Assembly (NCBI RefSeq): GCF_000682675.1
Contig: NZ_AWFA01000005.1
Span: forward strand, 1-64,000
Origin: Hyphomonas pacifica
GTDB taxonomy: Bacteria > Pseudomonadota > Alphaproteobacteria > Caulobacterales > Hyphomonadaceae
Length of the DNA stretch: 64,000 nucleotides
Direction of reading: 5' to 3'
Shown: positions 1-64,000 of the stretch, piece by piece
How positions within the stretch are numbered: position 1 is the first letter of the stretch
How the letters are laid out: every line of letters begins with the position of its first letter
Translations under genes and position numbers: made by a program
The notes under the pieces: generated by a model
What the model was told of the DNA's origin: nothing
Seen by the model: only the letters and a program-made list of their open reading frames with translations
Database searches by the model: none

Positions 1-29
1 AGTCATCCTTCAATTTCGCTCAGGATGAG
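1..29. repeat. Short REP-like palindrome, copy 1
   Basis: A 7-bp inverted repeat (TCATCCT at 3-9, AGGATGA at 22-28) encloses a 12-base loop. The same 29-base unit recurs with one mismatch at 59154-59182. It lies directly downstream of the methionine gamma-lyase gene, where it could act as a terminator or mRNA-stabilising hairpin. The unit resembles the dispersed intergenic palindromes common in alphaproteobacteria; that likeness is recalled, not searched. Confidence 0.6.
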
Positions 30-48
30 CTTTGGTGTTTGGGGGGGC

Positions 49-1239
49 TTAAGCCACGGCCTGCTCCAGGTCGGCGAGGATGTCGGCCAGGTCTTCGAGG
101 CCGACGGAGAGACGGATGAGGCCGTCGGAGATGCCGTGGGCGGCGCGCTCTTCTTCCGTGTAGGTCGAGTGGGTCATGCTGGCCGGGTGCTGGATCAGGG
201 TTTCGGCATCGCCAAGGCTGACGGCGCGGCGGATCAGCTGCAGGCGGTTCATCATGTCGATGCCGGCCTGATAGCCGCCGTCCAGTTCAAAGGCGATCAT
301 GCCGCCAAAGCCGTCCATCTGGCGCCTGGCGAGGTCGTGCTGGGGATGGCTGGGCAGGCCCGGATAGTGAACCACTGAGACGCTTGGCTGGGCCTCCAGC
401 CATTCGGCAATCTTCCGGCCGCTTTCGCAGTGGCGCTGCATGCGCAATTGCAAGGTCTTCAGTCCCCGCATCACCAGCATGGCATTGAAGGGCGCCATGA
501 CGGACCCGGTCATGTCTTTCACGCCGACCATGCGGATGTCTTGAATGGGCTCGGCCCGGCCGCAGACGATGCCTGCGACAAGGTCTCCATGGCCGCCGAG
601 ATATTTCGTGGCCGAGTGCAGCACGAAGTCTGCGCCCAGCTCTATCGGGCGGGTGAGTAGGGGGGAGGCGTAGGTGTTGTCGACAATTGTGAGCGCGCCG
701 ACCGCGCGGGCAATGTCTGACACGGCGCGGATGTCGACCAGGCGCATGTTCGGATTGGCCGGGGTTTCGAAATAGACGACGCGCGTCGTGTCACTGATTG
801 CGGCGGCGAGCTTTTCCGGGGCGCGCAGATCAACATGGGTGATCTTCACGCCAAAGCGGCTGAGCCCGTCGCGCATGAAGGCGAAGGTGCAGCCATAGAG
901 CGTTTCATCGGTAATGATCTCGTCACCCGGCTTTACCAGCGTCCACAGCGTCGCGGAGATGGCACCCATGCCGCTGGCCGTGGCAATAGCGGCTTCGGCA
1001 CCTTCAAGGCTGGCGATGCGGGATTCGAGCAGGCTGACCGTCGGGTTGGAGATGCGCGAATAAATGTGGCCCTCGGTCTCGCCTGCGAACAGAGCGCCGC
1101 CGGTTTCGGCATCCGGGAAGGCGAAGGTGGATGTGAGGTGCAAGGGCGGCGTCAGGGCGTTTTCATGGTCTGCAGGCTCATAGCCATGATGAATGGCGCG
1201 GGTTGCGGGACCAAGCGGACGGTTGGAATCGAAGGCCAT
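49..1239 (-). CDS. megL: Methionine gamma-lyase (PLP-dependent, Cys/Met metabolism family)
   Basis: Cytosolic PLP enzyme of 396 residues predicted to cleave L-methionine to methanethiol, ammonia and 2-oxobutyrate. The PLP lysine is K212 in the motif [13 protein letters not shown]117 in TLYGCTF matches the active-site cysteine (Cys116 in Pseudomonas putida) that separates methionine gamma-lyases from cystathionine lyases and synthases. The start chosen is the ATG at 1239, preceded by AGGAA; an in-frame ATG 17 codons upstream lacks such a site. It is divergent from an Lrp/AsnC regulator, the arrangement known for mdeA/mdeR-type loci. Cystathionine gamma-lyase or O-succinylhomoserine sulfhydrylase activity is the main alternative. 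Confidence 0.9.
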
Positions 1240-1362
1240 GACGGGTTCCTGTGCAGAAAATTGCGGTATGGCAGCAGAATAGCATCGCAACCAAAGTATG
1301 AGATTTCAAATATTGCCATAAACTGATATAAAATTGGCAGAATATGCTAACAGGAGCGCTAA
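1240..1362. promoter_or_regulatory. Divergent control region between megL and the Lrp-type regulator
   Basis: This AT-rich gap separates two divergent genes. It contains imperfect dyads: TTGCG at 1261-1265 against CGCAA at 1286-1290, and TTGCCA near 1314 against TGGCAG near 1335. Lrp-family proteins usually bind between themselves and their divergent target, so these dyads are the likely operators. Exact promoter elements could not be assigned. Confidence 0.4.
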
Positions 1363-1833
1363 ATGGACCGGATAGATGCCAAGATTGTGCGGGCCTTGCA
1401 GGAAGATGGCCGCCTGACCAATCAAGACCTGGCGGAAAAGGTGGGCCTGTCGCCGTCACCCTGTCTGCGCCGGGTGCGCAATCTGGAGGCCGATGGAGTG
1501 ATTCAGGGCTATTCCGCGCTGGTGGACCAGAAGGCCTGCGGCTATCCGATCACCTGTTTCATGCGCATTCGCCTGTCTGTGCACAGCGAAGAGGCCGTAC
1601 AGCGCTTCGAGGCGAAGATCATGGAGACCGAGGCCGTGCTGGACTGCTATCTGATGACCGGCGGGGCCGATTACCAGCTGCGCATTGTGGCCGAGAGTCT
1701 GGATGCGTATGAGCAATTGGTGCGTCACACCATCCAGCGCCTGCCGGGCATTGCCTCCATCGAGACGAGCTTTGCCTATGGCGTTGTGAAGAAGTCCCGC
1801 GTTTTGCCGGTAAAGCTGGAGGCTGCGCTATAG
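1363..1833 (+). CDS. Lrp/AsnC-family transcriptional regulator
   Basis: A 156-residue DNA-binding regulator of usual Lrp length. An N-terminal winged helix-turn-helix (about residues 18-47, LTNQDLAEKVGLSPSPCLRR) is followed by a RAM/AsnC ligand-binding beta-alpha fold (about 65-145). It is divergent from methionine gamma-lyase and probably activates that gene in response to methionine or another amino acid, as MdeR does in Pseudomonas. The ligand is inferred from context. Confidence 0.92.
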   Translation: MDRIDAKIVRALQEDGRLTNQDLAEKVGLSPSPCLRRVRNLEADGVIQGYSALVDQKACGYPITCFMRIRLSVHSEEAVQRFEAKIMETEAVLDCYLMTGGADYQLRIVAESLDAYEQLVRHTIQRLPGIASIETSFAYGVVKKSRVLPVKLEAAL

Positions 1834-1866
1834 GCGCGGCGCGCGGACCTGCTATATAGACGGGTG

Positions 1867-4719
1867 ATGAGCATAGATTCCCCTGCGACTGCACCCAAAG
1901 GCCCAACCCTGGTTGAGGCGCGCAGCCATCTGCTGCGGCGGCCTGGCAAATGGCGGATTTCCAATATCATTGATGGCCGGGCCCTGCGGGTGAAGCTGAC
2001 GGCGGCGGCGCTGGACAATCTGGGCAACCCCCAGGCCATGCGCAAGGCTGCGCTGAACCATCTGCACGGCGCGATGTTCCGCGGCCGCATGATTGCGCAG
2101 GAGCGACTGCAGCAGGGAGCGGACGGCCTGGATACGGCGCGGTTGTTGTCTGCGGTGCAGGATGAAGTGATCCATGCCCTGTATGATTTCACGACGACGC
2201 ATGTGCACCGCGCGCGCAACCCCACAGAGGCCGAGCGTCTGGCGATCCTGGCGACGGGGGGCTATGGCCGCGGCGTGATGGCGCCGTCTTCTGACACGGA
2301 CCTTCTGTTCCTGCGTGCCTACAAGGCGAGCCCGCATACGGAAAGCGTGATCGAATACATGCTGTACGCGCTGTGGGACATGGGGCTAAAAGTGGGCAAT
2401 GCATTCCGTACGCCAACGGAGTGTGTCAAACTGGCAGCCGAGGATGTGACGATCAAGACATCCCTGCTGGATGCGCGTTTCATCTGCGGCGACCAGGCCC
2501 TGTCTGACGAGATGCAGGTGAAGTTCCAGAAGGATGCGGTGGAGGGCAAGGATGCCGACTTCATCGCTGACAAGCTGGCCGAGCGCGATGCCCGCCACGC
2601 ACGGCAGGGCGATGCGCGCTATGTGGTGGAGCCGAACCTGAAAGAGGGCAAGGGCGGCCTGCGTGACCTGCAGACCCTATACTGGCTGATCAAGCATATG
2701 CATGGCGGCAAGACGCTGGAAGATGTGATGAAGAAGGCTCCGTTCACGGAGAGTGAGTACGGGACTTACATTCGATCTGCGCGGTTCCTGTGGACGGTGC
2801 GCTGTCATCTGCACTTTGTGACCGGGCGGGCGGAAGAGCGCCTCAGCTTTGACCTTCAGCCGGAGATCGCGGCGCGGATGGGCTATCGCGACCGGCGCGG
2901 ACAGCAGGGCGTCGAGCGCTTCATGAAGCGCTATTTCCTTGTGACCAAGGATATTGGCGCGCTAACGCGCATCGTGGCGGCAAAGCTGGAGGCCGACCAG
3001 AAGAAGCGACCGGAAGGCTTTCGCCGTCTGTTGCCGCAGCGCAGCCCGCAGCCCCTGAAGGATGAGGGCTTTGTGATTGATGCCGGACGCGTCAGTATCA
3101 CATCTGAAAAGGTGATGAAGTCTGACCCGCTGAACATGCTGCGCCTGTTCATCATCGCGCGCCGCGAGGGCAAGGACATTCATCCGGATGCGCTGACGGC
3201 GCTGACGCGAAATTTGAGGTCCCTGAATGAGCGTGTAAGGAACATGCCGGAGGCGCGGGAGCTGATGCTGGATGCCATTCTGGGCGGGAAGGACCCCGGC
3301 CTGATCCTGCGCCGTATGAATGAGGCCGGCATACTGGGCAAGGTGATCCCGGAATTTGGCGGCATTGTCGCACAGACGCAGTTCAACATGTATCATCACT
3401 ACACGGTAGATGAGCACACGATCCGCGCGGTTGAGGCGATTGCGGAGATGGAGAATGGCAATGCCGAACGCGTGCCGCTGGCGACCGAGATTTTCCCGCT
3501 GATCGAGAACCGCCGGGCACTTTACATGGCCATGCTGCTGCATGATACCGGCAAGGGCCGAGGCGACCAGCAGGTGGAAGGGATGAAGACCTCTTCGCGC
3601 GCCTGCCAGCGTCTGGGCATGCCGGAGGACGAAACGGAACTGGTCGCCTGGCTGGTGGGCCACCATCTGGAACTGAGCGAGACGGCCCAGAAGCGGGATA
3701 TTTCCGATCCGCGCACGGTGACGCAATTTGCCAATATGGTCGGCTCTCTGGAGCGCTTGCGGCTGCTTTACATCCTGACGGCGGCAGACATTCGCGCCGT
3801 GGGCCCCGGCGTGTGGAATGCGTGGAAGGGGCAGCTGATGGCGGACCTCTACCACAACACCGCCGCAGCGCTGCGAGGGGGACGCGCCGACGAGAAAGGT
3901 GTGCAAGCCGAGCTGGAAGCGAAAGCCGAGACGCGCCGCGAAGCACTGATTGAGCAAATTGGCACAATTCCGCCTTTGCAGCTGGAAATGGAGACGGCTT
4001 ATTGGACGGGCTTCGATCTGGAAGACTTGGCCTGGCATGCTGACGCGCTGGCGATGAGCGGCAATATTGTCTGTCATCGGTTCCCGCCGGAAGGGGGGGC
4101 GCTGGCCTTGCTGGTGTCCGGCTCTGACAGACCGGGCCTGTTCGCAGACTTGGCCGGCACGCTGGCCAATCTGGGCGCGAACGTTGTCTCCGCGCAGGTG
4201 TTCACCAGCAAGAGCGGGCGCATCGTCGATATCTTCATCCTTCAGGACGCTGCGCAGAAGCCCTATGGCCAGAGCGATCCAAGCCGTCTGACGCGCCTGG
4301 AAAAGGCGCTGCATGATGTGCTGAGCGGGACGCAGGTAAAAGAGCTGGCGAAATCGCGGACCGGACGACGTCAGGCCGCCTTCCTGGTGCAGCCCTCTGC
4401 GCAGATCCGGGACGATGTGTCAGCCGATTATACCGTGATCGATATTGCGGGCCGCGACCGGCCGGGGCTTCTGTTCGATGTGGCGCGCGTGCTGGCAGAT
4501 CTGGAACTGTCCATTCACTCTGCGCATGTCGGATCGTATGGCGAGCGCATGTTCGATGCGTTCTATGTGCAGTCCGAGCAGGGCCACAAATTGTCCGACG
4601 ACGCCCAGAAAGAGACCCTGAGAGAACGTCTTCTTGGCGCATTGGGGCGCCATGAACCGGATGCGCCGGAAACGCCGGCCCGGAAACTGAAACGCTCCCG
4701 CGCCGTGGACAGTTTCTGA
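1867..4719 (+). CDS. glnD: [Protein-PII] uridylyltransferase / uridylyl-removing enzyme
   Basis: A 950-residue bifunctional nitrogen sensor that uridylylates PII under nitrogen limitation and removes UMP when glutamine is high. The nucleotidyltransferase motif GGYGRGVMAPSSDTDLLFL lies near residues 131-149. An HD phosphohydrolase region carries LLHDTGKG near residue 558. Two C-terminal ACT domains (about 745-830 and 855-935), each with a DRPGLL/F motif, should bind glutamine. An overlapping GTG one codon upstream is an alternative start. glnD beside murJ is a common alphaproteobacterial order. Confidence 0.96.
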   Translation: MSIDSPATAPKGPTLVEARSHLLRRPGKWRISNIIDGRALRVKLTAAALDNLGNPQAMRKAALNHLHGAMFRGRMIAQERLQQGADGLDTARLLSAVQDEVIHALYDFTTTHVHRARNPTEAERLAILATGGYGRGVMAPSSDTDLLFLRAYKASPHTESVIEYMLYALWDMGLKVGNAFRTPTECVKLAAEDVTIKTSLLDARFICGDQALSDEMQVKFQKDAVEGKDADFIADKLAERDARHARQGDARYVVEPNLKEGKGGLRDLQTLYWLIKHMHGGKTLEDVMKKAPFTESEYGTYIRSARFLWTVRCHLHFVTGRAEERLSFDLQPEIAARMGYRDRRGQQGVERFMKRYFLVTKDIGALTRIVAAKLEADQKKRPEGFRRLLPQRSPQPLKDEGFVIDAGRVSITSEKVMKSDPLNMLRLFIIARREGKDIHPDALTALTRNLRSLNERVRNMPEARELMLDAILGGKDPGLILRRMNEAGILGKVIPEFGGIVAQTQFNMYHHYTVDEHTIRAVEAIAEMENGNAERVPLATEIFPLIENRRALYMAMLLHDTGKGRGDQQVEGMKTSSRACQRLGMPEDETELVAWLVGHHLELSETAQKRDISDPRTVTQFANMVGSLERLRLLYILTAADIRAVGPGVWNAWKGQLMADLYHNTAAALRGGRADEKGVQAELEAKAETRREALIEQIGTIPPLQLEMETAYWTGFDLEDLAWHADALAMSGNIVCHRFPPEGGALALLVSGSDRPGLFADLAGTLANLGANVVSAQVFTSKSGRIVDIFILQDAAQKPYGQSDPSRLTRLEKALHDVLSGTQVKELAKSRTGRRQAAFLVQPSAQIRDDVSADYTVIDIAGRDRPGLLFDVARVLADLELSIHSAHVGSYGERMFDAFYVQSEQGHKLSDDAQKETLRERLLGALGRHEPDAPETPARKLKRSRAVDSF

Positions 4720-4741
4720 GAATTCGATCAGAGGAATCGCG

Positions 4742-6298
4742 ATGAGTGTCGCGCGCAACACCCTGGTGCAATCCTCGCTGACCCTGGGCAGCCGCGTGCT
4801 AGGCATGGTGCGCGACATATTGCTGATCGCCAAGATCGGCGCCGGGCCGGTGGGCGATGCCTGGGCGACGGCGCAGCAATTCCCGAACCTGTTCCGCCGC
4901 ATTTTTGCCGAGGGTGCATTCGCGTCAGCCTTTGTGCCGACCTATGCGCGCACGCTGGAGGCAGAAGGGCATGAGGCCGCGCGGGCCGTGGCGCAGGAAG
5001 CGCTGCGCGTTCTGTTCGCGACGACAGCGGCGCTGACCATTCTGGCGCAGATATTCATGCCCTGGGTCTTGCTGTTGATCCATGGCGGGCAGGCGGATGA
5101 TCCGGAGAATTACGCGCTGGCCGTCCTGCTGACGCGGATCACCATGCCGTACCTGACCTTTATGGCGATTGCGGCGCTGCTGTCTGGCGTGCTGAATTCG
5201 GCCGAGCGGTTCATTCTGTCTGCCGGCGCGCCGACGCTGCTGAATTTGTCTCTCATCCCGGCGGCCTTTGTGGCGCCGTCGGCAGAGGGGACGGCGCTGG
5301 CGGCGGCAGTGGCCTATTTCTTTGCGGGCCTGTTGCAGGCGGGTGTGCTGTGGTGGGGCGTGCGCCGCCAGAAAGTGCACATCAGCCTGATCGGCTGGCC
5401 GCGTCTGACGCCTGCCGTGAAGAAGGTGCTGAAGCTGGCCATACCGGGCACAATTGCGGCTTCTGGCACGCAGATTAACATCATTGTCAGCCAGTCCCTC
5501 GCCAGCTTTGAGGTTGGCGCGAAATCCTGGCTCTATGCGGCAGACCGGCTCTATCAGCTGCCGCTGGGCCTGGTTGGCGTGGCGGTGGGCGTCGCGATTC
5601 TGCCGCGCCTCAGCCGGGCGGCGCGCGCCTTTGATGAAGCGGGCAGCCGCCGGACCATGGATGAGGGGATCGGCCTGGCCATGGCGCTGACCCTGCCGGC
5701 GGCGGCGGCGCTGATGATTGCGCCGGTCTTCCTGATTGATGTGTTCTTCACACGCGGGGAATTCCTGCTGTCGGATGCGCAGATGTCTGGTCATGCGCTG
5801 TTCCATTTTGCCTGGGGCGTGCCGGCCTTTGTGCTGATCAAGGTGCTGGCCCCGGCCTTCTTTGCGCGGGAGGATACCAAGACTCCGATGCGCTATGCGC
5901 TGACGTCCGTGCTGATCAATACGGTGCTGGGGGCAGGGCTGTTCTTCTGGATGAAATCCAACGGGCAGGCGGGCTTTATTGGTCTGGCCATCGCGACCTC
6001 CATTGCGGCCTGGGTGAATACGGCCCTGCTGGCGATGACTCTGATGCGGCGCGGATGGTACACGCCCGGTGCGCGGCTTGTATCCGGCGTGGTGCGTGCG
6101 GCCCTGGCGACGGCGGTGATGAGCGCGGCGGTGTGGTTCATGCTGCAGAATCTGGCCTTGATACAGGCGCAGGTGCTGAACTCCCGCACTCTGGCTGCGG
6201 TGCTGATCGTGCTGGCCGGAGGCGTGATATACGCTTTTGCAGCCCTGCTGACCGGCGCGATCCGCATTTCTGACATCAGGCAGGCTTTGCGGCGCTAG
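4742..6298 (+). CDS. murJ: Lipid II flippase MurJ (MviN family)
   Basis: A 518-residue polytopic inner-membrane protein of the MOP superfamily that moves lipid II across the membrane for peptidoglycan synthesis. The N-terminal stretch (SSLTLGSRVLGMVRDILLIA, then FRRIFAEGAFASAFVP near residue 55) is the MurJ signature, and about fourteen hydrophobic segments follow. AGAGGAA precedes the ATG. It follows glnD by 22 bases and is probably co-transcribed. Confidence 0.96.
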   Translation: MSVARNTLVQSSLTLGSRVLGMVRDILLIAKIGAGPVGDAWATAQQFPNLFRRIFAEGAFASAFVPTYARTLEAEGHEAARAVAQEALRVLFATTAALTILAQIFMPWVLLLIHGGQADDPENYALAVLLTRITMPYLTFMAIAALLSGVLNSAERFILSAGAPTLLNLSLIPAAFVAPSAEGTALAAAVAYFFAGLLQAGVLWWGVRRQKVHISLIGWPRLTPAVKKVLKLAIPGTIAASGTQINIIVSQSLASFEVGAKSWLYAADRLYQLPLGLVGVAVGVAILPRLSRAARAFDEAGSRRTMDEGIGLAMALTLPAAAALMIAPVFLIDVFFTRGEFLLSDAQMSGHALFHFAWGVPAFVLIKVLAPAFFAREDTKTPMRYALTSVLINTVLGAGLFFWMKSNGQAGFIGLAIATSIAAWVNTALLAMTLMRRGWYTPGARLVSGVVRAALATAVMSAAVWFMLQNLALIQAQVLNSRTLAAVLIVLAGGVIYAFAALLTGAIRISDIRQALRR

Positions 6299-6322
6299 AC
6301 AAACGCGCTAAAGCGCCTGCCC

Positions 6323-7363
6323 ATGAGCGATACACATTCCCCCACCTATAGCGGCCCGCAGCGTATTTTCTCGGGCATCCAGCCAACCGGCAATCTGCAT
6401 CTGGGCAACTATCTGGGCGCCCTGAAGAAATTCGTGGACCTGCAGGAAGAGGGCTGGGACGCGGTTTATGCGGTTGTGGACCTGCACGCGATCACCATGC
6501 CGGTGGAGAAGGGCGCGCTGATCAGCCAGACACGGCAGATCGCAGCGGCCTTCCTGGCGTGCGGCGTGGACCCGAAGAAATCCATCCTCTATGCGCAGTC
6601 TTCGGTGAAGGCGCACGTGGAACTGGCCTGGATCTTCAATTGCGTGGCGCGGATGGGCTGGGTCGAGCGGATGACGCAGTTCAAGGACAAGGCCGGCAAG
6701 GATGCCGAGCGGGCTTCTGTCGGCCTGTTCACCTATCCCGTGCTGCAGGCAGCAGACATTTTGGCCTACAAGGCGACGCATGTGCCGGTCGGCGAAGACC
6801 AGAAGCAACATCTGGAGCTCTCCCGCGATATCGCCGACCGCTTCAACCGCGAATATGACGCGCCGGGCTTCTTCCCGTTGCCGGAGCCGTTGATCAAGGG
6901 GCCGGGCGCGCGCGTGATGAGCCTGAAGGATGGCAGCAAGAAGATGTCGAAGTCCGATCCGTCGGAACTGTCTCGCATCGCGCTGGTGGATGATGCCGAC
7001 ACGATCGCCAAGAAGATCAAGAAGGCGAAGACCGACCTGCTGGGCGATATGCCGAGCGAGGTGGAGGGCCTGGAAGGCCGCCCCGAGGTGGAGAATCTGG
7101 TCGGCATCTATGCGGCCCTCTCCGGAGAAACTGTCGAGGCTGTGCTGAAGCAATATGGCGGGCAGGGCTTTGGTGTCTTCAAGCCGGCACTGGCCGAGGT
7201 GACGGTGAACCATCTGGCCCCGATCACGCAGCGCTTCCGCGAGATTCTGGATGATGTGAGCTTTATCGATAGCGTGTTGAAGGATGGCGCTGAGCGGGCT
7301 GATGCGATGTCTGCGCCGGTCATCCGGGAAGTGCGCGAACTGGTCGGCTTCTGGGGCGCATGA
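6323..7363 (+). CDS. trpS: Tryptophanyl-tRNA synthetase
   Basis: A 346-residue class I aminoacyl-tRNA synthetase charging tRNA-Trp. The HIGH-equivalent HLGNYLGAL is near residues 24-32 and the KMSKS loop (KKMSKSD) near residue 208. Length and the opening [10 protein letters not shown] are typical. It lies 24 bases after murJ, so glnD-murJ-trpS may form one transcription unit. Confidence 0.97.
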
Positions 7364-7370
7364 GGCTGAC

Positions 7371-7400
7371 CTGCACGGATTTGGCCTGCGCGGATTTGGT
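7371..7400. repeat. Two tandem 15-base units
   Basis: Two adjacent 15-base units starting CTGC and containing CGGATTTGG (7371-7385 and 7386-7400) differ at two positions. They lie just after the trpS stop. No function is evident. Confidence 0.5.
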
Positions 7401-7461
7401 TTGTTGACCTTCTGCGCCTTCGGCCTATCCCTCTGACCCTAAATCATTCTGGAGCGTTCCC

Positions 7462-7923
7462 ATGCGTCTTGTATCCCTGATTGCCGGTCTTTCCGTTGCT
7501 GCTCTCGCAGCCTGTTCCCAGGAAGCGAAAGCGCCGGACGTGACGCCGGTACCGGTTGTGACCGATGCGTTCATCGTGATGCCTGCACCTGGCCGGGACG
7601 TTGCCATGGGGGGCCTGACGCTGAGCGTGGAGGGGGGGGCGATCTGGCTGACGGGCGCTGACACCAACATCGCCGACAAGGCCGAGCTGCATACGATGAG
7701 CATGGAAGACGGCGTCATGCGCATGCGCAAGGTAGAGCGTCTGGAAGCGACGCCGATTGTGCCGCTGGAACTGGAACGCGGCGGCGCGCACCTGATGTTC
7801 TTCGGAATCAGTGACCAGATTGCACCTGGCGACCTGGCAGAGCTGGTACTGACCCTGGCGGATGAGAATGGCGAAGAACAGACGCTGACCACTGAGGCCG
7901 AAATTCGCGCCATGGGCGAGTAA
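7462..7923 (+). CDS. PCu(A)C-type copper chaperone lipoprotein
   Basis: A 153-residue lipoprotein with lipobox LAAC (Cys18). It carries the complete PCu(A)C copper motif H77-X10-M88-X21-H110-X-M112. The family delivers Cu(I) in the periplasm, typically to the CuA or CuB centre of cytochrome c oxidase. Here lipidation predicts membrane anchoring. Sco or other oxidase-assembly genes are absent nearby, so the target is unknown. Confidence 0.9.
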   Translation: MRLVSLIAGLSVAALAACSQEAKAPDVTPVPVVTDAFIVMPAPGRDVAMGGLTLSVEGGAIWLTGADTNIADKAELHTMSMEDGVMRMRKVERLEATPIVPLELERGGAHLMFFGISDQIAPGDLAELVLTLADENGEEQTLTTEAEIRAMGE

Positions 7924-8021
7924 TTTCTGCTCTCCGGCGCGTTGCAGGCCGTTATACTTCCCAACATCTTGCCGGTCCGGTCAAAATACCGGCACTCCGT
8001 AGCTTTGCGGATATTTAACAG

Positions 8022-8036
8022 TTAATGCACTGTTAA
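8022..8036 (+). promoter_or_regulatory. Candidate CtrA binding box (TTAA-N7-TTAA)
   Basis: A perfect TTAA-N7-TTAA match lies 75 bases upstream of the DUF2333 gene. It is embedded in a larger 9-bp inverted repeat (8014-8022 against 8029-8037). CtrA, the cell-cycle regulator phosphorylated through CckA and ChpT, recognises this consensus in Caulobacter relatives. CckA is encoded later in the window. TTAA-rich palindromes can occur by chance, so binding is inferred. Confidence 0.5.
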
Positions 8037-8110
8037 AATGCCCCATTCGCCTGCATAGTGGTGTAAACGCAACAGGTCTCCAGCGTTTTCATGCAAACAG
8101 GGTAGAGTAG

Positions 8111-9169
8111 ATGGCATTTGATAGTAGTCGCCTCCCCGCGGCCTACCAGGAGGAAGGTCCTGCCGTGACCGTGCTTGGGTCTGATCATCTCGTAACCTTC
8201 GATTATGCCGAGCCCAGCCCGGTGATGGTGTTTGCACAGCGCTGGTGGCGACGGACCAAGCTGGCGCTCAAGATTGGCGCCGTTGTGGCGGCCGTGGTGG
8301 CCTATCCGGTGCTGACCGTCGCTTCCAACAAGATTGATGACAGCCATGTCGAGATCGCCGGGCAGGACTGGACGATGCCGGAAGTGGGTGTCGCCATCAA
8401 CAAGATCGCCCGTGAACTGGAAGGGGCCGGCTGGGCAGGGGACCGGGCGAACTGGCACCCGCAGGCCCGCCTGACGGCGATGCCGGCCTGGCAGGTTGCG
8501 ACCACAGACGCGCTGTCTGACCATACACGCATGCTGTCCGAGCTGACCGTGAAGGGCGGCGAAGTCGATTCTGACCTGAAAGCGGCGACGCGTTTGCTGC
8601 GCGGCGTGCCAGGCGAAGACATGCGCCCGCGCCTGACGGCAGCGGCGGAAGCCCTGAACCGCTATGATTCCCGCGCGGGCCGAGGCCTGGCCGTGGCACC
8701 GGACAAGCTGGAAAAGCTGAAGGCGGAAGCCAACCTGTTCGCTGACTGGGCAAAGGCCGACCGCATCGACCTGGCCGTTCAGGTCAATCAGGATGTCGTC
8801 GAATGGCCGGCCAGCAAGGCCGACATTGAAAGCTTCTATGGCGCCAAGGCGCGCGCCCATGTTGCCCAGCAAATGCTGGCGGTCGCTCGTGTGACCGAGC
8901 CGCGTCTGGCGCGTTTGCCGGCTGTCAGCACAGCCTTTGACAAGGCCGAGCAGGCCTGGGGCCGCGCGGCGGAGATGAAGCCCCTGATCGTTTCCAACCA
9001 GAACGGCGACGGCCCGTTCATGGCCAACCATCTGGCCAGTATCGGCTTTTTCCTGGTGGAAGCTGAACAAGCGTCCCGCGATCTGGCGGCGGCGCTTGAA
9101 GACCTGCCGGAAGGCGCGCTGGAGAATGTTGCCTCTCTGGAAACGCGTCTCGCCTCCACCGCGCCCTGA
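8111..9169 (+). CDS. DUF2333 family membrane-anchored protein
   Basis: A 352-residue alphaproteobacterial protein of unknown function. A cytosolic N-terminus of about 55 residues (including the basic RWWRRTK) precedes one transmembrane helix (about 56-75, IGAVVAAVVAYPVLTVA). The rest is a large, probably periplasmic, mostly helical domain. The sequence fits the DUF2333 family. It follows a candidate CtrA box, suggesting cell-cycle control. Envelope structure or division is a guess from topology only. Confidence 0.8.
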   Translation: MAFDSSRLPAAYQEEGPAVTVLGSDHLVTFDYAEPSPVMVFAQRWWRRTKLALKIGAVVAAVVAYPVLTVASNKIDDSHVEIAGQDWTMPEVGVAINKIARELEGAGWAGDRANWHPQARLTAMPAWQVATTDALSDHTRMLSELTVKGGEVDSDLKAATRLLRGVPGEDMRPRLTAAAEALNRYDSRAGRGLAVAPDKLEKLKAEANLFADWAKADRIDLAVQVNQDVVEWPASKADIESFYGAKARAHVAQQMLAVARVTEPRLARLPAVSTAFDKAEQAWGRAAEMKPLIVSNQNGDGPFMANHLASIGFFLVEAEQASRDLAAALEDLPEGALENVASLETRLASTAP

Positions 9170-9262
9170 TCCTGCGCGCCTAATCACACGGGGACGTCTT
9201 GAACCGGCCTGCTTTGCGCGCCATCTGAAGGGCAACGCGCACAGTAGAAAGGGCTTCCGGCC

Positions 9263-9841
9263 ATGTTCATCCAGACCGAACCGACCCCGAACCCGGATAC
9301 GGTGAAATTCCTGCCCGGCCATCCTGTGGCTGGCAACAAGGGCCCGTTTGATTTTCCGGATGCCGCCAGCGCCCGCATCAGCCTGCTGGCTCGGGCCCTG
9401 TTTCAGGTGGACGGTGTGGAGCGTGTGTTCCTGGGCAGTGATTTCGTCTCCATCAACAAGGAAGCCAACCGTGACTGGAAGCATGTGAAGCCGATGGTGC
9501 TGGCCGCGATCATGGATCATTACATGGCAGGCCTGCCGGTGGTGGAAGAAGGGGCTGAACCGTCTGCCGCCAGCGAGGCGGATGTTTCCTATGAAGGCGA
9601 AGCCGCCGAGATCGTCGACGAGATCAAGGAACTGATCGAAACCCGCGTTCGCCCGGCCGTGGCGCAGGATGGCGGAGACATCATCTTCCACAAATTTGAG
9701 CCTGAGACCGGCATTGTGCATCTGTCTATGCGCGGGGCCTGTGCGGGCTGTCCGTCTTCCACGATGACGCTGAAGCAGGGCATCGAGAACATGCTGAAAA
9801 CCTATGTGCCGGAAGTGACAGCCGTGGAAGCTGTACTCTAG
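9263..9841 (+). CDS. nfuA: NifU-family Fe-S scaffold/carrier (Nfu type)
   Basis: A 192-residue iron-sulfur cluster carrier. An N-terminal Nfu_N domain (FIQTEPTPNPDTVKFLPG, about residues 2-90) is joined by an acidic linker to the C-terminal NifU domain (about 115-188), whose C160-x-x-C163 holds the bridging cluster. Mitochondrial NFU1 shares this architecture. It stands alone without isc or suf genes. Confidence 0.93.
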   Translation: MFIQTEPTPNPDTVKFLPGHPVAGNKGPFDFPDAASARISLLARALFQVDGVERVFLGSDFVSINKEANRDWKHVKPMVLAAIMDHYMAGLPVVEEGAEPSAASEADVSYEGEAAEIVDEIKELIETRVRPAVAQDGGDIIFHKFEPETGIVHLSMRGACAGCPSSTMTLKQGIENMLKTYVPEVTAVEAVL

Positions 9842-9941
9842 CTGGAACGACCAGACCTGCAGCGCATATTGCATTGATTATGCACGCGATCCCCGGCACG
9901 CTGGGGCACAAACAAAGTGACAAGCAAGAGGATCTCAGTTT

Positions 9942-10541
9942 ATGGCCCACCCGGTGAACGACCATGCACTCGACGTGATTTTCCGCGACGGGCGCAGCTA
10001 TAATGGCTTCCACGACAAGGATGTGCCGGAAGTGCTGGTCCGCGCGGTTTACGACCTGGCGAAGATGGGCCCAACGAGTGCGAACTGCTGCCCTGCGCGC
10101 TTTGTCTTTGTCTCTTCTGAAGAAGGCAAGAAGCGCCTTCTGCCCTTGGTATCCGAAGGCAATCAGAAGAAAGTCTCCGAAGCGAAATGGTCCGTGATCA
10201 TCGCTTATGACATGGAATTCCAGGAAAAGGTGCCGAAGCTGTTCCCGCACAATCCGAGCGCGAAGAACTGGTTCGATAATAACCGCGAGGAAACGGCCTT
10301 CCGGAACGGCACACTGCAAAGCGCCTATTTCCTGATGGCGGCGCGCTCACTTGGCCTCGATTGCGGCCCGATGTCAGGCTTTGACATGGACGGCGTGAAC
10401 AAGGAATTCTTCGAAAGCCAGGATGGTGAAGAGAAGCATTGGCGCGCCAACTGGATCTGCAATCTCGGCTATGGCGACAAATCCTCCATCTTTGCCCGCA
10501 GCCCGCGCCTGCACTTTGATGAGGCCTGCCGGATCGTCTGA
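9942..10541 (+). CDS. rutE: RutE-like malonic semialdehyde reductase / nitroreductase-fold flavoprotein
   Basis: A 199-residue FMN-dependent oxidoreductase of the small RutE branch. The motif RSYNGF and the segment YDLAKMGPTSANCCPARFVFV closely follow RutE, which reduces malonic semialdehyde to 3-hydroxypropionate in uracil catabolism. No other rut genes are nearby, so the physiological substrate may differ. Its closeness to nfuA and tsaB is probably positional only. Confidence 0.82.
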   Translation: MAHPVNDHALDVIFRDGRSYNGFHDKDVPEVLVRAVYDLAKMGPTSANCCPARFVFVSSEEGKKRLLPLVSEGNQKKVSEAKWSVIIAYDMEFQEKVPKLFPHNPSAKNWFDNNREETAFRNGTLQSAYFLMAARSLGLDCGPMSGFDMDGVNKEFFESQDGEEKHWRANWICNLGYGDKSSIFARSPRLHFDEACRIV

Positions 10542-10556
10542 TCCGAACGACACGCC

Positions 10557-11204
10557 ATGCTTGTCCTTGGGCTGAATACTGCGTTTACCGCGATGGAAGC
10601 AGCGCTGGTGCGCGATGGCGAAATCATCGCTGATGCCCGCGAGACAATGGCACGTGGCCAGGACAAGGCCTTGCCCGGTTTTGTCGAGCACCTGCTGGCC
10701 GAGGGCGGTGTCAGCCTGGATGAGGTGGACCGGATTGCCGTCGTTACCGGGCCGGGCAGCTTTACGGGCATCCGCATTGGTGTGGCCTATGCGCGGGGCC
10801 TGTCTTTGGTAACTGAGGCGCCTTGCATTGGCGTCAGCAGTATTGAGGCAGGTATTCCAACCGGTATGGAAGACACGGCACTGGGGGCTTTGATGGCCCA
10901 GAAGCGCCCGCCGGACCAGACCTGGTGGGTGCAGGGGGTGTCCGAAAACAAGGGCATTGCCGATACAATCGAGATTGGCCTTGATGAATTGAAGGCCATG
11001 CTTGTGGGCTTCCATGCGCCGGTCTTCATGCAGGGCGCTGAAGCGCTGGGGGAGGAGCTGGCCGGGAAGCTGGACATCCGCCCGCTGACGCCTTCAGCGA
11101 TCACGGCTGCATTGAAAGCTCCGCTGTTTGATCCCCCCCAACATTTGCCGACACCGGTCTATGCGCGCGATCCGGATGCGACTCTGCCGGAGCCGCGGAA
11201 GTGA
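10557..11204 (+). CDS. tsaB: tRNA threonylcarbamoyladenosine biosynthesis protein TsaB
   Basis: A 215-residue partner of TsaD in t6A37 tRNA modification. It has the ASKHA-type fold with VLGLNTAF at the N-terminus and VTGPGSFTGIRIGVAYARGL near residues 61-80. Its stop overlaps the GTG start of rimI by four bases, indicating translational coupling. The tsaB-rimI order is classic. Confidence 0.93.
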   Translation: MLVLGLNTAFTAMEAALVRDGEIIADARETMARGQDKALPGFVEHLLAEGGVSLDEVDRIAVVTGPGSFTGIRIGVAYARGLSLVTEAPCIGVSSIEAGIPTGMEDTALGALMAQKRPPDQTWWVQGVSENKGIADTIEIGLDELKAMLVGFHAPVFMQGAEALGEELAGKLDIRPLTPSAITAALKAPLFDPPQHLPTPVYARDPDATLPEPRK

Positions 11205-11662
11205 CGGATGGCCTGATTGTCCTGAGGCCGGATGATGCAGGGCGCACCGCGATGCTGCACCTGAAATGCTTTCCGGACCCGTGGAGCGCGGCGTCCTTGC
11301 GGGGGCTGCTTCAAGATCCGTCTATCCTGACACTGGGCATTGAGCGCGATGGCCAGCTGGCAGGCTTCATCATGGGGCAGACGATTGTCGGCGAGACAGA
11401 CATTCTGACCGTCTGTACCAATCCTGATTTGCGCCGGCAGGGCATTGCCCGCCACTTGCTGAAGGTGATGATCACGCGCTGCGGAGAGCGGGGCGTCTCA
11501 CGCATGACGCTGGATGTGGCAGAGGACAATACCGCCGCCCGCGCGCTCTATGCGGCGCATGGCTTTACCGAGGATGGCCGCCGCCCGCGCTATTACAGCA
11601 CAAAGCGGGATGTGCCGGTGGATGGCATCCTGATGTCAAAATCTCTTGAGCTTGGCAGTTGA
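11201..11662 (+). CDS. rimI: Ribosomal-protein-S18-alanine N-acetyltransferase (GNAT)
   Basis: A 153-residue GNAT enzyme. The acetyl-CoA pyrophosphate loop RRQGIARHLL lies near residues 76-85 and the RimI-type segment DVAEDNTAARALYAAHGF near 106-123. It should acetylate the N-terminal alanine of ribosomal protein S18. The GTG start overlaps the tsaB stop. Specificity rests on family and neighbour. Confidence 0.88.
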   Translation: MTDGLIVLRPDDAGRTAMLHLKCFPDPWSAASLRGLLQDPSILTLGIERDGQLAGFIMGQTIVGETDILTVCTNPDLRRQGIARHLLKVMITRCGERGVSRMTLDVAEDNTAARALYAAHGFTEDGRRPRYYSTKRDVPVDGILMSKSLELGS

Positions 11663-11734
11663 GGCGCATCGGGCTCTGGGCGATTTCGGGAAATACGCTA
11701 TGTTGACCTCAGATCCCTCAAGAGGAGCTGAGCG

Positions 11735-12622
11735 ATGACCGACACCCCAAAAACTAATCAGATCCCGCAGGGAGTGTTCGACCTGTATGATGCCTATTGT
11801 CATGGGCATGTGTCGCGGCGCGGCTTTTTCGAAGGGCTGGGGAAATACGCAATTGGCGGCCTTACCGTCTCCTCTCTCGCGGCCTGTGTGTTGCCGGATT
11901 ATAGCCGGATGCAGACCGAGCCTGGCGAGGATGACCTGTATGAAGAGATGCTGGTTTACGATTCTCCGGACGGGGCGGGGGAGATGCAGGGCTATTTTGT
12001 GCGGCCCGATGACGTGAATGGCGAATTGCCGGGCATCGTCGTGATCCATGAGAATCGTGGCCTGAATCCGCATATCAAGGATGTCGCCCGGCGCGTCGCC
12101 AAGGCGGGCTATGTGGCCTTTGCGCCGGATGCGCTCTATCCGCTGGGTGGCTATCCCGGAAATGATGATGATGGCCGGGCCCTTCAGGCGCAGCGAAATC
12201 GCGGTGACATGGTTGAGGATTTCATCGCAGCGGCGGCTTTTCTGCGCGACCATGCGGCGGTGAATGGCAAAGTCGGCTGTGTTGGCTTCTGCTTTGGCGG
12301 GGCAGTGGCGAACATGATGGCCGTTCGTTTACCATGGCTGTCTGCGGCGGTGCCCTATTATGGCGGCTGGCCGACGGCAGAGCAGGCCGGATATGTGGAT
12401 GTGCCCCTGCAAATCCATCTGGCGGGTCTGGATGAACGAGTGAATGCAGGTTGGCCAGCCTACAAGGCGGCGCTGGACGCCAATGATGTCGAGTATGAAG
12501 CGTACATATATCCCGGCGTCCAACATGGTTTCCATAATGATACCACGCCGCGCTATGATGAGGCTGCTGCAAAACTGGCCTGGAGCCGTACGCTGGACTT
12601 TTTTAGCCGCCAACTGAGTTAG
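11735..12622 (+). CDS. Dienelactone hydrolase-family protein with Tat-like signal
   Basis: A 295-residue alpha/beta hydrolase with the dienelactone hydrolase triad: C186 in GFCFGG, D233 in AGLDER and H264 in GVQHGF. A twin-arginine-like motif SRRGFFEGL (residues 27-35) precedes a hydrophobic stretch ending in a possible lipobox (LAAC, Cys51), so export by Tat is likely. YghX-type exported DLH proteins share this plan. The substrate is unknown. GAGGAG precedes the ATG. Confidence 0.85.
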   Translation: MTDTPKTNQIPQGVFDLYDAYCHGHVSRRGFFEGLGKYAIGGLTVSSLAACVLPDYSRMQTEPGEDDLYEEMLVYDSPDGAGEMQGYFVRPDDVNGELPGIVVIHENRGLNPHIKDVARRVAKAGYVAFAPDALYPLGGYPGNDDDGRALQAQRNRGDMVEDFIAAAAFLRDHAAVNGKVGCVGFCFGGAVANMMAVRLPWLSAAVPYYGGWPTAEQAGYVDVPLQIHLAGLDERVNAGWPAYKAALDANDVEYEAYIYPGVQHGFHNDTTPRYDEAAAKLAWSRTLDFFSRQLS

Positions 12623-12702
12623 GGTGGCTTTTGGCCTGCAGCCGTAATTGTTTAGGATGTAACTGACTGGACTTAAGGTCAATGTGAGGGCAAAACACCC
12701 AC

Positions 12703-13116
12703 ATGGATCGACTCGAGAAACTTTGTGCCGATAAAGGCCTGCGAATGACGGAACCGCGCCGCGTGATTGCGCGTGTCTTGTCCTCTTCGGATGACCACCC
12801 AGATGCCGAGGAGCTGCACCGCCGCGCTAATTCCATGGACGCGTCGATCTCCCTGGCAACGGTCTACCGAACTGTGAAACTGTTCGAGGATGCCGGAATC
12901 ATCCAGGCACATGATTTCCGCGATGGCCGCGCGCGCTATGAAGAGGTGCCGGACGAGCATCACGACCACCTGATCAATGTGAAAACGGGCGAAGTCGTAG
13001 AGTTCCATTCCGAGGAAATCGAGGCTCTTCAGGAAGAGATTGCCAAGCGTCTGGGCTTTCGTCTGGTGGACCACCGGCTTGAGCTGTATGGCGTGCCGCT
13101 GAAGGACGAAGACTAG
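12703..13116 (+). CDS. fur: Ferric uptake regulator Fur
   Basis: A 137-residue metal-dependent repressor. The winged-helix N-terminus carries SLATVYRTVKLFEDAGII (about 50-67) and the dimerisation domain carries the metal ligands DEHHDHLI (near 85-92). The CxxC zinc pair that normally follows is replaced (NVKTGE), as in many alphaproteobacterial Fur proteins. A Mur-like manganese response is possible, because some alphaproteobacterial Fur homologues sense manganese. Confidence 0.9.
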   Translation: MDRLEKLCADKGLRMTEPRRVIARVLSSSDDHPDAEELHRRANSMDASISLATVYRTVKLFEDAGIIQAHDFRDGRARYEEVPDEHHDHLINVKTGEVVEFHSEEIEALQEEIAKRLGFRLVDHRLELYGVPLKDED

Positions 13117-13258
13117 CTTTTCGGGCCTTGTCAGGGCCGGTGGCAGTTTTGTTCAACTCCCGTAAAGAAATGGACGTGCAGGATGGAATGCCTGACGCGC
13201 CCGGCTGACCAGTTCGCTGCGAGCCGGACAGATAATTTATGCGGGACGGGAAAAGCGC

Positions 13259-13984
13259 ATGCTGCTGGCACTGCTGACAAGCTTTATCATGATGACCAGC
13301 GCGCCGCCTCTGGATGAGGCGCTGACGGCGACGGAAGCCCCGCCTACGCTGCGTGCCGCCTTTACGGTCGAGCTGCGCAGCCAGACTGCAAGCCGTATTT
13401 ATAATTACGATCCGCGCCGTGATATGAGCAAGCGCTGGCAGGTCGTCTCCTGGCAGGGGGATGATGACGAGCTGGAAGAGGTCGCCCGTAACTGGGCCTC
13501 TGAAGCGGCGCCGGATGGCCGCCTGTTTGCCGATGATCTGCGCGCCAGTATGGGCCGCGACGTGCAGGTAGACGACATGGGCCATGCTTGGCGTATCGCG
13601 TTCCGGCATCACCCCTCTCAGAATGATGGTGAGTTTGATATCTGGGCTGCCGAGCGCCTGCAGGCCACAGCCTGGCTGGACCCCGTGGGCGAGCGCTTCC
13701 TGCGCATCGACTATCACCTGCCGCAGCCCGTCGCTGGACCCGAAGGCGGCAAGCTGACCAAATATGACCAGAGCTATTTCATTCGCACTGAGCCGCGCTG
13801 GGGCATCAGCTATGTGTCCAGCTTTTCTATCGAACTGGAGGCGCGCGCAGCCTTTCGTACGATCAGCCGGCGCTATTCGGCCAATATTGTGAAGACCGAA
13901 TTCTTCTTTTCCAGCGGCGAAGCCGAGGCGGATTTCGAGGCAAATAGCAAAGGCCCGCAGCTGATGTCTGGATTGCCCGGCTGA
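13259..13984 (+). CDS. Predicted exported protein of unknown function
   Basis: A 241-residue protein. A hydrophobic N-terminus (residues 1-15) could be a short signal peptide, and the rest is soluble and rich in Trp, Tyr and Arg. No family was recognised. It sits between fur and DUF1489 on the same strand, 18 bases before the latter. Confidence 0.7.
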   Translation: MLLALLTSFIMMTSAPPLDEALTATEAPPTLRAAFTVELRSQTASRIYNYDPRRDMSKRWQVVSWQGDDDELEEVARNWASEAAPDGRLFADDLRASMGRDVQVDDMGHAWRIAFRHHPSQNDGEFDIWAAERLQATAWLDPVGERFLRIDYHLPQPVAGPEGGKLTKYDQSYFIRTEPRWGISYVSSFSIELEARAAFRTISRRYSANIVKTEFFFSSGEAEADFEANSKGPQLMSGLPG

Positions 13985-14002
13985 CCCCGCTAGATTGGGG
14001 GT

Positions 14003-14416
14003 ATGACGATTCACATGGTGAAACTCTGCGTTGGTGCGGAGGATATTGAAGATCTGGAAAACTGGCAGACGCGCCTGATGGAGCAGGGGCGAGAGCCATT
14101 CCATCACACGCGCATGATGCCCAAGCAGAAAGACCAGCTGCTGGATGGTGGCTCTATCTATTGGGTGATCAAAGGCGCAATCCGCGTGCGCCAACGCATT
14201 GTAGATGTGCGCCAGATTGCCGGTGAGGAGCATTCCATGTGCGAACTCGTGTTCGATCCGAACCTTGTGCGCACCTATGCCAAGCGCAAGAAGGCTTTCC
14301 AGGGTTGGCGATACCTGAAGCCGGCCGATGCGCCGCGGGATCTGACCAGCGGGGAGGCCGCTGTGGACATTCCGCCGGATCTGGACGCGGCGCTGAAGCA
14401 GGCGGGCGTCTGGTAA
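14003..14416 (+). CDS. DUF1489 family protein
   Basis: A 137-residue conserved alphaproteobacterial protein of unknown role. Family features are VKLCVGAEDIEDL at the N-terminus, HTRMMPKQ near residue 34 and the terminal KAFQGWRYLKP...DAP segment. It is near-universal and single-copy in the class as I recall, suggesting a housekeeping function. It lies 18 bases downstream of the exported protein gene. Confidence 0.88.
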   Translation: MTIHMVKLCVGAEDIEDLENWQTRLMEQGREPFHHTRMMPKQKDQLLDGGSIYWVIKGAIRVRQRIVDVRQIAGEEHSMCELVFDPNLVRTYAKRKKAFQGWRYLKPADAPRDLTSGEAAVDIPPDLDAALKQAGVW

Positions 14417-14420
14417 GCGC

Positions 14421-15365
14421 CTAGCGTTTCAGTTCCTCTGTCAGCAGGGCGGCTTCCATCTCGAAGGCTTCGCTGCCGGGGGCGATCAGTTCGACATGGC
14501 CGGTATCCGGCACCTGGATGAAACTGGCGGCGCTGCCGGCGGCTTTTGCCTTCTTCGTGTAGTGCTTGCCGAGGATGGGCGGGGCGATACGGTCCTGCTC
14601 TCCGTTCACACTGACCTGCCTGGCGGCAAAGGGCAGCATTGCAGCCGGTGATGTATCAGAGAACACATCCGGCCGTTGTCCGCTGGGTGCCCCGGTCAGC
14701 ACATCCATGATGGAAGCAAGGCAGCCTTCCTGCGTAACAGGGGCGGAGGCCTCCAGGTCAGCGAGGCCGCCGGAATTTACGACAAGATCAAGGTGTAGTG
14801 GGGTTTCACTCCAGAGTGGGCTGGAGCGTGGCAATTTCGGGCGTGCTGCCAGCCATAGCGCCAGATGGCCGCCAGCGGAATGGCCCATCGCGGCGATACG
14901 GTCGAGCTTCAGATTGTACTCATCTGCATAATCCCGCAGCAGGTCAGTTGCGCGCGCAACGTCTTCAAATGTGCCGGGATACCCGCCGCCATCCTCATCC
15001 ACGCCGCGATACTCTATGTTCCAGACAGCGAGGCCGCGCTGGCGCAGGTCTTCGGCTGCAAAGTTCATCAAGGTACGGTCTGCGATGCTTTTCTGCCAGC
15101 AGCCACCATGCACCATGATGACAACCGGGAAGGGGCCTTTGCCGTCCGGCAGCCAGAGGTCAATGACATTTGATGTGCCAGGGCCCGTGCGGATATGGTG
15201 AGCGGTCGACGGCCTCTCACGCGTGAGCAAATCCTTCCAGGTCATCAGGGACATGGGGGCCTCTTCACTCTTGCTGGTGCTTTCCGGCGGGCGGGTTTCG
15301 GTGGGGGCTTCACAGCCCGTCAGGGCAAGTGCGGCAAGGGCAATAGAAAAAAGCAAGGGTCGCAT
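14421..15365 (-). CDS. Lipoprotein alpha/beta hydrolase (esterase/lipase-like)
   Basis: A 314-residue serine hydrolase with lipobox LTGC (Cys18). The oxyanion region is MVHGGCW, the nucleophile elbow GHSAGG, the acid D in NGEQDR and the histidine in DTGHVEL, so the triad is complete. The HGG motif and BD-FAE-like layout suggest an esterase or kynurenine-formamidase-like enzyme. Kynureninase is encoded divergently next door. The start at 15365 gives an exact signal peptide; a longer start at 15407 is possible. Confidence 0.82.
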   Translation of the reverse strand: MRPLLFSIALAALALTGCEAPTETRPPESTSKSEEAPMSLMTWKDLLTRERPSTAHHIRTGPGTSNVIDLWLPDGKGPFPVVIMVHGGCWQKSIADRTLMNFAAEDLRQRGLAVWNIEYRGVDEDGGGYPGTFEDVARATDLLRDYADEYNLKLDRIAAMGHSAGGHLALWLAARPKLPRSSPLWSETPLHLDLVVNSGGLADLEASAPVTQEGCLASIMDVLTGAPSGQRPDVFSDTSPAAMLPFAARQVSVNGEQDRIAPPILGKHYTKKAKAAGSAASFIQVPDTGHVELIAPGSEAFEMEAALLTEELKR

Positions 15366-15415
15366 AAGGGGATTGCTACTAGCGTCCGGACGATCTGTCA
15401 TGCACAAAGCTTGTC

Positions 15416-16642
15416 ATGAATTCGTTCCGTTTCCCCCAAAGCCGCAGCGACGCTGAAGCGCGGGATGCCAAGGACCCGCTGGCCCATTGCCGGGCAGCGT
15501 TCGCTCTGCCGGACGGCATAACCTATCTTGTCGGTCACTCGCTTGGCCCTGCCACGCAGGGTGCCCTGCTGGCGCTGCAGCGGGCGGCAGATGATGGCTG
15601 GGTACGAGACCGCGTGGGTGCCTGGAACAGCGCGAACTGGATTGGCCTGGCCGAGCAGGTGGGCGCAAAGCTGGCGCAACTGATCGGGGCCGGGGAGCGT
15701 GAAGTTCTGGTGTGCGACAGCGTCTCTGTGAACCTCTACAAGCTGGCGGCCTCCGCGCAGCCTCTTGCTGCCGCGCGGCGGCTGGTGGTGGAGGAAGACG
15801 AATTCCCGACCGACCAGTATATTCTGCAAGGCCTATCCAGCATGACCGGCGTGGAGCTGGTGTGGGCTGCACCGGGGCAGGGCGTTGCTGAACTGAAAGG
15901 CGGCGTTCTGGTCAAGAGCCTCGTTAATTATCGGACTGGAGAGGTGGCGGATGTCGGCGCCGATGAAGCCGCCGCGCAGGCAGAGGGCGGGCTAATTGTC
16001 TGGGATCTCAGCCATGCGACCGGCGTGCTGGATCTGCGTCTGAAGACTTGGGGCGCGCGGCTGGCAGCGGGGTGCACGTACAAATATCTGAATGGCGGGC
16101 CGGGCGCGCCAGCGTTCGTCTTCGTGGATGATGCGCTGGCACCGGACCTTGCCTCGCCACTGCCGGGCTGGATGGGCCATGCTACGCCGTTTGATTTCAA
16201 GTCTGCCTATCAGCCGAAAGAAGGTGCCGCGCGTTTTGCCACCGGGACACCGCCCATCCTGTCACTGGCGGCGCTGGATGGCGCGCTGGACATTTTCCAG
16301 GGCCTGAACATGTCGGATGTACAGCAGAAGGCGCGGCAGTTGAGCCAGATGTCCCTGGTGCTGGCAGAGAAGGCAGACCTGAAGACTAGCTGTCCCATGG
16401 AGGCAGACCGGCGCGGCGGACATATCAGTGTGCGCCATTGCGAAGGCTACGCTGTTGTGCGCGCCATGTATGATTGGGGCATTGAGGCGGATTTCCGCGC
16501 GCCGGACACGATCCGTTTCGGCCTGTCGCCCTTGTTCCTGTCTTACGCGGAAGTGTGGGACGCGATGCAGGAACTGACTGAAATTCTTGAAACACGCAGC
16601 TGGGACAAGGCGTGTTATCGCGAAAAGGCGGTCGTTACATAA
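15416..16642 (+). CDS. kynU: Kynureninase
   Basis: A 408-residue PLP enzyme converting kynurenine to anthranilate and alanine. PLP lysine K223 lies in CTYKYLNGGPGAPAF, and the kynureninase segments DEFPTD (128-133) and WDLSHATG (about 196-203) are intact. No kynA, kynB or kmo is visible, although the divergent lipoprotein hydrolase resembles formamidases. Its stop shares a base with the start of the TauE gene. Confidence 0.92.
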   Translation: MNSFRFPQSRSDAEARDAKDPLAHCRAAFALPDGITYLVGHSLGPATQGALLALQRAADDGWVRDRVGAWNSANWIGLAEQVGAKLAQLIGAGEREVLVCDSVSVNLYKLAASAQPLAAARRLVVEEDEFPTDQYILQGLSSMTGVELVWAAPGQGVAELKGGVLVKSLVNYRTGEVADVGADEAAAQAEGGLIVWDLSHATGVLDLRLKTWGARLAAGCTYKYLNGGPGAPAFVFVDDALAPDLASPLPGWMGHATPFDFKSAYQPKEGAARFATGTPPILSLAALDGALDIFQGLNMSDVQQKARQLSQMSLVLAEKADLKTSCPMEADRRGGHISVRHCEGYAVVRAMYDWGIEADFRAPDTIRFGLSPLFLSYAEVWDAMQELTEILETRSWDKACYREKAVVT

Positions 16643-17463
16643 TGGATATAATTATTCAGTATGCCCCCCTTCTTCTGGCGTTGATCGTGGCAGGGATCGC
16701 CGCCGGTTTGGCGGCAGGCCTGTTTGGTATTGGTGGTGGTGCGATCATTGTACCGGTGCTGTACTTTTTGTTCGATGCTCTGGGCTATCCGGAAACCGCG
16801 ATGCATGTGGCGGTGTCGACATCACTGGCCACGATTATCCTGACGTCTATCCGCAGCGTCATGGCGCACAACAAGCATGACGCGGTCGACTGGGACATCA
16901 TCAAGGGCTGGGCACCGTGGATTGTGGTTGGCTCACTGATCGGTATGGCCATCAGCGGGTATCTCTCGAACCGGGGCCTACTGGCCATTTTCGGGTCCCT
17001 GGCATTCCTGCTGGCGGCGCAGCTGTTCTTTGGGCGGCCGACCTGGCGTCTGGCAGATGATATGCCCAAGGGCGCGGCGCGGGCTGGCCTCGGCGTCGGC
17101 GTTGGCACGCTCTCCGCGCTGATGGGGATTGGTGGCGGCACGTTTGGCGTCAGCCTGATGACGCTCTGTGGGCGGCCCATACATCGCGCCGTGGCAACGG
17201 CAGCTGGCTGGGGCGTGGCCATCGGCCTCCCAGGGGCGCTGGCGGCCATCATTGTCGGCTGGGGAGAACCGGGGCGGCCGCCTTTCTCGCTGGGAAATGT
17301 GAACCTCGCCGCGTTTGCGCTGATCTCTGTCTTCACCGTCACCATGGCGCCGGTTGGCGCAAAGCTGGCCCACACGCTGGACGCGGTGAAGCTGAAGCGC
17401 TGGTTTGCCGTTTTGCTGGCGGTTGTTGCGGCGCGAATGCTGTGGAAGGCGCTGGGCCTTTAG
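16642..17463 (+). CDS. Sulfite exporter TauE/SafE family membrane protein
   Basis: A 273-residue protein with about eight hydrophobic helices. Glycine-rich repeats GLFGIGGGAIIVPVL near residue 28 and LMGIGGGTFGVSLM near 158 mark the duplicated TauE/SafE halves. The ATG at 16642 overlaps the kynU stop by one base, implying coupling. The family exports small sulfonates or organic anions; anthranilate export is a context guess. It converges with the HupE gene, their ends overlapping by four bases. Confidence 0.85.
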   Translation: MDIIIQYAPLLLALIVAGIAAGLAAGLFGIGGGAIIVPVLYFLFDALGYPETAMHVAVSTSLATIILTSIRSVMAHNKHDAVDWDIIKGWAPWIVVGSLIGMAISGYLSNRGLLAIFGSLAFLLAAQLFFGRPTWRLADDMPKGAARAGLGVGVGTLSALMGIGGGTFGVSLMTLCGRPIHRAVATAAGWGVAIGLPGALAAIIVGWGEPGRPPFSLGNVNLAAFALISVFTVTMAPVGAKLAHTLDAVKLKRWFAVLLAVVAARMLWKALGL

Positions 17464-18431
17464 AGGAAGACGCCGACGATCCGCTCAATCGCCCAATAGC
17501 TGCCGGTGATGCCGATGGCGTAGGCCGTAGCGGTACGCAGGGCTGGTTCGCCTTGGCGATAGAGCAGGCGGCCGAGCCAGACAAGGGTCAGCACGAACAG
17601 CACAAATGTGATCTGTCCGGCCTCGACGCCGAGATTGAACAGTAGCAGCGCCATCACTTCCGCGCCTTTCGGCAGGCCGATTTCCGACAGTGCGCCCGCA
17701 AAGCCGAAGCCATGGATCAGGCCGAAGCCGAAGGCGATCAGCCACGGCAGGCGCTGCGCCAGCGTCATGCGGCCGCGCATGCGGTAAATGGCTTCCGCGC
17801 CGAGCAGGGCGATGCTCATGGCGATGGTGATCTCGACTGGCGCGCCGGGCAGGGTGACGCCGCCAAGTGCAGACGCGGCGAGCGTGATGGAGTGGGCAAC
17901 GGTAAATGCCGTGACCGTGGGGATCAGCTGGCGTGGACGCACAAGCAGGACGAGCCCCAGCACGAACAGCAAATGGTCATAGCCAAAGATGATGTGCTCC
18001 ACACCGATGCGGAAATAGGCAAGCACTGGCGCGCCGGATGGGCCGACAAGGTCCAGCGTGGCAGAACCGGGCCGCAGGACGGCGGTAAGATCGTCTGCCT
18101 CCTGCCGGTCAAGCCGCAGGAAGACATCCGTCAGGGTGCGGTCAAGACCAGAAATGGAAAGCTCCCCCATATTCAGGTCGCACGCCATGGACCAGCGCAG
18201 GATAATCGTACCGCCTGCGCCGGTGACGCGTTCATTCTGTCGCTCGCAGCCTTCCGGAAATGTGGGGTCCAACTTCAGGCGACGGCCATCCAGGATGGGC
18301 TGTTTCCAGGTGACGTCATACTGGCCGGGCGCGGTCTCGGTGATCTCCAGATAGGCCGGGCGGACCTCATGCGCCTCTGCGCCGAGCGAGGCGATCGTGA
18401 GAGCCAGAAAGAGAAGGCAGACACGGATCAC
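17460..18431 (-). CDS. HupE/UreJ-family membrane protein
   Basis: A 323-residue protein. A signal peptide is followed by AHEVRPAYLEI and a periplasmic beta domain (about 20-130), then six to seven membrane helices holding the HupE/UreJ_2 signature GVEHIIFGYDHLLFVLGL (about 143-160) and FGFGLIHGFGFAG. Conserved His and Asp residues in the helices suggest Ni, Co or another divalent metal. It is last in a three-gene operon, overlapping the parvulin gene by four bases. No hydrogenase or urease genes are nearby. Confidence 0.85.
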   Translation of the reverse strand: MIRVCLLFLALTIASLGAEAHEVRPAYLEITETAPGQYDVTWKQPILDGRRLKLDPTFPEGCERQNERVTGAGGTIILRWSMACDLNMGELSISGLDRTLTDVFLRLDRQEADDLTAVLRPGSATLDLVGPSGAPVLAYFRIGVEHIIFGYDHLLFVLGLVLLVRPRQLIPTVTAFTVAHSITLAASALGGVTLPGAPVEITIAMSIALLGAEAIYRMRGRMTLAQRLPWLIAFGFGLIHGFGFAGALSEIGLPKGAEVMALLLFNLGVEAGQITFVLFVLTLVWLGRLLYRQGEPALRTATAYAIGITGSYWAIERIVGVFL

Positions 18432-19261
18432 TCTACGCCCTCAATCTCGACATTGTACCGGGCGATTATGTCAGCGATTGCCTTTTCGTTCGCTTCGCGG
18501 CGCTTTTGCTCAACCCAATCCTGTCGCACCTCTGCGCGGGCCTCATCAAAGGGGGGTAATGCAACGTCGGTCTTGTGTGTGACATGCACGAGATGAACGC
18601 CGAGAGCCGACCGGACCGGTCCTTGCCAGTCATCTGAGGCGGGTAGCTCCGCTATCGCGTCGGCGAATTCTACCCCGAACTGGCGGGCGAGTTCGCGAAG
18701 GGGCACGTCTCCATACTGACGTTGCAGCATGAACGGATCGCCAAGGGAGGCCGTGTCGGTCGCGGGCGCGCTGTTCAGGTTTGCCAGCAGGACTGCCGCA
18801 TCTTTTTCAGCGATATCACCGCGCACACTTGGGCTGAAGAAGATGTGAGAGAAGGTGATGCGGGCAGGCTTTGTGAACCTGTCCGCGTACGCCTGATGCC
18901 ATTCCCGTAATGCCTCTTCCGAAGGGACGGGATCTTCGCGTAAATCCGAGACCATGAAGCTCATCTTTTGGGCAAGGCGGCGCGTAATGATTGTGTCGCC
19001 CTGGTCTAGACCGAGGCGACGCGCCTCGCGGGCCAGTGCCTCGTCCCGGACATAGTCGGACACCATGGTCATCATGTCTTCCGGGCCGGGCAGCGCGCTG
19101 GCCTCAGATGCGTAGAGCGCGGCAAGGCGCTCAAGCTCTGTTTCCGAGACAAAAATGGTCGAGTCCGATTTGTCCTGCCAGCTTTTCCAAGCGGTGTGCA
19201 CGGCGAAGACGAGGGCCGCCGCCACGACAAACTGGATCAGCGGTTCACGCAGATATCTCAC
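18428..19261 (-). CDS. Membrane-anchored parvulin-type peptidyl-prolyl isomerase
   Basis: A 277-residue protein. A single N-terminal helix (about 8-25) anchors a periplasmic chaperone: a SurA-like helical region (40-120), then a parvulin/rotamase domain (about 125-225, ITFSHIFFSP to GVHLVHV). It probably folds exported or membrane proteins. It lies 18 bases after the DUF3604 gene and overlaps the HupE gene, so it may serve those two products specifically. Confidence 0.85.
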   Translation of the reverse strand: MRYLREPLIQFVVAAALVFAVHTAWKSWQDKSDSTIFVSETELERLAALYASEASALPGPEDMMTMVSDYVRDEALAREARRLGLDQGDTIITRRLAQKMSFMVSDLREDPVPSEEALREWHQAYADRFTKPARITFSHIFFSPSVRGDIAEKDAAVLLANLNSAPATDTASLGDPFMLQRQYGDVPLRELARQFGVEFADAIAELPASDDWQGPVRSALGVHLVHVTHKTDVALPPFDEARAEVRQDWVEQKRREANEKAIADIIARYNVEIEGVE

Positions 19262-19279
19262 GCCCCTTGGTACTCCCGT

Positions 19280-21196
19280 CTATTCCGCCGGGATGTACCA
19301 GATGGGTGAGGTATAGGCGCGCTCCTGAATGGTTTCCGGCACGTCTGGACGCGGCGGTGTACCATTGCGCAGGGCTTCCCAAGTTGACCAGCGGCAGCTC
19401 GGGTTTTCCAGTACGCGGACATAATAGGTAGCGCGGGTGTTGACGTCGAAATCCGGGTCCTGCCACAGGGCTTTCAATTCGCTGGCACCTTCGCCAGTGG
19501 GCGTGCAGTTTGTTATGTCCACGCCCGCGCCATTGTCCGGGCAGCGATGTGTGGCCGGGTCCGGTGTGCCGGTATGGCAGGCGACGTCATAGATGGTTTC
19601 GCCATCAGAAGTGACCTTGACGATTTGTACGCGTTGCAGGGCACCCATATTCGGATCACGCTGAGCCCAGGCGATGAAGGATGGGGTCGCGTCGGTGCCG
19701 ACAAGGTCTCCGCCCATCGGGACCCCGCCTTGATAGGCCTGCCGTGTCAGGTTTGCGGTGGTCAGTATGTCATCCGTGTACCCGTATCCGCCGAAGAAGC
19801 GGACCTTCATGCGCGGACCTGTGGTGGCAAAGGTTTCCTTGCGGCGGAATGCATCGAAGATGGCTTCGCGGGTGTTTTCCTCGGCCCAGACGCCGGTGAG
19901 ACCCGATGCGCTCCAGCGGGAAAACCATTCGCGGCCATTCTTGACGATATTGTTGTCAGGCTGATTATCCCAGCTGGTTGTGCCGGGGAAGGGGACAGAG
20001 CCGCGGGCGATGGGCGATCCATCCACGATGCCGATTTTTGACCAATAGTCTTCCTCGGAATAGGCGCCCCCGGCCACATGGCTGTCAGAGGCCCCGACAA
20101 GGCCGAAATGGAAGGGGTCAAAGCCTTTTTCCTGCTGCAGTCTCAGACCGTTGCGATAGGCTTCGCGGACATAGGACCCTTCTGTCTGAGAGACATCATA
20201 GACGCCAAGCAATTTGTCGTAGATTTCGAAATCTGCCCACTCATCGTTCGGTGAGAGAGAGGGGTGGGTTTCGCTGGTGCCTTTGACCTGGGTGACCTCT
20301 ACAAGCGGTTCATTGCGCATGCGCTGCTCAGCATAGGCAGCATCCATCGGGTCTCCATTATAAGTTTCCAGGCGGAACATCTGGCCGTCTGAAACATTGG
20401 AGTTGTGCGGGATGGCGATCGATTCATAGCCCTCGGATCGCTTCTCATCCATCCAGTCCCACAGGTCTTCCGGGTTGGTGGAGTCGAGCGTTGAGAAGGC
20501 GCGATCCGGCGCATCCCCCTTGAAGAAGACATTACGGTGGAGGTTGCCGCCGCCAAAAGTGCCATCATCACGGTTGGTGGTGACAGACGTGAATTCATAG
20601 GCCGCGAAAGTGGTGAACTCTCCCGGAACATAATGGCGATTTGCTGCGTCGACATTCTGCATCCAGACAGAGTTGATCACGCCCTGGTCATACATGTCTT
20701 CTATGGGCTCACCAGACCGTACAGACGCGCCGACACCTTGGAAGGCTGCGGTGATCTTGTCGCGGTTTGTTGAGAACATGTCCTTTGCGCGCGGAAGCTC
20801 TGACAGTTCTGTGCCCGGCGTATCCATGGCCGGCAGGATGCCGAGATATTCGGCATGGTCTGTCACGGTGTAGAAATCGAGCGGACCGCCCGCAATGGTC
20901 ATGTCAAAGCCGGCCGGATGCTTGATCGTTTCGCCGCGCGCAAAGCGGTAGGCATCATCCGCCGTGCGCCGCACATTGAAGATGTAGGCGTCAAAGCTGG
21001 ACCGGGTATGGATATGCAGGTCGCCGAAATAGGCGTTGCGGTCAGGGTTGTATCCGGCGGTATGTTCTTTTGCCGACCCCGCTTCAGGTGTGGCCGCTTC
21101 CTCGGTTTGCGTAATGGTCTCTGATGTGTCTGGCGCCTGATTGTTGCATGCAACCAAAGCGATCGCCGATACGGCGATGCCAAGATAGCTTTTCAT
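19280..21196 (-). CDS. DUF3604 lipoprotein, predicted PHP-like metal-dependent hydrolase
   Basis: A 638-residue lipoprotein (lipobox ALVAC, Cys17) of the DUF3604 family. Metal-ligand motifs follow the PHP phosphoesterase order: H61-x-H63 in GDLHIHT, D113-H114 in VTDHAEYLG, H264 in IPHNSN, and D371-x-H373 in GASDSHVAG. A metallohydrolase at the membrane surface is therefore likely; the substrate is unknown. It is first in an operon with a parvulin chaperone and a HupE-type transporter that could supply its metal. Confidence 0.85.
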   Translation of the reverse strand: MKSYLGIAVSAIALVACNNQAPDTSETITQTEEAATPEAGSAKEHTAGYNPDRNAYFGDLHIHTRSSFDAYIFNVRRTADDAYRFARGETIKHPAGFDMTIAGGPLDFYTVTDHAEYLGILPAMDTPGTELSELPRAKDMFSTNRDKITAAFQGVGASVRSGEPIEDMYDQGVINSVWMQNVDAANRHYVPGEFTTFAAYEFTSVTTNRDDGTFGGGNLHRNVFFKGDAPDRAFSTLDSTNPEDLWDWMDEKRSEGYESIAIPHNSNVSDGQMFRLETYNGDPMDAAYAEQRMRNEPLVEVTQVKGTSETHPSLSPNDEWADFEIYDKLLGVYDVSQTEGSYVREAYRNGLRLQQEKGFDPFHFGLVGASDSHVAGGAYSEEDYWSKIGIVDGSPIARGSVPFPGTTSWDNQPDNNIVKNGREWFSRWSASGLTGVWAEENTREAIFDAFRRKETFATTGPRMKVRFFGGYGYTDDILTTANLTRQAYQGGVPMGGDLVGTDATPSFIAWAQRDPNMGALQRVQIVKVTSDGETIYDVACHTGTPDPATHRCPDNGAGVDITNCTPTGEGASELKALWQDPDFDVNTRATYYVRVLENPSCRWSTWEALRNGTPPRPDVPETIQERAYTSPIWYIPAE

Positions 21197-21285
21197 GTTT
21201 TCCTCCCACAGGCATTTTTCCCTGCCCTTATAAGAGGAAGTGTGCGTCTTTCTCAGCGATCTGTCGAGGTTGACCCAGCGGAAGG

Positions 21286-21654
21286 TTAGGTCGGGCTGAC
21301 GTCCGTGATTTTGTAAGTGAGCGGTGTTTCTCCATGGGTGGCGATCGTGATGTACTCACCCTCCTTGAAGACATGCTGGCCCAGCTTGTAGCCCGCTTCG
21401 TCATCGCCTTCATCGTCTTCGTCATAATGGAAGAACCAGTGGCTGCCGCGATGGGTCAGCAGGCCGTCGGCATGTTCGTCCGGGTCTGGGTGAAACCGTA
21501 CGACGCGGCACGCAGCCCGGGTCTCGCGCCATGCGTCGAGGTCAATCTGGCCCTCGGCGGTAAGCGGCGCAATTATGGTGTAGCCTTGGCTTGGGTCTCC
21601 GCCTGGAAGACCCGGATTGCGTGCGAGTTGCAACGTGATTTTCGACAAACTCAT
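21286..21654 (-). CDS. Small acidic conserved hypothetical protein
   Basis: A 122-residue soluble protein with no recognised domain. It opens with an Arg/Gly/Pro-rich strand (LARNPGLPGG) and has a central RGSHWFFHYDEDDEGDDEAGYKLGQHVF motif region followed by EYITI. The acidic, aromatic core suggests a compact beta fold. It lies 25 bases downstream of the universal stress protein gene on the same strand. Confidence 0.65.
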   Translation of the reverse strand: MSLSKITLQLARNPGLPGGDPSQGYTIIAPLTAEGQIDLDAWRETRAACRVVRFHPDPDEHADGLLTHRGSHWFFHYDEDDEGDDEAGYKLGQHVFKEGEYITIATHGETPLTYKITDVSPT

Positions 21655-21679
21655 TGATCTGATCTCCTCGCTCCGCGGA

Positions 21680-22513
21680 TTAATGGGCTAACGCCAGGGC
21701 AGGGGCTTCCTCTGCGGTCAGCAGGCGCCGGGTGGTGCCGCCGAACAGGCGCTCGGTAAGTCGTGAGTGGCCATAGGCCCCAGCCACGATCATTGAGGCG
21801 CTTGCCCCTTTGGCCATGGCCAGAAGACCGGTGGCGACTTCGCCTTCGATTTCTTCCGTCTTCGACGTAATGCCGTGAAATGTCAGCCAGTCTTGCAGCG
21901 CGTGCGGTGCCGCGATCTCGCGGTCAGGATCTTTCTTCAGATCCTTCTTGTTTTGAGCAATGATTACCTCTCCCATGGCGCGCAGGATCGGCAGGTGGAA
22001 GCGCACCGCACGGGCGGCACCATTGCTGCCATCCCAGGCAATGATGGCAGGGCCATTGAAAGGCTCATATGTGCCGGCCACAACCACAGGCAGGCCAGCT
22101 GTCATCAGAACATGTTCAAAGGCAAGGTTCAGCGGTTCACCGCCTTTTGCTGCGGTACGCGGAAAGATAACGGCTTCGGCAAGTGTGGCTGCATTGGAGC
22201 CAGACTGTTCCACCGTGTTCACATCATGAATGAACTCACAGCTGAGACCATGAGCGCCAGTGTCGCAGGTTTCCTCAAAACACTCGCGCGAGACTTTCAG
22301 AACCTGGTCCTGCATCTCGATGATGGACTGAGTAGTCGTGCCGGTCAGGCCGCTTGCCTCCGGCGTTGCGATCACCATCATGGCCGAGTTCGGATCCGGC
22401 AGGGCGCAGAGGCCCCTTACGGGAACGTTCATTTTCTTGGCCAGGGCGAGGGCAGAAAGCGTTGTGGAACGGTCTTCTTTACTCGTACCCTGCAACATGG
22501 CGACAACAGACAT
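21680..22513 (-). CDS. Universal stress protein, UspA family
   Basis: A 277-residue protein with length for two Usp halves. The C-terminal half holds the ATP-binding motif GAYGHSRLTERLFGGTTR (about 242-259), of the G-x2-G-x9-G-S/T type. The N-terminal half is degenerate. Cytosolic stress or energy-status role expected. The next gene on this strand encodes the small acidic protein. Confidence 0.87.
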   Translation of the reverse strand: MSVVAMLQGTSKEDRSTTLSALALAKKMNVPVRGLCALPDPNSAMMVIATPEASGLTGTTTQSIIEMQDQVLKVSRECFEETCDTGAHGLSCEFIHDVNTVEQSGSNAATLAEAVIFPRTAAKGGEPLNLAFEHVLMTAGLPVVVAGTYEPFNGPAIIAWDGSNGAARAVRFHLPILRAMGEVIIAQNKKDLKKDPDREIAAPHALQDWLTFHGITSKTEEIEGEVATGLLAMAKGASASMIVAGAYGHSRLTERLFGGTTRRLLTAEEAPALALAH

Positions 22514-22602
22514 GGGACATCCTCGTATTGCTGAACTCTCAACGACATTGTCCTATCAGCAGTGCCTGCGAGTCAAACTAAGGATTTGTACTTAAGTCTG
22601 TT

Positions 22603-23637
22603 TCAGCGCCCGATACGACGGCGTGCGATGGCGTCAGCCACACGGTTTGTCGGTTTGTCGGTGCTGAGGGCCTCGTCCAGCACTTCGCCAAGCGTGCGCA
22701 TCAGTGTTTCCAGCTTGCTGTCGACCCATTCGCGCGAATAGGTGCCGGAGATCTCTGCCGCCACATTGATGATGCCGCCGCCATTGATGACATAATCCGG
22801 TGCATAGAGAATGCCCTTGCGGCGCAGCAATTCGCCCATTTCCGGCATGATCAGCTGATTGTTTGCGGCGCCGGCAATGGCTTTCACCTTGAGGCGTTCC
22901 AGCGTCTTTTCATTCACCACGGCACCAAGGGCGCAGGGGGCGAAAATGTCTGCGTCTGCGTCGTAAATCTCATCCGGCTCGACAATGCGCGCGCCTGTGC
23001 GGGCGGCAACATCTTTCAGGGCCTGCTGGTCGATATCGGTGATTATCAGGTTGGCACCAGCCTCGGCCAGGTGATCGCAGGTATAGCCGCCAACATGGCC
23101 GACGCCCTGGACCGCAATCGTGCGCCCATTCAAATCGTCTGTGCCGAAGGCGCGCTTGGCCGTTTCACGGATACCGAGATAGACGCCCTTTGCCGTGACC
23201 GGGGAGGGATCTCCGCTGGCGGCTTCCCCTTCATCCAGACCTGCGACATGGGGCGTCTCTTCGCGCACGATCTGCATGTCGGACACGCTGATTCCGACAT
23301 CCTCAGCGGTAATGTACTTGCCCTGCAAGCTATTGACGGCGCGGCCAAAGGCGCGGAACAGGTCGGGTGATTTGTCCGCCTTGGCATCGCCCCAGATCAC
23401 GGCCTTGCCGCCACCGAGGGGAATGTCCGCCATGGCGTTCTTGTAGCTCATGCCCTGGCTAAGGCGGAGGGCATCCTTCAGCATGGCTTCGCCGCTTTCG
23501 TAATTCCACATGCGGCAGCCGCCAGCGGCCGGACCAAGCGCCGTGGAGTGAATGGCAATGATTGCCTTCAATCCGCTGTTGGCATCATGGAACAGGTGCA
23601 CGCCCTCATGGGCGTCAAAGGAAGCGTGGTCGAACAT
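22603..23637 (-). CDS. ldh: Leucine dehydrogenase (Glu/Leu/Phe/Val dehydrogenase family)
   Basis: A 344-residue NAD-dependent amino acid dehydrogenase deaminating branched-chain amino acids. Catalytic lysines are K66 (MSYKNA) and K78 (PLGGGKAV), equivalent to K68 and K80 of Bacillus leucine dehydrogenase. The Rossmann motif is QGVGHVGG. Valine or phenylalanine preference cannot be excluded. It is divergent from trkH across a 264-base gap. Confidence 0.9.
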   Translation of the reverse strand: MFDHASFDAHEGVHLFHDANSGLKAIIAIHSTALGPAAGGCRMWNYESGEAMLKDALRLSQGMSYKNAMADIPLGGGKAVIWGDAKADKSPDLFRAFGRAVNSLQGKYITAEDVGISVSDMQIVREETPHVAGLDEGEAASGDPSPVTAKGVYLGIRETAKRAFGTDDLNGRTIAVQGVGHVGGYTCDHLAEAGANLIITDIDQQALKDVAARTGARIVEPDEIYDADADIFAPCALGAVVNEKTLERLKVKAIAGAANNQLIMPEMGELLRRKGILYAPDYVINGGGIINVAAEISGTYSREWVDSKLETLMRTLGEVLDEALSTDKPTNRVADAIARRRIGR

Positions 23638-23901
23638 GGAAAATCAGTCAGTTGCAGGTGAAAGATGGCGGCTTTCTGGCGTCTGGGCCACGTTGCGTCA
23701 AATGGTTTGCCCCCTATGACTGCAATGTAAAATGACATAACTGGCCTAAGACTTGCCAGAGACGGCATGCTACATAGCCAAGGATAATTTATTAAAGCGC
23801 CTGACGACATCCGATCATGCCGTTCACCCACGTGCTGCTTAACCATGGAATGCGTTGACACCTCAGCAGGATTTAGCGCGTATCCTGCCCCTTTCTGAAC
23901 C

Positions 23902-25356
23902 ATGCAATTGCGACCCGTCCTCCTTGCCATAGGCATCATGACTGTCCTGCTGGGCATGGCGATGATCCCGTGCATGCTGATTGACTGGGCAGATCACCGT
24001 CCGGAAACCTATGTTTTTGAGGTTTCGTCCTTCGGCACCATTCTGATCGGGACATGTATCTGGGTCTTGTCGCGCGGAGAGGTGGAGCGCAGCGGACAAC
24101 GCGAAGCCTTCCTGCTGACTGTGCTGGTCTGGGTGTATCTGCCGGTGATCGCGGCCATTCCGTTTTTTGCCTCCGGCATGAGCTTTACGGATTCTGTGTT
24201 CGAATGCGTTTCCGGCCTGACGACCACCGGGGCGACCGTTCTGACGGGGCTGGACGACATGCCACGCGGCTTGTTGCTGTGGCGCGCAATTCTGCAATGG
24301 ATTGGCGGGATTGGTATTATCGTGACGGCCATTGCCATTCTGCCCCAGCTGCGCGTCGGCGGGATGCAGCTGTTCGAGCTGGAAAGCTCTGACATGTCCG
24401 GCAAGTTCCTGCCGCGCATCACCGATATCGCAGCCTATCTGGGCCTGACCTATCTGGTCATCTCAATGCTGTGTGCGCTGCTCTATTATCTGACCGGCAT
24501 GAACTGGTTTGATGCCATCACGCACTCCATGACGACGATGTCTGCCGGAGGCTATTCTACGCATGATGCGTCGTTTGGCTATTTCAACGACACCAATGCG
24601 CCCTATGTCGCGACAATCTTCATGTTCATTGCGGGGCTACCTTTCAGTTTGTTGGCCATGCTGCTGCTGCAGGGCCGGATCCGGCCGATGCTGACGGACC
24701 CGCAGCCGCGTGTCTATCTGGGCCTCGCCCTGTTCTTCTCGACAGCCATCGTCGTGTATCACGAGGCGGTAGTGGAGCCGCCAATCTTCGATCACGTCTT
24801 CCATGGTTTCAAGGAAGCCCTGTTCAACATCATCTCCATCATGACCGGGACGGGCTATGCCTCCGCGCCGTATGACACCTGGGGGCCGCCGGTCATGGCT
24901 ATTTTCCTGACCGCGACCTTTGTCGGCGGGTGTGCGGGCTCGGCAGCGTGCGGGCTGAAAATGTTCCGGTTGGAAATTGCTGCAAAAACCATCGTGGCCT
25001 ATTCGCGCCGGATGACCCAGCCACACCGGCGCACGCCGATCCGCTATGGCGGGAAAACCGTAGACGAGGAAACGTTGCAGTCCGTTATGGTCTTCGTGTT
25101 TCTCTACCTCGTCACATTTCTCGGCGCGGCGGCATTGTTGGGCATGGCGGGGCTGGATGCGCTGACGGCGATTTCGGCCTCTGCGACGAGCGTGTCGAAT
25201 GTCGGGCCGGGGCTTGGCCCGTTGATCGGCCCGTCCAGCACGTTTCAGGATTTGCCGGATTTTGCCAAATGGGTCTGCGCCATTGCCATGCTGCTCGGGC
25301 GGCTGGAATTCGTGGCGGTGTTTGTGGTCATGACGCGCCGCTTCTGGCGTGGGTGA
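23902..25356 (+). CDS. trkH: Trk potassium uptake channel subunit TrkH
   Basis: A 484-residue inner-membrane K+ channel subunit. Four pore loops with the conserved selectivity glycines are visible: GLTTTGATVL, TMSAGGYSTH, MTGTGYASAP and SNVGPGLGPL. About ten hydrophobic segments surround them. It normally needs the cytosolic regulator TrkA, which is not encoded here. Confidence 0.93.
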   Translation: MQLRPVLLAIGIMTVLLGMAMIPCMLIDWADHRPETYVFEVSSFGTILIGTCIWVLSRGEVERSGQREAFLLTVLVWVYLPVIAAIPFFASGMSFTDSVFECVSGLTTTGATVLTGLDDMPRGLLLWRAILQWIGGIGIIVTAIAILPQLRVGGMQLFELESSDMSGKFLPRITDIAAYLGLTYLVISMLCALLYYLTGMNWFDAITHSMTTMSAGGYSTHDASFGYFNDTNAPYVATIFMFIAGLPFSLLAMLLLQGRIRPMLTDPQPRVYLGLALFFSTAIVVYHEAVVEPPIFDHVFHGFKEALFNIISIMTGTGYASAPYDTWGPPVMAIFLTATFVGGCAGSAACGLKMFRLEIAAKTIVAYSRRMTQPHRRTPIRYGGKTVDEETLQSVMVFVFLYLVTFLGAAALLGMAGLDALTAISASATSVSNVGPGLGPLIGPSSTFQDLPDFAKWVCAIAMLLGRLEFVAVFVVMTRRFWRG

Positions 25357-25374
25357 GGCCAACTGCTTTAAACG

Positions 25375-25407
25375 GCAAACAAAAAGAAGCCGGGCAGATA
25401 GCCCGGC
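25375..25407 (-). terminator. Rho-independent terminator of the acidic-protein gene
   Basis: A perfect 7-bp stem (GCCGGGC at 25389-25395, GCCCGGC at 25401-25407) with a 5-base loop is followed on the minus strand by a T-rich run (TTCTTTTTGTTT). It lies 24 bases beyond the minus-strand stop. It may also slow trkH transcripts from the other side, though no T run follows on that strand. Confidence 0.75.
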
Positions 25408-25430
25408 GCTCTTGGTTCGTACCGGAATGA

Positions 25431-27209
25431 TCAGTTCCAGGGATTGAACCGTTTTGCCGGGCGCGAGGGAGGGGTGGGCTCTGTGTCTTCGTCTTCCTCG
25501 AAGGTTTCGGACTCATAAGGTGTATAGGTCTCGCTTGGGGCCTCACGCGGTGTGGGGGGCGTCTCCGCTTCCGGGAAAGGGGAATAATCAGGTGCAGGCG
25601 CGGAAGTTTCCCAATTGTTTGCCTCAGGCTGCACTTCAGGTGTTTCTTCCTGCGTCTGGGTGGCCACAACTTCTTCATTATCGTCTGTCGACGGCGCGTC
25701 TGTTGACGGCGGTTGATCGTCCACGTGTATGTCCGACTCAGATTGCTCAGGCAGCCAATCGGGCAGGTCGCTTGTGCCGTCGATCACGACATGTGGAGAT
25801 CCCACTTTTTCGACCGGATCAGGACTATGTGGATGCGGGGCTGGCTCTGCCGGTCGGCTATGGGCGCCAAGGCCGAAGCCCGAAGAGATGCCCGACAGGC
25901 TGAAGCTGCGGGGAGCTTCTGGCTGAGGTGCTGGCTGAGATTCTGTCGCTTCGGCTGCGGCAACCGTTTCGACCGTGTCTTCGGTAGCAGGGGCTGGCGC
26001 GCTTGAGGCCTCCTCTGTTTCAATGAGAGGGGCGGGGTCTTCCGCTCTGTGGCTTGGGCGATACTGGTTCAGTGAGCCAGTGCCAAAGCTGCCGGTCTGG
26101 AACGGTTTGTCTTCCAGCGTCTCTGAAGGGACAGGGGACGCCTCTTCCGCACCGCTCTCCTCTGGCAGATCCTCCGTATACACGGAATGCTCCGGCGTTT
26201 CCTGCACATGCAAGTCTTCGCTGGACGGGGCTTCGAACGTGTCGACCGTCTCCTCGGAAAAGCGGGAGACCGTCTCTACCTCGGGGGCCGTTTGCGGTGC
26301 GGTTTCAGTCTGCGGGGTGAAATCGCCTATGGGTTCGGACTGCGCGTAAACCGGGGCGGCGGTTTCCTCATCCATAAAGGCCGGGGCATAGGGTGCAGGC
26401 TCTGGCTCCGCTGGCGCGTCTTCGATTTGAACTTCGGTTTCTACATCGAGAGCGGCCTCTGCCATTTCCGGTTCGCCGGCTTCCCCAGACTGTACCTCTT
26501 CAGCCCCATCCATATGTGTCGGAGTGTAGCCAGCCTCTGGCTCATCCAGCGGTGTGTGCGCGTCTTCCGTTTCAGTGGCTTCAACATCTTCCGTTGGCGG
26601 GATCGCAAAGCCGTGAAGCTCTGCGTCTTCTTCAGGCTCTACGGCAGCTTCTTCAACAGGGGCGGCACGTGGCTGGCCATTCACCTGATCTGCCAGGCTG
26701 GCGACTGCGCGCTGCATGTCGGACTGGCCTTCGAATTCGGGATACATGTCGGGGTCCAGCGGGGCGCTGTCATCACCGAGATCCTCGATCAGAGTCTCAG
26801 TGCTTGAGCCCGCTGCGATGGCCGAACTTGCATCCTGCTCTTGCGTGGATGCCTCATCTGTGTCGGCTTCGGCATCAACCTCATCCAGACCGGCGAGCAG
26901 GGCATTGATAGCTTTCTCGGCACCGCGTGCATGGCGACGGGCCTCCAGATAAAGCTCCGTGACGAATTGGGCGTAGGGTCGACCGTTTGCATCCACTTCA
27001 TTGGCAAAGTCATCAGGAGAGCAGGTCTCTATTTCGCGACCCAGCGCATCTGTCAGCAGGACAGCGCAGGGCTCTGGCGTCAGCGTCACACGATACCCTT
27101 CGGTGTCGTGCGTAATCTGGCCGTTCTCGCCTTCCTGCCAGGCCACTTTCTGCTTGTGCGTCATCTGGCTGAGCTTATCGATCAGCCGTTTCGTGGATGG
27201 ATGCAGCAT
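25431..27209 (-). CDS. Long acidic, mostly disordered protein with conserved-looking ends
   Basis: A 592-residue cytosolic protein of unrecognised family. The N-terminal 110 residues look folded (helix with HKQKVAW, beta segment ending TPEPCAVLLTDALGREIE, then helix QFVTELYLEARRHARGAEKAI). Residues 115-575 are highly acidic, rich in Glu, Pro, Ala, Thr and Ser, with no repeats of fixed length. It ends in a basic-aromatic tail, RPAKRFNPWN. ATG 27209 follows AGGTGG with good spacing. The plan suggests a scaffold with a terminal docking peptide. Confidence 0.75.
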   Translation of the reverse strand: MLHPSTKRLIDKLSQMTHKQKVAWQEGENGQITHDTEGYRVTLTPEPCAVLLTDALGREIETCSPDDFANEVDANGRPYAQFVTELYLEARRHARGAEKAINALLAGLDEVDAEADTDEASTQEQDASSAIAAGSSTETLIEDLGDDSAPLDPDMYPEFEGQSDMQRAVASLADQVNGQPRAAPVEEAAVEPEEDAELHGFAIPPTEDVEATETEDAHTPLDEPEAGYTPTHMDGAEEVQSGEAGEPEMAEAALDVETEVQIEDAPAEPEPAPYAPAFMDEETAAPVYAQSEPIGDFTPQTETAPQTAPEVETVSRFSEETVDTFEAPSSEDLHVQETPEHSVYTEDLPEESGAEEASPVPSETLEDKPFQTGSFGTGSLNQYRPSHRAEDPAPLIETEEASSAPAPATEDTVETVAAAEATESQPAPQPEAPRSFSLSGISSGFGLGAHSRPAEPAPHPHSPDPVEKVGSPHVVIDGTSDLPDWLPEQSESDIHVDDQPPSTDAPSTDDNEEVVATQTQEETPEVQPEANNWETSAPAPDYSPFPEAETPPTPREAPSETYTPYESETFEEDEDTEPTPPSRPAKRFNPWN

Positions 27210-27350
27210 CAAGTCCCACCTTTCCGTCTTACCCCAGCACTATCCTAACAGTTACAGGCTGACGCGCGAATGATCAAACGCCTCTGAGAGGCTATTCGAA
27301 TTAAATGGCAGCATGCCTGTATTCACGCGTTTCAACTTGGCGCGAAATGT

Positions 27351-28532
27351 CTATTCGCTTGGCACTCCGGTGCCTGGCAGCCAGCTCATTTGTATCAGTA
27401 CGGGATTGTCCTCTTCGCTCTCCGGCTTATTGAACACGCGCTGGAAGAGCGCCTCGCCGTCAGTTTCGCTGCAAAGCAGCTTGTCCGCATAGGCGTTTGC
27501 CCCTTCTGTGCAGCCCTTTCGGGCGAGTTCGGGCAGCTCACTCAGACGAAAGCTGCCGATGTGTTCGCCGAGTGGGCCGGTGACATCGGGGTGTCGGGTT
27601 GTGACACGGTAGACCTGGCCGAGGGACCAGCTGGACTCCACAACATAGACGGGCGTTTCCTTGCCTTCTGCCATGATGTTGAAGACTGGATAATTCTCGC
27701 CTTCGGCGGAGATCTGGTCCGGTACGATCTGATAGCCGGGGAAAGCCCCTCGGATGGCATCCGTATTGAACGGCACGGCGCCGGTCAGGCGCGCGGCCCC
27801 TTCGGGCCCGATCGAGGCCTGCTGCAAGGGATTTTCTATTTCGCTTTCGCGCAGATCTTCCTTCAGCTTTGCCACATCCTTGAGAAAATCCTTCACCGGC
27901 TCACCGCCTGCAACGGAAAGGTCTGAGCGGAAGCCGCGAATGATGCCGTCCGGATCGACCAGAAGGTAAGACGGTGTCCAGCTGATCTTCAGAGCTTCGC
28001 GGATCGATGCGTCGTCATCAATCAGCGTGGGGTAGCTGTAGCCTTTGTCTGCAAAATAGTTGGCGACAGAGCCATACTTTCCGAACATCTCTTCGACGGT
28101 CGCGCGATTTGCATTTGCTGGAGTATGAATGGACAGGAAGTCGAGGTCAGGATCCTGCTCAATCGCGGTCACCAGCGCGGCGACATAGGGAGCATCGGCG
28201 AGACAGTCTCCGCACCAGATGCCCCAGACATCAATGACCGTCCAAGTGTCCAGCATGTCAGGATCAAAGGTCGAGCCATCGGCCATCTGGCCCGAAAGCG
28301 GGGGCAGGGGCTGGCCAAGAAGGTCATAGCCATAAGGCCGCCCGTCGGCATCTCGCGCTACATTGTCCCCCTCGTTTACAATTGCCGTATTCGGCGGAGG
28401 CGCGTTCATTGTGATGAAGCGCGTGGCAGGATTGGGGTCGGTGCTGACGCCGTGTTGCGGGTCAGCGGTCTCTGCCGGGTTGCAGGCCGCGATCAGGAGA
28501 AGGGATGCGGCGGCGTAGAAAGCGCGTTTCAT
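27351..28532 (-). CDS. Thioredoxin-like (TlpA/ResA type) lipoprotein fused to a DUF1131 domain
   Basis: A 393-residue lipoprotein (IAAC, Cys17). A thioredoxin-like domain (about 70-225) has the active site W-C107-G-D-C110 and a cis-proline region WTPSYLLVD. A second domain (about 240-367, IGPEGAARLTG, FPGYQIV, YPVFNI, then paired Cys341 and Cys354) resembles DUF1131, the YfeY-type sigma-E-regulated lipoprotein family. The fusion suggests envelope redox or stress sensing. The DUF1131 assignment is from memory of the pattern. Confidence 0.8.
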   Translation of the reverse strand: MKRAFYAAASLLLIAACNPAETADPQHGVSTDPNPATRFITMNAPPPNTAIVNEGDNVARDADGRPYGYDLLGQPLPPLSGQMADGSTFDPDMLDTWTVIDVWGIWCGDCLADAPYVAALVTAIEQDPDLDFLSIHTPANANRATVEEMFGKYGSVANYFADKGYSYPTLIDDDASIREALKISWTPSYLLVDPDGIIRGFRSDLSVAGGEPVKDFLKDVAKLKEDLRESEIENPLQQASIGPEGAARLTGAVPFNTDAIRGAFPGYQIVPDQISAEGENYPVFNIMAEGKETPVYVVESSWSLGQVYRVTTRHPDVTGPLGEHIGSFRLSELPELARKGCTEGANAYADKLLCSETDGEALFQRVFNKPESEEDNPVLIQMSWLPGTGVPSE

Positions 28533-28654
28533 GGCGGCTCCTGTATCGTTTCACACAGGAAGCTAGCACGCTGAAGGCGTCTGGAAAGCAAGATGGGCTG
28601 AAAGGCTTGTTCAGTTGGCCTAATGCACGGATTGGCACCGTTTTGTTCTACGGA

Positions 28655-29845
28655 TCAGCCCGTCTTGTCTTCTGCGCGGCGTCTCCATTGCTTCAATGAC
28701 CAGACGAGCACGCCAACCAGTGTGCCCCAGAAGGCACCGCTGACGCCGAACATGGTCATGCCGCTGGCTGCGAAAAGGAAGGTCAGCGCAGGGGCTTCCA
28801 CCCGGCCGGGATCTGCAAAGGCCGCCGACAAGGACGAAACCAGGGCAGGTATCAGGGCCAGTCCGGCCACCGCCGTGATCAGATCTCTTGGCGCAATATT
28901 GGCAAAGGCCACGATGGGTTTGGAGAAGAAGGCAATAATGACATAGGCGACACCGGAAGCGACAGCGGCCCAGTAGCGCTGTGCAGGGTCACGCCCTGCA
29001 TCTTCGCCCGACATCATTGCTGCCGTGATTGCCGACATGTTCACGGGGATGGCGCCAAAAGGCGCGATCAGCAGGCTCGCCAGTCCGGTCTTTCGCAACA
29101 GGGGCTGGCGCTCATAGGTGTAGCCACCGAGGTCCAACACCGCGAAGCCGGGTATGTTCTGTCCGGCCATGGTGACGAGGTATAGTGGCACAGCAATGGA
29201 AATGAAGCCGCGCAGCGTGAACACCGGCATGATAGCTTCAAGCGCCGGCAGGCCGGGAGCGCTGGCTGTCACGCCGGTATGCGATGGATCCAGATTGAGC
29301 ACGACGAGAATGATGACAGCCCCAATCGTGACAGGCATTGCCGCCAGCTTGTGCCAGGCAAAGCCGACGATCCAGGCCAGCAGCAGGGGCAGGATCAGAT
29401 AAGGCACCTTGCCAGCCGAAATGGCCGGCGCGAGGCAGAGCGGAACGATCACGCCTGCCAGCAGGGCATTGGCAATCGGCTTCGGGATGGACGAAACCAG
29501 CCGTCCCAAAGCAGGCACAAAGCCGGTAATCACAATCAGCACCGCGCAGCAGATCAGGGCCCCGACGGCTTCAGCAAACCCGCCGGGCAGGGTGGCTGCG
29601 GCGGCGAGGAAGGCTGCACCCGGCGTCGACCAGGCTATGGCGGCTGGAATGCGCGTGGCGAGCGGGAGCCAGATGCTGCACAGTCCCATGCCCAGCGTTG
29701 CGAAGAACAGGCCGGTCGCCACTTGGCTGTCATTGGCGCCCATGGCGGTGAGGCCTGCCAGAACGATGGCAAAGGAGGCAGAATAGCCGACAAAGGCGGC
29801 CAGAAGGCCCATATAGATGGCGGAGGGCGATATCTGTCGGATCAC
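28655..29845 (-). CDS. benE: BenE-family benzoate/H+ symporter-like transporter
   Basis: A 396-residue membrane protein with about twelve hydrophobic segments. Family hallmarks include IAWSTPGAAFL near residue 68, and a central PLYLVTMAGQNIPG followed by GAIPVNMSAITAA. The GTG at 29845 has AGGAC upstream and gives family length; an extension to 30082 overlaps the thiolase gene and its terminator and is rejected. No benzoate catabolic genes are nearby, so the substrate is uncertain. Confidence 0.86.
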   Translation of the reverse strand: MIRQISPSAIYMGLLAAFVGYSASFAIVLAGLTAMGANDSQVATGLFFATLGMGLCSIWLPLATRIPAAIAWSTPGAAFLAAAATLPGGFAEAVGALICCAVLIVITGFVPALGRLVSSIPKPIANALLAGVIVPLCLAPAISAGKVPYLILPLLLAWIVGFAWHKLAAMPVTIGAVIILVVLNLDPSHTGVTASAPGLPALEAIMPVFTLRGFISIAVPLYLVTMAGQNIPGFAVLDLGGYTYERQPLLRKTGLASLLIAPFGAIPVNMSAITAAMMSGEDAGRDPAQRYWAAVASGVAYVIIAFFSKPIVAFANIAPRDLITAVAGLALIPALVSSLSAAFADPGRVEAPALTFLFAASGMTMFGVSGAFWGTLVGVLVWSLKQWRRRAEDKTG

Positions 29846-29907
29846 TCTGTTTTGTCCTATCGGCAGGGGGCGGATGAAACCGTAATATTGGGTACAGATC
29901 GGCTGGC

Positions 29908-29941
29908 AAGAAAAAGGCCCCGGCGCACTGCGCCAGGGCCT
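29908..29941 (-). terminator. Rho-independent terminator of the thiolase gene
   Basis: A GC-rich hairpin (AGGCCC and GGCGC at 29915-29926 pair with GCGCC and GGGCCT at 29930-29941, one mismatch, 3-base loop) is followed on the minus strand by TTTTTCTT. It lies 27 bases past the thiolase stop and before the BenE start. Confidence 0.85.
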
Positions 29942-29967
29942 GACTTTCTGGTGTAGGCCAGAGGGGC

Positions 29968-31176
29968 TTAGCTGAAGATCTCGAACAGACCTGCAGCGCC
30001 CATGCCGCCACCAATGCACATGGTGACAACACCATATTTCGCGCCGCGGCGCTGGCCTTCCATCAGGATGGAGCCGGTGCAACGTGCGCCGGTCATGCCG
30101 AAGGGGTGGCCGATGGAGATGGAGCCGCCATTGACGTTGTATTTCGCCGGGTCGATGCCCAGACGGTCACGGCTGTAGAGACACTGGGACGCAAACGCTT
30201 CGTTCAGTTCCCACAGATCAATGTCGTCGACTTTCAGGCCGTGACGTTCCAGCAGGCGCGGAACAGCAAAGACCGGGCCGATGCCCATTTCGTCCGGGTC
30301 GCAACCGGCAACGTTGAAGCCAACAAAGCGGCCAAGTGGCTTCAGGCCGCGCTTTTCAGCTTCCTTGGCTTCCATGACGACCACAGCTGCGGCGCCATCG
30401 GACAGCTGGGAGGCGTTACCGGCGGTAACATACTTGCCCTGCTTGACGACCATGCCGCCGGAGAAGACCGGCTTCAGGCCAGCGAGGCTTTCATATGTCG
30501 TGCCCGGGCGGTTGCATTCGTCACGGTCGCAGATGACTTCCTGAAGGGTCTCTTCGCCGGTTTCCTTGTTGACCAGTTTCATCATGGTCTTCAGCGGAAC
30601 GATTTCCTCGGCCATGTAGCCTTTTTCCTGGAAGGCAGCGGTGCGCTTCTGGGATTCAACGGAATACTCATCCTGATATTCGCGGCTCACGCCATAACGA
30701 TCCGCAACGATTTCGGCCGTTTCGATCATGGTCATCCAGATCGCCGGCCACTTTTTCATCAGCTCGTCTTCGGTGTAGCGGTACATGTTCATGTGGCCAC
30801 TGCGGGAGACGAGGGAGAGGGACTCAACGCCGCCGCCGATGGCAACCGGAGCGCCTTCATTAATGACAGTGTGGGCTGCATTGGCGATGGCCTGCAGGCC
30901 GGAAGAGCAGAAACGGTTGATCGTTGCGCCGGCCGTGGTGGACGGGCAGCCGGCCCAGAGAGCTGCGTTGCGTGCCACATTGTGGCCGGTCGCGCCTTCA
31001 GGCTGAGCGGAGCCAAGGAAGACATCTTCAACTTCAGCCGCTTCGATGCCAGCGCGGTCGATGGCGCCCTTGATGGCATGGCCGGCCATTGTGATGCCAT
31101 GGGTGTTGTTCAGCGACCCGCGGCTAGCTTTGGCCATGCCTGTCCGGGCGTAGGATACGATAACAGCTTCACGCAT
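29968..31176 (-). CDS. Acetyl-CoA C-acyltransferase (thiolase)
   Basis: A 402-residue thiolase for beta-oxidation or acetoacetyl-CoA metabolism. The acylated cysteine is C90 in NRFCSSGLQA. The C-terminal GHPFGMTGAR histidine motif and CIGGGMGAAG proton-donor cysteine are present. ATG 31176 follows GGAGGAAA. It is monocistronic by its terminator. FadA-type degradation is more likely than biosynthesis, but this is not settled by sequence. Confidence 0.93.
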   Translation of the reverse strand: MREAVIVSYARTGMAKASRGSLNNTHGITMAGHAIKGAIDRAGIEAAEVEDVFLGSAQPEGATGHNVARNAALWAGCPSTTAGATINRFCSSGLQAIANAAHTVINEGAPVAIGGGVESLSLVSRSGHMNMYRYTEDELMKKWPAIWMTMIETAEIVADRYGVSREYQDEYSVESQKRTAAFQEKGYMAEEIVPLKTMMKLVNKETGEETLQEVICDRDECNRPGTTYESLAGLKPVFSGGMVVKQGKYVTAGNASQLSDGAAAVVVMEAKEAEKRGLKPLGRFVGFNVAGCDPDEMGIGPVFAVPRLLERHGLKVDDIDLWELNEAFASQCLYSRDRLGIDPAKYNVNGGSISIGHPFGMTGARCTGSILMEGQRRGAKYGVVTMCIGGGMGAAGLFEIFS

Positions 31177-31311
31177 ATGCTTTCCTCCAGATGTGCGTAC
31201 ATTGTTGCGGCGCACACTAGTCGGGAGATTTCCGTTACGCCAGCCTTACCTTTGCGTAAACGGAACTCAGATTGTACAGTCCAAGCCTCGACACCCCTTT
31301 ATTTATAAGGA

Positions 31312-32964
31312 TCAGGACTGTCCCGGCTGGTATTTGAAGGACCATGTTAGGCTGTAGATTGGATCATCATTCAGACCTGAAACCGGCAGCTCAAAAGGCT
31401 CGGCCATTTCCAGCCCCAGCATGGCCATGTCTTTCCACTTGAAGCGCACACCGACCCCGGCAGAGCCGAGCGTGATGTCCTGCAAGGAAGAGGCAGGATT
31501 GTTGACGGAACCACCTCCATAATCGGCAAAGACATAAATGTCGCTTTGCTTGAAATTTCCTTTTCGCAAGGGACGGTAGCTTGGTTCAAAAATTGCGGCG
31601 TAGCCTGTGTCAAAGGCAACAAGACCGTTCCGGAAGCCGCGCCCGAAACTTGCCCCACCGATCAGCAGGCGCTCGTTTGCGGGGAGAGTATCATCTGTCC
31701 ATTGCGCGGAGGCGGACAGGTTCAGGCGAACGTTCTTGCCAACAGCCTGGATAAAACGGGAGCTGAGGCTCAGCTTCGTGAAGTCCACAGATGCGCCAGG
31801 GGTAGAGGTCTCAGCGCTGTTGACATCAATTCCTTGAGACAGGGTGACGCTGCCTAGAACGGCGCGCTTCTTGGTTGTCTTGCGGCCGGTCAGCCCAAGT
31901 CGGGCTGCGGTTACTTCATCATTGGTCAGGACAGACCCGAACGCAGCATTTGAACTCTTCAGATGGTCAACCCGGAAGCTCGCAGAGACTTCGCGCTTGA
32001 AGTCCAGGAGCAGGGGGTGAGACAGGCCGGCAGAGAATTGGGTGGCTTCCCCCTCGATCGGGAGGGAGTCCGGACGTGTCTCCTGATAGGCGGCGGAAAG
32101 GTCCAGCATAGTGCCGCGCGCGCCGACCGGGCTGCGATAGCTGACTTCGGCTGAGCGTGCCTGTTGGCCATCTGTTGATATCGACAGACGTCCGGACAGT
32201 TGATCCCCCTCGCGCATGAGATTGTACCCAACCCCACCTGCCGTAAGGCGGCCGCGATCAATCAGGCGGGATTCACGATTGTCATATCCGCCATAGAAGC
32301 GGTTCTTCTTGGGTTTGACATCCAGAACGACATTCGTTGCGCCTTGCTCCTTGGTTGTGCCTAGCCGGGGCTTTACCTCATAGCCCGGCACACGCCGCGA
32401 CAGGGTCAGGGCGCGCTCATAGCTGGAGCGGGAGGTTGGCTGCTGTCCGACAACAGGCGCCATATATCCAGAGAGCAATTGGCTTTCAGTGACTTTGCCA
32501 TCCTTGCGGACATAGGCATTCTTTACATAGCCTTCGGCGATGTGGACATCGACGACCCCATCAGACAAATCCTGACGGGGGATGGCGAGAGAGAAAAGTG
32601 CAACAGAGGAGTCCTGATACGCAGCGGACATGGCGGTGGCGAGAGCTTTGAGAGTTTGGACATCGGCCTGCCGTCCCAGATAGCTTTCTGCAATCATGGC
32701 CACGTCTTCCGGCACATCCGACCCGATGAAATTGATACCCTGTATGGTCGAGGCCTGGCCCACCGGAGCGGCCACATCGGTGCGGCCGCGTTGTTGAGGG
32801 GCTTCGGGTTTGGGCTCCGCCTCGTCTGGTTCCGGCGGCGTATAGCCGGGGTCGAGAGGGCGGTTCAATTCAGTCGCGGCACCTTGCAGTGCCGCGGCTG
32901 GTTGGAGAAGAAGCATCGCTCCGAACAGGGCGATAGCCGATAATGTACATGCGCGATGCTTCAT
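31312..32964 (-). CDS. TpsB-type outer-membrane transporter (ShlB/FhaC/HecB family)
   Basis: A 550-residue two-partner secretion (type Vb) transporter. A signal peptide and Pro/Glu-rich linker (to about 65) are followed by two POTRA domains (about 72-148 and 150-215) and a 16-strand-type beta barrel (about 220-550). The loop motif FGRGFRNG matches the conserved pore-loop RGF of the Omp85/TpsB superfamily. AAGGAC precedes the start. It lies 23 bases downstream of a collagen-like lipoprotein gene, with no TpsA exoprotein in sight, so that lipoprotein is its likely client. Confidence 0.88.
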   Translation of the reverse strand: MKHRACTLSAIALFGAMLLLQPAAALQGAATELNRPLDPGYTPPEPDEAEPKPEAPQQRGRTDVAAPVGQASTIQGINFIGSDVPEDVAMIAESYLGRQADVQTLKALATAMSAAYQDSSVALFSLAIPRQDLSDGVVDVHIAEGYVKNAYVRKDGKVTESQLLSGYMAPVVGQQPTSRSSYERALTLSRRVPGYEVKPRLGTTKEQGATNVVLDVKPKKNRFYGGYDNRESRLIDRGRLTAGGVGYNLMREGDQLSGRLSISTDGQQARSAEVSYRSPVGARGTMLDLSAAYQETRPDSLPIEGEATQFSAGLSHPLLLDFKREVSASFRVDHLKSSNAAFGSVLTNDEVTAARLGLTGRKTTKKRAVLGSVTLSQGIDVNSAETSTPGASVDFTKLSLSSRFIQAVGKNVRLNLSASAQWTDDTLPANERLLIGGASFGRGFRNGLVAFDTGYAAIFEPSYRPLRKGNFKQSDIYVFADYGGGSVNNPASSLQDITLGSAGVGVRFKWKDMAMLGLEMAEPFELPVSGLNDDPIYSLTWSFKYQPGQS

Positions 32965-32987
32965 GTGCTGTGTCCTTGTGCGGCAGA

Positions 32988-34130
32988 TCAGCTGCCGCCA
33001 CCGATACCGGACAGGAGGCCGCCAAGGCCGTTGGCTTCACCGCCTTCATCAGACCCCGTAAGGCCTTCCAGAAAGCCGCCCGTTTCTTCGGTATCCAGCA
33101 GGTCTTCGACCGTTCCGGTCAGGCTGTCTGTGGTGTCTTCCAGCAGACCGCCTCCCGTATCAGACGCAGACACTGTTTCGATCAGTGAACCTGTTGTGTC
33201 TTCCAGTCCGGATGCGGTCTCGGTCAGCAGGGCTTCCGTGAACTCCGGATTCGTCGTGGCTGCTATCACGTCTTCAACCGTGTTCTGGCTATCAGACAGG
33301 AGGTTTGCATTCAGCACGTCTCCTTCGCTACCAATAACGTCAACCGTTGCGACGCCAGGTACTTCCAGGCCGCCATCTGTATTCGGCGCCAGGTCCGCAT
33401 TGAGCAGCATGTCGTCATTGGCGACACCGGCTTCAAGCAATGTGCCCTCTGCCTGGGTGTCGGACAGGACGCTGAGACTGATTGCGGGTGTCTTATCCCC
33501 GCCGACGATATTAGATGCGCCGACATTGGCTGCGAGAATAGGAGAGGTCGCATCCAATACGCCGTCCACAAGCATTTCCTCGCCGCTGGCATAACCGGTG
33601 AGTGTGTCGCCTACATTGGTGACTGTATCTGCTGCGGCAACCACGACATTGCTGAGGGCAGAGTCCGAATTTGCATCCGTCATGACTGAAGCCAGTTGTT
33701 CGCCTGTTCCAGACAGCAGGTCACCTGCGGCCATGGAAACCGTATCCAGTACCGGAGCACTGGTATTCGGATCACCAAGGTTTGCCAGAAGGCCTGTGCC
33801 GCCAATGCCATTATCGCCGACCAGCCCGCCAGTGGCGATCATGCCCGCTTCGCCAAGATTGAAGTTGCCATCGTCACCGCTAGTGCCATCCAGGCCATCG
33901 GTGCCATTGATACCGTCCAGTCCGTCTACGCCATTTAGCCCAGCAATACCCTGTGGACCGCTGCGACCGGTATCACCTTTTGGCCCTGCTTCACCTTGAG
34001 GCCCAGCAGGGCCAACCAAACCGTTGGCGGTGCTGCCAACACTTGCGATGCGTCGTGTTGTTGTGGATTCACAAGCGCCCAAAACCAAAAGGGTGCTAAT
34101 CGCTGCGGTTGAAACGAGGGAGTGTTTCAT
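32988..34130 (-). CDS. Collagen-like (Gly-X-Y) lipoprotein, putative TpsB substrate
   Basis: A 380-residue predicted lipoprotein (lipobox LGAC, Cys20; Glu at +2 favours the outer membrane). Residues 37-87 are 17 uninterrupted Gly-X-Y triplets (GPAGPQGEAGPKGDTG and onward, ending GDDG), a short collagen helix. The remaining 290 residues are low-complexity Asp/Leu/Thr/Gly-rich with degenerate DTTxSLxxTVxxLL repeats and a GLLSGIGGG tail. GGAGG sits 9 bases before ATG 34130; an ATG six bases upstream is too close. It has no TPS or haemagglutinin domain. First gene of the TpsB operon. Confidence 0.82.
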   Translation of the reverse strand: MKHSLVSTAAISTLLVLGACESTTTRRIASVGSTANGLVGPAGPQGEAGPKGDTGRSGPQGIAGLNGVDGLDGINGTDGLDGTSGDDGNFNLGEAGMIATGGLVGDNGIGGTGLLANLGDPNTSAPVLDTVSMAAGDLLSGTGEQLASVMTDANSDSALSNVVVAAADTVTNVGDTLTGYASGEEMLVDGVLDATSPILAANVGASNIVGGDKTPAISLSVLSDTQAEGTLLEAGVANDDMLLNADLAPNTDGGLEVPGVATVDVIGSEGDVLNANLLSDSQNTVEDVIAATTNPEFTEALLTETASGLEDTTGSLIETVSASDTGGGLLEDTTDSLTGTVEDLLDTEETGGFLEGLTGSDEGGEANGLGGLLSGIGGGS

Positions 34131-34302
34131 GTTCATATTCCTCCGAGTACTGCTGAGCGCATGAGCCAGCTGACAGACAGGCCTGGCGCCAATGGATCCA
34201 TTTTGGATGGAACATTCTTCGAAAGAATTTAGCTGGAAGCTCGGTAACGGAGGTTACATTGACGTTCGATTAACCCGTTAATTTTGTTGTAAAGTTAAAA
34301 AA

Positions 34303-34833
34303 TCAGCCGCGATTGCCGTCTTCAAAGCTTGCTAAAGTCCAGTCTGCGAAGCGTTTAAGGTCTCCGCCGCGGAAAATGTACCCTGCAATGCCTGCAGCAC
34401 GTGCCGCCTCGATATCGGTTGTCTTGTCACCAATCAGAAAGCTGCTTTCTCTCTTGACGGGAAATTCGGCCATTGCCTTAAGCAACATGCCTGGATTGGG
34501 TTTTCGGTCAAAGCTGTCGCGGCGATAAAGAAAGTTTTCTCCGTCCGCGTGAAAGGGGCAAAAATAGATTTTGTCGATATGCGCGTTTTTTGCTGCTAAT
34601 TCGCTCTGCATCCAGCGATGCAGCGCGTTCATGTCGTCTTCGCTGTAATAGTTTCGGGCGATTCCAGACTGATTCGTCACCACAAAGACGAACCAACCCA
34701 TTTTATTGAAGCTGGAGATGGTCTCAGCAGCTCCTTCCACCCATTCAAAGTCCTCGATACGGCTGACATAGCCTTTATCGACGTTGATTACGCCGTCTCG
34801 ATCAAGAAACAGGGCAGGCCGGGAGGAGGTCAT
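34303..34833 (-). CDS. gmhB: GmhB-like HAD-IIIA phosphatase
   Basis: A 176-residue HAD hydrolase resembling D,D-heptose 1,7-bisphosphate phosphatase, an LPS heptose pathway enzyme. The nucleophile motif is FLDRDGVIN (D11, D13). Motif II is VTNQSGIAR, and RKPNPGM and IGDKTTDIEAA complete the site. The Cys/His zinc knuckle of classical GmhB is reduced to CPFH. No other heptose genes are adjacent, so histidinol-phosphatase-like specificity remains possible. Confidence 0.8.
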   Translation of the reverse strand: MTSSRPALFLDRDGVINVDKGYVSRIEDFEWVEGAAETISSFNKMGWFVFVVTNQSGIARNYYSEDDMNALHRWMQSELAAKNAHIDKIYFCPFHADGENFLYRRDSFDRKPNPGMLLKAMAEFPVKRESSFLIGDKTTDIEAARAAGIAGYIFRGGDLKRFADWTLASFEDGNRG

Positions 34834-34890
34834 TATACTGGTCTTTGCCCGGAGTGGGGACAAGTTGCAACACTCCCTGAGGCGCGCCCT

Positions 34891-36144
34891 TTATTCCGCA
34901 GCGCTGGGAATGGCATCCTTGTTGGCGCGTACCCCTTGCAGGAAGGGAACCAGCGCCAGAGCTGTGAGGATTGCGGCAAGGAGGAAGGCAGCGCCTGGAA
35001 AATGCACTTTCGTCTCTGCCTGAGTAAAGTGATACAGCGTCGTGGACATGATTAGCGGGCCAAGGATCATCGCAAGGGAGTTCAGGCTGGCAGATGCACC
35101 TTGCAGTTCGCCCTGTGCATTGCGTGGCGTGAGCGTGGACATCAGGGAGTTTACGGCAGGGCCGGCTACCCCCCCCAGGGCACCGAATGGAATGATCATG
35201 TAGACGATCCATCCGGCATCGGCGAAGGCATAGCCCAGCAGGGCCAGCACGTTCACAACGATCCCGAAAATGGCTGTCTTTACTGTGCCGAGCCGCTTCA
35301 GGATCACGCCCATCAGGCCGGCCTGCACAACCGCAGCGCCGATACCCACCAGGCCAAGAGACAGGCCGATCTCCTTTGGCGTCCAGTCGTATCGGATCTC
35401 GCCATGCACGGACCAGGTCGATGGGAAGACGGTGTGCGCAAGGAAGAAGGTGCCCGCCGCCACCAGGAACCAGGCGATGTGAGGCAGTTTGGAAAAATGC
35501 TTCACAGCGCCAAACGGGTTCGCCCGCGCTGGTTCGAATTTGCGGCGGTCTTCCTCTGCCAGGGATTCCGGCAGTACGAACATGCCATAGCAGAAATTCA
35601 GCACGGCAAGGCCTGCCGCCGCGAAGAAGGGCGCGCGGGGATCAATATCGCCCAGTAGACCGCCGAAGACGGGTCCGAAAACAAAGCCAAAACCAAAAGC
35701 TGCGCCGATCATGCCGAAGGCCTTGCCGCGATTTTCCGGCTCTGTAACATCTGCAATATAGGCATTAGCCGTTGAGTAAGTCGCGCCGGAAATGCCGGAT
35801 AGGGCGCGCCCGATGAACAGCAACAGAATGTTGTGTGCCAGCGCCATAATCAAAAAGTCGACCGCCAAGGTTGCAATCGAGGCGAGGAGGACGGGGCGGC
35901 GTCCAAACCTGTCAGACACAGCGCCCAAGGTTGGCCCGAACAGGAAGTTCATGAAGGCATAGGTCGCGCCAAGACCGCCAATATAGAGCGTGGCCTCTTC
36001 GGGCGGAATGCTGGCAAGTTCCTGAACCAGTGTAGGGATCACCGGGACAATCAGGCCGAAAGCGAGCATGTCGATCGCGACCGTGATGATCACAAAAAGG
36101 AAGGCATTCTTCCCGTGTTTTCGAAGAGCAGGCGCTTCAGTCAT
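34891..36144 (-). CDS. MFS transporter, Tet(A)/TCR-like drug exporter
   Basis: A 417-residue twelve-helix MFS protein. Motif A is GAVSDRFGRRPVLL (about 74-87), and the antiporter motif C-like stretch GAAFGFGFVFGPVFGGLLG follows near 146-164. The resemblance is to Tet(A)-type proton antiporters, but chromosomal members of this branch often have unknown substrates. It is divergent from a GNAT gene and lies 57 bases upstream of the GmhB-like gene. Confidence 0.87.
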   Translation of the reverse strand: MTEAPALRKHGKNAFLFVIITVAIDMLAFGLIVPVIPTLVQELASIPPEEATLYIGGLGATYAFMNFLFGPTLGAVSDRFGRRPVLLASIATLAVDFLIMALAHNILLLFIGRALSGISGATYSTANAYIADVTEPENRGKAFGMIGAAFGFGFVFGPVFGGLLGDIDPRAPFFAAAGLAVLNFCYGMFVLPESLAEEDRRKFEPARANPFGAVKHFSKLPHIAWFLVAAGTFFLAHTVFPSTWSVHGEIRYDWTPKEIGLSLGLVGIGAAVVQAGLMGVILKRLGTVKTAIFGIVVNVLALLGYAFADAGWIVYMIIPFGALGGVAGPAVNSLMSTLTPRNAQGELQGASASLNSLAMILGPLIMSTTLYHFTQAETKVHFPGAAFLLAAILTALALVPFLQGVRANKDAIPSAAE

Positions 36145-36242
36145 GAATTGACCATCTGGCCGCAGCCGCCAGCGCGGTCAATGTGTTTGTCGCTGTTGGA
36201 GAAGTAATTGCAGACAGTCTGCAAATGTGGCCAAATTCCAGC

Positions 36243-36866
36243 ATGGCGGACGACATTCCCATTACACGAAATGTGGTGCCCCCGCAGCGGGCGGAAGGCA
36301 TCCGGCAGCGCGTTCGCAAGATGAAGCGTCTGGGGCAGGGCGAAGATGCGTCCAGGCTGGCGAGGCTGGATGATGCGGCCGGCCTGCTGGCGCTGCTGTC
36401 AGATCCTGCCGTCCATGCGCCGATCTATTCTTTGCCGCGTCCTTTGACCCTGGAGGCCGTGCAAGGCTTTATCGGTAGACATCTGGAAGAGCATGACCGA
36501 GGAGAGGGCTTGCTTCTCGTGCGGGAGCAAAATGGCCGGATCATGGGCTATAGTGACTTCCAGATATGGCCACACTGGGCCGCGGGTGAACTGGGTGGTG
36601 CGCTACACCCTTCCCAGCACTCGAAAGGGCAGGGCACGCGCGGTGCAACGCAGAGCTTTGGCTGGATGTTCGAGGCTTTGGATCTGGACCTGCTCTGCAT
36701 GACGGCGAGCATGGAGAATACGCCGACACAACGTCTGCTGGACGGGCTGGGATTTGCGCGGATGGGCTGTGTGATCAGCACAAGACCGGATGGGGCCACA
36801 CGGGAATCGCTAGTTTGGGAAATGACGCGGCAAGCCTGGCAGGGGCGCTCACCTGCAGACACGTGA
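36243..36866 (+). CDS. GNAT N-acetyltransferase (RimJ/RimL-like)
   Basis: A 207-residue acetyltransferase with an N-terminal basic segment (RQRVRKMKRLGQG). The GNAT core (about 45-190) has ELGGALHPSQHSKGQGTRGATQ-like acetyl-CoA-binding residues and the ENTPTQRLLDGLGF motif typical of RimJ/RimL relatives. The start at 36243 was chosen for MADD; upstream in-frame starts fall in the divergent promoter region. Substrate unknown. Confidence 0.75.
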   Translation: MADDIPITRNVVPPQRAEGIRQRVRKMKRLGQGEDASRLARLDDAAGLLALLSDPAVHAPIYSLPRPLTLEAVQGFIGRHLEEHDRGEGLLLVREQNGRIMGYSDFQIWPHWAAGELGGALHPSQHSKGQGTRGATQSFGWMFEALDLDLLCMTASMENTPTQRLLDGLGFARMGCVISTRPDGATRESLVWEMTRQAWQGRSPADT

Positions 36867-36935
36867 TAACACTGGCCTTAACACCGGCGGCAATGCTGGA
36901 TATGGATGGAGGCCCAAGCCCCAGGAGTTTGCATC

Positions 36936-37499
36936 ATGCTTATCTATGCCGTGCTGGGCCTGCTGGCCATCTTCGTGATTGGCGGCGTGCTTATATACAA
37001 CAATCTTGTGAAGAAATCTCAGATGGCGGACAATGGCTGGTCTGACATTGATGTGCAATTGAAGCGGCGGGCCAATCTCATCCCGCAACTCGTCAGCACA
37101 GTCGAAGGCTATGCCTCGCATGAGCAGAAGCTGTTTGCAGAAATAGCTACCCGCCGCGCAGAGGCGATGGCCGCCGGCGATGATGTGTCTTATCGTAGCG
37201 CAGCCGAGACGGCGCTGTCGCAGCCCGTCTCCCGCCTCGTGGCTGTGGCCGAAGACTATCCTGAGCTCAAGGCAAGCGACAATTTCCTGGAATTGCAAAG
37301 AGAGCTTTCCGACACCGAAGACAAGATCGAGATGGCCCGTCGTTTCTATAATGGCGCGGTGCGGGAGCTGAACACATCGGTGCAGAGCTTTCCTGCCATG
37401 CTGGTTGCAGGGCCATTCGGCTTCCGTCAGAGGGATTATTTCGAGGTGGGTATGGCGGACCGGGCTGTGCCACAAATTGATATGGGAGACCTCGCGTGA
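36936..37499 (+). CDS. lemA: LemA family protein
   Basis: A 187-residue membrane protein: one N-terminal helix (3-24) and a long helical-bundle domain. The family signature is the stretch [20 protein letters not shown] with [19 protein letters not shown] (about 22-62). FNxAVR-type [12 protein letters not shown] lies near 137. AGGAG is eight bases before ATG 36936. Its stop overlaps the DUF2207 start by four bases, a widely conserved pair of unknown envelope function. Confidence 0.92.
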
Positions 37500-39211
37500 G
37501 TATACGGACAATCCTGCTGGGCCTTGTCTTCGCCTGTTTTGCGCTGGTCGCTGCTGCAGAAGAGAAGATCAACAGTTTTGACGTCGCCATCACCGTTCAG
37601 AAAGATGGCGATATCGAGGTGTCCGAGCGGCTGGATGTTACCTCCGAGGGGTATGAAATTCGGCGCGGTATCTTCAGGGACCTGCCACGCTATTATGCCG
37701 ACGACCTGCATGAAGGCGACAAGCTGCCTTATCAGTACAAGGTTAAACGCGTAACGCGCAATGGAGCCAGTGAGCCCTATGAGATCCTCAAGGAGGGCAA
37801 TGCCTATCAGATACGTATCGGCGATGCCGACAAGTATCTTGAGAATGGCGAACATGTCTACGAAATCGAATATGAGGTGAAGAACCAGATCCGCTATTTC
37901 GAGGATCATGACGAACTCTATTGGAATGTCACCGGTAATTACTGGTTGTTCCCGATTGAAAAGGCCTCTGTGCGCGTAACCTTGCCTGAAGATGCCGTGC
38001 TGCTGGACAAGACGGCCTATACGGGCGGGTATGGCGTAGATGGTAATGACTATGCCTTCCGTCAGAGTGGCGGAGCCTATTTGTTCGAAACCACACGCCC
38101 TTTGGGTTTGAAGGAGGGGCTGACGGTCTCGATGAGCATCGAGAAGGGGGTGATCGAGCCGCTGTCGCTGTCAGACAAAAGCACATTGTTCTGGTTCCGC
38201 TATGGCGCGTTGGGCATACTGGCCCTGTCGTTTCTGGGCGTACTCGGCTTTCTGCTGGCGAGCTTTCGCAAGGTGGGGGAGGATCCGCCCAAGGGGCCGG
38301 TCTTCGCGCAGTATGAGCCGCCCGCAGGATACTCGCCCGCCGCGGTTCACCACATTTATTACAGAGGCTTCAGGGGCCATGGCTCTCTGATCTCCGCGTT
38401 GTTGCACATGGCGACCGGTGGCATTGTCACCATTGATGCATCGGACAAAAAAAACACCTTGCTGAAACGGACAGTGGAGGCGGATGTTACGAAGCTGAGC
38501 GAGGATGAGAAAGTCCTGGAACATGGATTGTTTTCTGACCGGTCCCGTCTGATGCTCGGCACGATCTATGATGCCGATTTTACCAAGGCCTACACAGCCT
38601 TCCGGAAGTATGTTTCCCGAAAGTATGGGGACCCGTATTTCAAGTGGAACATAGGCTATACGATTGTTGCCCTGATCATGACTGTTCTGGTGATCGTCGT
38701 ATCCGCGCTGGTCACGGTGAACTGGACGTGGTGGCACACTCTGGTCGTGTTGGCCTTTGCCGTCATGAATGGTGTCTTCATGTATCTGATGCCGGCGCCG
38801 ACCAGAAAAGGCCAGAAAATCCGAACCGACATTGAAGGGTTCCGGCTGTATCTGGAAACGGCGGAGAAGCTGCAGATGAATGCGGCTGAAGTCGGCAGTG
38901 ATGCGCCGCCGCCGATGAGCAAGGATCGCTATGAGAAATTCCTGCCCTATGCGATCGCGCTGGGCGTGGAAAAGCCGTGGACGAAGTATTTCGAAAAGGC
39001 CTTGCCTAGTGAGGCCGCAGACTATTCCCCAGCCTGGGGACATTTCGGCGCGCATTCGCTGGGCAATCTCAGCAGCATGACCGACAGCATGGTGTCCACC
39101 ATGAATTCCGGTGTCAGCGGATCTCTGCCACAAAGCTCCAGTTCCTCCGGGGGAGGGGGCGGTGGTTTCTCCGGCGGCGGCGGAGGCGGCGGCGGTGGAG
39201 GCGGCTGGTAA
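37496..39211 (+). CDS. DUF2207 membrane protein with Gly-rich tail
   Basis: A 571-residue protein with GTG start overlapping the lemA stop. A signal peptide (1-21) precedes the DUF2207 extracytoplasmic domain (about 22-220). One helix (about 228-252) and a paired helix region (about 383-430) follow, then a cytosolic or periplasmic C-terminal part that ends in a Gly-rich tail closing with GGGGGGW. The role is unknown; partnership with LemA is inferred from coupling. Confidence 0.88.
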
Positions 39212-39214
39212 CGC

Positions 39215-39991
39215 CTAGTCCTGCTTGAAGCTGCCCGCGCGGCCCTGGCCTGAGGCAAAGCGGCTGGCGCCTTCCACGGCGCTGCCGACCCGCAGCACTT
39301 TTAGGCCGCCTTCAATTTCTGCCTTCAGGGCGGTAGGCAGGTCCAGGTTCCATTGCTGCAAGGCTGACAGCCTGTCTGTCCGCATGCAGAACTGTGGGAA
39401 GCGGGTGATCTGGCGCGCAATTTCCAGGGCTTTAGGCAGCGCCGTCTCTTCATCCGTGTCATAATTGGCAAGGCCGATGGCCATGGCCTCTGTCGCGTCC
39501 ACCTCTCGCCCGGTCAAGATCATGTCCATCGCCCGCGATGCGCCGATAAGGCGGGGCAGGCGTATCGTGCCCCCATCGATCAGGGGCACACCAAAGCGTC
39601 GGCAGAAAACACCGAACTTTGCCGAGGGCGAGACCACGCGCAGATCACACCACACGGCCAGTTCCAGTCCGCCTGCAACGGCATATCCATCGATTGCTGC
39701 AATGACGGGCTTTGACAGCATCAACCGGCTAGGCCCCATCGGGCCGAAATCACCTTCGGCCTCAACCCGGTTTCCCTTGCCTTGTGCAACGGCTTTCAGG
39801 TCTGCGCCTGCGCAAAAATTGCCGCGCGCACCTGTCAAGATCGCGACGCTGAGGTCTTCATTGGCGTCGAATGCGGTGAAGGCCTCATAGAGGGCTGCAG
39901 CTGTGTCCGAGTCGACGGCGTTGCGCGCTTGTGGACGGTTGAGGGTAACGATAAGAATGTCCTGATCCTGATGGGTTGTGATCAGATCCAT
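39215..39991 (-). CDS. Crotonase/enoyl-CoA hydratase family protein
   Basis: A 258-residue crotonase-fold enzyme. The oxyanion-hole segments are NFCAGADLKAV (about 60-70) and AVAGGLELAVWCDLRV (about 107-122), with FCRRFGVPLIDGGT after. It probably hydrates or isomerises acyl-CoA esters. The usual hydratase glutamates are not clear, so the exact reaction is open. It converges with DUF2207. Confidence 0.85.
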   Translation of the reverse strand: MDLITTHQDQDILIVTLNRPQARNAVDSDTAAALYEAFTAFDANEDLSVAILTGARGNFCAGADLKAVAQGKGNRVEAEGDFGPMGPSRLMLSKPVIAAIDGYAVAGGLELAVWCDLRVVSPSAKFGVFCRRFGVPLIDGGTIRLPRLIGASRAMDMILTGREVDATEAMAIGLANYDTDEETALPKALEIARQITRFPQFCMRTDRLSALQQWNLDLPTALKAEIEGGLKVLRVGSAVEGASRFASGQGRAGSFKQD

Positions 39992-40007
39992 GACAGTGTC
40001 CTTGTGC

Positions 40008-40712
40008 TTATTCCTTCAGAAGCCAGCTGAAGGCGCGGCGCAGAAAGACATCCGCGCTTGTGTCGATCCATTCGCCATGTGCCATGATGACATGTTCAGG
40101 CTTTCGGCCGATCAGGCGCAAAATGGTCTTGCGCGCAGATGTGCGGTCAATCCAGCTGAGCCGCCATTCCAAGGGTGCGTAGCCCTTGCCCTGCACAATG
40201 CCCCATAGATTGGCGATCATGCGCTGCCAGTTTTTCCAATTGGCCTCCAGGAAGGATTGCGAAAAATTCTCTGACAGGTCAGCAAAGATTGCGGTGCCGG
40301 AGGGCGTGTGGAGGAACGCAATTTCATCCATGGCGACAGAGCCTCTGAACCAGAACTGATCAATCACGCCCTGCCAGTCTGCAGGCGGAGTGTGTTCCAG
40401 GGCAGGCTCAAAGTTCAGGTCGCTGCGCTTTTTGATGGTTGAGGCCGGCCCCCAGAGCTTTGCATCCGGCCAGACGGCGTTCCAGTCCTGCAGGAAGAGG
40501 TGATGAATCTTGTTCGGGCTGACAAGATGCACCACGTGCCCCAAGGCATTGACGGCCTCTTGCAAATCATCCGTCAACCGAATGGGTGACCAGACCCAGA
40601 GGTCTCCATCCGGCAGGCGGACGATTACCATGCGGGTCGGATACGGGCAGCCATAGAAATTCACATTTGGCCCGTCCGCAAGCCAGATATTGTCATCAAT
40701 CTCAGTCAGCAT
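40008..40712 (-). CDS. DUF4336 family protein (metallo-beta-lactamase-like fold)
   Basis: A 234-residue cytosolic protein of the DUF4336 family, related to metallo-beta-lactamases. SPNKIHHLFL (about 65-74) is the main conserved segment, and FADLSENF and MAHGEW follow. The start overlaps the end of the truncated alpha/beta hydrolase gene by eleven bases. Function unknown. Confidence 0.82.
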   Translation of the reverse strand: MLTEIDDNIWLADGPNVNFYGCPYPTRMVIVRLPDGDLWVWSPIRLTDDLQEAVNALGHVVHLVSPNKIHHLFLQDWNAVWPDAKLWGPASTIKKRSDLNFEPALEHTPPADWQGVIDQFWFRGSVAMDEIAFLHTPSGTAIFADLSENFSQSFLEANWKNWQRMIANLWGIVQGKGYAPLEWRLSWIDRTSARKTILRLIGRKPEHVIMAHGEWIDTSADVFLRRAFSWLLKE

Positions 40713-41277
40713 GGGCAGGGCCTGATTGTGCGGTACGGTTGAGGAAGGGAATGATCCGGTTCAGCAGGGCAGTGACGACTTTTTCTGACAGGTCATGTCC
40801 CCATTTCTCGATGATTTCAAATTCCACACCTGGAACGCGCCGGGCAACGTCGCGCCCAGCTTCCGGATGGATCAGCCGATCCACCGAGCCGTGCAGGACA
40901 AGGGTGGGGTGTGTCACTGTGCCAAGCCGGTCATGCCAACGCGGCTGCGCCAGCAGGGCGGCAAACTGCCGGGCTAGACCTGAAGGGCGATTCGCGCGCT
41001 GAACGTCTGCTATCGCGGCCGCGCCCTGCATCAGTGCCTCCATGGGCGGAGGGACAATCTCTTCCACGCCTGGATCGTCCGTGGCAGTGGTCAGGCCAAT
41101 GTCTCGATTGTCGAAGGTGACAACTCGGCGACCGGCATCAGCAAGGGCTTGTTTGCAACTGTCAGGCCATTCTGTCATCTGACCCATATAGCCTGATATG
41201 AGCAGGATCATCGGATCATCAGCTGAGCCGACCTCTTCGTACTCAATATCCAGGCCATTGGCCTTGATGCGTGGCAT
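40702..41277 (-). CDS. Internally deleted alpha/beta hydrolase lacking the nucleophile region
   Basis: A 191-residue protein against about 280-300 for its family. The N-terminus (GLDIEYEEVGS, LLISGYMGQMTEWP, FDNRDIGLTT) and C-terminus (PTLVLHGSVDRLI with D133, KWGHDL with H161) match full-length hydrolases. The cap and the strand-turn-helix carrying the G-x-S-x-G serine are missing between about residues 70 and 95. The reading frame is intact. It is either a catalytically dead remnant or a repurposed protein. It overlaps the DUF4336 gene. Confidence 0.75.
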   Translation of the reverse strand: MPRIKANGLDIEYEEVGSADDPMILLISGYMGQMTEWPDSCKQALADAGRRVVTFDNRDIGLTTATDDPGVEEIVPPPMEALMQGAAAIADVQRANRPSGLARQFAALLAQPRWHDRLGTVTHPTLVLHGSVDRLIHPEAGRDVARRVPGVEFEIIEKWGHDLSEKVVTALLNRIIPFLNRTAQSGPAHAD

Positions 41278-41330
41278 GCCTGTCTCCCTTTGCCCTTTGT
41301 GCAGACTTTAGGACAAGGGAGCGCAGAGCG

Positions 41331-42512
41331 CTAGCGGCTCAGTTCCTTCATGGCCTCATCCAGGCCTTCCAGAGTTAGCTCAAACATGCGATGCCCACCA
41401 ATCAGCTCACGGATCAGCTTGATGGAACCGGTATATTCCCAGGCGCCTTCCTTGACGGGGTTCAGCCAGACAAGATTCGGATAGCGTTCCACGAAACGCT
41501 GGATCCAGATGCCACCGGCCTCTTCATTCCAATGCTCGACCGATCCGCCTGCATAGGTGATCTCATACGGGCTCATCGTGGCATCGCCGACGATGATGAC
41601 CTTGTAGTCAGACGGGAACTTGTTCAGCACGTCCCAGGTCGGGATGCGATTGTTCATGCGGCGACGATTGTCTTTCCACAGGCCTTCATAGGGGCAGTTG
41701 TGGAAGTAGTAGTATTCGAGGTTCTTGATCTCTGACCGTGCGGCGGAGAACAGTTCTTCCATGATGCGCACATAGGGGTCCATTGATCCGCCGACATCCA
41801 GCAGCAGGAGAACGGAGACCGTATTGCGTTTTTCCGGGCGCATCTCGATGTCGAGATAGCCCTTGCGGGCGGTATTGCGGATGGTCTGGTCCAGATCCAG
41901 TTCATCATGGGCGCCGGTACGGGCCCATTTGCGCAAGCGCTTCATGGCCACCTTGATGTTCCGTGTACCCAACTCAACGCTGTCATCGTAATTCTTGAAT
42001 TCGCGCTTGTCCCACACCTTCACGGCGCGGCGGTGGCGGGATTTCTCCTGGCCAATCCGCACGCCTTCTGGGTTGTAGCCATTGGCACCGAAGGGGGAGG
42101 TGCCGCCCGTGCCGATCCATTTATTGCCGCCCTCGTGACGCTCTTTTTGTTCTTTCAGGCGCTCTTGAAGCGTTTCCATCAGTTTTTCAAAGCCGCCCAG
42201 CGCTTCGATCTCGTCCATCTCTTCCTTGGTCAGGAATTTCTCGGTCATCTTGCGCAGCCACTCTTCCGGCAGGTCCTGTACATCGACGGCATCCGCCAAG
42301 CTGTCCAGACCCTTGAAAGTGTGGCCAAACACCTTGTCGAATTTGTCGATATTGCGCTCATCCTTCACTAGGGCGGCGCGGGAGAGATAATAGAAATCCT
42401 CCACGTCCATATCAATTACCTGCTTGTCCATCGCCTCCATGAGGGCGAGGTATTCCTTCAGGGTGACGGGCACTTTGGCTTCGCGCAGCTCATTGAAGAA
42501 TTTCAGGAACAT
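41331..42512 (-). CDS. VWA domain protein, CoxE-like
   Basis: A 393-residue cytosolic protein. The N-terminal part (1-210) is helical and charged. A von Willebrand A domain (about 228-390) has the MIDAS DVGGSMDPY in place of DxSxS, and GDATMSPYEI later. CoxE-like VWA proteins work with MoxR AAA+ ATPases to activate or insert metal into client enzymes. The MoxR partner is on the same strand at 45342-46211, separated by three opposite-strand genes. Confidence 0.88.
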   Translation of the reverse strand: MFLKFFNELREAKVPVTLKEYLALMEAMDKQVIDMDVEDFYYLSRAALVKDERNIDKFDKVFGHTFKGLDSLADAVDVQDLPEEWLRKMTEKFLTKEEMDEIEALGGFEKLMETLQERLKEQKERHEGGNKWIGTGGTSPFGANGYNPEGVRIGQEKSRHRRAVKVWDKREFKNYDDSVELGTRNIKVAMKRLRKWARTGAHDELDLDQTIRNTARKGYLDIEMRPEKRNTVSVLLLLDVGGSMDPYVRIMEELFSAARSEIKNLEYYYFHNCPYEGLWKDNRRRMNNRIPTWDVLNKFPSDYKVIIVGDATMSPYEITYAGGSVEHWNEEAGGIWIQRFVERYPNLVWLNPVKEGAWEYTGSIKLIRELIGGHRMFELTLEGLDEAMKELSR

Positions 42513-42660
42513 GGGCGGATCTCTTTATATGGCGTTCGTCTTGAAGATAGCGTCCGCCGGAGCCTATGTCCAAGCTGACGCTGGGATAAGTGGATAAGTC
42601 TGCTGCAGAGGCTGTGACAGCGCTCATCTGGGGTTCACCTCGATTTGCTAGGAGGAGGGC

Positions 42661-43416
42661 ATGAAATCCCTTGTTATTGCTGCCGCTCTTGCTGTCTCTG
42701 GTCTGTGGGCCGCGTCTGCGACTGCGCAGGGCATCAGCCCATGCACGCAACAGGACCAGACAGAATGTATGCTGGAATCGATCTGGGTCGCGGCCAGTAT
42801 CCTGCCACCGGAAAAGCAGGATCGCGTGAAACGGAACTTTCTGTATGTGGTTGCTGAAACGCATGATGCTGGCCTGACGCGCGAATGGTCCCGCCGGTTG
42901 AACAGTGCGCCCCTGCTTCCGGCGAATGGGACAGGCTATGCCAGGAGAAAGGCGCAGGGCCTGCTGGCCGAGGGAGGCTGGGATAAGTTCCTGCAGAGGG
43001 CGCGGGCCGGTACGTCTCCCTTCAATATCGGTCGTCCGGAAATCATGGCCGAGGGCGCGCGTCTGGCTGAAACGCCCGATACTCGCAAACGCGTAATTAA
43101 CGCCATGTTCGACCTGGCTGGTCCGCCCCTAGGCGGGAAGGGGTTCGACCGCTCCTTTGAGCAGGCCGATTTCGGCCATGTGTTGGCAGAGCTCTCCATG
43201 GAGGATTGCAATTTGCAGGATTTTGATCGCGCCGTCAGGCTGACCGCCACGCCAGATTCCCTGCGTTATGCCTTGTGGCGCGCCCGAATAACCGGAGATG
43301 CCTCGCCCCTTGCCGCCAGGATCCGGAATGAGGCAGATGATCAGGACACGCGTCACGTTCGCGCGGTGCTGGAGGGGTATGGTCCGATCATCTCTCGCGG
43401 CTACTGCCCTGATTGA
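42661..43416 (+). CDS. Predicted periplasmic protein of unknown function
   Basis: A 251-residue protein with a clear signal peptide (MKSLVIAAALAVSGLWAASATAQ, cleavage after ATAQ). The mature part is helical, with Cys residues near 28 and 36 and two later in the chain (SMEDCNL and the C-terminal GYCPD), allowing disulfides. No family recognised. A strong AGGAGG site precedes the ATG. It is followed by mscS and DUF2270 on the same strand. Confidence 0.7.
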   Translation: MKSLVIAAALAVSGLWAASATAQGISPCTQQDQTECMLESIWVAASILPPEKQDRVKRNFLYVVAETHDAGLTREWSRRLNSAPLLPANGTGYARRKAQGLLAEGGWDKFLQRARAGTSPFNIGRPEIMAEGARLAETPDTRKRVINAMFDLAGPPLGGKGFDRSFEQADFGHVLAELSMEDCNLQDFDRAVRLTATPDSLRYALWRARITGDASPLAARIRNEADDQDTRHVRAVLEGYGPIISRGYCPD

Positions 43417-43451
43417 ACGGAACTTCTTTCTGCGTCATGCGTTAAAAGCGC

Positions 43452-44378
43452 ATGGAATTTACCCCAGTTGAGGATTTAAAAAGTGCCATAGAAGGTATGG
43501 CTTCAGGCTTTTTCAAAAGTCTGCCTGCCTTGATAATCGCCATTGTTATCCTCGTCCTGACTCTTGTTGCGGGGCGTGTTGTACGGGCTATCGTGACAGC
43601 AGGTATGAAGCGCGCACGGGTGCGCAGCGCGCTGATCACACTCGCTCAAAATCTTATTTCCATCGTGTCCTGGGTCATTGGTCTGGCGATTGCCGCGCTG
43701 GTTGTCTTTCCCTCTGTTTCGCCCGGCAACATGGTCGCCGGTCTCGGGCTTACCTCTGTGGCCATCGGTTTTGCCTTCAAGGATGTCTTTGCGAACTTTA
43801 TGGCGGGCGTTGTCATTCTCGGTCGCAAAAAGCTGCGCATCGGGGATGTGATTGAATGCGAGGATGTCTATGGCCGGGTGGAAGACATTCTGATCCGCGA
43901 GACACATGTTCGCGAACCGGACGGGGAGTTGGTGATCGTGCCCAACTCCTACCTGTTCGACAATCCGGTCGTCATTCAGACAGATCGTGGCCTGAAGCGG
44001 CAGGAGCTTGTCGTCGGCGTCGACTATGACACCGACATGCGAGAGGCAAAATCGGCCCTGATGGAGGCCCTGAAGTCCTGCGATACAGTCAACAAGAATG
44101 AGCTGACACAAGTACAATGTGTGTCATTCGGTGGCTCTTCCATCGACTTCAAACTGCTCTGGTGGGCGAACAGCCGGCCTGCCGATCAGCGCGAGACCTA
44201 TGATGAAGTCGCCTTCGCAGTTAAGGACGCGCTGGATGAAGCGGGTATTACTATCCCGTTCCCGCAATCTACACTCTCATTCAGACCCGAGGCTGTGCCC
44301 GTTCCGGTGAAGGGGGTGCGCGCGGAGGAGGCAGGGGAAGAAAGTGAAGACGAGGCAGAGTCCCGTAAAAACAAGTGA
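43452..44378 (+). CDS. mscS: Small-conductance mechanosensitive channel (MscS family)
   Basis: A 308-residue inner-membrane channel releasing solutes under hypo-osmotic shock. Three hydrophobic helices lie in residues 20-105. The pore-lining and beta-domain signature GLTSVAIGFAFKDVFANFMAGVVIL (about 99-123) follows, then the cytosolic vestibule (about 125-280). The C-terminus is acidic. It lies 35 bases after the secreted protein gene. Confidence 0.93.
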   Translation: MEFTPVEDLKSAIEGMASGFFKSLPALIIAIVILVLTLVAGRVVRAIVTAGMKRARVRSALITLAQNLISIVSWVIGLAIAALVVFPSVSPGNMVAGLGLTSVAIGFAFKDVFANFMAGVVILGRKKLRIGDVIECEDVYGRVEDILIRETHVREPDGELVIVPNSYLFDNPVVIQTDRGLKRQELVVGVDYDTDMREAKSALMEALKSCDTVNKNELTQVQCVSFGGSSIDFKLLWWANSRPADQRETYDEVAFAVKDALDEAGITIPFPQSTLSFRPEAVPVPVKGVRAEEAGEESEDEAESRKNK

Positions 44379-44432
44379 TAACGGGACGCTTTGCCCCTTG
44401 GCGCGGGACTGACTCGCGCCATACTATGCCGC

Positions 44433-45188
44433 ATGAGCAGCGATATCGAATTTTTAGAGGATCCAGAGAGTGATCCACCGGAGGCCATTGCAGGCAGCAA
44501 GGAGGTTGGCGCACTTGCCCACCTTTACCGCGCTGAGGTGTATCGCTCGACCATCTGGCGCCAGCGTCTGGACCAGACGACCAATTGGGCGGTGATCACA
44601 ACTGGCATTGGCCTGTCTGTATCCTTCTCCTCTGCCAGTGCCTCTCCCTTTCCCATCGTTCTGGTGGGGGCCTTGTGCATCATGTTCCTGATGCTGGAGG
44701 CGCGGCGCTACCGGTTCTTCTATGTCTGGCGGTTTCGCGCGCGCGTGCTGGAGATTGCCTTCTACGTACCGATGCTGCGCGGGCAGGGGGCCCGCATCCC
44801 GCTGGACCGTGGCACAGCGCTGTCAGACGATTATGAAAAACCCCAATACCGAATATCCTCGCTGCGGGCGATCGGCCGTCGTCTTCGCCGCAATTATGGA
44901 TGGATCTTTGCTATTCAGGGCGCGGCTTATTTCGCCAAGATCGCCATTCATCCGACAGACGTACTGACATGGGGGGAGTTCGTCAGGCGGGCCCATCTTG
45001 GTCCTATCCCGGGACTGGTCGCTCTCATCTGCGGTCTGCTGTTTCATGTCGCCTGGATCACGCTTGCCTGGAAAACCTGGTTCGATGAGCGCAGCGACAA
45101 GACCAAGATGGAAGACTTCCTGAGAAGCCGCTCTGACGTAAACCGCCGCCCCAAAGCCCAGCCTCTGGGAGATATCCAGCAGGACTAG
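44433..45188 (+). CDS. DUF2270 membrane protein
   Basis: A 251-residue protein of the DUF2270 family. The conserved segment LAHLYRAEVYRSTIWRQRLD (about 30-49) precedes two or three hydrophobic helices (about 50-95) and a RYRFFYVWRFRARVLE motif near 96. Another hydrophobic stretch lies at about 193-216. Function unknown. It ends a plus-strand trio that separates the VWA and MoxR genes. Confidence 0.85.
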   Translation: MSSDIEFLEDPESDPPEAIAGSKEVGALAHLYRAEVYRSTIWRQRLDQTTNWAVITTGIGLSVSFSSASASPFPIVLVGALCIMFLMLEARRYRFFYVWRFRARVLEIAFYVPMLRGQGARIPLDRGTALSDDYEKPQYRISSLRAIGRRLRRNYGWIFAIQGAAYFAKIAIHPTDVLTWGEFVRRAHLGPIPGLVALICGLLFHVAWITLAWKTWFDERSDKTKMEDFLRSRSDVNRRPKAQPLGDIQQD

Positions 45189-45215
45189 AGGCGATTGCTG
45201 GAGCCATGCATTCGA

Positions 45216-45258
45216 CTCTCAATACGTCTTGCCGATCAGGGTAAAGACGTATTGAGAG
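45216..45258. repeat. 15-bp perfect inverted repeat between convergent genes
   Basis: CTCTCAATACGTCTT (45216-45230) and its exact complement (45244-45258) enclose a 13-base loop. It lies between the convergent ends of DUF2270 and moxR and could block read-through both ways. No T run follows on either strand, so classical Rho-independent termination is not supported. A second, weak hairpin (TCCCTT/AAGGGA) lies at 45293-45307. Confidence 0.8.
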
Positions 45259-45341
45259 CTATAGAAGGTGATGTATCGCGTATGCCAACCTGTCCCTTTT
45301 TAAGGGAAAGGCTGATCTTTCTGCGTTCTTTAGCTGTCTGC

Positions 45342-46211
45342 TTAACCCGCAGGGCCTCTGCGGCCGCCGCTTTCGCCGCGGCGAGCGAGGAAGGCGAGGC
45401 GCTCGAACAGGGCGACATCCTGTTCATTCTTCAGCAGCGCACCATGCAGCGGCGGCGTCAGACGCTCAGGGTCTTTCTCCTTCAGCGTTTCGAGGTCGAT
45501 ATCCTCGTTCATCAGGAGCTTAAGCCAGTCGAGCAGCTCACTGGTCGATGGCTTTTTCTTCACGCCCGGTAGTTCGCGCATGGCGTAGAATGTCGTCAGC
45601 GCGTCTTTCACCAACTTCTGCTTGATGCCCGGATAGTGGACGTCGACGATTTCCTGCATCGTTTCCTCGTCCGGGAATTTGATGAAGTGGAAGAAGCAGC
45701 GGCGCAGGAACGCGTCCGGCAGTTCCTTCTCATTGTTCGAGGTGATGATCACGATCGGGCGCTGTTTTGCCTTCACGGTTTCATCGGTCTCGTAGACATA
45801 GAACTCCATCCGGTCGAGTTCCTGCAGAAGGTCGTTCGGGAATTCGATGTCGGCCTTGTCAATCTCGTCGATCAGCAGGACAGGGCGCTTGTCAGCGGTG
45901 AACGCCTCCCACAGCTTGCCCTTCTTGATGTAATTCTTGACGTCTTTGGCGCGCTCTTCGCCCATCTGGCCATCGCGCAGACGAGAGACTGCGTCATATT
46001 CGTAGAGGCCCTGATTGGCCTTTGTGGTTGATTTGATGTGCCACTCGATCAGTTCAGCGCCGAGGGCCTTGGCCACTTCGACGGCCAGAACGGTCTTTCC
46101 GGTGCCTGGCTCACCCTTGATCAAGAGGGGGCGTTCCAGAGCAATGGCGGCGTTGACGGCCACTTTCAAATCATCGGTTGCGACGTAATCCTGGGTGCCT
46201 TCAAAGCGCAT
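45342..46211 (-). CDS. moxR: MoxR-family AAA+ ATPase
   Basis: A 289-residue AAA+ chaperone. Walker A is GEPGTGKT (about 33-40) and Walker B LLIDEID (about 111-117). The sensor region carries ITSNNEKELPDAFLRRCF, which includes the arginine finger. It is the expected partner of the CoxE-like VWA protein at 41331-42512. MoxR-VWA pairs mature metal-containing or multisubunit enzymes; the client is not evident here. Confidence 0.93.
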   Translation of the reverse strand: MRFEGTQDYVATDDLKVAVNAAIALERPLLIKGEPGTGKTVLAVEVAKALGAELIEWHIKSTTKANQGLYEYDAVSRLRDGQMGEERAKDVKNYIKKGKLWEAFTADKRPVLLIDEIDKADIEFPNDLLQELDRMEFYVYETDETVKAKQRPIVIITSNNEKELPDAFLRRCFFHFIKFPDEETMQEIVDVHYPGIKQKLVKDALTTFYAMRELPGVKKKPSTSELLDWLKLLMNEDIDLETLKEKDPERLTPPLHGALLKNEQDVALFERLAFLARRGESGGRRGPAG

Positions 46212-46610
46212 GAATTCTTCCTTATCTGGGTCTGCCTACACAATAGACTGGCCGCCCTGTGGGGCAAGCGCTTACGTGGCGAAAGGGCAGTGCCGCGCTG
46301 CAGCAAGGATTTAATTATTCGCTGTCTGGAGAGCATGGTATATACATTGGGCCATGCGCGCCGCCACGCAAGCTCAAGCTTCAGATCAGTGTCGCGCGCT
46401 TCGGTTGGCTGGCCTGATTGGCTGGATGCTCCGAAGATGCTGCAGGCCTTATGACCCTATGCATCCGTGATACGGGCGCATGGCACTTTGTCTTCCGATC
46501 TGTTTTTGGGGCAGCCAGGTGCCATTCTGGCACAACTTACGATATCGCAATTAAGCGTTAACGCCTTTCTGCAAATTTCAACAAAACATGCAGGATCGGA
46601 TTCGCACGCC
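46212..46610. other. 400-base non-coding region before flbT
   Basis: No convincing gene is present. An in-frame extension of flbT upstream to 46467 lacks homology to the family and is better read as leader. The stretch holds AT-rich patches near 46310 and a TTAA-N3-TTAA run near 46552-46562, but no clear sigma-54 or CtrA consensus. The moxR promoter must lie at its left end. Confidence 0.5.
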
Positions 46611-46997
46611 ATGCCCTTGAAGCTGTCCCTGAAGCCGGGTGAAACATTCGTTGTAAACGGTGCAGTTGTGCGCAATGGCGACCGTCGAGGTGTCTTGTTG
46701 CTGGAAACACACGCACGGGTTCTGCGCGAGAAAGACATTCTCAGACCCAATGAAGCGATCACGCCGGCTGGCCGCGCCTATTTCGCTGTCATGCAGATGT
46801 ATCTGCTGGGGGAGGTAGATGGCCCGGCCTATGCGCAGGCAGCCGAAGCCTTGGCCAGCATGCTGGCGAGCTGCCAGTGCGAGGAAGATCGCGAAGCTGT
46901 TCTGGACATTTCCGCAGATGTTACCAGTTCCAATCTTTACAGGGCGCTCAGCCGTTGCCGCAAAATGATGTCGGCAGACGTGCAGGGGGCAGCCTGA
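46611..46997 (+). CDS. flbT: Flagellin post-transcriptional regulator FlbT
   Basis: A 128-residue protein matching FlbT in full, from MPLKLSLKPGE and VVRNGDRRGVLLL (about 17-31) to VLREKDIL and a helical C-terminus. In Caulobacter, FlbT binds flagellin mRNA leaders and promotes their decay until hook assembly is complete. No flagellin or flaF gene is adjacent, so this copy is detached from the usual cluster. Its stop overlaps the next start by one base. Confidence 0.92.
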   Translation: MPLKLSLKPGETFVVNGAVVRNGDRRGVLLLETHARVLREKDILRPNEAITPAGRAYFAVMQMYLLGEVDGPAYAQAAEALASMLASCQCEEDREAVLDISADVTSSNLYRALSRCRKMMSADVQGAA

Positions 46998-47308
46998 TGG
47001 CGGATGGAAGTCTGATGAGAGCTCACACCCTACCGGAAACGCCCCCCGTCAGCCTGGATGAGGCGATCTCCCGCCTGGAGGCCGGGCAGGGGGAAGACAT
47101 GATCGTGGATCTCGGCAATGGCCGGACGGCTTCCGCTGATGGGCACCGGGGCAAGGAAGGCCTGCTCCAGCGCCTGCGAGGGCACCGTATGATGCTGGCT
47201 CTGGCTTCGGGCGCAGCGGATCTGTCCCGCTTCGAAACAGCTCCACACAAGGTCAGCGTGGCTCCCATGGTGCAGGAAATCCTCGACGCCGCCACGCAAA
47301 AAGACTAG
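46997..47308 (+). CDS. Small hypothetical protein coupled to flbT
   Basis: A 103-residue basic-acidic soluble protein with no recognised domain. It begins at an ATG sharing a base with the flbT stop and ends ten bases before marC. The core LEAGQGEDMIVDLGNG and RLRGHRMMLALASGAADLSRF suggest a compact helical fold. Coupling makes a flagellar or RNA-related role plausible but unproven. Confidence 0.6.
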   Translation: MADGSLMRAHTLPETPPVSLDEAISRLEAGQGEDMIVDLGNGRTASADGHRGKEGLLQRLRGHRMMLALASGAADLSRFETAPHKVSVAPMVQEILDAATQKD

Positions 47309-47317
47309 GGCGCGCGC

Positions 47318-47965
47318 ATGAGCGCTGACCTGATCTCTCTCTTTACCGCGACATTCGTCACGTTTTTCGTCCTGATTGATGCCTTGGGCGTTGCGCCGGT
47401 ATTCGCGACCCTGACAGCGCAGGGCAATGCTGCCTATCGCCGGAAGATGGCGTTCAAGTCCATTTTGGTGGCCAGCATCATCATCTTTGGCTTCGCTTTT
47501 GGCGGCGCGTGGCTGCTGAATGCCATGCATATCTCGATTGATGCCTTCCGCGCTGCGGGCGGCATTCTGCTGTTCCTTATCGCGTTGGATATGGTGTTTG
47601 AAAAGCGCACCGAGCGCCGGGAGCACCGGGCTGAGGAGCATCTGGACAGCCATCCGGCCGACCCGGAGCCAGACGATATTTCAGTGTTCCCGCTGGGCAT
47701 TCCCATGGTTGCCGGGCCGGGCTCGATTGCTACGGCCATGTTCTACATGTCGGAGAAGTCTGACTGGGTCGAGAAGGGCATTGTTCTGTCCGCGATCGGT
47801 CTGAACCTTTTGCTGACGTTGGCCATCTTTCTGGCCGCTGGCCCTCTGGTACGCATGATGGGGGCGAGTGTGGCAGGGGCCCTGACCCGTATTCTGGGCG
47901 TTATCCTTGCGGCCTTGTCAGTTCAGCTGCTGATTGACGGCATTCAAGGTGCGTTTGGCCTATAG
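47318..47965 (+). CDS. marC: MarC family integral membrane protein
   Basis: A 215-residue membrane protein with six hydrophobic helices. Family motifs include LIDALGVAPVFATLT (about 18-32) and FPLGIPMVAGPGSIAT (about 125-140). Despite the name, MarC proteins have no proven role in multiple antibiotic resistance. The central loop (about 88-120) is highly charged. Confidence 0.9.
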   Translation: MSADLISLFTATFVTFFVLIDALGVAPVFATLTAQGNAAYRRKMAFKSILVASIIIFGFAFGGAWLLNAMHISIDAFRAAGGILLFLIALDMVFEKRTERREHRAEEHLDSHPADPEPDDISVFPLGIPMVAGPGSIATAMFYMSEKSDWVEKGIVLSAIGLNLLLTLAIFLAAGPLVRMMGASVAGALTRILGVILAALSVQLLIDGIQGAFGL

Positions 47966-47991
47966 GAGACTTTTGTCTCTCCTCTGATGCT

Positions 47992-49281
47992 TCAGATGCC
48001 TGTCGGCTCAACGCGCTTCTTTGGAAGGCGTACATTCCGGCGGAAGGTCGCAATCATCACATAGAAAAGGGCGAGGCCTGAAGCGGTCAGTCCCATGACC
48101 TGCAGCATCAGTTCGCGTGTCCATTTGATGCCTGTGTCTGCAATGCGCAGCGCATCAGGGCCATCTTGTTTCACAAGAGCAACAGCCCTGTCTCCTCCCG
48201 CTTCTGTCAGCAGGCGAACGCGGCGCAGGTCGGCCGTATCTTTGACCGGTTCCAGAAGCGTGATGGCCGCAGACGGGCTGGTCAGCATGCCAATCCGGTC
48301 AATCTGCACAAGATCAGCTTCCAGCTTTTCAAGGCCGTGCGTGTCGAGCGATTCCATGAACGCGGCTTGCACACGGTCTTCCCGCACATTGGTTGTCGCC
48401 AGTTCGCCAAGCGCATCTTCCAGGGCGGGGCGCAGCTTGCTGTCGGGCAGGGCGTCGTTGAGGCGCTCTTTGAGGTAGGCGGTGAATTCCGGAGTCATGC
48501 GCCGGGCACGGCGCGCTGACTTCAGAATGGAGGCTGCGCGGATATTCGTATCCGACAGACCATTTGTTGCCTCGGCTTCGAGCAGTCCGATCGCGGTGAT
48601 CTTCAGGGTCAGAATATCGACCCGGTCCCCATCCAGCCAGCGTTCGGAATTGTTTGCCAGATCGGCAAATGTACCCAGTAGCAGGAAGTGGCGGTTATTT
48701 CGGGAATTGGTGCTGACAGATATCTCACTGTCGGCTTCAGCTTCTGCATCCGCAGAAGTCTCGCCTTTCTGGCCCGTTGCTGCGTCAGAGGTTTCGCTGG
48801 CCTCGGTGACAGGCGTAAGCTCAATACCAGAGTCCCGTATCCGGGCAGAGACCTGAGCCTCTTCCAATTTTAGCCCGATATCAAGCGGCAGCTTTCTGAG
48901 GGCGGCAGCGGCCAGCCGGTCGTCCGCGCGCTCAAGACGCACGCCATTCGAATCGGCTTCCAGTTCCCGAACAGATTCCCTGTCGAGCATTTGCGGCGCT
49001 GCGAGCAGAAATCCGCGCGCAGCCGCAACATCCATATCGTTCAGCTCGCGCTCGACAACATCATGCCAGAATTTGTACTTGTCGCCCGCACTGCGCGGCG
49101 CGAAGGAGGCAAAGGCCTCGTCCATATTGCGACGGGTGGTGTCGATGGCTTCAATGCCGGGAGATTCAGAGAAGGTTGAACCGGAAAAAGCCGCAGCAAG
49201 GCTCTGCGCGGCGATAACAGGCATCAAGATCAACAAGGAGTTGAAGACCACTGCCTGCATCCAGCCGGAGGTCTTATCCAT
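47992..49281 (-). CDS. Membrane-anchored hypothetical protein with two terminal helices
   Basis: A 429-residue protein. One hydrophobic segment near the N-terminus (about 10-30, signal or anchor) and one near the C-terminus (about 392-415) flank a large Ala/Glu/Arg-rich helical region with an acidic insert around residue 165. No family recognised. ATG 49281 has GGAA upstream; further in-frame ATGs up to 49347 lack any site. It is divergent from dksA. Confidence 0.68.
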   Translation of the reverse strand: MDKTSGWMQAVVFNSLLILMPVIAAQSLAAAFSGSTFSESPGIEAIDTTRRNMDEAFASFAPRSAGDKYKFWHDVVERELNDMDVAAARGFLLAAPQMLDRESVRELEADSNGVRLERADDRLAAAALRKLPLDIGLKLEEAQVSARIRDSGIELTPVTEASETSDAATGQKGETSADAEAEADSEISVSTNSRNNRHFLLLGTFADLANNSERWLDGDRVDILTLKITAIGLLEAEATNGLSDTNIRAASILKSARRARRMTPEFTAYLKERLNDALPDSKLRPALEDALGELATTNVREDRVQAAFMESLDTHGLEKLEADLVQIDRIGMLTSPSAAITLLEPVKDTADLRRVRLLTEAGGDRAVALVKQDGPDALRIADTGIKWTRELMLQVMGLTASGLALFYVMIATFRRNVRLPKKRVEPTGI

Positions 49282-49562
49282 AGTTTTCCGGCGTCGGGGC
49301 ATGTACGCTGAAACCATCAATCGGCTGAGTTTTGGACGAAGGATCATAGAGCGCGTCGTCGCCCTAAAGATCAAGTCCCGGCCTGTAAATTGCAGGTGAA
49401 AGCGGGAATAAACCAGTAGAATGCTGGTGATATTCTTTAAGAAAATACACGTTTTTGCCGCAATTGTCTGAAAACATTGACAAAAATTACACAGCAAGAA
49501 CGATTGCAGTGAATCGCTGGGCGTTCTATATCCGCCCCCAAACAGAGTTAAGGTATGAAGCG

Positions 49563-49979
49563 ATGAGTGTTGACCTATCGGACGACTATCGCCCCTCGGA
49601 GGACGAGGACTTCATGAACGAGCGTCAGCTCGCCTACTTCCGGAAGCTTCTCGAAACCTGGAAAGCCGACATCCTTGATGGTGCCAAGCAGACCATCAAC
49701 AATCTTCAGGATGAGTCTGGCTCGCTCCCGGATATCGTGGATCGCGCTTCGGCGGAAAGCGACAAGGCGCTGGAGCTGCGCACGCGGGACCGACAGCGCA
49801 AGCTGATTTCCAAGATCGATGCTGCATTGCGCCGGATCGATGATGGCTCTTATGGCTATTGCGAAGTGACGGGTGAGCCAATCAGCCTGCGCCGTCTCGA
49901 AGCCCGGCCGACAGCCACGCTCAGCCTGGAAGCCCAGGAACGTCATGAGCGCAAAGAGCGTACCCTGCGCGACGATTGA
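49563..49979 (+). CDS. dksA: RNA polymerase-binding transcription factor DksA
   Basis: A 138-residue DksA/TraR protein that tunes rRNA and amino acid promoters with ppGpp. The coiled-coil tip DIVDRAS retains the DxxDxA catalytic pattern. The zinc finger is reduced to one cysteine (GYCEVTGEPI), as in alphaproteobacterial DksA, rather than the four of E. coli. The internal ATG 49563 was chosen; the upstream extension lacks homology. A strong terminator follows. Confidence 0.92.
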   Translation: MSVDLSDDYRPSEDEDFMNERQLAYFRKLLETWKADILDGAKQTINNLQDESGSLPDIVDRASAESDKALELRTRDRQRKLISKIDAALRRIDDGSYGYCEVTGEPISLRRLEARPTATLSLEAQERHERKERTLRDD

Positions 49980-50011
49980 TCCGCAGGCCGTTCCTACAGC
50001 GTTGAAAAGAT

Positions 50012-50050
50012 AACGGCGGTGACCCCGAAAAGGATCACCGCCGTTTTTTT
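50012..50050 (+). terminator. Rho-independent terminator of dksA
   Basis: An 11-bp perfect outer stem (AACGGCGGTGA at 50012-50022 with TCACCGCCGTT at 50035-50045) plus two inner pairs and one bulge closes a short loop. It is followed by an uninterrupted T run to 50050. It lies 33 bases after the dksA stop. Confidence 0.95.
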
Positions 50051-50222
50051 ACATCAGCCCAACGCTTCGGCAGATATGCTTGACGCCTCATGCGTTGAAG
50101 ACATCATGGCATGAAGGTCCAAACGATGTCTTACAGCATGGTAATCAAGGCCTTAACGACGAAGTGTGATATTTAACAATAAGTGCTTCGCTGTTAATGC
50201 CGAACGATCCAGAGACCTTTCA

Positions 50223-51449
50223 ATGACTGATGAGAGCCGCAGCAGGCGGGAAATTACTAACCAGTCGTTAACCGTATCAGGCGCAAAAAAGAGATTCACA
50301 CAGGACCCGGCTGATATTCATATGCGTTCCACCTTGCCTCTCGCCGCCGATGACGGATGGGACATGTCTCCAAGACGTGAGGCAGACATCATGCTGGACA
50401 TGCCGACCACGTTTGAGCCGATTACACCGAAGAGGCCATTACCGACCTCACGCGGCGTGCTTAGCCCGGCCGAAATTGAAGCCCTGTTGCGTCCAAATCT
50501 GGATGACATGCCGGATATCCCGGAAGAGCCGGAAGTCACCAGCGACAAGCCCATTCCGGACCTCGCGCCGGAACCCCCTGCACGGCCGCGTCTGAGGCCG
50601 GTTGTCAGCACCCCTCTTGCTGCCGACATTTCCGAGGATGCGCGCCGCCTGGCTGCACGCCTGTCTCTTGCGCTGCGCGATGGTTGTGGATTGAAAGCGG
50701 CGGCAACAGTGCGGGCCGGGTCTACAGGAAGCTTTGACCAGGCACTTTATCCGGGCTCTGCCCCGGCAGGCTCTGCCATTGCCTGCTTTGCTGCGCCGGG
50801 CGGCGAGATTGCCGCCATGATGGTGCTGAGCGCGCCGCTGGTCAGTGCCCTGATCGAAACAGCCTGTGGCGGAAAGCCGGCAGGGCAGGGCGAACAGGAA
50901 GAGCGTGTCCGTCAGCTGACCCTGCTTGATACGGCGCTTCTGGAAGCGCTTGTGCGCCCCCTGGGACCGGCCATCGCGCCAGCCTTGCGCTTTGCGCGTA
51001 TCGAAACGGACGAAGAATTTGCGGCAGCCCTCGCCAATCCTGGAGACGCTTCCATTCTGGATCTGGATGTGCGGGTGGAGACGGTTCGTATGACCGCCCG
51101 CCTGATCCTGGCAGAAGATGATCTGTTTGATGCGAGTGAGGCGCCAGCGGCCAGGACGAGACCTGTCCAGCCCGCCAGTGCGCCGGTTGAGACCACTCCG
51201 GAACCAAAGGCAGCGCCAGCGGCCATGACAGCTGTGCTGACAGCCCGCATTGCCTCTCTCAGTGTTCCGATGTCCCGTCTTGCAAACCTGAAAGCGGGTT
51301 CAACCCTGCTTTTGGGCGTGCCGGCGGATCAGCCTGTGGAATTACTCACCGGCGGGCGTGACGGCCCGGTGGCCGCGGAAGGCCAGATCGGCCGCAAGGG
51401 CAATCGCATGGCGTTGCGTATCACGCGCCGTACACAGATCCTGCGCTAG
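50223..51449 (+). CDS. Divergent FliM-like flagellar motor switch protein
   Basis: A 408-residue protein. An unusual N-terminal extension of about 75 residues precedes the FliM-type motif VLSPAEIEALL (79-89). A CheC/FliM-like middle domain is weak (about 130-300), and an Ala/Pro linker leads to a C-terminal SpoA/FliN-like beta domain (about 335-408). Canonical FliM places the EIDALL motif at its very start for CheY binding. It is detached from other switch genes. Start ATG 50223; an upstream ATG at 50166 is in a poor context. Confidence 0.7.
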   Translation: MTDESRSRREITNQSLTVSGAKKRFTQDPADIHMRSTLPLAADDGWDMSPRREADIMLDMPTTFEPITPKRPLPTSRGVLSPAEIEALLRPNLDDMPDIPEEPEVTSDKPIPDLAPEPPARPRLRPVVSTPLAADISEDARRLAARLSLALRDGCGLKAAATVRAGSTGSFDQALYPGSAPAGSAIACFAAPGGEIAAMMVLSAPLVSALIETACGGKPAGQGEQEERVRQLTLLDTALLEALVRPLGPAIAPALRFARIETDEEFAAALANPGDASILDLDVRVETVRMTARLILAEDDLFDASEAPAARTRPVQPASAPVETTPEPKAAPAAMTAVLTARIASLSVPMSRLANLKAGSTLLLGVPADQPVELLTGGRDGPVAAEGQIGRKGNRMALRITRRTQILR

Positions 51450-51456
51450 ACTTCAA

Positions 51457-52470
51457 TCAGCTTTGAGCGGGCTTGGACGTCTTGCGGTCCATATGCGCCT
51501 GCGCGCCATCGCGGGAAGCTTGCTCCGTGCCCCCGCCAAGGATCTCCGCTTCTTTCTGTGCCCAAAGGCGTTTCTGATATTTGCTGGAAATGATGTCCGT
51601 CACGACCAGAACGAAGATCACCAGGTAGAAGGATGATTTGGACATTGCTTCGATCGTGTAGGTGAACAGGACCATGTGGGACAGGTGTGCGCCTTCTGTG
51701 ACCAGCAGTACCCCGACCAGGAAAAGGATGAACAGGCCGAGCACCTCATACATGCGGTTCTTCTTCAGGAAGTTGGCCACGGCATCTGCCATCAGGGCCA
51801 TCACGACCCCCGAGACAATGATAGCGATAGCCATCAGCCAGACCTGATAGTCCTTGCCAGGACGGCACCCGACAGCGTCCGGGATGGGGGATGAGATCAG
51901 CGCGGCCTTGCAGTCTGTCACAGTGCCTTTGAATGTGCCGAGTGTTTCGCCGGCCGAATTGACGATCTTGGCAATCTCCACATTGGCAATTGCCATGGCG
52001 GACAGGATCGAGTCGAAGGAGAAAACCATGTTCATGGCCACGATCAGAAGGATGGCCTGCGTGACGGATTTGGATTTGCCACCCTCGCTATGCTCGATGT
52101 GTTCCACGGTGAGCATGTGGGAGATTTCCTTGACCGCCGTGTAGATGATGAAGGCCCCGCCAGCCAACGTGATGAGGCCCTGGAACGTGAACTCCCCTTC
52201 GAAAAGGCCTGGCACATGGAAGCCGAAGAGCGGTTCCGACAGGGCATCGAACAGTGCCACGATGATGAACAGGAGAATGATCCGGAAGATGACGGCCAGG
52301 CCAATGCCCCAGCGGCGAACCATGGGCGCCTTGGCTTCACCCACGCGTTTGGATTCGATGGAAATGTAGAGCAGGTTGTCAAAGCCCAGAACGGCCTGAA
52401 GCATCAACAGCATCAGTAATGTGAACAAGCCCGATACCGTGAAGACTTCCGCAATAACCTCGCCCAGCAT
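51457..52470 (-). CDS. TerC family integral membrane protein
   Basis: A 337-residue protein with about eight hydrophobic helices. The conserved motifs VLGFDNLLYISIE (about 27-39) and NMVFSFDSILSAMAIA (about 147-162) carry the acidic residues of the TerC metal site. TerC relatives export manganese or support metalation of exported enzymes. A loop of about 30 residues with two cysteines lies near 180-205. It converges with the FliM-like gene. Confidence 0.9.
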   Translation of the reverse strand: MLGEVIAEVFTVSGLFTLLMLLMLQAVLGFDNLLYISIESKRVGEAKAPMVRRWGIGLAVIFRIILLFIIVALFDALSEPLFGFHVPGLFEGEFTFQGLITLAGGAFIIYTAVKEISHMLTVEHIEHSEGGKSKSVTQAILLIVAMNMVFSFDSILSAMAIANVEIAKIVNSAGETLGTFKGTVTDCKAALISSPIPDAVGCRPGKDYQVWLMAIAIIVSGVVMALMADAVANFLKKNRMYEVLGLFILFLVGVLLVTEGAHLSHMVLFTYTIEAMSKSSFYLVIFVLVVTDIISSKYQKRLWAQKEAEILGGGTEQASRDGAQAHMDRKTSKPAQS

Positions 52471-52527
52471 TCATCGTCTCCCGTAAAATAGTGTCTTCTC
52501 CCCCTGTTAGGGGAGACGCGCATCAGA

Positions 52528-53175
52528 TCAAGATACGTCAGGCTTGCGTAACAGTTCCGCTTCGATCTCCAGATGTACCGTGTCGGCCAGCAATCCGCTG
52601 AATTTGCTGATGCCGAACTCGGTCCGGTCGAGGTCACCACGAATTGAGAAGCCGGCAACATCTGCTCCGCGCAGCCGGTCATGGGCCGAGCCATTGAATT
52701 TGACCGACAAGGTGATTGGCGCGGAGCGACCGTGCAGGGTAAGGACACCTTCGACATCAGCGGTTGTTTCGCTGGTCAGGATGATCCGCGTCGACTGGAA
52801 CCGGGCCTGGGGATAGTGTGCGGCATCGAACCAGTCGGAGCCCATCAGGGTCTGCGCAAACTCGTCATTGGCGATGTCGAGCGACATCATGTCCACAATG
52901 GCTTCCAGCATGGCCTCTTCCGGACGTCTGGGGTCTCCTTTCAGCGTCACGTCGAAGTGGTCGAAACGCCCCACATAGGTAGAGAAATCCAGATGGTTTA
53001 TCTTGAACAACAGGGAGGCGTGTGCCGGATCAAGCTGCCAATTGCCTCCCTTCATCTGGATGGATTGAGTTTCCACATCCGGCTTAAGGAAGGGGGTAAC
53101 GACGGAGGCGCACGCAGCCAAGGTCCACAGGCTCGCGGTTGCAATCCCCAGCAGGGCCAAGCTGCGTGCTGTCAT
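52528..53175 (-). CDS. YceI-family lipoprotein
   Basis: A 215-residue protein with lipobox LAAC (Cys22) followed by a YceI beta-barrel domain (about 45-210) that binds polyisoprenoids or similar lipids. The conserved pattern includes WQLDPAHASLLFKINHLDFS and FGISKFSG. ATG 53175 begins two bases after the stop of the DUF885 gene, so the two are co-transcribed. Confidence 0.88.
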   Translation of the reverse strand: MTARSLALLGIATASLWTLAACASVVTPFLKPDVETQSIQMKGGNWQLDPAHASLLFKINHLDFSTYVGRFDHFDVTLKGDPRRPEEAMLEAIVDMMSLDIANDEFAQTLMGSDWFDAAHYPQARFQSTRIILTSETTADVEGVLTLHGRSAPITLSVKFNGSAHDRLRGADVAGFSIRGDLDRTEFGISKFSGLLADTVHLEIEAELLRKPDVS

Positions 53176-53177
53176 GT

Positions 53178-55055
53178 TCAAGCGTCCTTTTTCTCGTCGA
53201 TCCAGGTGTCGACATTCTCTTCCAGGATCTGAAGCGGCACGGCGCCATCCTTCAGAACCACATCATGGAACTCGCGAATGTCGAACCGGTCGCCCAGCTC
53301 CGCCCTGGCGTGCTCGCGCAGTTCAACAATCTTCAACATGCCGATCTTGTAGGCGGTCGCCTGGCCGGGCATCACGATATAACGTTCAATGGCCTTGCGG
53401 GCATCACCTGCCGGGTTAGGCGTATTATCCATCAGATACTGGATCGCCTGTTCGCGCGTCCATTTCTTGTCGTGGATCCCTGTATCGACCACGAGACGCG
53501 CAGCCCGCCAGATCTCCATCGCGAGGCGGCCGAAATCATCATATGGATCAGAATAGTAACCCATTTCCTTGGGAAGCAGTTCGGAATAAAGGCCCCAACC
53601 CTCGGTGAACGCGGTATAGCCGCCAAATTTTCGGAAGCTCGGAATGCCTTCCAGTTCCTGCGCGATCGCAATCTGCATGTGATGGCCAGGAATGCCCTCA
53701 TGGAAGGCGAGCGCCTGCATCTGATAGGTCGGCATATCCTGCATGCGATACAGGTTTGCGTAATAGATGCCGGGGCGGCTGCCGTCCGGGGCAGGGCGAG
53801 AATAAAAGGCCTTGCCGGCAGACTTTTCCCGGAAGGGCTCAACCGCTTTGACGATCATGTCTGCCTTGGGGAATGTGTTGAAGACACTCGGCAGATCCGC
53901 CTTCATGCCGTCAATGATCTCCGTGGCTTCACTGAGATATTCAGCGCGACCTTCATCCGTATTCGGTAGATAGAATTGCTCATCGTTGCGCATGAATTCG
54001 AAGAAATCCTGCAGGCTGCCCTCGAAGCCGACCTGTTGCATGATGCCGCGCATTTCGTCCTGGATACGCGCCACTTCATCGAGACCGAGCTGATGAATCT
54101 CCGCAGCGCTCTTGTCTGTTGTCGTCATCTGCTTGAGGCGCATGGCGTAATAGGCCTCGCCATCAGGGAACTTCCAGGCACCATCATCTGTGGAGGCCGT
54201 CTTGGCCTGTTCTGTCAGCACGGCAATCGCGTTTTCATAGGCGGGGCCGACGGACGTTTTCAGCGCTACGGCTGCGCGATCCAGCAAGTCTGAAGCGGTT
54301 TCTGCGTCGATATCATTCTTGTCCAGCAGGGCCTGTACCTTGCCCCGGAAATCTTCCATCAGCGGGCTGTCCTCGCTGCCATCAGCCGCGTCGCTGGTGA
54401 AGGGATAGCCGGTGATAACACCCTGAGAGTCGCCTAGCACATAGGGATAAACGAAAGCCGGCGGCTGGATGCCCTGGCTCACGGAGTATTTTGCATTCTC
54501 CACATTCTGGCCGAGATAGTCGTGAACGCCTTCAAGGCGGGAGATGTAGGCTTCCGCATCTGACAGGCTGGCCACACGATGTTGGTTCACCAGGAAAGCC
54601 GGAATGCCGGACTGGGCGCCGAACATCTGGTTGAATGTGTAGCTGTGATGCCGATAGGGGAACGCGGCTTGTTCACGGGAGAACTCATATTCAGCGAGGC
54701 GCCAGGAGAGTTTCGCCTGATCGTCCAGTTTGTCGTAATCGAAATTGCTCTTCATCTCTGCGATGTTCTGGCGCTGGATTTCCAGATCCTCGAACGCGCG
54801 AGCATCGCTGACATCATCCCATTTGTCGTAATCGGTCTTGATGCCGAGATAGGTCTGCATCATCGGGCTGCGGGCCGCAGCCTCCTGAAATTTCTGTTCA
54901 AACCATGCGTTTAGGCGCTCACTTTCAGTTTCGGTCTCGAGCGCTTCCTGAACAATCTCCTGCGCTGCGGGCGCAGGGGCGGTTTCTGCCATGTGCGTCC
55001 CGTTGCAAGCTGCAAGAAGAAGAATGCCTGCGATAGCGGTGGAAGTCTGTCTCAT
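53178..55055 (-). CDS. DUF885 family lipoprotein, predicted metallopeptidase
   Basis: A 625-residue protein with lipobox LAAC (Cys17). The DUF885 core spans about 55-610 and carries the zinc motif HEGIPGHHMQ, an HExxPGHH form of HExxH, followed by FTEGWGLYSE with the likely third ligand. M3-type peptidase relatives cleave peptides. ATG 55055 gives an exact lipoprotein signal; an upstream open frame of about 170 codons has no support. The YceI gene is next. Confidence 0.88.
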   Translation of the reverse strand: MRQTSTAIAGILLLAACNGTHMAETAPAPAAQEIVQEALETETESERLNAWFEQKFQEAAARSPMMQTYLGIKTDYDKWDDVSDARAFEDLEIQRQNIAEMKSNFDYDKLDDQAKLSWRLAEYEFSREQAAFPYRHHSYTFNQMFGAQSGIPAFLVNQHRVASLSDAEAYISRLEGVHDYLGQNVENAKYSVSQGIQPPAFVYPYVLGDSQGVITGYPFTSDAADGSEDSPLMEDFRGKVQALLDKNDIDAETASDLLDRAAVALKTSVGPAYENAIAVLTEQAKTASTDDGAWKFPDGEAYYAMRLKQMTTTDKSAAEIHQLGLDEVARIQDEMRGIMQQVGFEGSLQDFFEFMRNDEQFYLPNTDEGRAEYLSEATEIIDGMKADLPSVFNTFPKADMIVKAVEPFREKSAGKAFYSRPAPDGSRPGIYYANLYRMQDMPTYQMQALAFHEGIPGHHMQIAIAQELEGIPSFRKFGGYTAFTEGWGLYSELLPKEMGYYSDPYDDFGRLAMEIWRAARLVVDTGIHDKKWTREQAIQYLMDNTPNPAGDARKAIERYIVMPGQATAYKIGMLKIVELREHARAELGDRFDIREFHDVVLKDGAVPLQILEENVDTWIDEKKDA

Positions 55056-55256
55056 GAAGTGCCTCGATTGCTCTGTGAATTCTGTAATTTCTACTGTTTG
55101 CCTTAACGGCTTTTTCGCTTTCATTAACCTTTGCCGTGCCAAACTGAATAAACTAGGATTCCGCCATGTCTGAGTCGGCAAGTCATGCCGAGCGAACAAG
55201 GCGTACAGTAAACGGCGCGAAAGTTCAGCGCTGGCGGTAGGAGTGTAAAGCGACCC

Positions 55257-57848
55257 ATGGATTCCCCAGACCAGGCGAAAGCGACCCCCGCAGAAGACCT
55301 TGAACTGGCCGCCGAGGCAAGTGCAGCGTCCGCGAGCAATCAGATTGACATGATGCAGCTTGGCTTCTGGGTCTGTTTGCTCATTTCGATTGCAGCGGCG
55401 AGTGTGGCGCTGGCTTGGCCCGGTGCATCCGGTGCGCCGGGCCCGATTCTGCTGATCGCGATGGCGTCTGGCGGCCTTGTCTTCCTGTTGTGGAGTGTGC
55501 GCGGTGCAGGCCGCATGCTGGGCCTGTTCCCGGAACGCGGGTCCATTGCGCGTGCTGCGCAATCAGCAACGCCGCGTTTCGGCTGGATCGAGGCGCTGGA
55601 CGAGTCCGTGCTGATTGCAGACCAGGGGGGCGCCCCTGTCGCGGCCAATAATGCCTACCGCGAACTGACCAGCATGGCGTTGATGATGGGGCAGTCCGAA
55701 GGGGCACCTGTAACCGTGGATCGCCTGTTCGGCTCTAATCCGGGGCTTGCCGCGCCTGTCTACCGTCTCTCAAAGGATGCCAAGATCGGCCATGCACGCC
55801 GTGAAGTGCTGCCGCCGATCACAATAGGGCCTGAGCGGGTGCCGGCCCAATTCGAAATTACCGTTTCTCCGTTGCCACGCGAAAAAGTGCTGTGGAGAAT
55901 TCGCCCGATTGCAGGGGACCGTGAAGCAACGGGGGCGTCTGACCTGAAGTCGCTCTATGTTGAAGATGCGCCGATGGGCTTCTTCGCCGCCCGTCCGGAC
56001 GGCACGATCACCTATGCCAATGGCTGGCTGCGCGACATGCTCGGTCTGCCGGAGACGGCCAAGAACATTCGCATTGATGACATCATGCGCCCCGAATTCG
56101 TGAAGATGCTGGCGAGGGACCGCAAATCCGGCGCTGCTGGGCGTGTGGACATTCAGCTGCGCGGCCGTGACGGTGTGGAACGCCCGGTTCAGGCGATCAC
56201 CACCTGGTCCGGCAAGGGTGCTGAAGCAACTGGCCGCACCATCATCCTGGCGAGCCAGCAGGTGATGAGCACAGGCGAAGACAGCAATTTCCGCGTCTCC
56301 ACCGCATCGCGTCCGCCGCGCCCGGATGGCGACCCGATGTTTGACGATGCCCCGTTCGGCGCCGTTCGTCTCGAAGGCGCCAGCGTCGACAGCGCGATCA
56401 TCATGGATGCCAACCGATCCCTGATGGAGATCACCGAAGGCAAGGGCGCGCCAGGTGGCAAGTTCTCTGACCTCTTCCTTGTGGAAGAGGGGGAAGAGGC
56501 GTTGCATGGCCTGCTCGTGGATGCCATCGACAAGCCGGTTGCCCTCAGGCTGGCCGGTCGTGAACCGAAACATGTCAACGTGTTCGTCGCCCTGGATGGC
56601 GCAGGCCGTCCTTCCGTGGCCTACATCATGGACATTACCGAGCAGCGCGAACTGGAAATGCGCCTTGCGCATGGTGAAAAGATGCAGGCTATCGGCCAGC
56701 TCGCCGGCGGCGTTGCGCATGACTTCAACAATGTGTTGCAGGGTATCATCCTGAATAATGAACAGCTGATGGTCCGCCATCCGCTAGGCGATCCTTCCTA
56801 TCCGAACCTGAAGTCGATCCACGAATTCTCGATCCGGGCAAAGGATCTGGTCAAGATGTTGCTGGCCTATGCGCGTCAGCAGACTTTCAAGCGAGAAGTC
56901 TTCGCGGTGACGGATTTCATGAGCGAATTCCATATCCTGCTTCGCCAGCTGCTGGACGAGCGGATCGAAATGGAAGTGAAGCATGGCCGCGATGTGCCTT
57001 ATGTGAAAGCCGACAAGAACCAGCTGGAAAATGCCCTGTTCAACCTGGCCACCAATGCGCGCGATGCAATGCTGACCCACAAGAATGGCGGCAAACTGAC
57101 GATCCGCACCGCGCGCTCTACAGGCAAGGAAGCGCAGGAAAAGGGCTTCTCCTTTGTCAGTGATGGCGAGTACATGCTGATCGAAGTGGAAGATACCGGT
57201 CACGGCATGACGAAGGATGTCATGGACAAGATCTTCCAGCCCTTCTTCACCACGAAGGAAGCCGGGGTCGGAACAGGTCTGGGCCTTGCGACAGTCTATG
57301 GCATCATTAAACAGTCCGGCGGGTATATCTGCACCACGTCGAATGTGGGCAAAGGCACCACCTTCCACATCTATCTGCCTGCTCTGAAGGCTGAGGAAAT
57401 TCCTGAGCCTGTAGAGATGATGCAGACGGAGAAAGTCAGCAGCCGTCCGATGGACATTTCCGGACGCGGACGGATTCTTCTTATCGAAGACGAAGACGGC
57501 GTCCGCGGCATTGCCGCCTCTCTGCTGCGCACCAGTGGCTATGAGGTGGAAGAGGCGTGCGATGGCGAAGAGGCGATGGAAATTCTCGAGGATAATCCGT
57601 GCAGCTTCGACCTGGTCATTTCTGACGTCGTCATGCCGGGCAAGGACGGCCCGACGCTGATCCGTGAAGCCAAGGAATTGCTGGGTCATGCCCGCGTCAT
57701 CTTCATCTCCGGCTATGCCGAACGTGATATTGCGCAGCAGCTGGATGATGACCGTGCGGTCTCCTTCCTGCCGAAACCGTTCACCGTGCGCCAGCTGGCT
57801 GAGCGCGTGAAACAGGAACTGGGCAATCCCAGCAAGGAAGCTGCCTGA
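55257..57848 (+). CDS. cckA: Cell-cycle hybrid histidine kinase CckA
   Basis: An 863-residue sensor kinase controlling CtrA through ChpT. Two membrane helices (about 37-80) are followed by PAS regions (about 100-220 and 235-350, with a third degenerate one to 460). The HisKA domain carries H488 in GGVAHDFNN. The HATPase has N, G1 (DTGHGM) and G2 (GTGLGLATVYG) boxes. The receiver (about 745-860) holds the phosphoaccepting D790 in ISDVVMPG. It is divergent from DUF885. Confidence 0.96.
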   Translation: MDSPDQAKATPAEDLELAAEASAASASNQIDMMQLGFWVCLLISIAAASVALAWPGASGAPGPILLIAMASGGLVFLLWSVRGAGRMLGLFPERGSIARAAQSATPRFGWIEALDESVLIADQGGAPVAANNAYRELTSMALMMGQSEGAPVTVDRLFGSNPGLAAPVYRLSKDAKIGHARREVLPPITIGPERVPAQFEITVSPLPREKVLWRIRPIAGDREATGASDLKSLYVEDAPMGFFAARPDGTITYANGWLRDMLGLPETAKNIRIDDIMRPEFVKMLARDRKSGAAGRVDIQLRGRDGVERPVQAITTWSGKGAEATGRTIILASQQVMSTGEDSNFRVSTASRPPRPDGDPMFDDAPFGAVRLEGASVDSAIIMDANRSLMEITEGKGAPGGKFSDLFLVEEGEEALHGLLVDAIDKPVALRLAGREPKHVNVFVALDGAGRPSVAYIMDITEQRELEMRLAHGEKMQAIGQLAGGVAHDFNNVLQGIILNNEQLMVRHPLGDPSYPNLKSIHEFSIRAKDLVKMLLAYARQQTFKREVFAVTDFMSEFHILLRQLLDERIEMEVKHGRDVPYVKADKNQLENALFNLATNARDAMLTHKNGGKLTIRTARSTGKEAQEKGFSFVSDGEYMLIEVEDTGHGMTKDVMDKIFQPFFTTKEAGVGTGLGLATVYGIIKQSGGYICTTSNVGKGTTFHIYLPALKAEEIPEPVEMMQTEKVSSRPMDISGRGRILLIEDEDGVRGIAASLLRTSGYEVEEACDGEEAMEILEDNPCSFDLVISDVVMPGKDGPTLIREAKELLGHARVIFISGYAERDIAQQLDDDRAVSFLPKPFTVRQLAERVKQELGNPSKEAA

Positions 57849-57874
57849 AAGACTACCGAGGCGGAGAGGGTGAT

Positions 57875-58121
57875 ATGAGCAAACTGTTCACCTTCCGCCC
57901 GATCGGCACCGTTTCTTCCACGTGCGAGACCTCCATTGATGATGACTGGGAAGTCATCCCGGTATATATCAGTCTCGACCCGGAGCAGTTTGGCGGCGAG
58001 GCCCTTATCGGCCTTGACGCTTTTTTTGCACTGTGATGTCGCCTTCCTGTTCGACCGTGTAGCAGATGAGAAGATCGAGACCGGTGCGCGGTATCCACGG
58101 GGGCGGCAGGACTGCCCCTAG
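57875..58121 (+). pseudogene. Decayed TrmO-like (UPF0066/YaeB) tRNA methyltransferase
   Basis: The frame from ATG 57875 reads FRPIGTVSS, then GGEALIGLDAF, and hits a stop just after a run of seven T (about 58019-58026). The next frame continues HCDVAFLFDRVADEKIETGARYPRGR, joining the family sequence exactly if one T is removed, and stops at 58121. About 80 of roughly 160 or more residues remain. A one-base insertion plus C-terminal truncation marks a pseudogene. The family methylates t6A37 in tRNA-Thr. Confidence 0.8.
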
Positions 58122-58156
58122 GAGATCATGACAAGGTATTGGTAGGAAGACATAAT

Positions 58157-58477
58157 ATGGACACTGGAATCAGCAATTCGTTTCAGGCCTTTCTGAAAAA
58201 GGCGCCAGAGCACGCTGCTGCCTGGATGGGCGCTACGAAGGGGCTTGCGGACGCCAGCGCGCTTGATCAGAAGACGCAGGCGCTGGCCTATCTGGCCGTG
58301 CTCGCCGCATTACGGCTGGAGAGCGGCATTCCGTTCCATGCGGCGGAAGCGAAAGCGGCCGGGGCCTCCCGCGCTGAAGTGATCAGCGCCATTCTTGTCG
58401 GCCTTCCGGCAGCCGGCAATGCGGTGATCGGTGTGCTTCCGGCAGCACTCTCCGTGTTCGACGCGGGCACTGAATAG
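58157..58477 (+). CDS. Carboxymuconolactone decarboxylase-family protein without redox cysteines
   Basis: A 106-residue AhpD-fold protein with six helices. The core LDQKTQALAYLAVLAAL and the following FHAAEAKAAGASRAEVISAIL match the family. The CxxC of AhpD-type members is absent (SGIPFH in its place), so peroxidase-reductase activity is not expected. It follows the TrmO remnant by 36 bases. Function unknown. Confidence 0.8.
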   Translation: MDTGISNSFQAFLKKAPEHAAAWMGATKGLADASALDQKTQALAYLAVLAALRLESGIPFHAAEAKAAGASRAEVISAILVGLPAAGNAVIGVLPAALSVFDAGTE

Positions 58478-58559
58478 GCCTAGATATTCCTACCAGCACG
58501 TGCGGCGCCCGTGACGGCGCTTGGCGGGGGAACTGAGTTTTCAGGCATGAGGAGGCGCG

Positions 58560-59030
58560 TCAGGTTTCCGGCAAGGGGACGCTAAACCCGCTTCTCCCCG
58601 GGGCTTGTGAGCACAAGCGAGCGCACTGCGTTCGCCCGAACAAGGGGGTGAGGATGAGGGGGGGCTTGGCCGCCGCACGGGTTGCACTTGCGGAAATGCC
58701 TTTACCCCTCACCCCTGTCCCTCTCCCAAAGGAGAGGGGATTCATGCGCAGATAATCAGGCGTAAACGTGCGACCATCACACGCGGCGGCGAGTCGGTCA
58801 TTGAAATGCGGTGCGGGCTGCAAGTGCGTCCACTCCGTCTTATGCCCCGGCACCCAGTCGATGGAGGCGAGGAAGACGCGTCCGTTCGGCGTAACGCTCC
58901 AGTGATACTGTACGCCCTTCCCATAAGTCCTGCGTATTGCGGCGCTGAGCATCATGATCTGGACCCAGATGAGTGGCCAGATCATGGCAAGGTGCGGCGG
59001 GAAGCCTTTGGGGGGATAGAAGAAAGACAT
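58560..59030 (-). CDS. Hypothetical protein with a repeat-derived C-terminus
   Basis: A 156-residue open frame. The N-terminal 90 residues contain a membrane-like segment (IWPLIWVQIMMLSAAI) and then TPNGRVFLASIDWVPGHKTEWTHLQ, which look like a real protein. The last 60 residues are translated from the intergenic repeat at about 58590-58742 (PLSFGRGTGVRGKG is its usual translation), so the original end is probably lost. No family recognised. Confidence 0.55.
   Translation of the reverse strand: MSFFYPPKGFPPHLAMIWPLIWVQIMMLSAAIRRTYGKGVQYHWSVTPNGRVFLASIDWVPGHKTEWTHLQPAPHFNDRLAAACDGRTFTPDYLRMNPLSFGRGTGVRGKGISASATRAAAKPPLILTPLFGRTQCARLCSQAPGRSGFSVPLPET
58600..58742. repeat. Intergenic palindromic repeat element
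   Basis: The right end contains an exact 8-bp hairpin, CCCTCTCC (58719-58726) and GGAGAGGG (58731-58738), with a 4-base loop. It is flanked by CCCCTCACCCC and by the reverse-type GGGGGTGAGGATGAGGGGG near 58636. This CTCTCC/GGAGAG pattern is a widespread proteobacterial intergenic repeat, as recalled. It intrudes into the neighbouring reading frame. Confidence 0.6.
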
Positions 59031-59153
59031 GTGCCGGACTATACATCAGGACACGGAGGTGTTGGATAAGTTTATTTTCGCAGCAATGGGTACAGCAGGT
59101 TAGGGCGTCTCAGGCGGTGGATAAGGAGGGGGCGGTTGAGGGTGTGCTGTGTC

Positions 59154-59182
59154 AGTCATCCTTCGATTTCGCTCAGGATGAG
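59154..59182. repeat. Short REP-like palindrome, copy 2
   Basis: Same 29-base unit as 1-29 with one mismatch. The stem is TCATCCT at 59156-59162 and AGGATGA at 59175-59181. It lies downstream of the epoxide-hydrolase-like gene, again at a 3' end, as with copy 1 after megL. This supports a terminator-like or REP role. Confidence 0.6.
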
Positions 59183-59227
59183 TCCGCACTTCTGCGCCAT
59201 GGCCAGACTTGGCCGGACCATATCGGA

Positions 59228-59962
59228 CTAAACCTTCGCCCAGTGTTCCTTCAGCAAGCCCGCAAACTGTTCCGCGCGTTCGGCGCAGGCCCAGTGGCCG
59301 GCCCCTTTCTCGATGTGAAGCGGAACATTGTGCGTTTTCGAAAACCGTTCGGCGACGGAGAGGTCAACATAGGGGTCTGTCTCTCCCCAGAAGAGCTGGC
59401 CCTGTGAGGGCAGGTTCTTCAGGTCTTCCACCCACTCTCCCTTGAAGCGCAGGCCCACGGCCGAGCGATACAGGCTGAGAATGCATTGCCGCATGGTCTT
59501 GTCGATCAGCGGCACTTCCTGTTTGGCCAGGTCTGCAGGCATACCGCCCTGCATCAGCGCGGGCAGCAGGCGCTGTTTGTTCCGCATGCCCAGCATGACC
59601 ATCTCGCCAACCAATGGCGTCGCCCAGCGCCGTGCCATTGTGTGTCCGGAATAGTCAGGGTCAATCACGGCATTGGTGACGCACCAGCTTCGCACCAGGT
59701 CTGGCCGCAGAGAGGCCGCTCGCAATGTGAGCAAGGCTCCCCAATCATGGCCGACAATGTCCACAGGTTCGTCGGCAGATTCCATCTGGCTGACCAGCCA
59801 ATCGGCATAGGCATCCTTGGTGGCGCTGAATCCGTCCGGTCTGGGGCAGCCAAAGCCGGGCAGGGCGGGCGCCTTGTAATCAGCCTCTGTCAGGCCAAGT
59901 GCCTTGATCAGCGGCTGCCACAAATGCGGAGTATCCGGAACGCCATGGACAAAAATGATCAC
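59228..59962 (-). CDS. Alpha/beta hydrolase, epoxide hydrolase/dehalogenase type
   Basis: A 244-residue enzyme. The oxyanion motif is FVHGVPDTPHLW and the nucleophile elbow G-H-D73-W-G carries aspartate, as in epoxide hydrolases and haloalkane dehalogenases. D in GETDPYV and H in GAGHWACAE complete the triad. It is somewhat shorter than typical members (about 290). Substrate unknown. It is divergent from the S24 regulator. Confidence 0.85.
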   Translation of the reverse strand: MIIFVHGVPDTPHLWQPLIKALGLTEADYKAPALPGFGCPRPDGFSATKDAYADWLVSQMESADEPVDIVGHDWGALLTLRAASLRPDLVRSWCVTNAVIDPDYSGHTMARRWATPLVGEMVMLGMRNKQRLLPALMQGGMPADLAKQEVPLIDKTMRQCILSLYRSAVGLRFKGEWVEDLKNLPSQGQLFWGETDPYVDLSVAERFSKTHNVPLHIEKGAGHWACAERAEQFAGLLKEHWAKV

Positions 59963-60039
59963 ACTGCTTCTCCTACCCTGTTGACAATAGGCTGATATTC
60001 CTATTTACAAACCAAGGCAACCATTGGGAATATTATCCC

Positions 60040-60657
60040 ATGAAACATCGGGACATCTGGCGGGGGATTGATGACCTTGCCAAACATCACGGGCTGACGG
60101 CTTCGGGCCTTGCGCGCCGGGCGGGGCTGGACCCGACGGCGTTTAATCCGTCGAAACGGCAAGGCGCGGATGGGCGGCCTCGCTGGCCCTCTACAGAGAG
60201 TCTTGCACGCGTTCTGGACGCTGTGGGGCAGGGCTTTGATGATTTTGCCGCGCTTGTAGATGGCCGGCGGGGCGCAATCGCGCCGCTGATCGGGTTTGCC
60301 CAGGCCGGTCAGGATGGCTTCTTTGACGATGCAGGCTTTCCTGTGGGCGGCGGCTGGGAAGAGGTGCGCTTTCCGGGGCTTGGCACAGAATCTGTCTATG
60401 CCCTGGAGATCAGCGGCGATTCCATGGAGCCGGCCTATCGGGCAGGGGATCGCATCATCGTTGCGCCGGGCGCTGAGGTGAAGCCGGGCGACCGGGTGGT
60501 CGCCAAGACTGTGGATGGAGAGGTCATGGCCAAGGTTCTGGCCCGCAAGAACACCCGAACTGTTGAACTCGCCTCCCTGAATCCGGCCTATCCTGTGCGC
60601 AGCTTCAAGCCGTCTGAACTCTCCTGGATTGCCCGCATCCTGTGGGCCAGTCAGTAA
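60040..60657 (+). CDS. S24/LexA-like self-cleaving HTH regulator
   Basis: A 205-residue repressor-like protein. The N-terminal HTH-like region (about 8-65, LTASGLARRAGLDPTAFN) is followed by an S24 peptidase domain. The catalytic dyad is S128 in GDSMEP and K165 in VMAKV, with a probable autocleavage site A89-G90. RecA-stimulated cleavage after DNA damage is the expected mechanism. It lies 72 bases before the photolyase, which may be its target. CI-type phage repressor is the alternative; no phage genes are nearby. Confidence 0.85.
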   Translation: MKHRDIWRGIDDLAKHHGLTASGLARRAGLDPTAFNPSKRQGADGRPRWPSTESLARVLDAVGQGFDDFAALVDGRRGAIAPLIGFAQAGQDGFFDDAGFPVGGGWEEVRFPGLGTESVYALEISGDSMEPAYRAGDRIIVAPGAEVKPGDRVVAKTVDGEVMAKVLARKNTRTVELASLNPAYPVRSFKPSELSWIARILWASQ

Positions 60658-60728
60658 CGTACGGCTGCATCCATTTCCGCCCGCTGTGCGTAGACAGCAG
60701 GAGCAGACAAATTGATGCAGGCAGGCAT

Positions 60729-62252
60729 ATGGCCAATCTCATTCTCTTGCTGGGAGACCAGCTGACACACGACATATCTTCGCTGCGGGAGGGCAATCCG
60801 GATAAAGATTGTGTGCTGATGGTTGAGGTGATGGAAGAGGCGACCTATGCCTGGCATCACAAGAAGAAAATCGCGTTTCTGTTCTCTGCCATGCGCCATT
60901 TCGCGGAAAGCCTGAAAGAGGAAGGCTGGACGGTCGACTATGTCCAGCTGGATGATGAAGAGAATACAGGCAGCTTTTCAGGCGAAGTGGAACGCACCCT
61001 GAAGCGGCGGGACGCCGAAGCTCTGCTTGTCACCTCCGCGGGTGAATATCGCGTGCAAGAGATGATGGAAGGATGGGAGGAACGCTTCGGGCTGCCCGTC
61101 CGCATTCTGGAGGATGACCGTTTCATCTGTTCACGGGAAGAATTTCGCGAATGGGCGGAAGATCGCAAGCAATTTCGCATGGAGTATTTCTATCGCGAGA
61201 TGCGGAAGAAAACACGCCTTCTGATGGAAAATGATGGCGAACCGACGGGCGGAGAATGGAATTTCGACCAGCAAAACCGCAAGCCTGCGAAGCAGGACCT
61301 CTTCATGCCAACCCCGCACCAGACCGAGCCCGACAAGATTACCCAGAGCGTTCTGGATATGGTATCCGAGCGCTTTGAAGACCATCCGGGAAAACTGGCC
61401 CCCTTCTGGTTCGGCGTCACGCATGAAGATGCGCAGGCGGTCTTGGACCAGTTCATCGCGGAAGCTCTGCCCTGTTTCGGGGATTATCAGGACGCGATGC
61501 TGAAGGGGGAGAAGTTCCTTTATCACTCCCTCCTGTCCCTCTACATCAATGCGGGCCTGCTTGACCCTCTGGAAGTTTGCCGCCGGGTGGACAAGGCGTA
61601 CCGTGACGGGAAGGCGCCTCTCAATTCCGCCGAGGGTTTCATTCGGCAAATCCTGGGGTGGCGGGAATATGTGCGCGGCGTCTACTGGCTGAAAATGCCG
61701 GACTATGTCGACATGAACTTTCTGGACGCCAAGCGCGAGCTGCCGGAGTTCTACTGGACCGGTGACACGGATATGGCGTGTTTGAAAGCGGCTATCGACC
61801 AGACACTTGAGGAGGCCTATGCGCACCATATTCAGCGCCTGATGGTTACAGGCAATTTCGCCTTGCTGGCAGGAATTGATCCAAAAGCGGTACACGAATG
61901 GTATCTGGCGGTTTATGCGGACGCGTATGAATGGGTGGAGCTGCCAAATACTCTGGGCATGAGCCAGTTTGCCGATGGCGGACTGCTCGGGTCCAAACCC
62001 TATGCGGCGAGTGGCAACTACATCAACAAGATGTCTGACTATTGCGGCGGGTGCAAATATGATGTGAAGCAGAAAACGGGGGAGGGGAGCTGTCCCTTCA
62101 ACTCGCTTTACTGGGAATTTCTCATCCGCAACCGGAGCAAGCTGGAAGACAACCCGCGAATGGCCCAGATGTATAGCACATGGGAACGCATGAGCGGCGA
62201 CAAGCAAGAGGCCTATCTGGAAACGGCAAAAGCCTTCCTGGGTCAATTGTGA
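60729..62252 (+). CDS. phrB: Iron-sulfur (6-4) photolyase / cryptochrome (FeS-BCP, PhrB type)
   Basis: A 507-residue flavoprotein repairing UV (6-4) photoproducts. The N-terminus NLILLLGDQL is family-specific. Four cysteines C351, C439, C442 and C455 match the spacing of the [4Fe-4S] ligands in Agrobacterium PhrB (350, 438, 441, 454). The FAD region includes RQILGWREYVRG and the helix HIQRLMVTGNF. ATG 60729 was chosen; the upstream extension overlaps the S24 gene. Confidence 0.93.
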   Translation: MANLILLLGDQLTHDISSLREGNPDKDCVLMVEVMEEATYAWHHKKKIAFLFSAMRHFAESLKEEGWTVDYVQLDDEENTGSFSGEVERTLKRRDAEALLVTSAGEYRVQEMMEGWEERFGLPVRILEDDRFICSREEFREWAEDRKQFRMEYFYREMRKKTRLLMENDGEPTGGEWNFDQQNRKPAKQDLFMPTPHQTEPDKITQSVLDMVSERFEDHPGKLAPFWFGVTHEDAQAVLDQFIAEALPCFGDYQDAMLKGEKFLYHSLLSLYINAGLLDPLEVCRRVDKAYRDGKAPLNSAEGFIRQILGWREYVRGVYWLKMPDYVDMNFLDAKRELPEFYWTGDTDMACLKAAIDQTLEEAYAHHIQRLMVTGNFALLAGIDPKAVHEWYLAVYADAYEWVELPNTLGMSQFADGGLLGSKPYAASGNYINKMSDYCGGCKYDVKQKTGEGSCPFNSLYWEFLIRNRSKLEDNPRMAQMYSTWERMSGDKQEAYLETAKAFLGQL

Positions 62253-62289
62253 TCCAGAAAGGCTTTGGGCTGGGGAAAATGCTGGGTGC

Positions 62290-64000
62290 TTAGCCCTTTT
62301 GACGGGACGTGGCAGTTTTAGCCATCTCTTCTTCTGTTTGCGGAACATAGAGCGGGGCATATTTGTCCACCATCATAAGGCCGCCTTCTTCATTATAGAC
62401 GTCACGCCAGAAAAACGGTGTGCCATCTTCGCCTACGGTGACCGTCATATAGGTGATGTGAATCTGCGTCTCATTTGTGAAGTCGATACGCTCGGGCTTT
62501 GTGCCTTCCAGGGCCTCTTCCACATCCTTTTTAGAAACAACCGGATCATCCTCGGCAATCCATTCGGCCATTTCATCCGGGTTTTCCAGGCGAATACAGC
62601 CAGAGCTGAAGGTGCGTTGTGCCTTGTCAAAGAGGCTTTGGCCCGGTGTGCCATGCAGGTAGACGGAATACTGGTTCGGGAAAATGATTTTCATGTCCCC
62701 CAATGCATTGCTGGCACCCGGCTCCTGGATAAGCTGATAGTTTTCGGCGGATGCCGGGTGCGTCCAGTCAACGCTGGCGGCAGAGACCTGCTCACCCGTT
62801 GCACGGTCGATGACCGTGAAATTCTTGCGCGCAGCATAACTCGGGTCCTTCGCCAGCTTGCTCAGCTTGTCCTTCTTCACGATACTGACAGGCGCATACC
62901 ATTTCGGGTTTGCCACGGCATATTCAATCTGATCCGAGAAGACGGGCGTTTCTCGTGTCGGCATGCCTACAATTGTCTTCATGGAGATTTCCATTCGGTC
63001 ACTCTCCCAACCCTCGGCCATGAAAGAAGGGATGTTCGCCCAGATATATTTCTGGCCAAGGTCATCATAGTGACGCCAACGATTCATCGTATCGGCGATA
63101 CGGTCAATTTTGGATTCGACGCTTTCATTCAAAGCGGCGACCGTCTTGTCACCCAAGACGCCATCATCCTCCAGGCCGTGATGACGCTGGAAAGCCTTAA
63201 GGCCCTCTTCAAGCTCTGAATCGAACACCATTGCCGGGTCTGCGGACGCGTCTTTTTTATTCCCAGTTGCATTGGAAAGCTCAGCAACTCCATCCTCCAG
63301 ACCAATTGTTTGCAGCAGGGCATCTGTCCAACTTTCCGGCTCCAGATAGCCTTCACGCTCTAGGCGCTCTCGCAGCGCCGGGACGCGGGCGTCCGTATCA
63401 CCCGGTTCAATCGCATCACCCGTTGGAATTGCCAGCCAGCCACCCTCGGCCTTCAGTTCGCGGTAGTGTTTCAGTTCTTTTTTGAGGCGCACATATTGTG
63501 GATGCGTAGGCTCCATGTCTGAAAGAATGTCATCGGCATCGCCCTTTGCCGCGTCCACAAGATTCTTCTGCACCGTGGATTGGGACGGCTGGTCGGTTTT
63601 GGATGCTGCGGCTTCACCATTGTCTGAAAGTCCTCCGCTGACGGCAGATGCCATTCGGACCCATGCTGCGGTTAGCCGCAAATCAGCCTCCGCGCGGGCG
63701 ACCGCTGTCTTACCGTCAAATCTCTGGGAAATTATGTTGTCAAGCAAGTCGCCGGACGTATCGGACGCCACAATGCCATATGAGAAAAGATCTGCGCGTG
63801 CCCGCTTAAGGGATTTCGTTCCCTTCTTGGTCCATATCGGCTCAAATACGTGCTGGGCGTATGTGGCGCGAACGGTCATCAGCACGCCGGCCTCTGTTTC
63901 TGCAGAGAGTTCCTTTTCCAGCCAGTCATCAGTTATCAAAGCCTGTAGGGCATTCGCTTCCTTGGAAGAAAGGGTAGAGCCCATCGCTTCATCGGCGGTC
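62290..64000 (-). CDS. L,D-transpeptidase, YcbB-like (5' end outside the window)
   Basis: At least 569 residues; the frame is open to the window edge, and the first internal ATG (63984) lacks a signal peptide, so the start lies beyond 64000. A peptidoglycan-binding-type domain (around FQRHHGLEDDGVLGDKTVAALN) precedes the YkuD catalytic domain. The active-site pattern is HGTP followed by S-x-G-C-I-R-L, in RTFSSGCIRLENP. It makes 3-3 cross-links or attaches proteins in the periplasm. It converges with the photolyase. Confidence 0.9.
   Translation of the reverse strand, partial: TADEAMGSTLSSKEANALQALITDDWLEKELSAETEAGVLMTVRATYAQHVFEPIWTKKGTKSLKRARADLFSYGIVASDTSGDLLDNIISQRFDGKTAVARAEADLRLTAAWVRMASAVSGGLSDNGEAAASKTDQPSQSTVQKNLVDAAKGDADDILSDMEPTHPQYVRLKKELKHYRELKAEGGWLAIPTGDAIEPGDTDARVPALRERLEREGYLEPESWTDALLQTIGLEDGVAELSNATGNKKDASADPAMVFDSELEEGLKAFQRHHGLEDDGVLGDKTVAALNESVESKIDRIADTMNRWRHYDDLGQKYIWANIPSFMAEGWESDRMEISMKTIVGMPTRETPVFSDQIEYAVANPKWYAPVSIVKKDKLSKLAKDPSYAARKNFTVIDRATGEQVSAASVDWTHPASAENYQLIQEPGASNALGDMKIIFPNQYSVYLHGTPGQSLFDKAQRTFSSGCIRLENPDEMAEWIAEDDPVVSKKDVEEALEGTKPERIDFTNETQIHITYMTVTVGEDGTPFFWRDVYNEEGGLMMVDKYAPLYVPQTEEEMAKTATSRQKG

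Follow-up and report, generated by a model that had tools for sequence, protein, structure and literature searches.

Two adjoining genes on the minus strand are the subject of this study. They lie in a window, the whole stretch of DNA analyzed, of 64,000 nucleotides from Hyphomonas pacifica. The first gene (32988-34136) encodes a collagen-like lipoprotein, the proposed client; after a gap of 23 bases (32965-32987, minus strand), which contains AAGGA ahead of the tpsB start, it is followed by the gene for a TpsB/ShlB-type outer-membrane transporter (31312-32964, minus strand) of 550 amino acids with two POTRA domains, a barrel and a GRGF motif. This arrangement, both reading frames and the gap included, agrees with the preliminary description of the locus, which had noted a lipobox protein with Gly-X-Y triplets and, 23 bases downstream of it, a TpsB with two POTRA domains. 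The lipoprotein measures 382 amino acids from its first ATG (34136) and 380 from its second (34130). A GGAGG sequence lies 3 nt from the former and 9 nt from the latter and, because of this spacing, the start at 34130, the one adopted earlier, looks better. Scanning the locus for promoters and terminators returned nothing clearly above chance.

On the transporter, the Pfam ShlB profile scores 86.3 bits (cut-off 22.7) and POTRA_2 scores 32.2 bits (cut-off 24) over residues 73-145. In the structural model (pLDDT 80, pTM 0.78), two folds of the POTRA type can be recognized, and the barrel is counted at 16 strands when the DSSP assignment is read by eye; the best Foldseek matches of the model are CdiB (3.8e-27) and FhaC (5.1e-24), with TM-scores by query length of 0.65 and 0.58, respectively. 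Residues 1-60, the region of plug helix H1, are modeled at pLDDT below 50 with just one helix of three residues. The RGY/F-type motif of loop 6 reads GRGF in this protein. Its arginine is found in 11 of the 12 rows of one TpsB alignment (A3), where L013 has a lysine and L012 reads RAF, and the corresponding column is invariant in all 13 rows of another (A5).

The lipoprotein comprises, in this order, a lipobox, a short linker, an unbroken run of Gly-X-Y triplets and a region of acidic character some 290 residues long. A signal peptide with the lipobox LGAC is predicted from sequence motifs at 34071-34136 (minus strand); the cysteine, encoded at 34071-34073, is Cys22 from the first ATG and Cys20 from the second. 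The collagen-like stalk (33861-34022, minus strand; residues 39-92) had been credited with 17 perfect triplets. The run is indeed perfect, but it comprises 18 triplets. It is highly non-random: when the mature protein was shuffled 10,000 times, the longest Gly-X-Y run obtained was 8. The triplets are encoded with varied codons and the stalk is therefore not a DNA microsatellite. Pfam Collagen (PF01391) matches the protein with 35.5 bits (cut-off 27.2). An identity as Lcl or Scl was considered and rejected, as the NCBIfam scores of 31-33 bits, against cut-offs of 325-500, come from the repeat alone.

The segment beyond the stalk (32991-33869, minus strand) was at first taken for a low-complexity region of Asp, Leu and Thr. 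This reading has to be abandoned: the segment holds an acidic domain with 32 invariant columns in an alignment of 12 sequences (A2), and it is a candidate recognition region. No Pfam family is matched in more than one of the 12 members, and a comparison with PDB sequences produced two weak matches only (E 0.058 and 0.95). For the lipoprotein, a monomer model made by AlphaFold with 13 sequences was discarded as unusable for fold (mean pLDDT 33, pTM 0.29). A TPS domain, already reported missing, is absent from the lipoprotein of the window in a Pfam scan with E up to 1, and PF05860 is absent from the 12 post-collagen domains with E up to 10.

The suggestion that the pair might recur in other genomes was borne out. 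When the TpsB was used as query against 105 genomes of the family, 20 proved to have a match at 1e-10. Twelve of these have a strong one (E 3.3e-94 or better), and in all 12 a Gly-X-Y lipoprotein with a lipobox is encoded directly upstream of tpsB. A search of the same 105 genomes with the post-collagen profile alone matched the identical 12. As to the eight genomes with weaker matches, G077 has a Gly-rich lipoprotein beside its TpsB, and G064 retains some 78 codons of a TpsB and no lipoprotein that could be detected; near the other six TpsBs no Gly-X-Y lipoprotein was found within about 1.5 kb. This distance, inspected on each side of the "other" TpsBs in both the family and the class searches, is one at which distant clients would escape. 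A pattern-based scan of a contig collection holding one genome per species (84,980 species) yielded 20 TpsB loci. The strongest 12 (E 2e-89 or better) all have the collagen lipoprotein upstream, and none of the remaining eight (E 4e-23 or worse) forms such a pair. These 12 pairs belong to Hyphomonas species, Henriciella aquimarina, Sphingopyxis terrae, Marinicaulis flavus, a Parvularculaceae MAG and other MAGs; the Hyphomonadaceae-like host supposed at the outset fits with Hyphomonas and Henriciella being among these names. Seven of them were already among the 12 family pairs, which therefore brings the number of distinct pairs to 17; the five additions come from Sphingopyxis, Parvularculaceae and MAGs. 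In a class sample of 385 genomes, 87 of which have a TpsB at 1e-15, the pair was seen at none of 29 inspected loci, namely the best-scoring of the matches in those 87 genomes with the window's own set apart. This count is approximate, the reading frames having been picked by motif, wrongly for L094 and doubtfully for L073 and L074. The post-collagen profile matched only the window's genome in this sample.

Could the adjacency of two unrelated genes be due to chance or hitch-hiking? The flanks of the pair are largely syntenic within Hyphomonas, so that the copies found there are not independent. However, reading-frame lists compared by eye reveal different flanking genes in Henriciella, G087, Sphingopyxis, Marinicaulis and the Co_bin.76 MAG, and no third gene constantly accompanies the pair. 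(The contig of L038 is too short for such a comparison.) The Parvularculaceae MAG and Marinicaulis have upstream genes in common, and if tpsB of Sphingopyxis begins at its first possible start, it overlaps the lipoprotein gene by 4 bases. Together with the coinciding distribution of strong TpsB matches and post-collagen domain (12 of the 105 family genomes), the changing surroundings leave chance adjacency with hardly any probability.

The phylogenetic data point in the same direction. A tree of 57 TpsB rows, built from frame-checked reading frames with L073 and L046 excluded, unites the 17 collagen-linked TpsBs in one clade (bootstrap/SH-aLRT 100/99), apart from 39 others. The client tree has 11 of 14 splits in common with the TpsB tree and disagrees in three; the correlation between the two is 0.86, a value attained by none of 5000 permutations and one that partly reflects common species history. 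Thus, the idea of a possible new two-partner system, as first put forward, holds in that the pair is a recurring unit with its own TpsB clade. The system extends further than was first perceived: other stalk types exist. Related TpsBs outside the collagen clade adjoin lipoproteins with Gly-rich stalks in G077 (L060, whose reading frame is apparently split) and on a Sphingobium plasmid (L112, with an N-terminus, CESNGGTRFSSVG, similar to the anchor of the collagen family). A further tree, of 55 rows, from which the near copies L003, L007, L087 and L093 and the long branches L021, L041, L042, L078 and L097 were dropped and to which seven plasmid TpsBs were added, has a branch with 99/98 support separating 23 rows of the collagen, Gly-rich and plasmid kinds from 32 others. 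The same joint branch receives 95/94 in a 37-row tree that retained 10 of these 32. The placement of the G077 TpsB within it is weak (the fork joining L014 to the collagen rows has 88/45 in the 55-row and 86/75 in the 37-row tree). The nearest "other" to the joint branch is a Lysobacter TpsB adjoining a large TpsA-like reading frame.

The relatedness extends in part to the partners. The A2 profile aligns with the profile of the Sphingomonad post-stalk region (A7) over 77 columns with a score of 55.6, and with the post-stalk region of the Gly-rich L112 protein over 116 columns with a score of 43.4; the maximum among controls, made by shuffling columns, blocks or sequences (60 of each) and by two reversals, was 23.4. 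Compared directly, A7 and L112 align over 17 columns (prob 45), and A2 finds no match in the open piece of the Gly-rich partner from G077. These comparisons support homology of part of the post-stalk domain between Hyphomonas-type clients and two of the three other stalk types. The A7 profile matched none of the 385 genomes of the class sample, a set that contained no positive control. As predicted from their sequences, the stalk types on this TpsB branch are collagen, Gly-rich, and Pro-rich collagen accompanied by an oxygenase, collagen being one among several. From the pairing, the TpsB trees and the post-stalk homology combined, the branch therefore appears to be specialized in Gly-rich-stalk lipoproteins that have no TPS domain.

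How might such a pair operate? We think it probable that it represents a lipoprotein version of two-partner secretion, in which the client is engaged via its post-stalk domain and threaded through the TpsB. The precursor would be exported by Sec and lipidated at the lipobox cysteine, and the lipoprotein would then be delivered to the outer membrane. There, the POTRA domains would engage the acidic, Cys-poor chain through the post-stalk domain rather than through a TPS domain, and the client would be threaded through the barrel. At the surface, the collagen-like segment (Gly-rich in relatives) would serve as a stalk, about 15 nm long if it forms a triple helix, that separates the distal domain from the lipid anchor, and its collagen part would trimerize. 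We infer lipidation, post-stalk recognition, translocation, trimerization and the leaflet occupied by the lipid from the sequences. The composition of the clients is consistent with this scheme. The 17 members range from 294 to 421 amino acids, and all 17 have a lipobox-like site with its cysteine at position 19-25, a count that is based on a motif and on start codons chosen by hand. The mature proteins have a calculated pI of 4.1 in 16 cases and of 5.3 in L035, and 16 of the 17 contain no cysteine beyond that of the lipobox; acidic, Cys-poor chains of this sort would suit an unfolded export substrate. A point against the scheme is that the strict Gly-X-Y run is only 6 in the L007 client.

A different role for the lipoprotein would be to assist in the periplasm, as a tether, plug or chaperone, a TpsB whose client is encoded elsewhere. 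Proteins of the Omp85 family frequently have lipoprotein partners in the periplasm. Moreover, the clients carry E, N or S after the lipobox cysteine; residues of this kind fit outer-membrane lipoproteins under the sorting rule. A parallel is provided by the trimeric lipoprotein SadB, which assists the trimeric autotransporter SadA (PMC8151025). The search for another client speaks against this role. Profile searches of the window's genome gave one ShlB match and one collagen match; a dedicated TpsA elsewhere in this genome, an eventuality raised at the outset, was looked for, and no protein with a TPS domain (PF05860) was found. A TPS-domain match is likewise absent from 11 of the 12 pair genomes, the exception being G038, which also holds two further TpsBs. 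In addition, a variable, repetitive and Cys-poor stalk is more client-like than one would expect of a conserved chaperone, and collagen-type partners are present in two arms of the TpsB branch. On balance, an accessory role seems unlikely.

Even less likely, in our opinion, is that the collagen segment remains in the periplasm and keeps outer membrane and peptidoglycan apart as a spacer, with the TpsB acting as a structural platform and not as an exporter. Given the rise per residue of a triple helix, a stalk of 18 triplets would reach about 15 nm in length if it adopts this conformation, and a lipid-anchored trimeric rod would bear some likeness to Lpp. Yet such a role would leave a complete barrel with an RGF-type motif unexplained, and the stalks vary strongly in length and type.

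Export of the client through the TpsB invites comparison with known systems. The pair resembles FhaB/FhaC, CdiA/CdiB and HMW1A/B (type Vb) in its two-POTRA TpsB barrel, its RGF-type motif and the adjoining partner gene; it differs from them in its partner, a lipoprotein of small size that carries a collagen or Gly-rich stalk but no TPS domain. Slam systems also move lipoproteins to the surface through an outer-membrane barrel, but the barrel described here is, by its Pfam matches, a ShlB protein with POTRA_2. The Lcl and SclA/SclB adhesins have the Gly-X-Y stalk in common with the lipoprotein and, to our knowledge, no TpsB partner; nor are we aware of any earlier case of a TpsB letting a lipidated chain through. 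Bucl8, one of the Burkholderia collagen-like proteins, likewise combines a predicted collagen-like lipoprotein with an outer-membrane channel, but collagen and a TolC-type efflux domain are found in one chain, and the accessible part of the report mentions no TpsB partner (PMC4565658). The lipidated autotransporters NalP and SphB1 are type V substrates with a lipobox, as the client is here, but they belong to type Va, with the barrel in the same chain, and are not two-partner systems (PMC8151025). Among literature titles and the beginnings of abstracts, with subscription journals and preprints mostly beyond reach, we found no earlier description of a collagen-like lipoprotein/TpsB pair. The word "collagen" does not occur in the main text of an Omp85/TpsB survey (PMC4104836) or of a TPS review (PMC5422565), and where the two-partner secretion/TpsB literature matched "collagen-like", the term, in the text available, concerned MMP-9 only.

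If the proposed export route is correct, TpsB barrels can handle substrates, lipidated collagen-like chains among them, even when the TPS domain regarded as the hallmark of the pathway is missing. One would then have to ask by what means a lipoprotein gets through a POTRA barrel. The pair would also provide a simple two-gene handle on the surface display of collagen by Gram-negative bacteria.

The plasmid members of the branch introduce an additional player. A related 2OG-Fe(II) oxygenase is encoded on 19 plasmid records (15 from Sphingobium, three from Novosphingobium and one from Sphingomonas). We inspected 12 of these regions; those left out (H17, H18, H19, H20, H22, H23 and H24) have oxygenases 96-100% identical to that of L116. 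The oxygenase gene lies directly behind a TpsB gene in all 12 (for L134, by annotation name only), and 11 have a collagen lipoprotein with GPT, GPS and GPG triplets downstream, from about 400 bases up to some 7 kb away; no such lipoprotein was found within 25 kb in Novosphingobium PP1Y. The longest run with glycine at every third residue ranges from 9 to 53 in these proteins. At 1e-15 the oxygenase is absent from all 12 pair genomes, and the two of 105 family genomes that match do not have the pair. It is tempting to imagine a branch of two-partner secretion dedicated to lipid-anchored Gly-rich stalks, with a new post-stalk recognition domain in place of the TPS domain, in which the Sphingomonad oxygenase would hydroxylate collagen prolines or threonines before export; the plasmids would then carry a self-contained module for exporting and maturing a bacterial collagen. 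We offer this larger picture tentatively, as one that may well fail to hold in full; were it true, the Sphingomonad module would make the hydroxylation of bacterial collagen directly testable. That the oxygenase acts on the neighboring collagen is a guess, suggested by its position and its distant likeness to prolyl hydroxylases. PF13640 matches the three oxygenases scanned (53.5-55.9 bits, cut-off 27), and the nearest PDB sequences are PKHD-type hydroxylases (4e-6) and the prolyl 4-hydroxylase 5c5t (8.4e-4). Residues H104, D106 and H163, which we take to be metal ligands, and R173, presumably the 2OG-binding arginine, are invariant in six of six sequences.

The conserved domain that follows the collagen stalk in one member of the collagen-pair family (L007 3185-4366, minus strand) carries a duplicated stretch, the sequence around LSVLS...SGTL.E.GVASNDTLLNVDLATSTDTGL occurring in it twice. 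Because of this duplication, one could envision that repeats serve as building units of the post-stalk domain. In the relative G077, the coding region of the lipoprotein with a Gly-rich stalk (L060 4433-6080) is apparently divided over two frames, reflecting either a pseudogene or a sequencing error. The pair appears to have been lost from G064, where a TpsB remnant of about 78 codons (L067 7997-8230) shows 76% identity to a Hyphomonas pair member and no lipoprotein partner is detectable.

Upstream of the window pair, and on its strand, lies a HAD-type phosphatase gene (34303-34863, minus strand; DRDGVINVDKGY) whose product, judged by eye from its sequence, would be heptose-bisphosphatase-like. 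Inspection of ORF lists from other genera revealed no such gene adjoining the pair.

A module comprising TpsB, a 2OG-Fe(II) oxygenase and a Pro-rich collagen lipoprotein is found on Sphingobium, Novosphingobium and Sphingomonas plasmids (L113, L115, L116, L119 and L129-L135). In L115, L116, L134 and L135, the gene annotated for the remainder of the client leaves out the signal peptide together with the whole, or the greater part, of the collagen segment, and begins only 3' of them. In L131 and L133, annotation places plasmid replication and partition genes nearby, a prepilin-peptidase gene after the oxygenase, and EAL-domain and autotransporter genes downstream of the module; the surroundings in L132 are similarly arranged.
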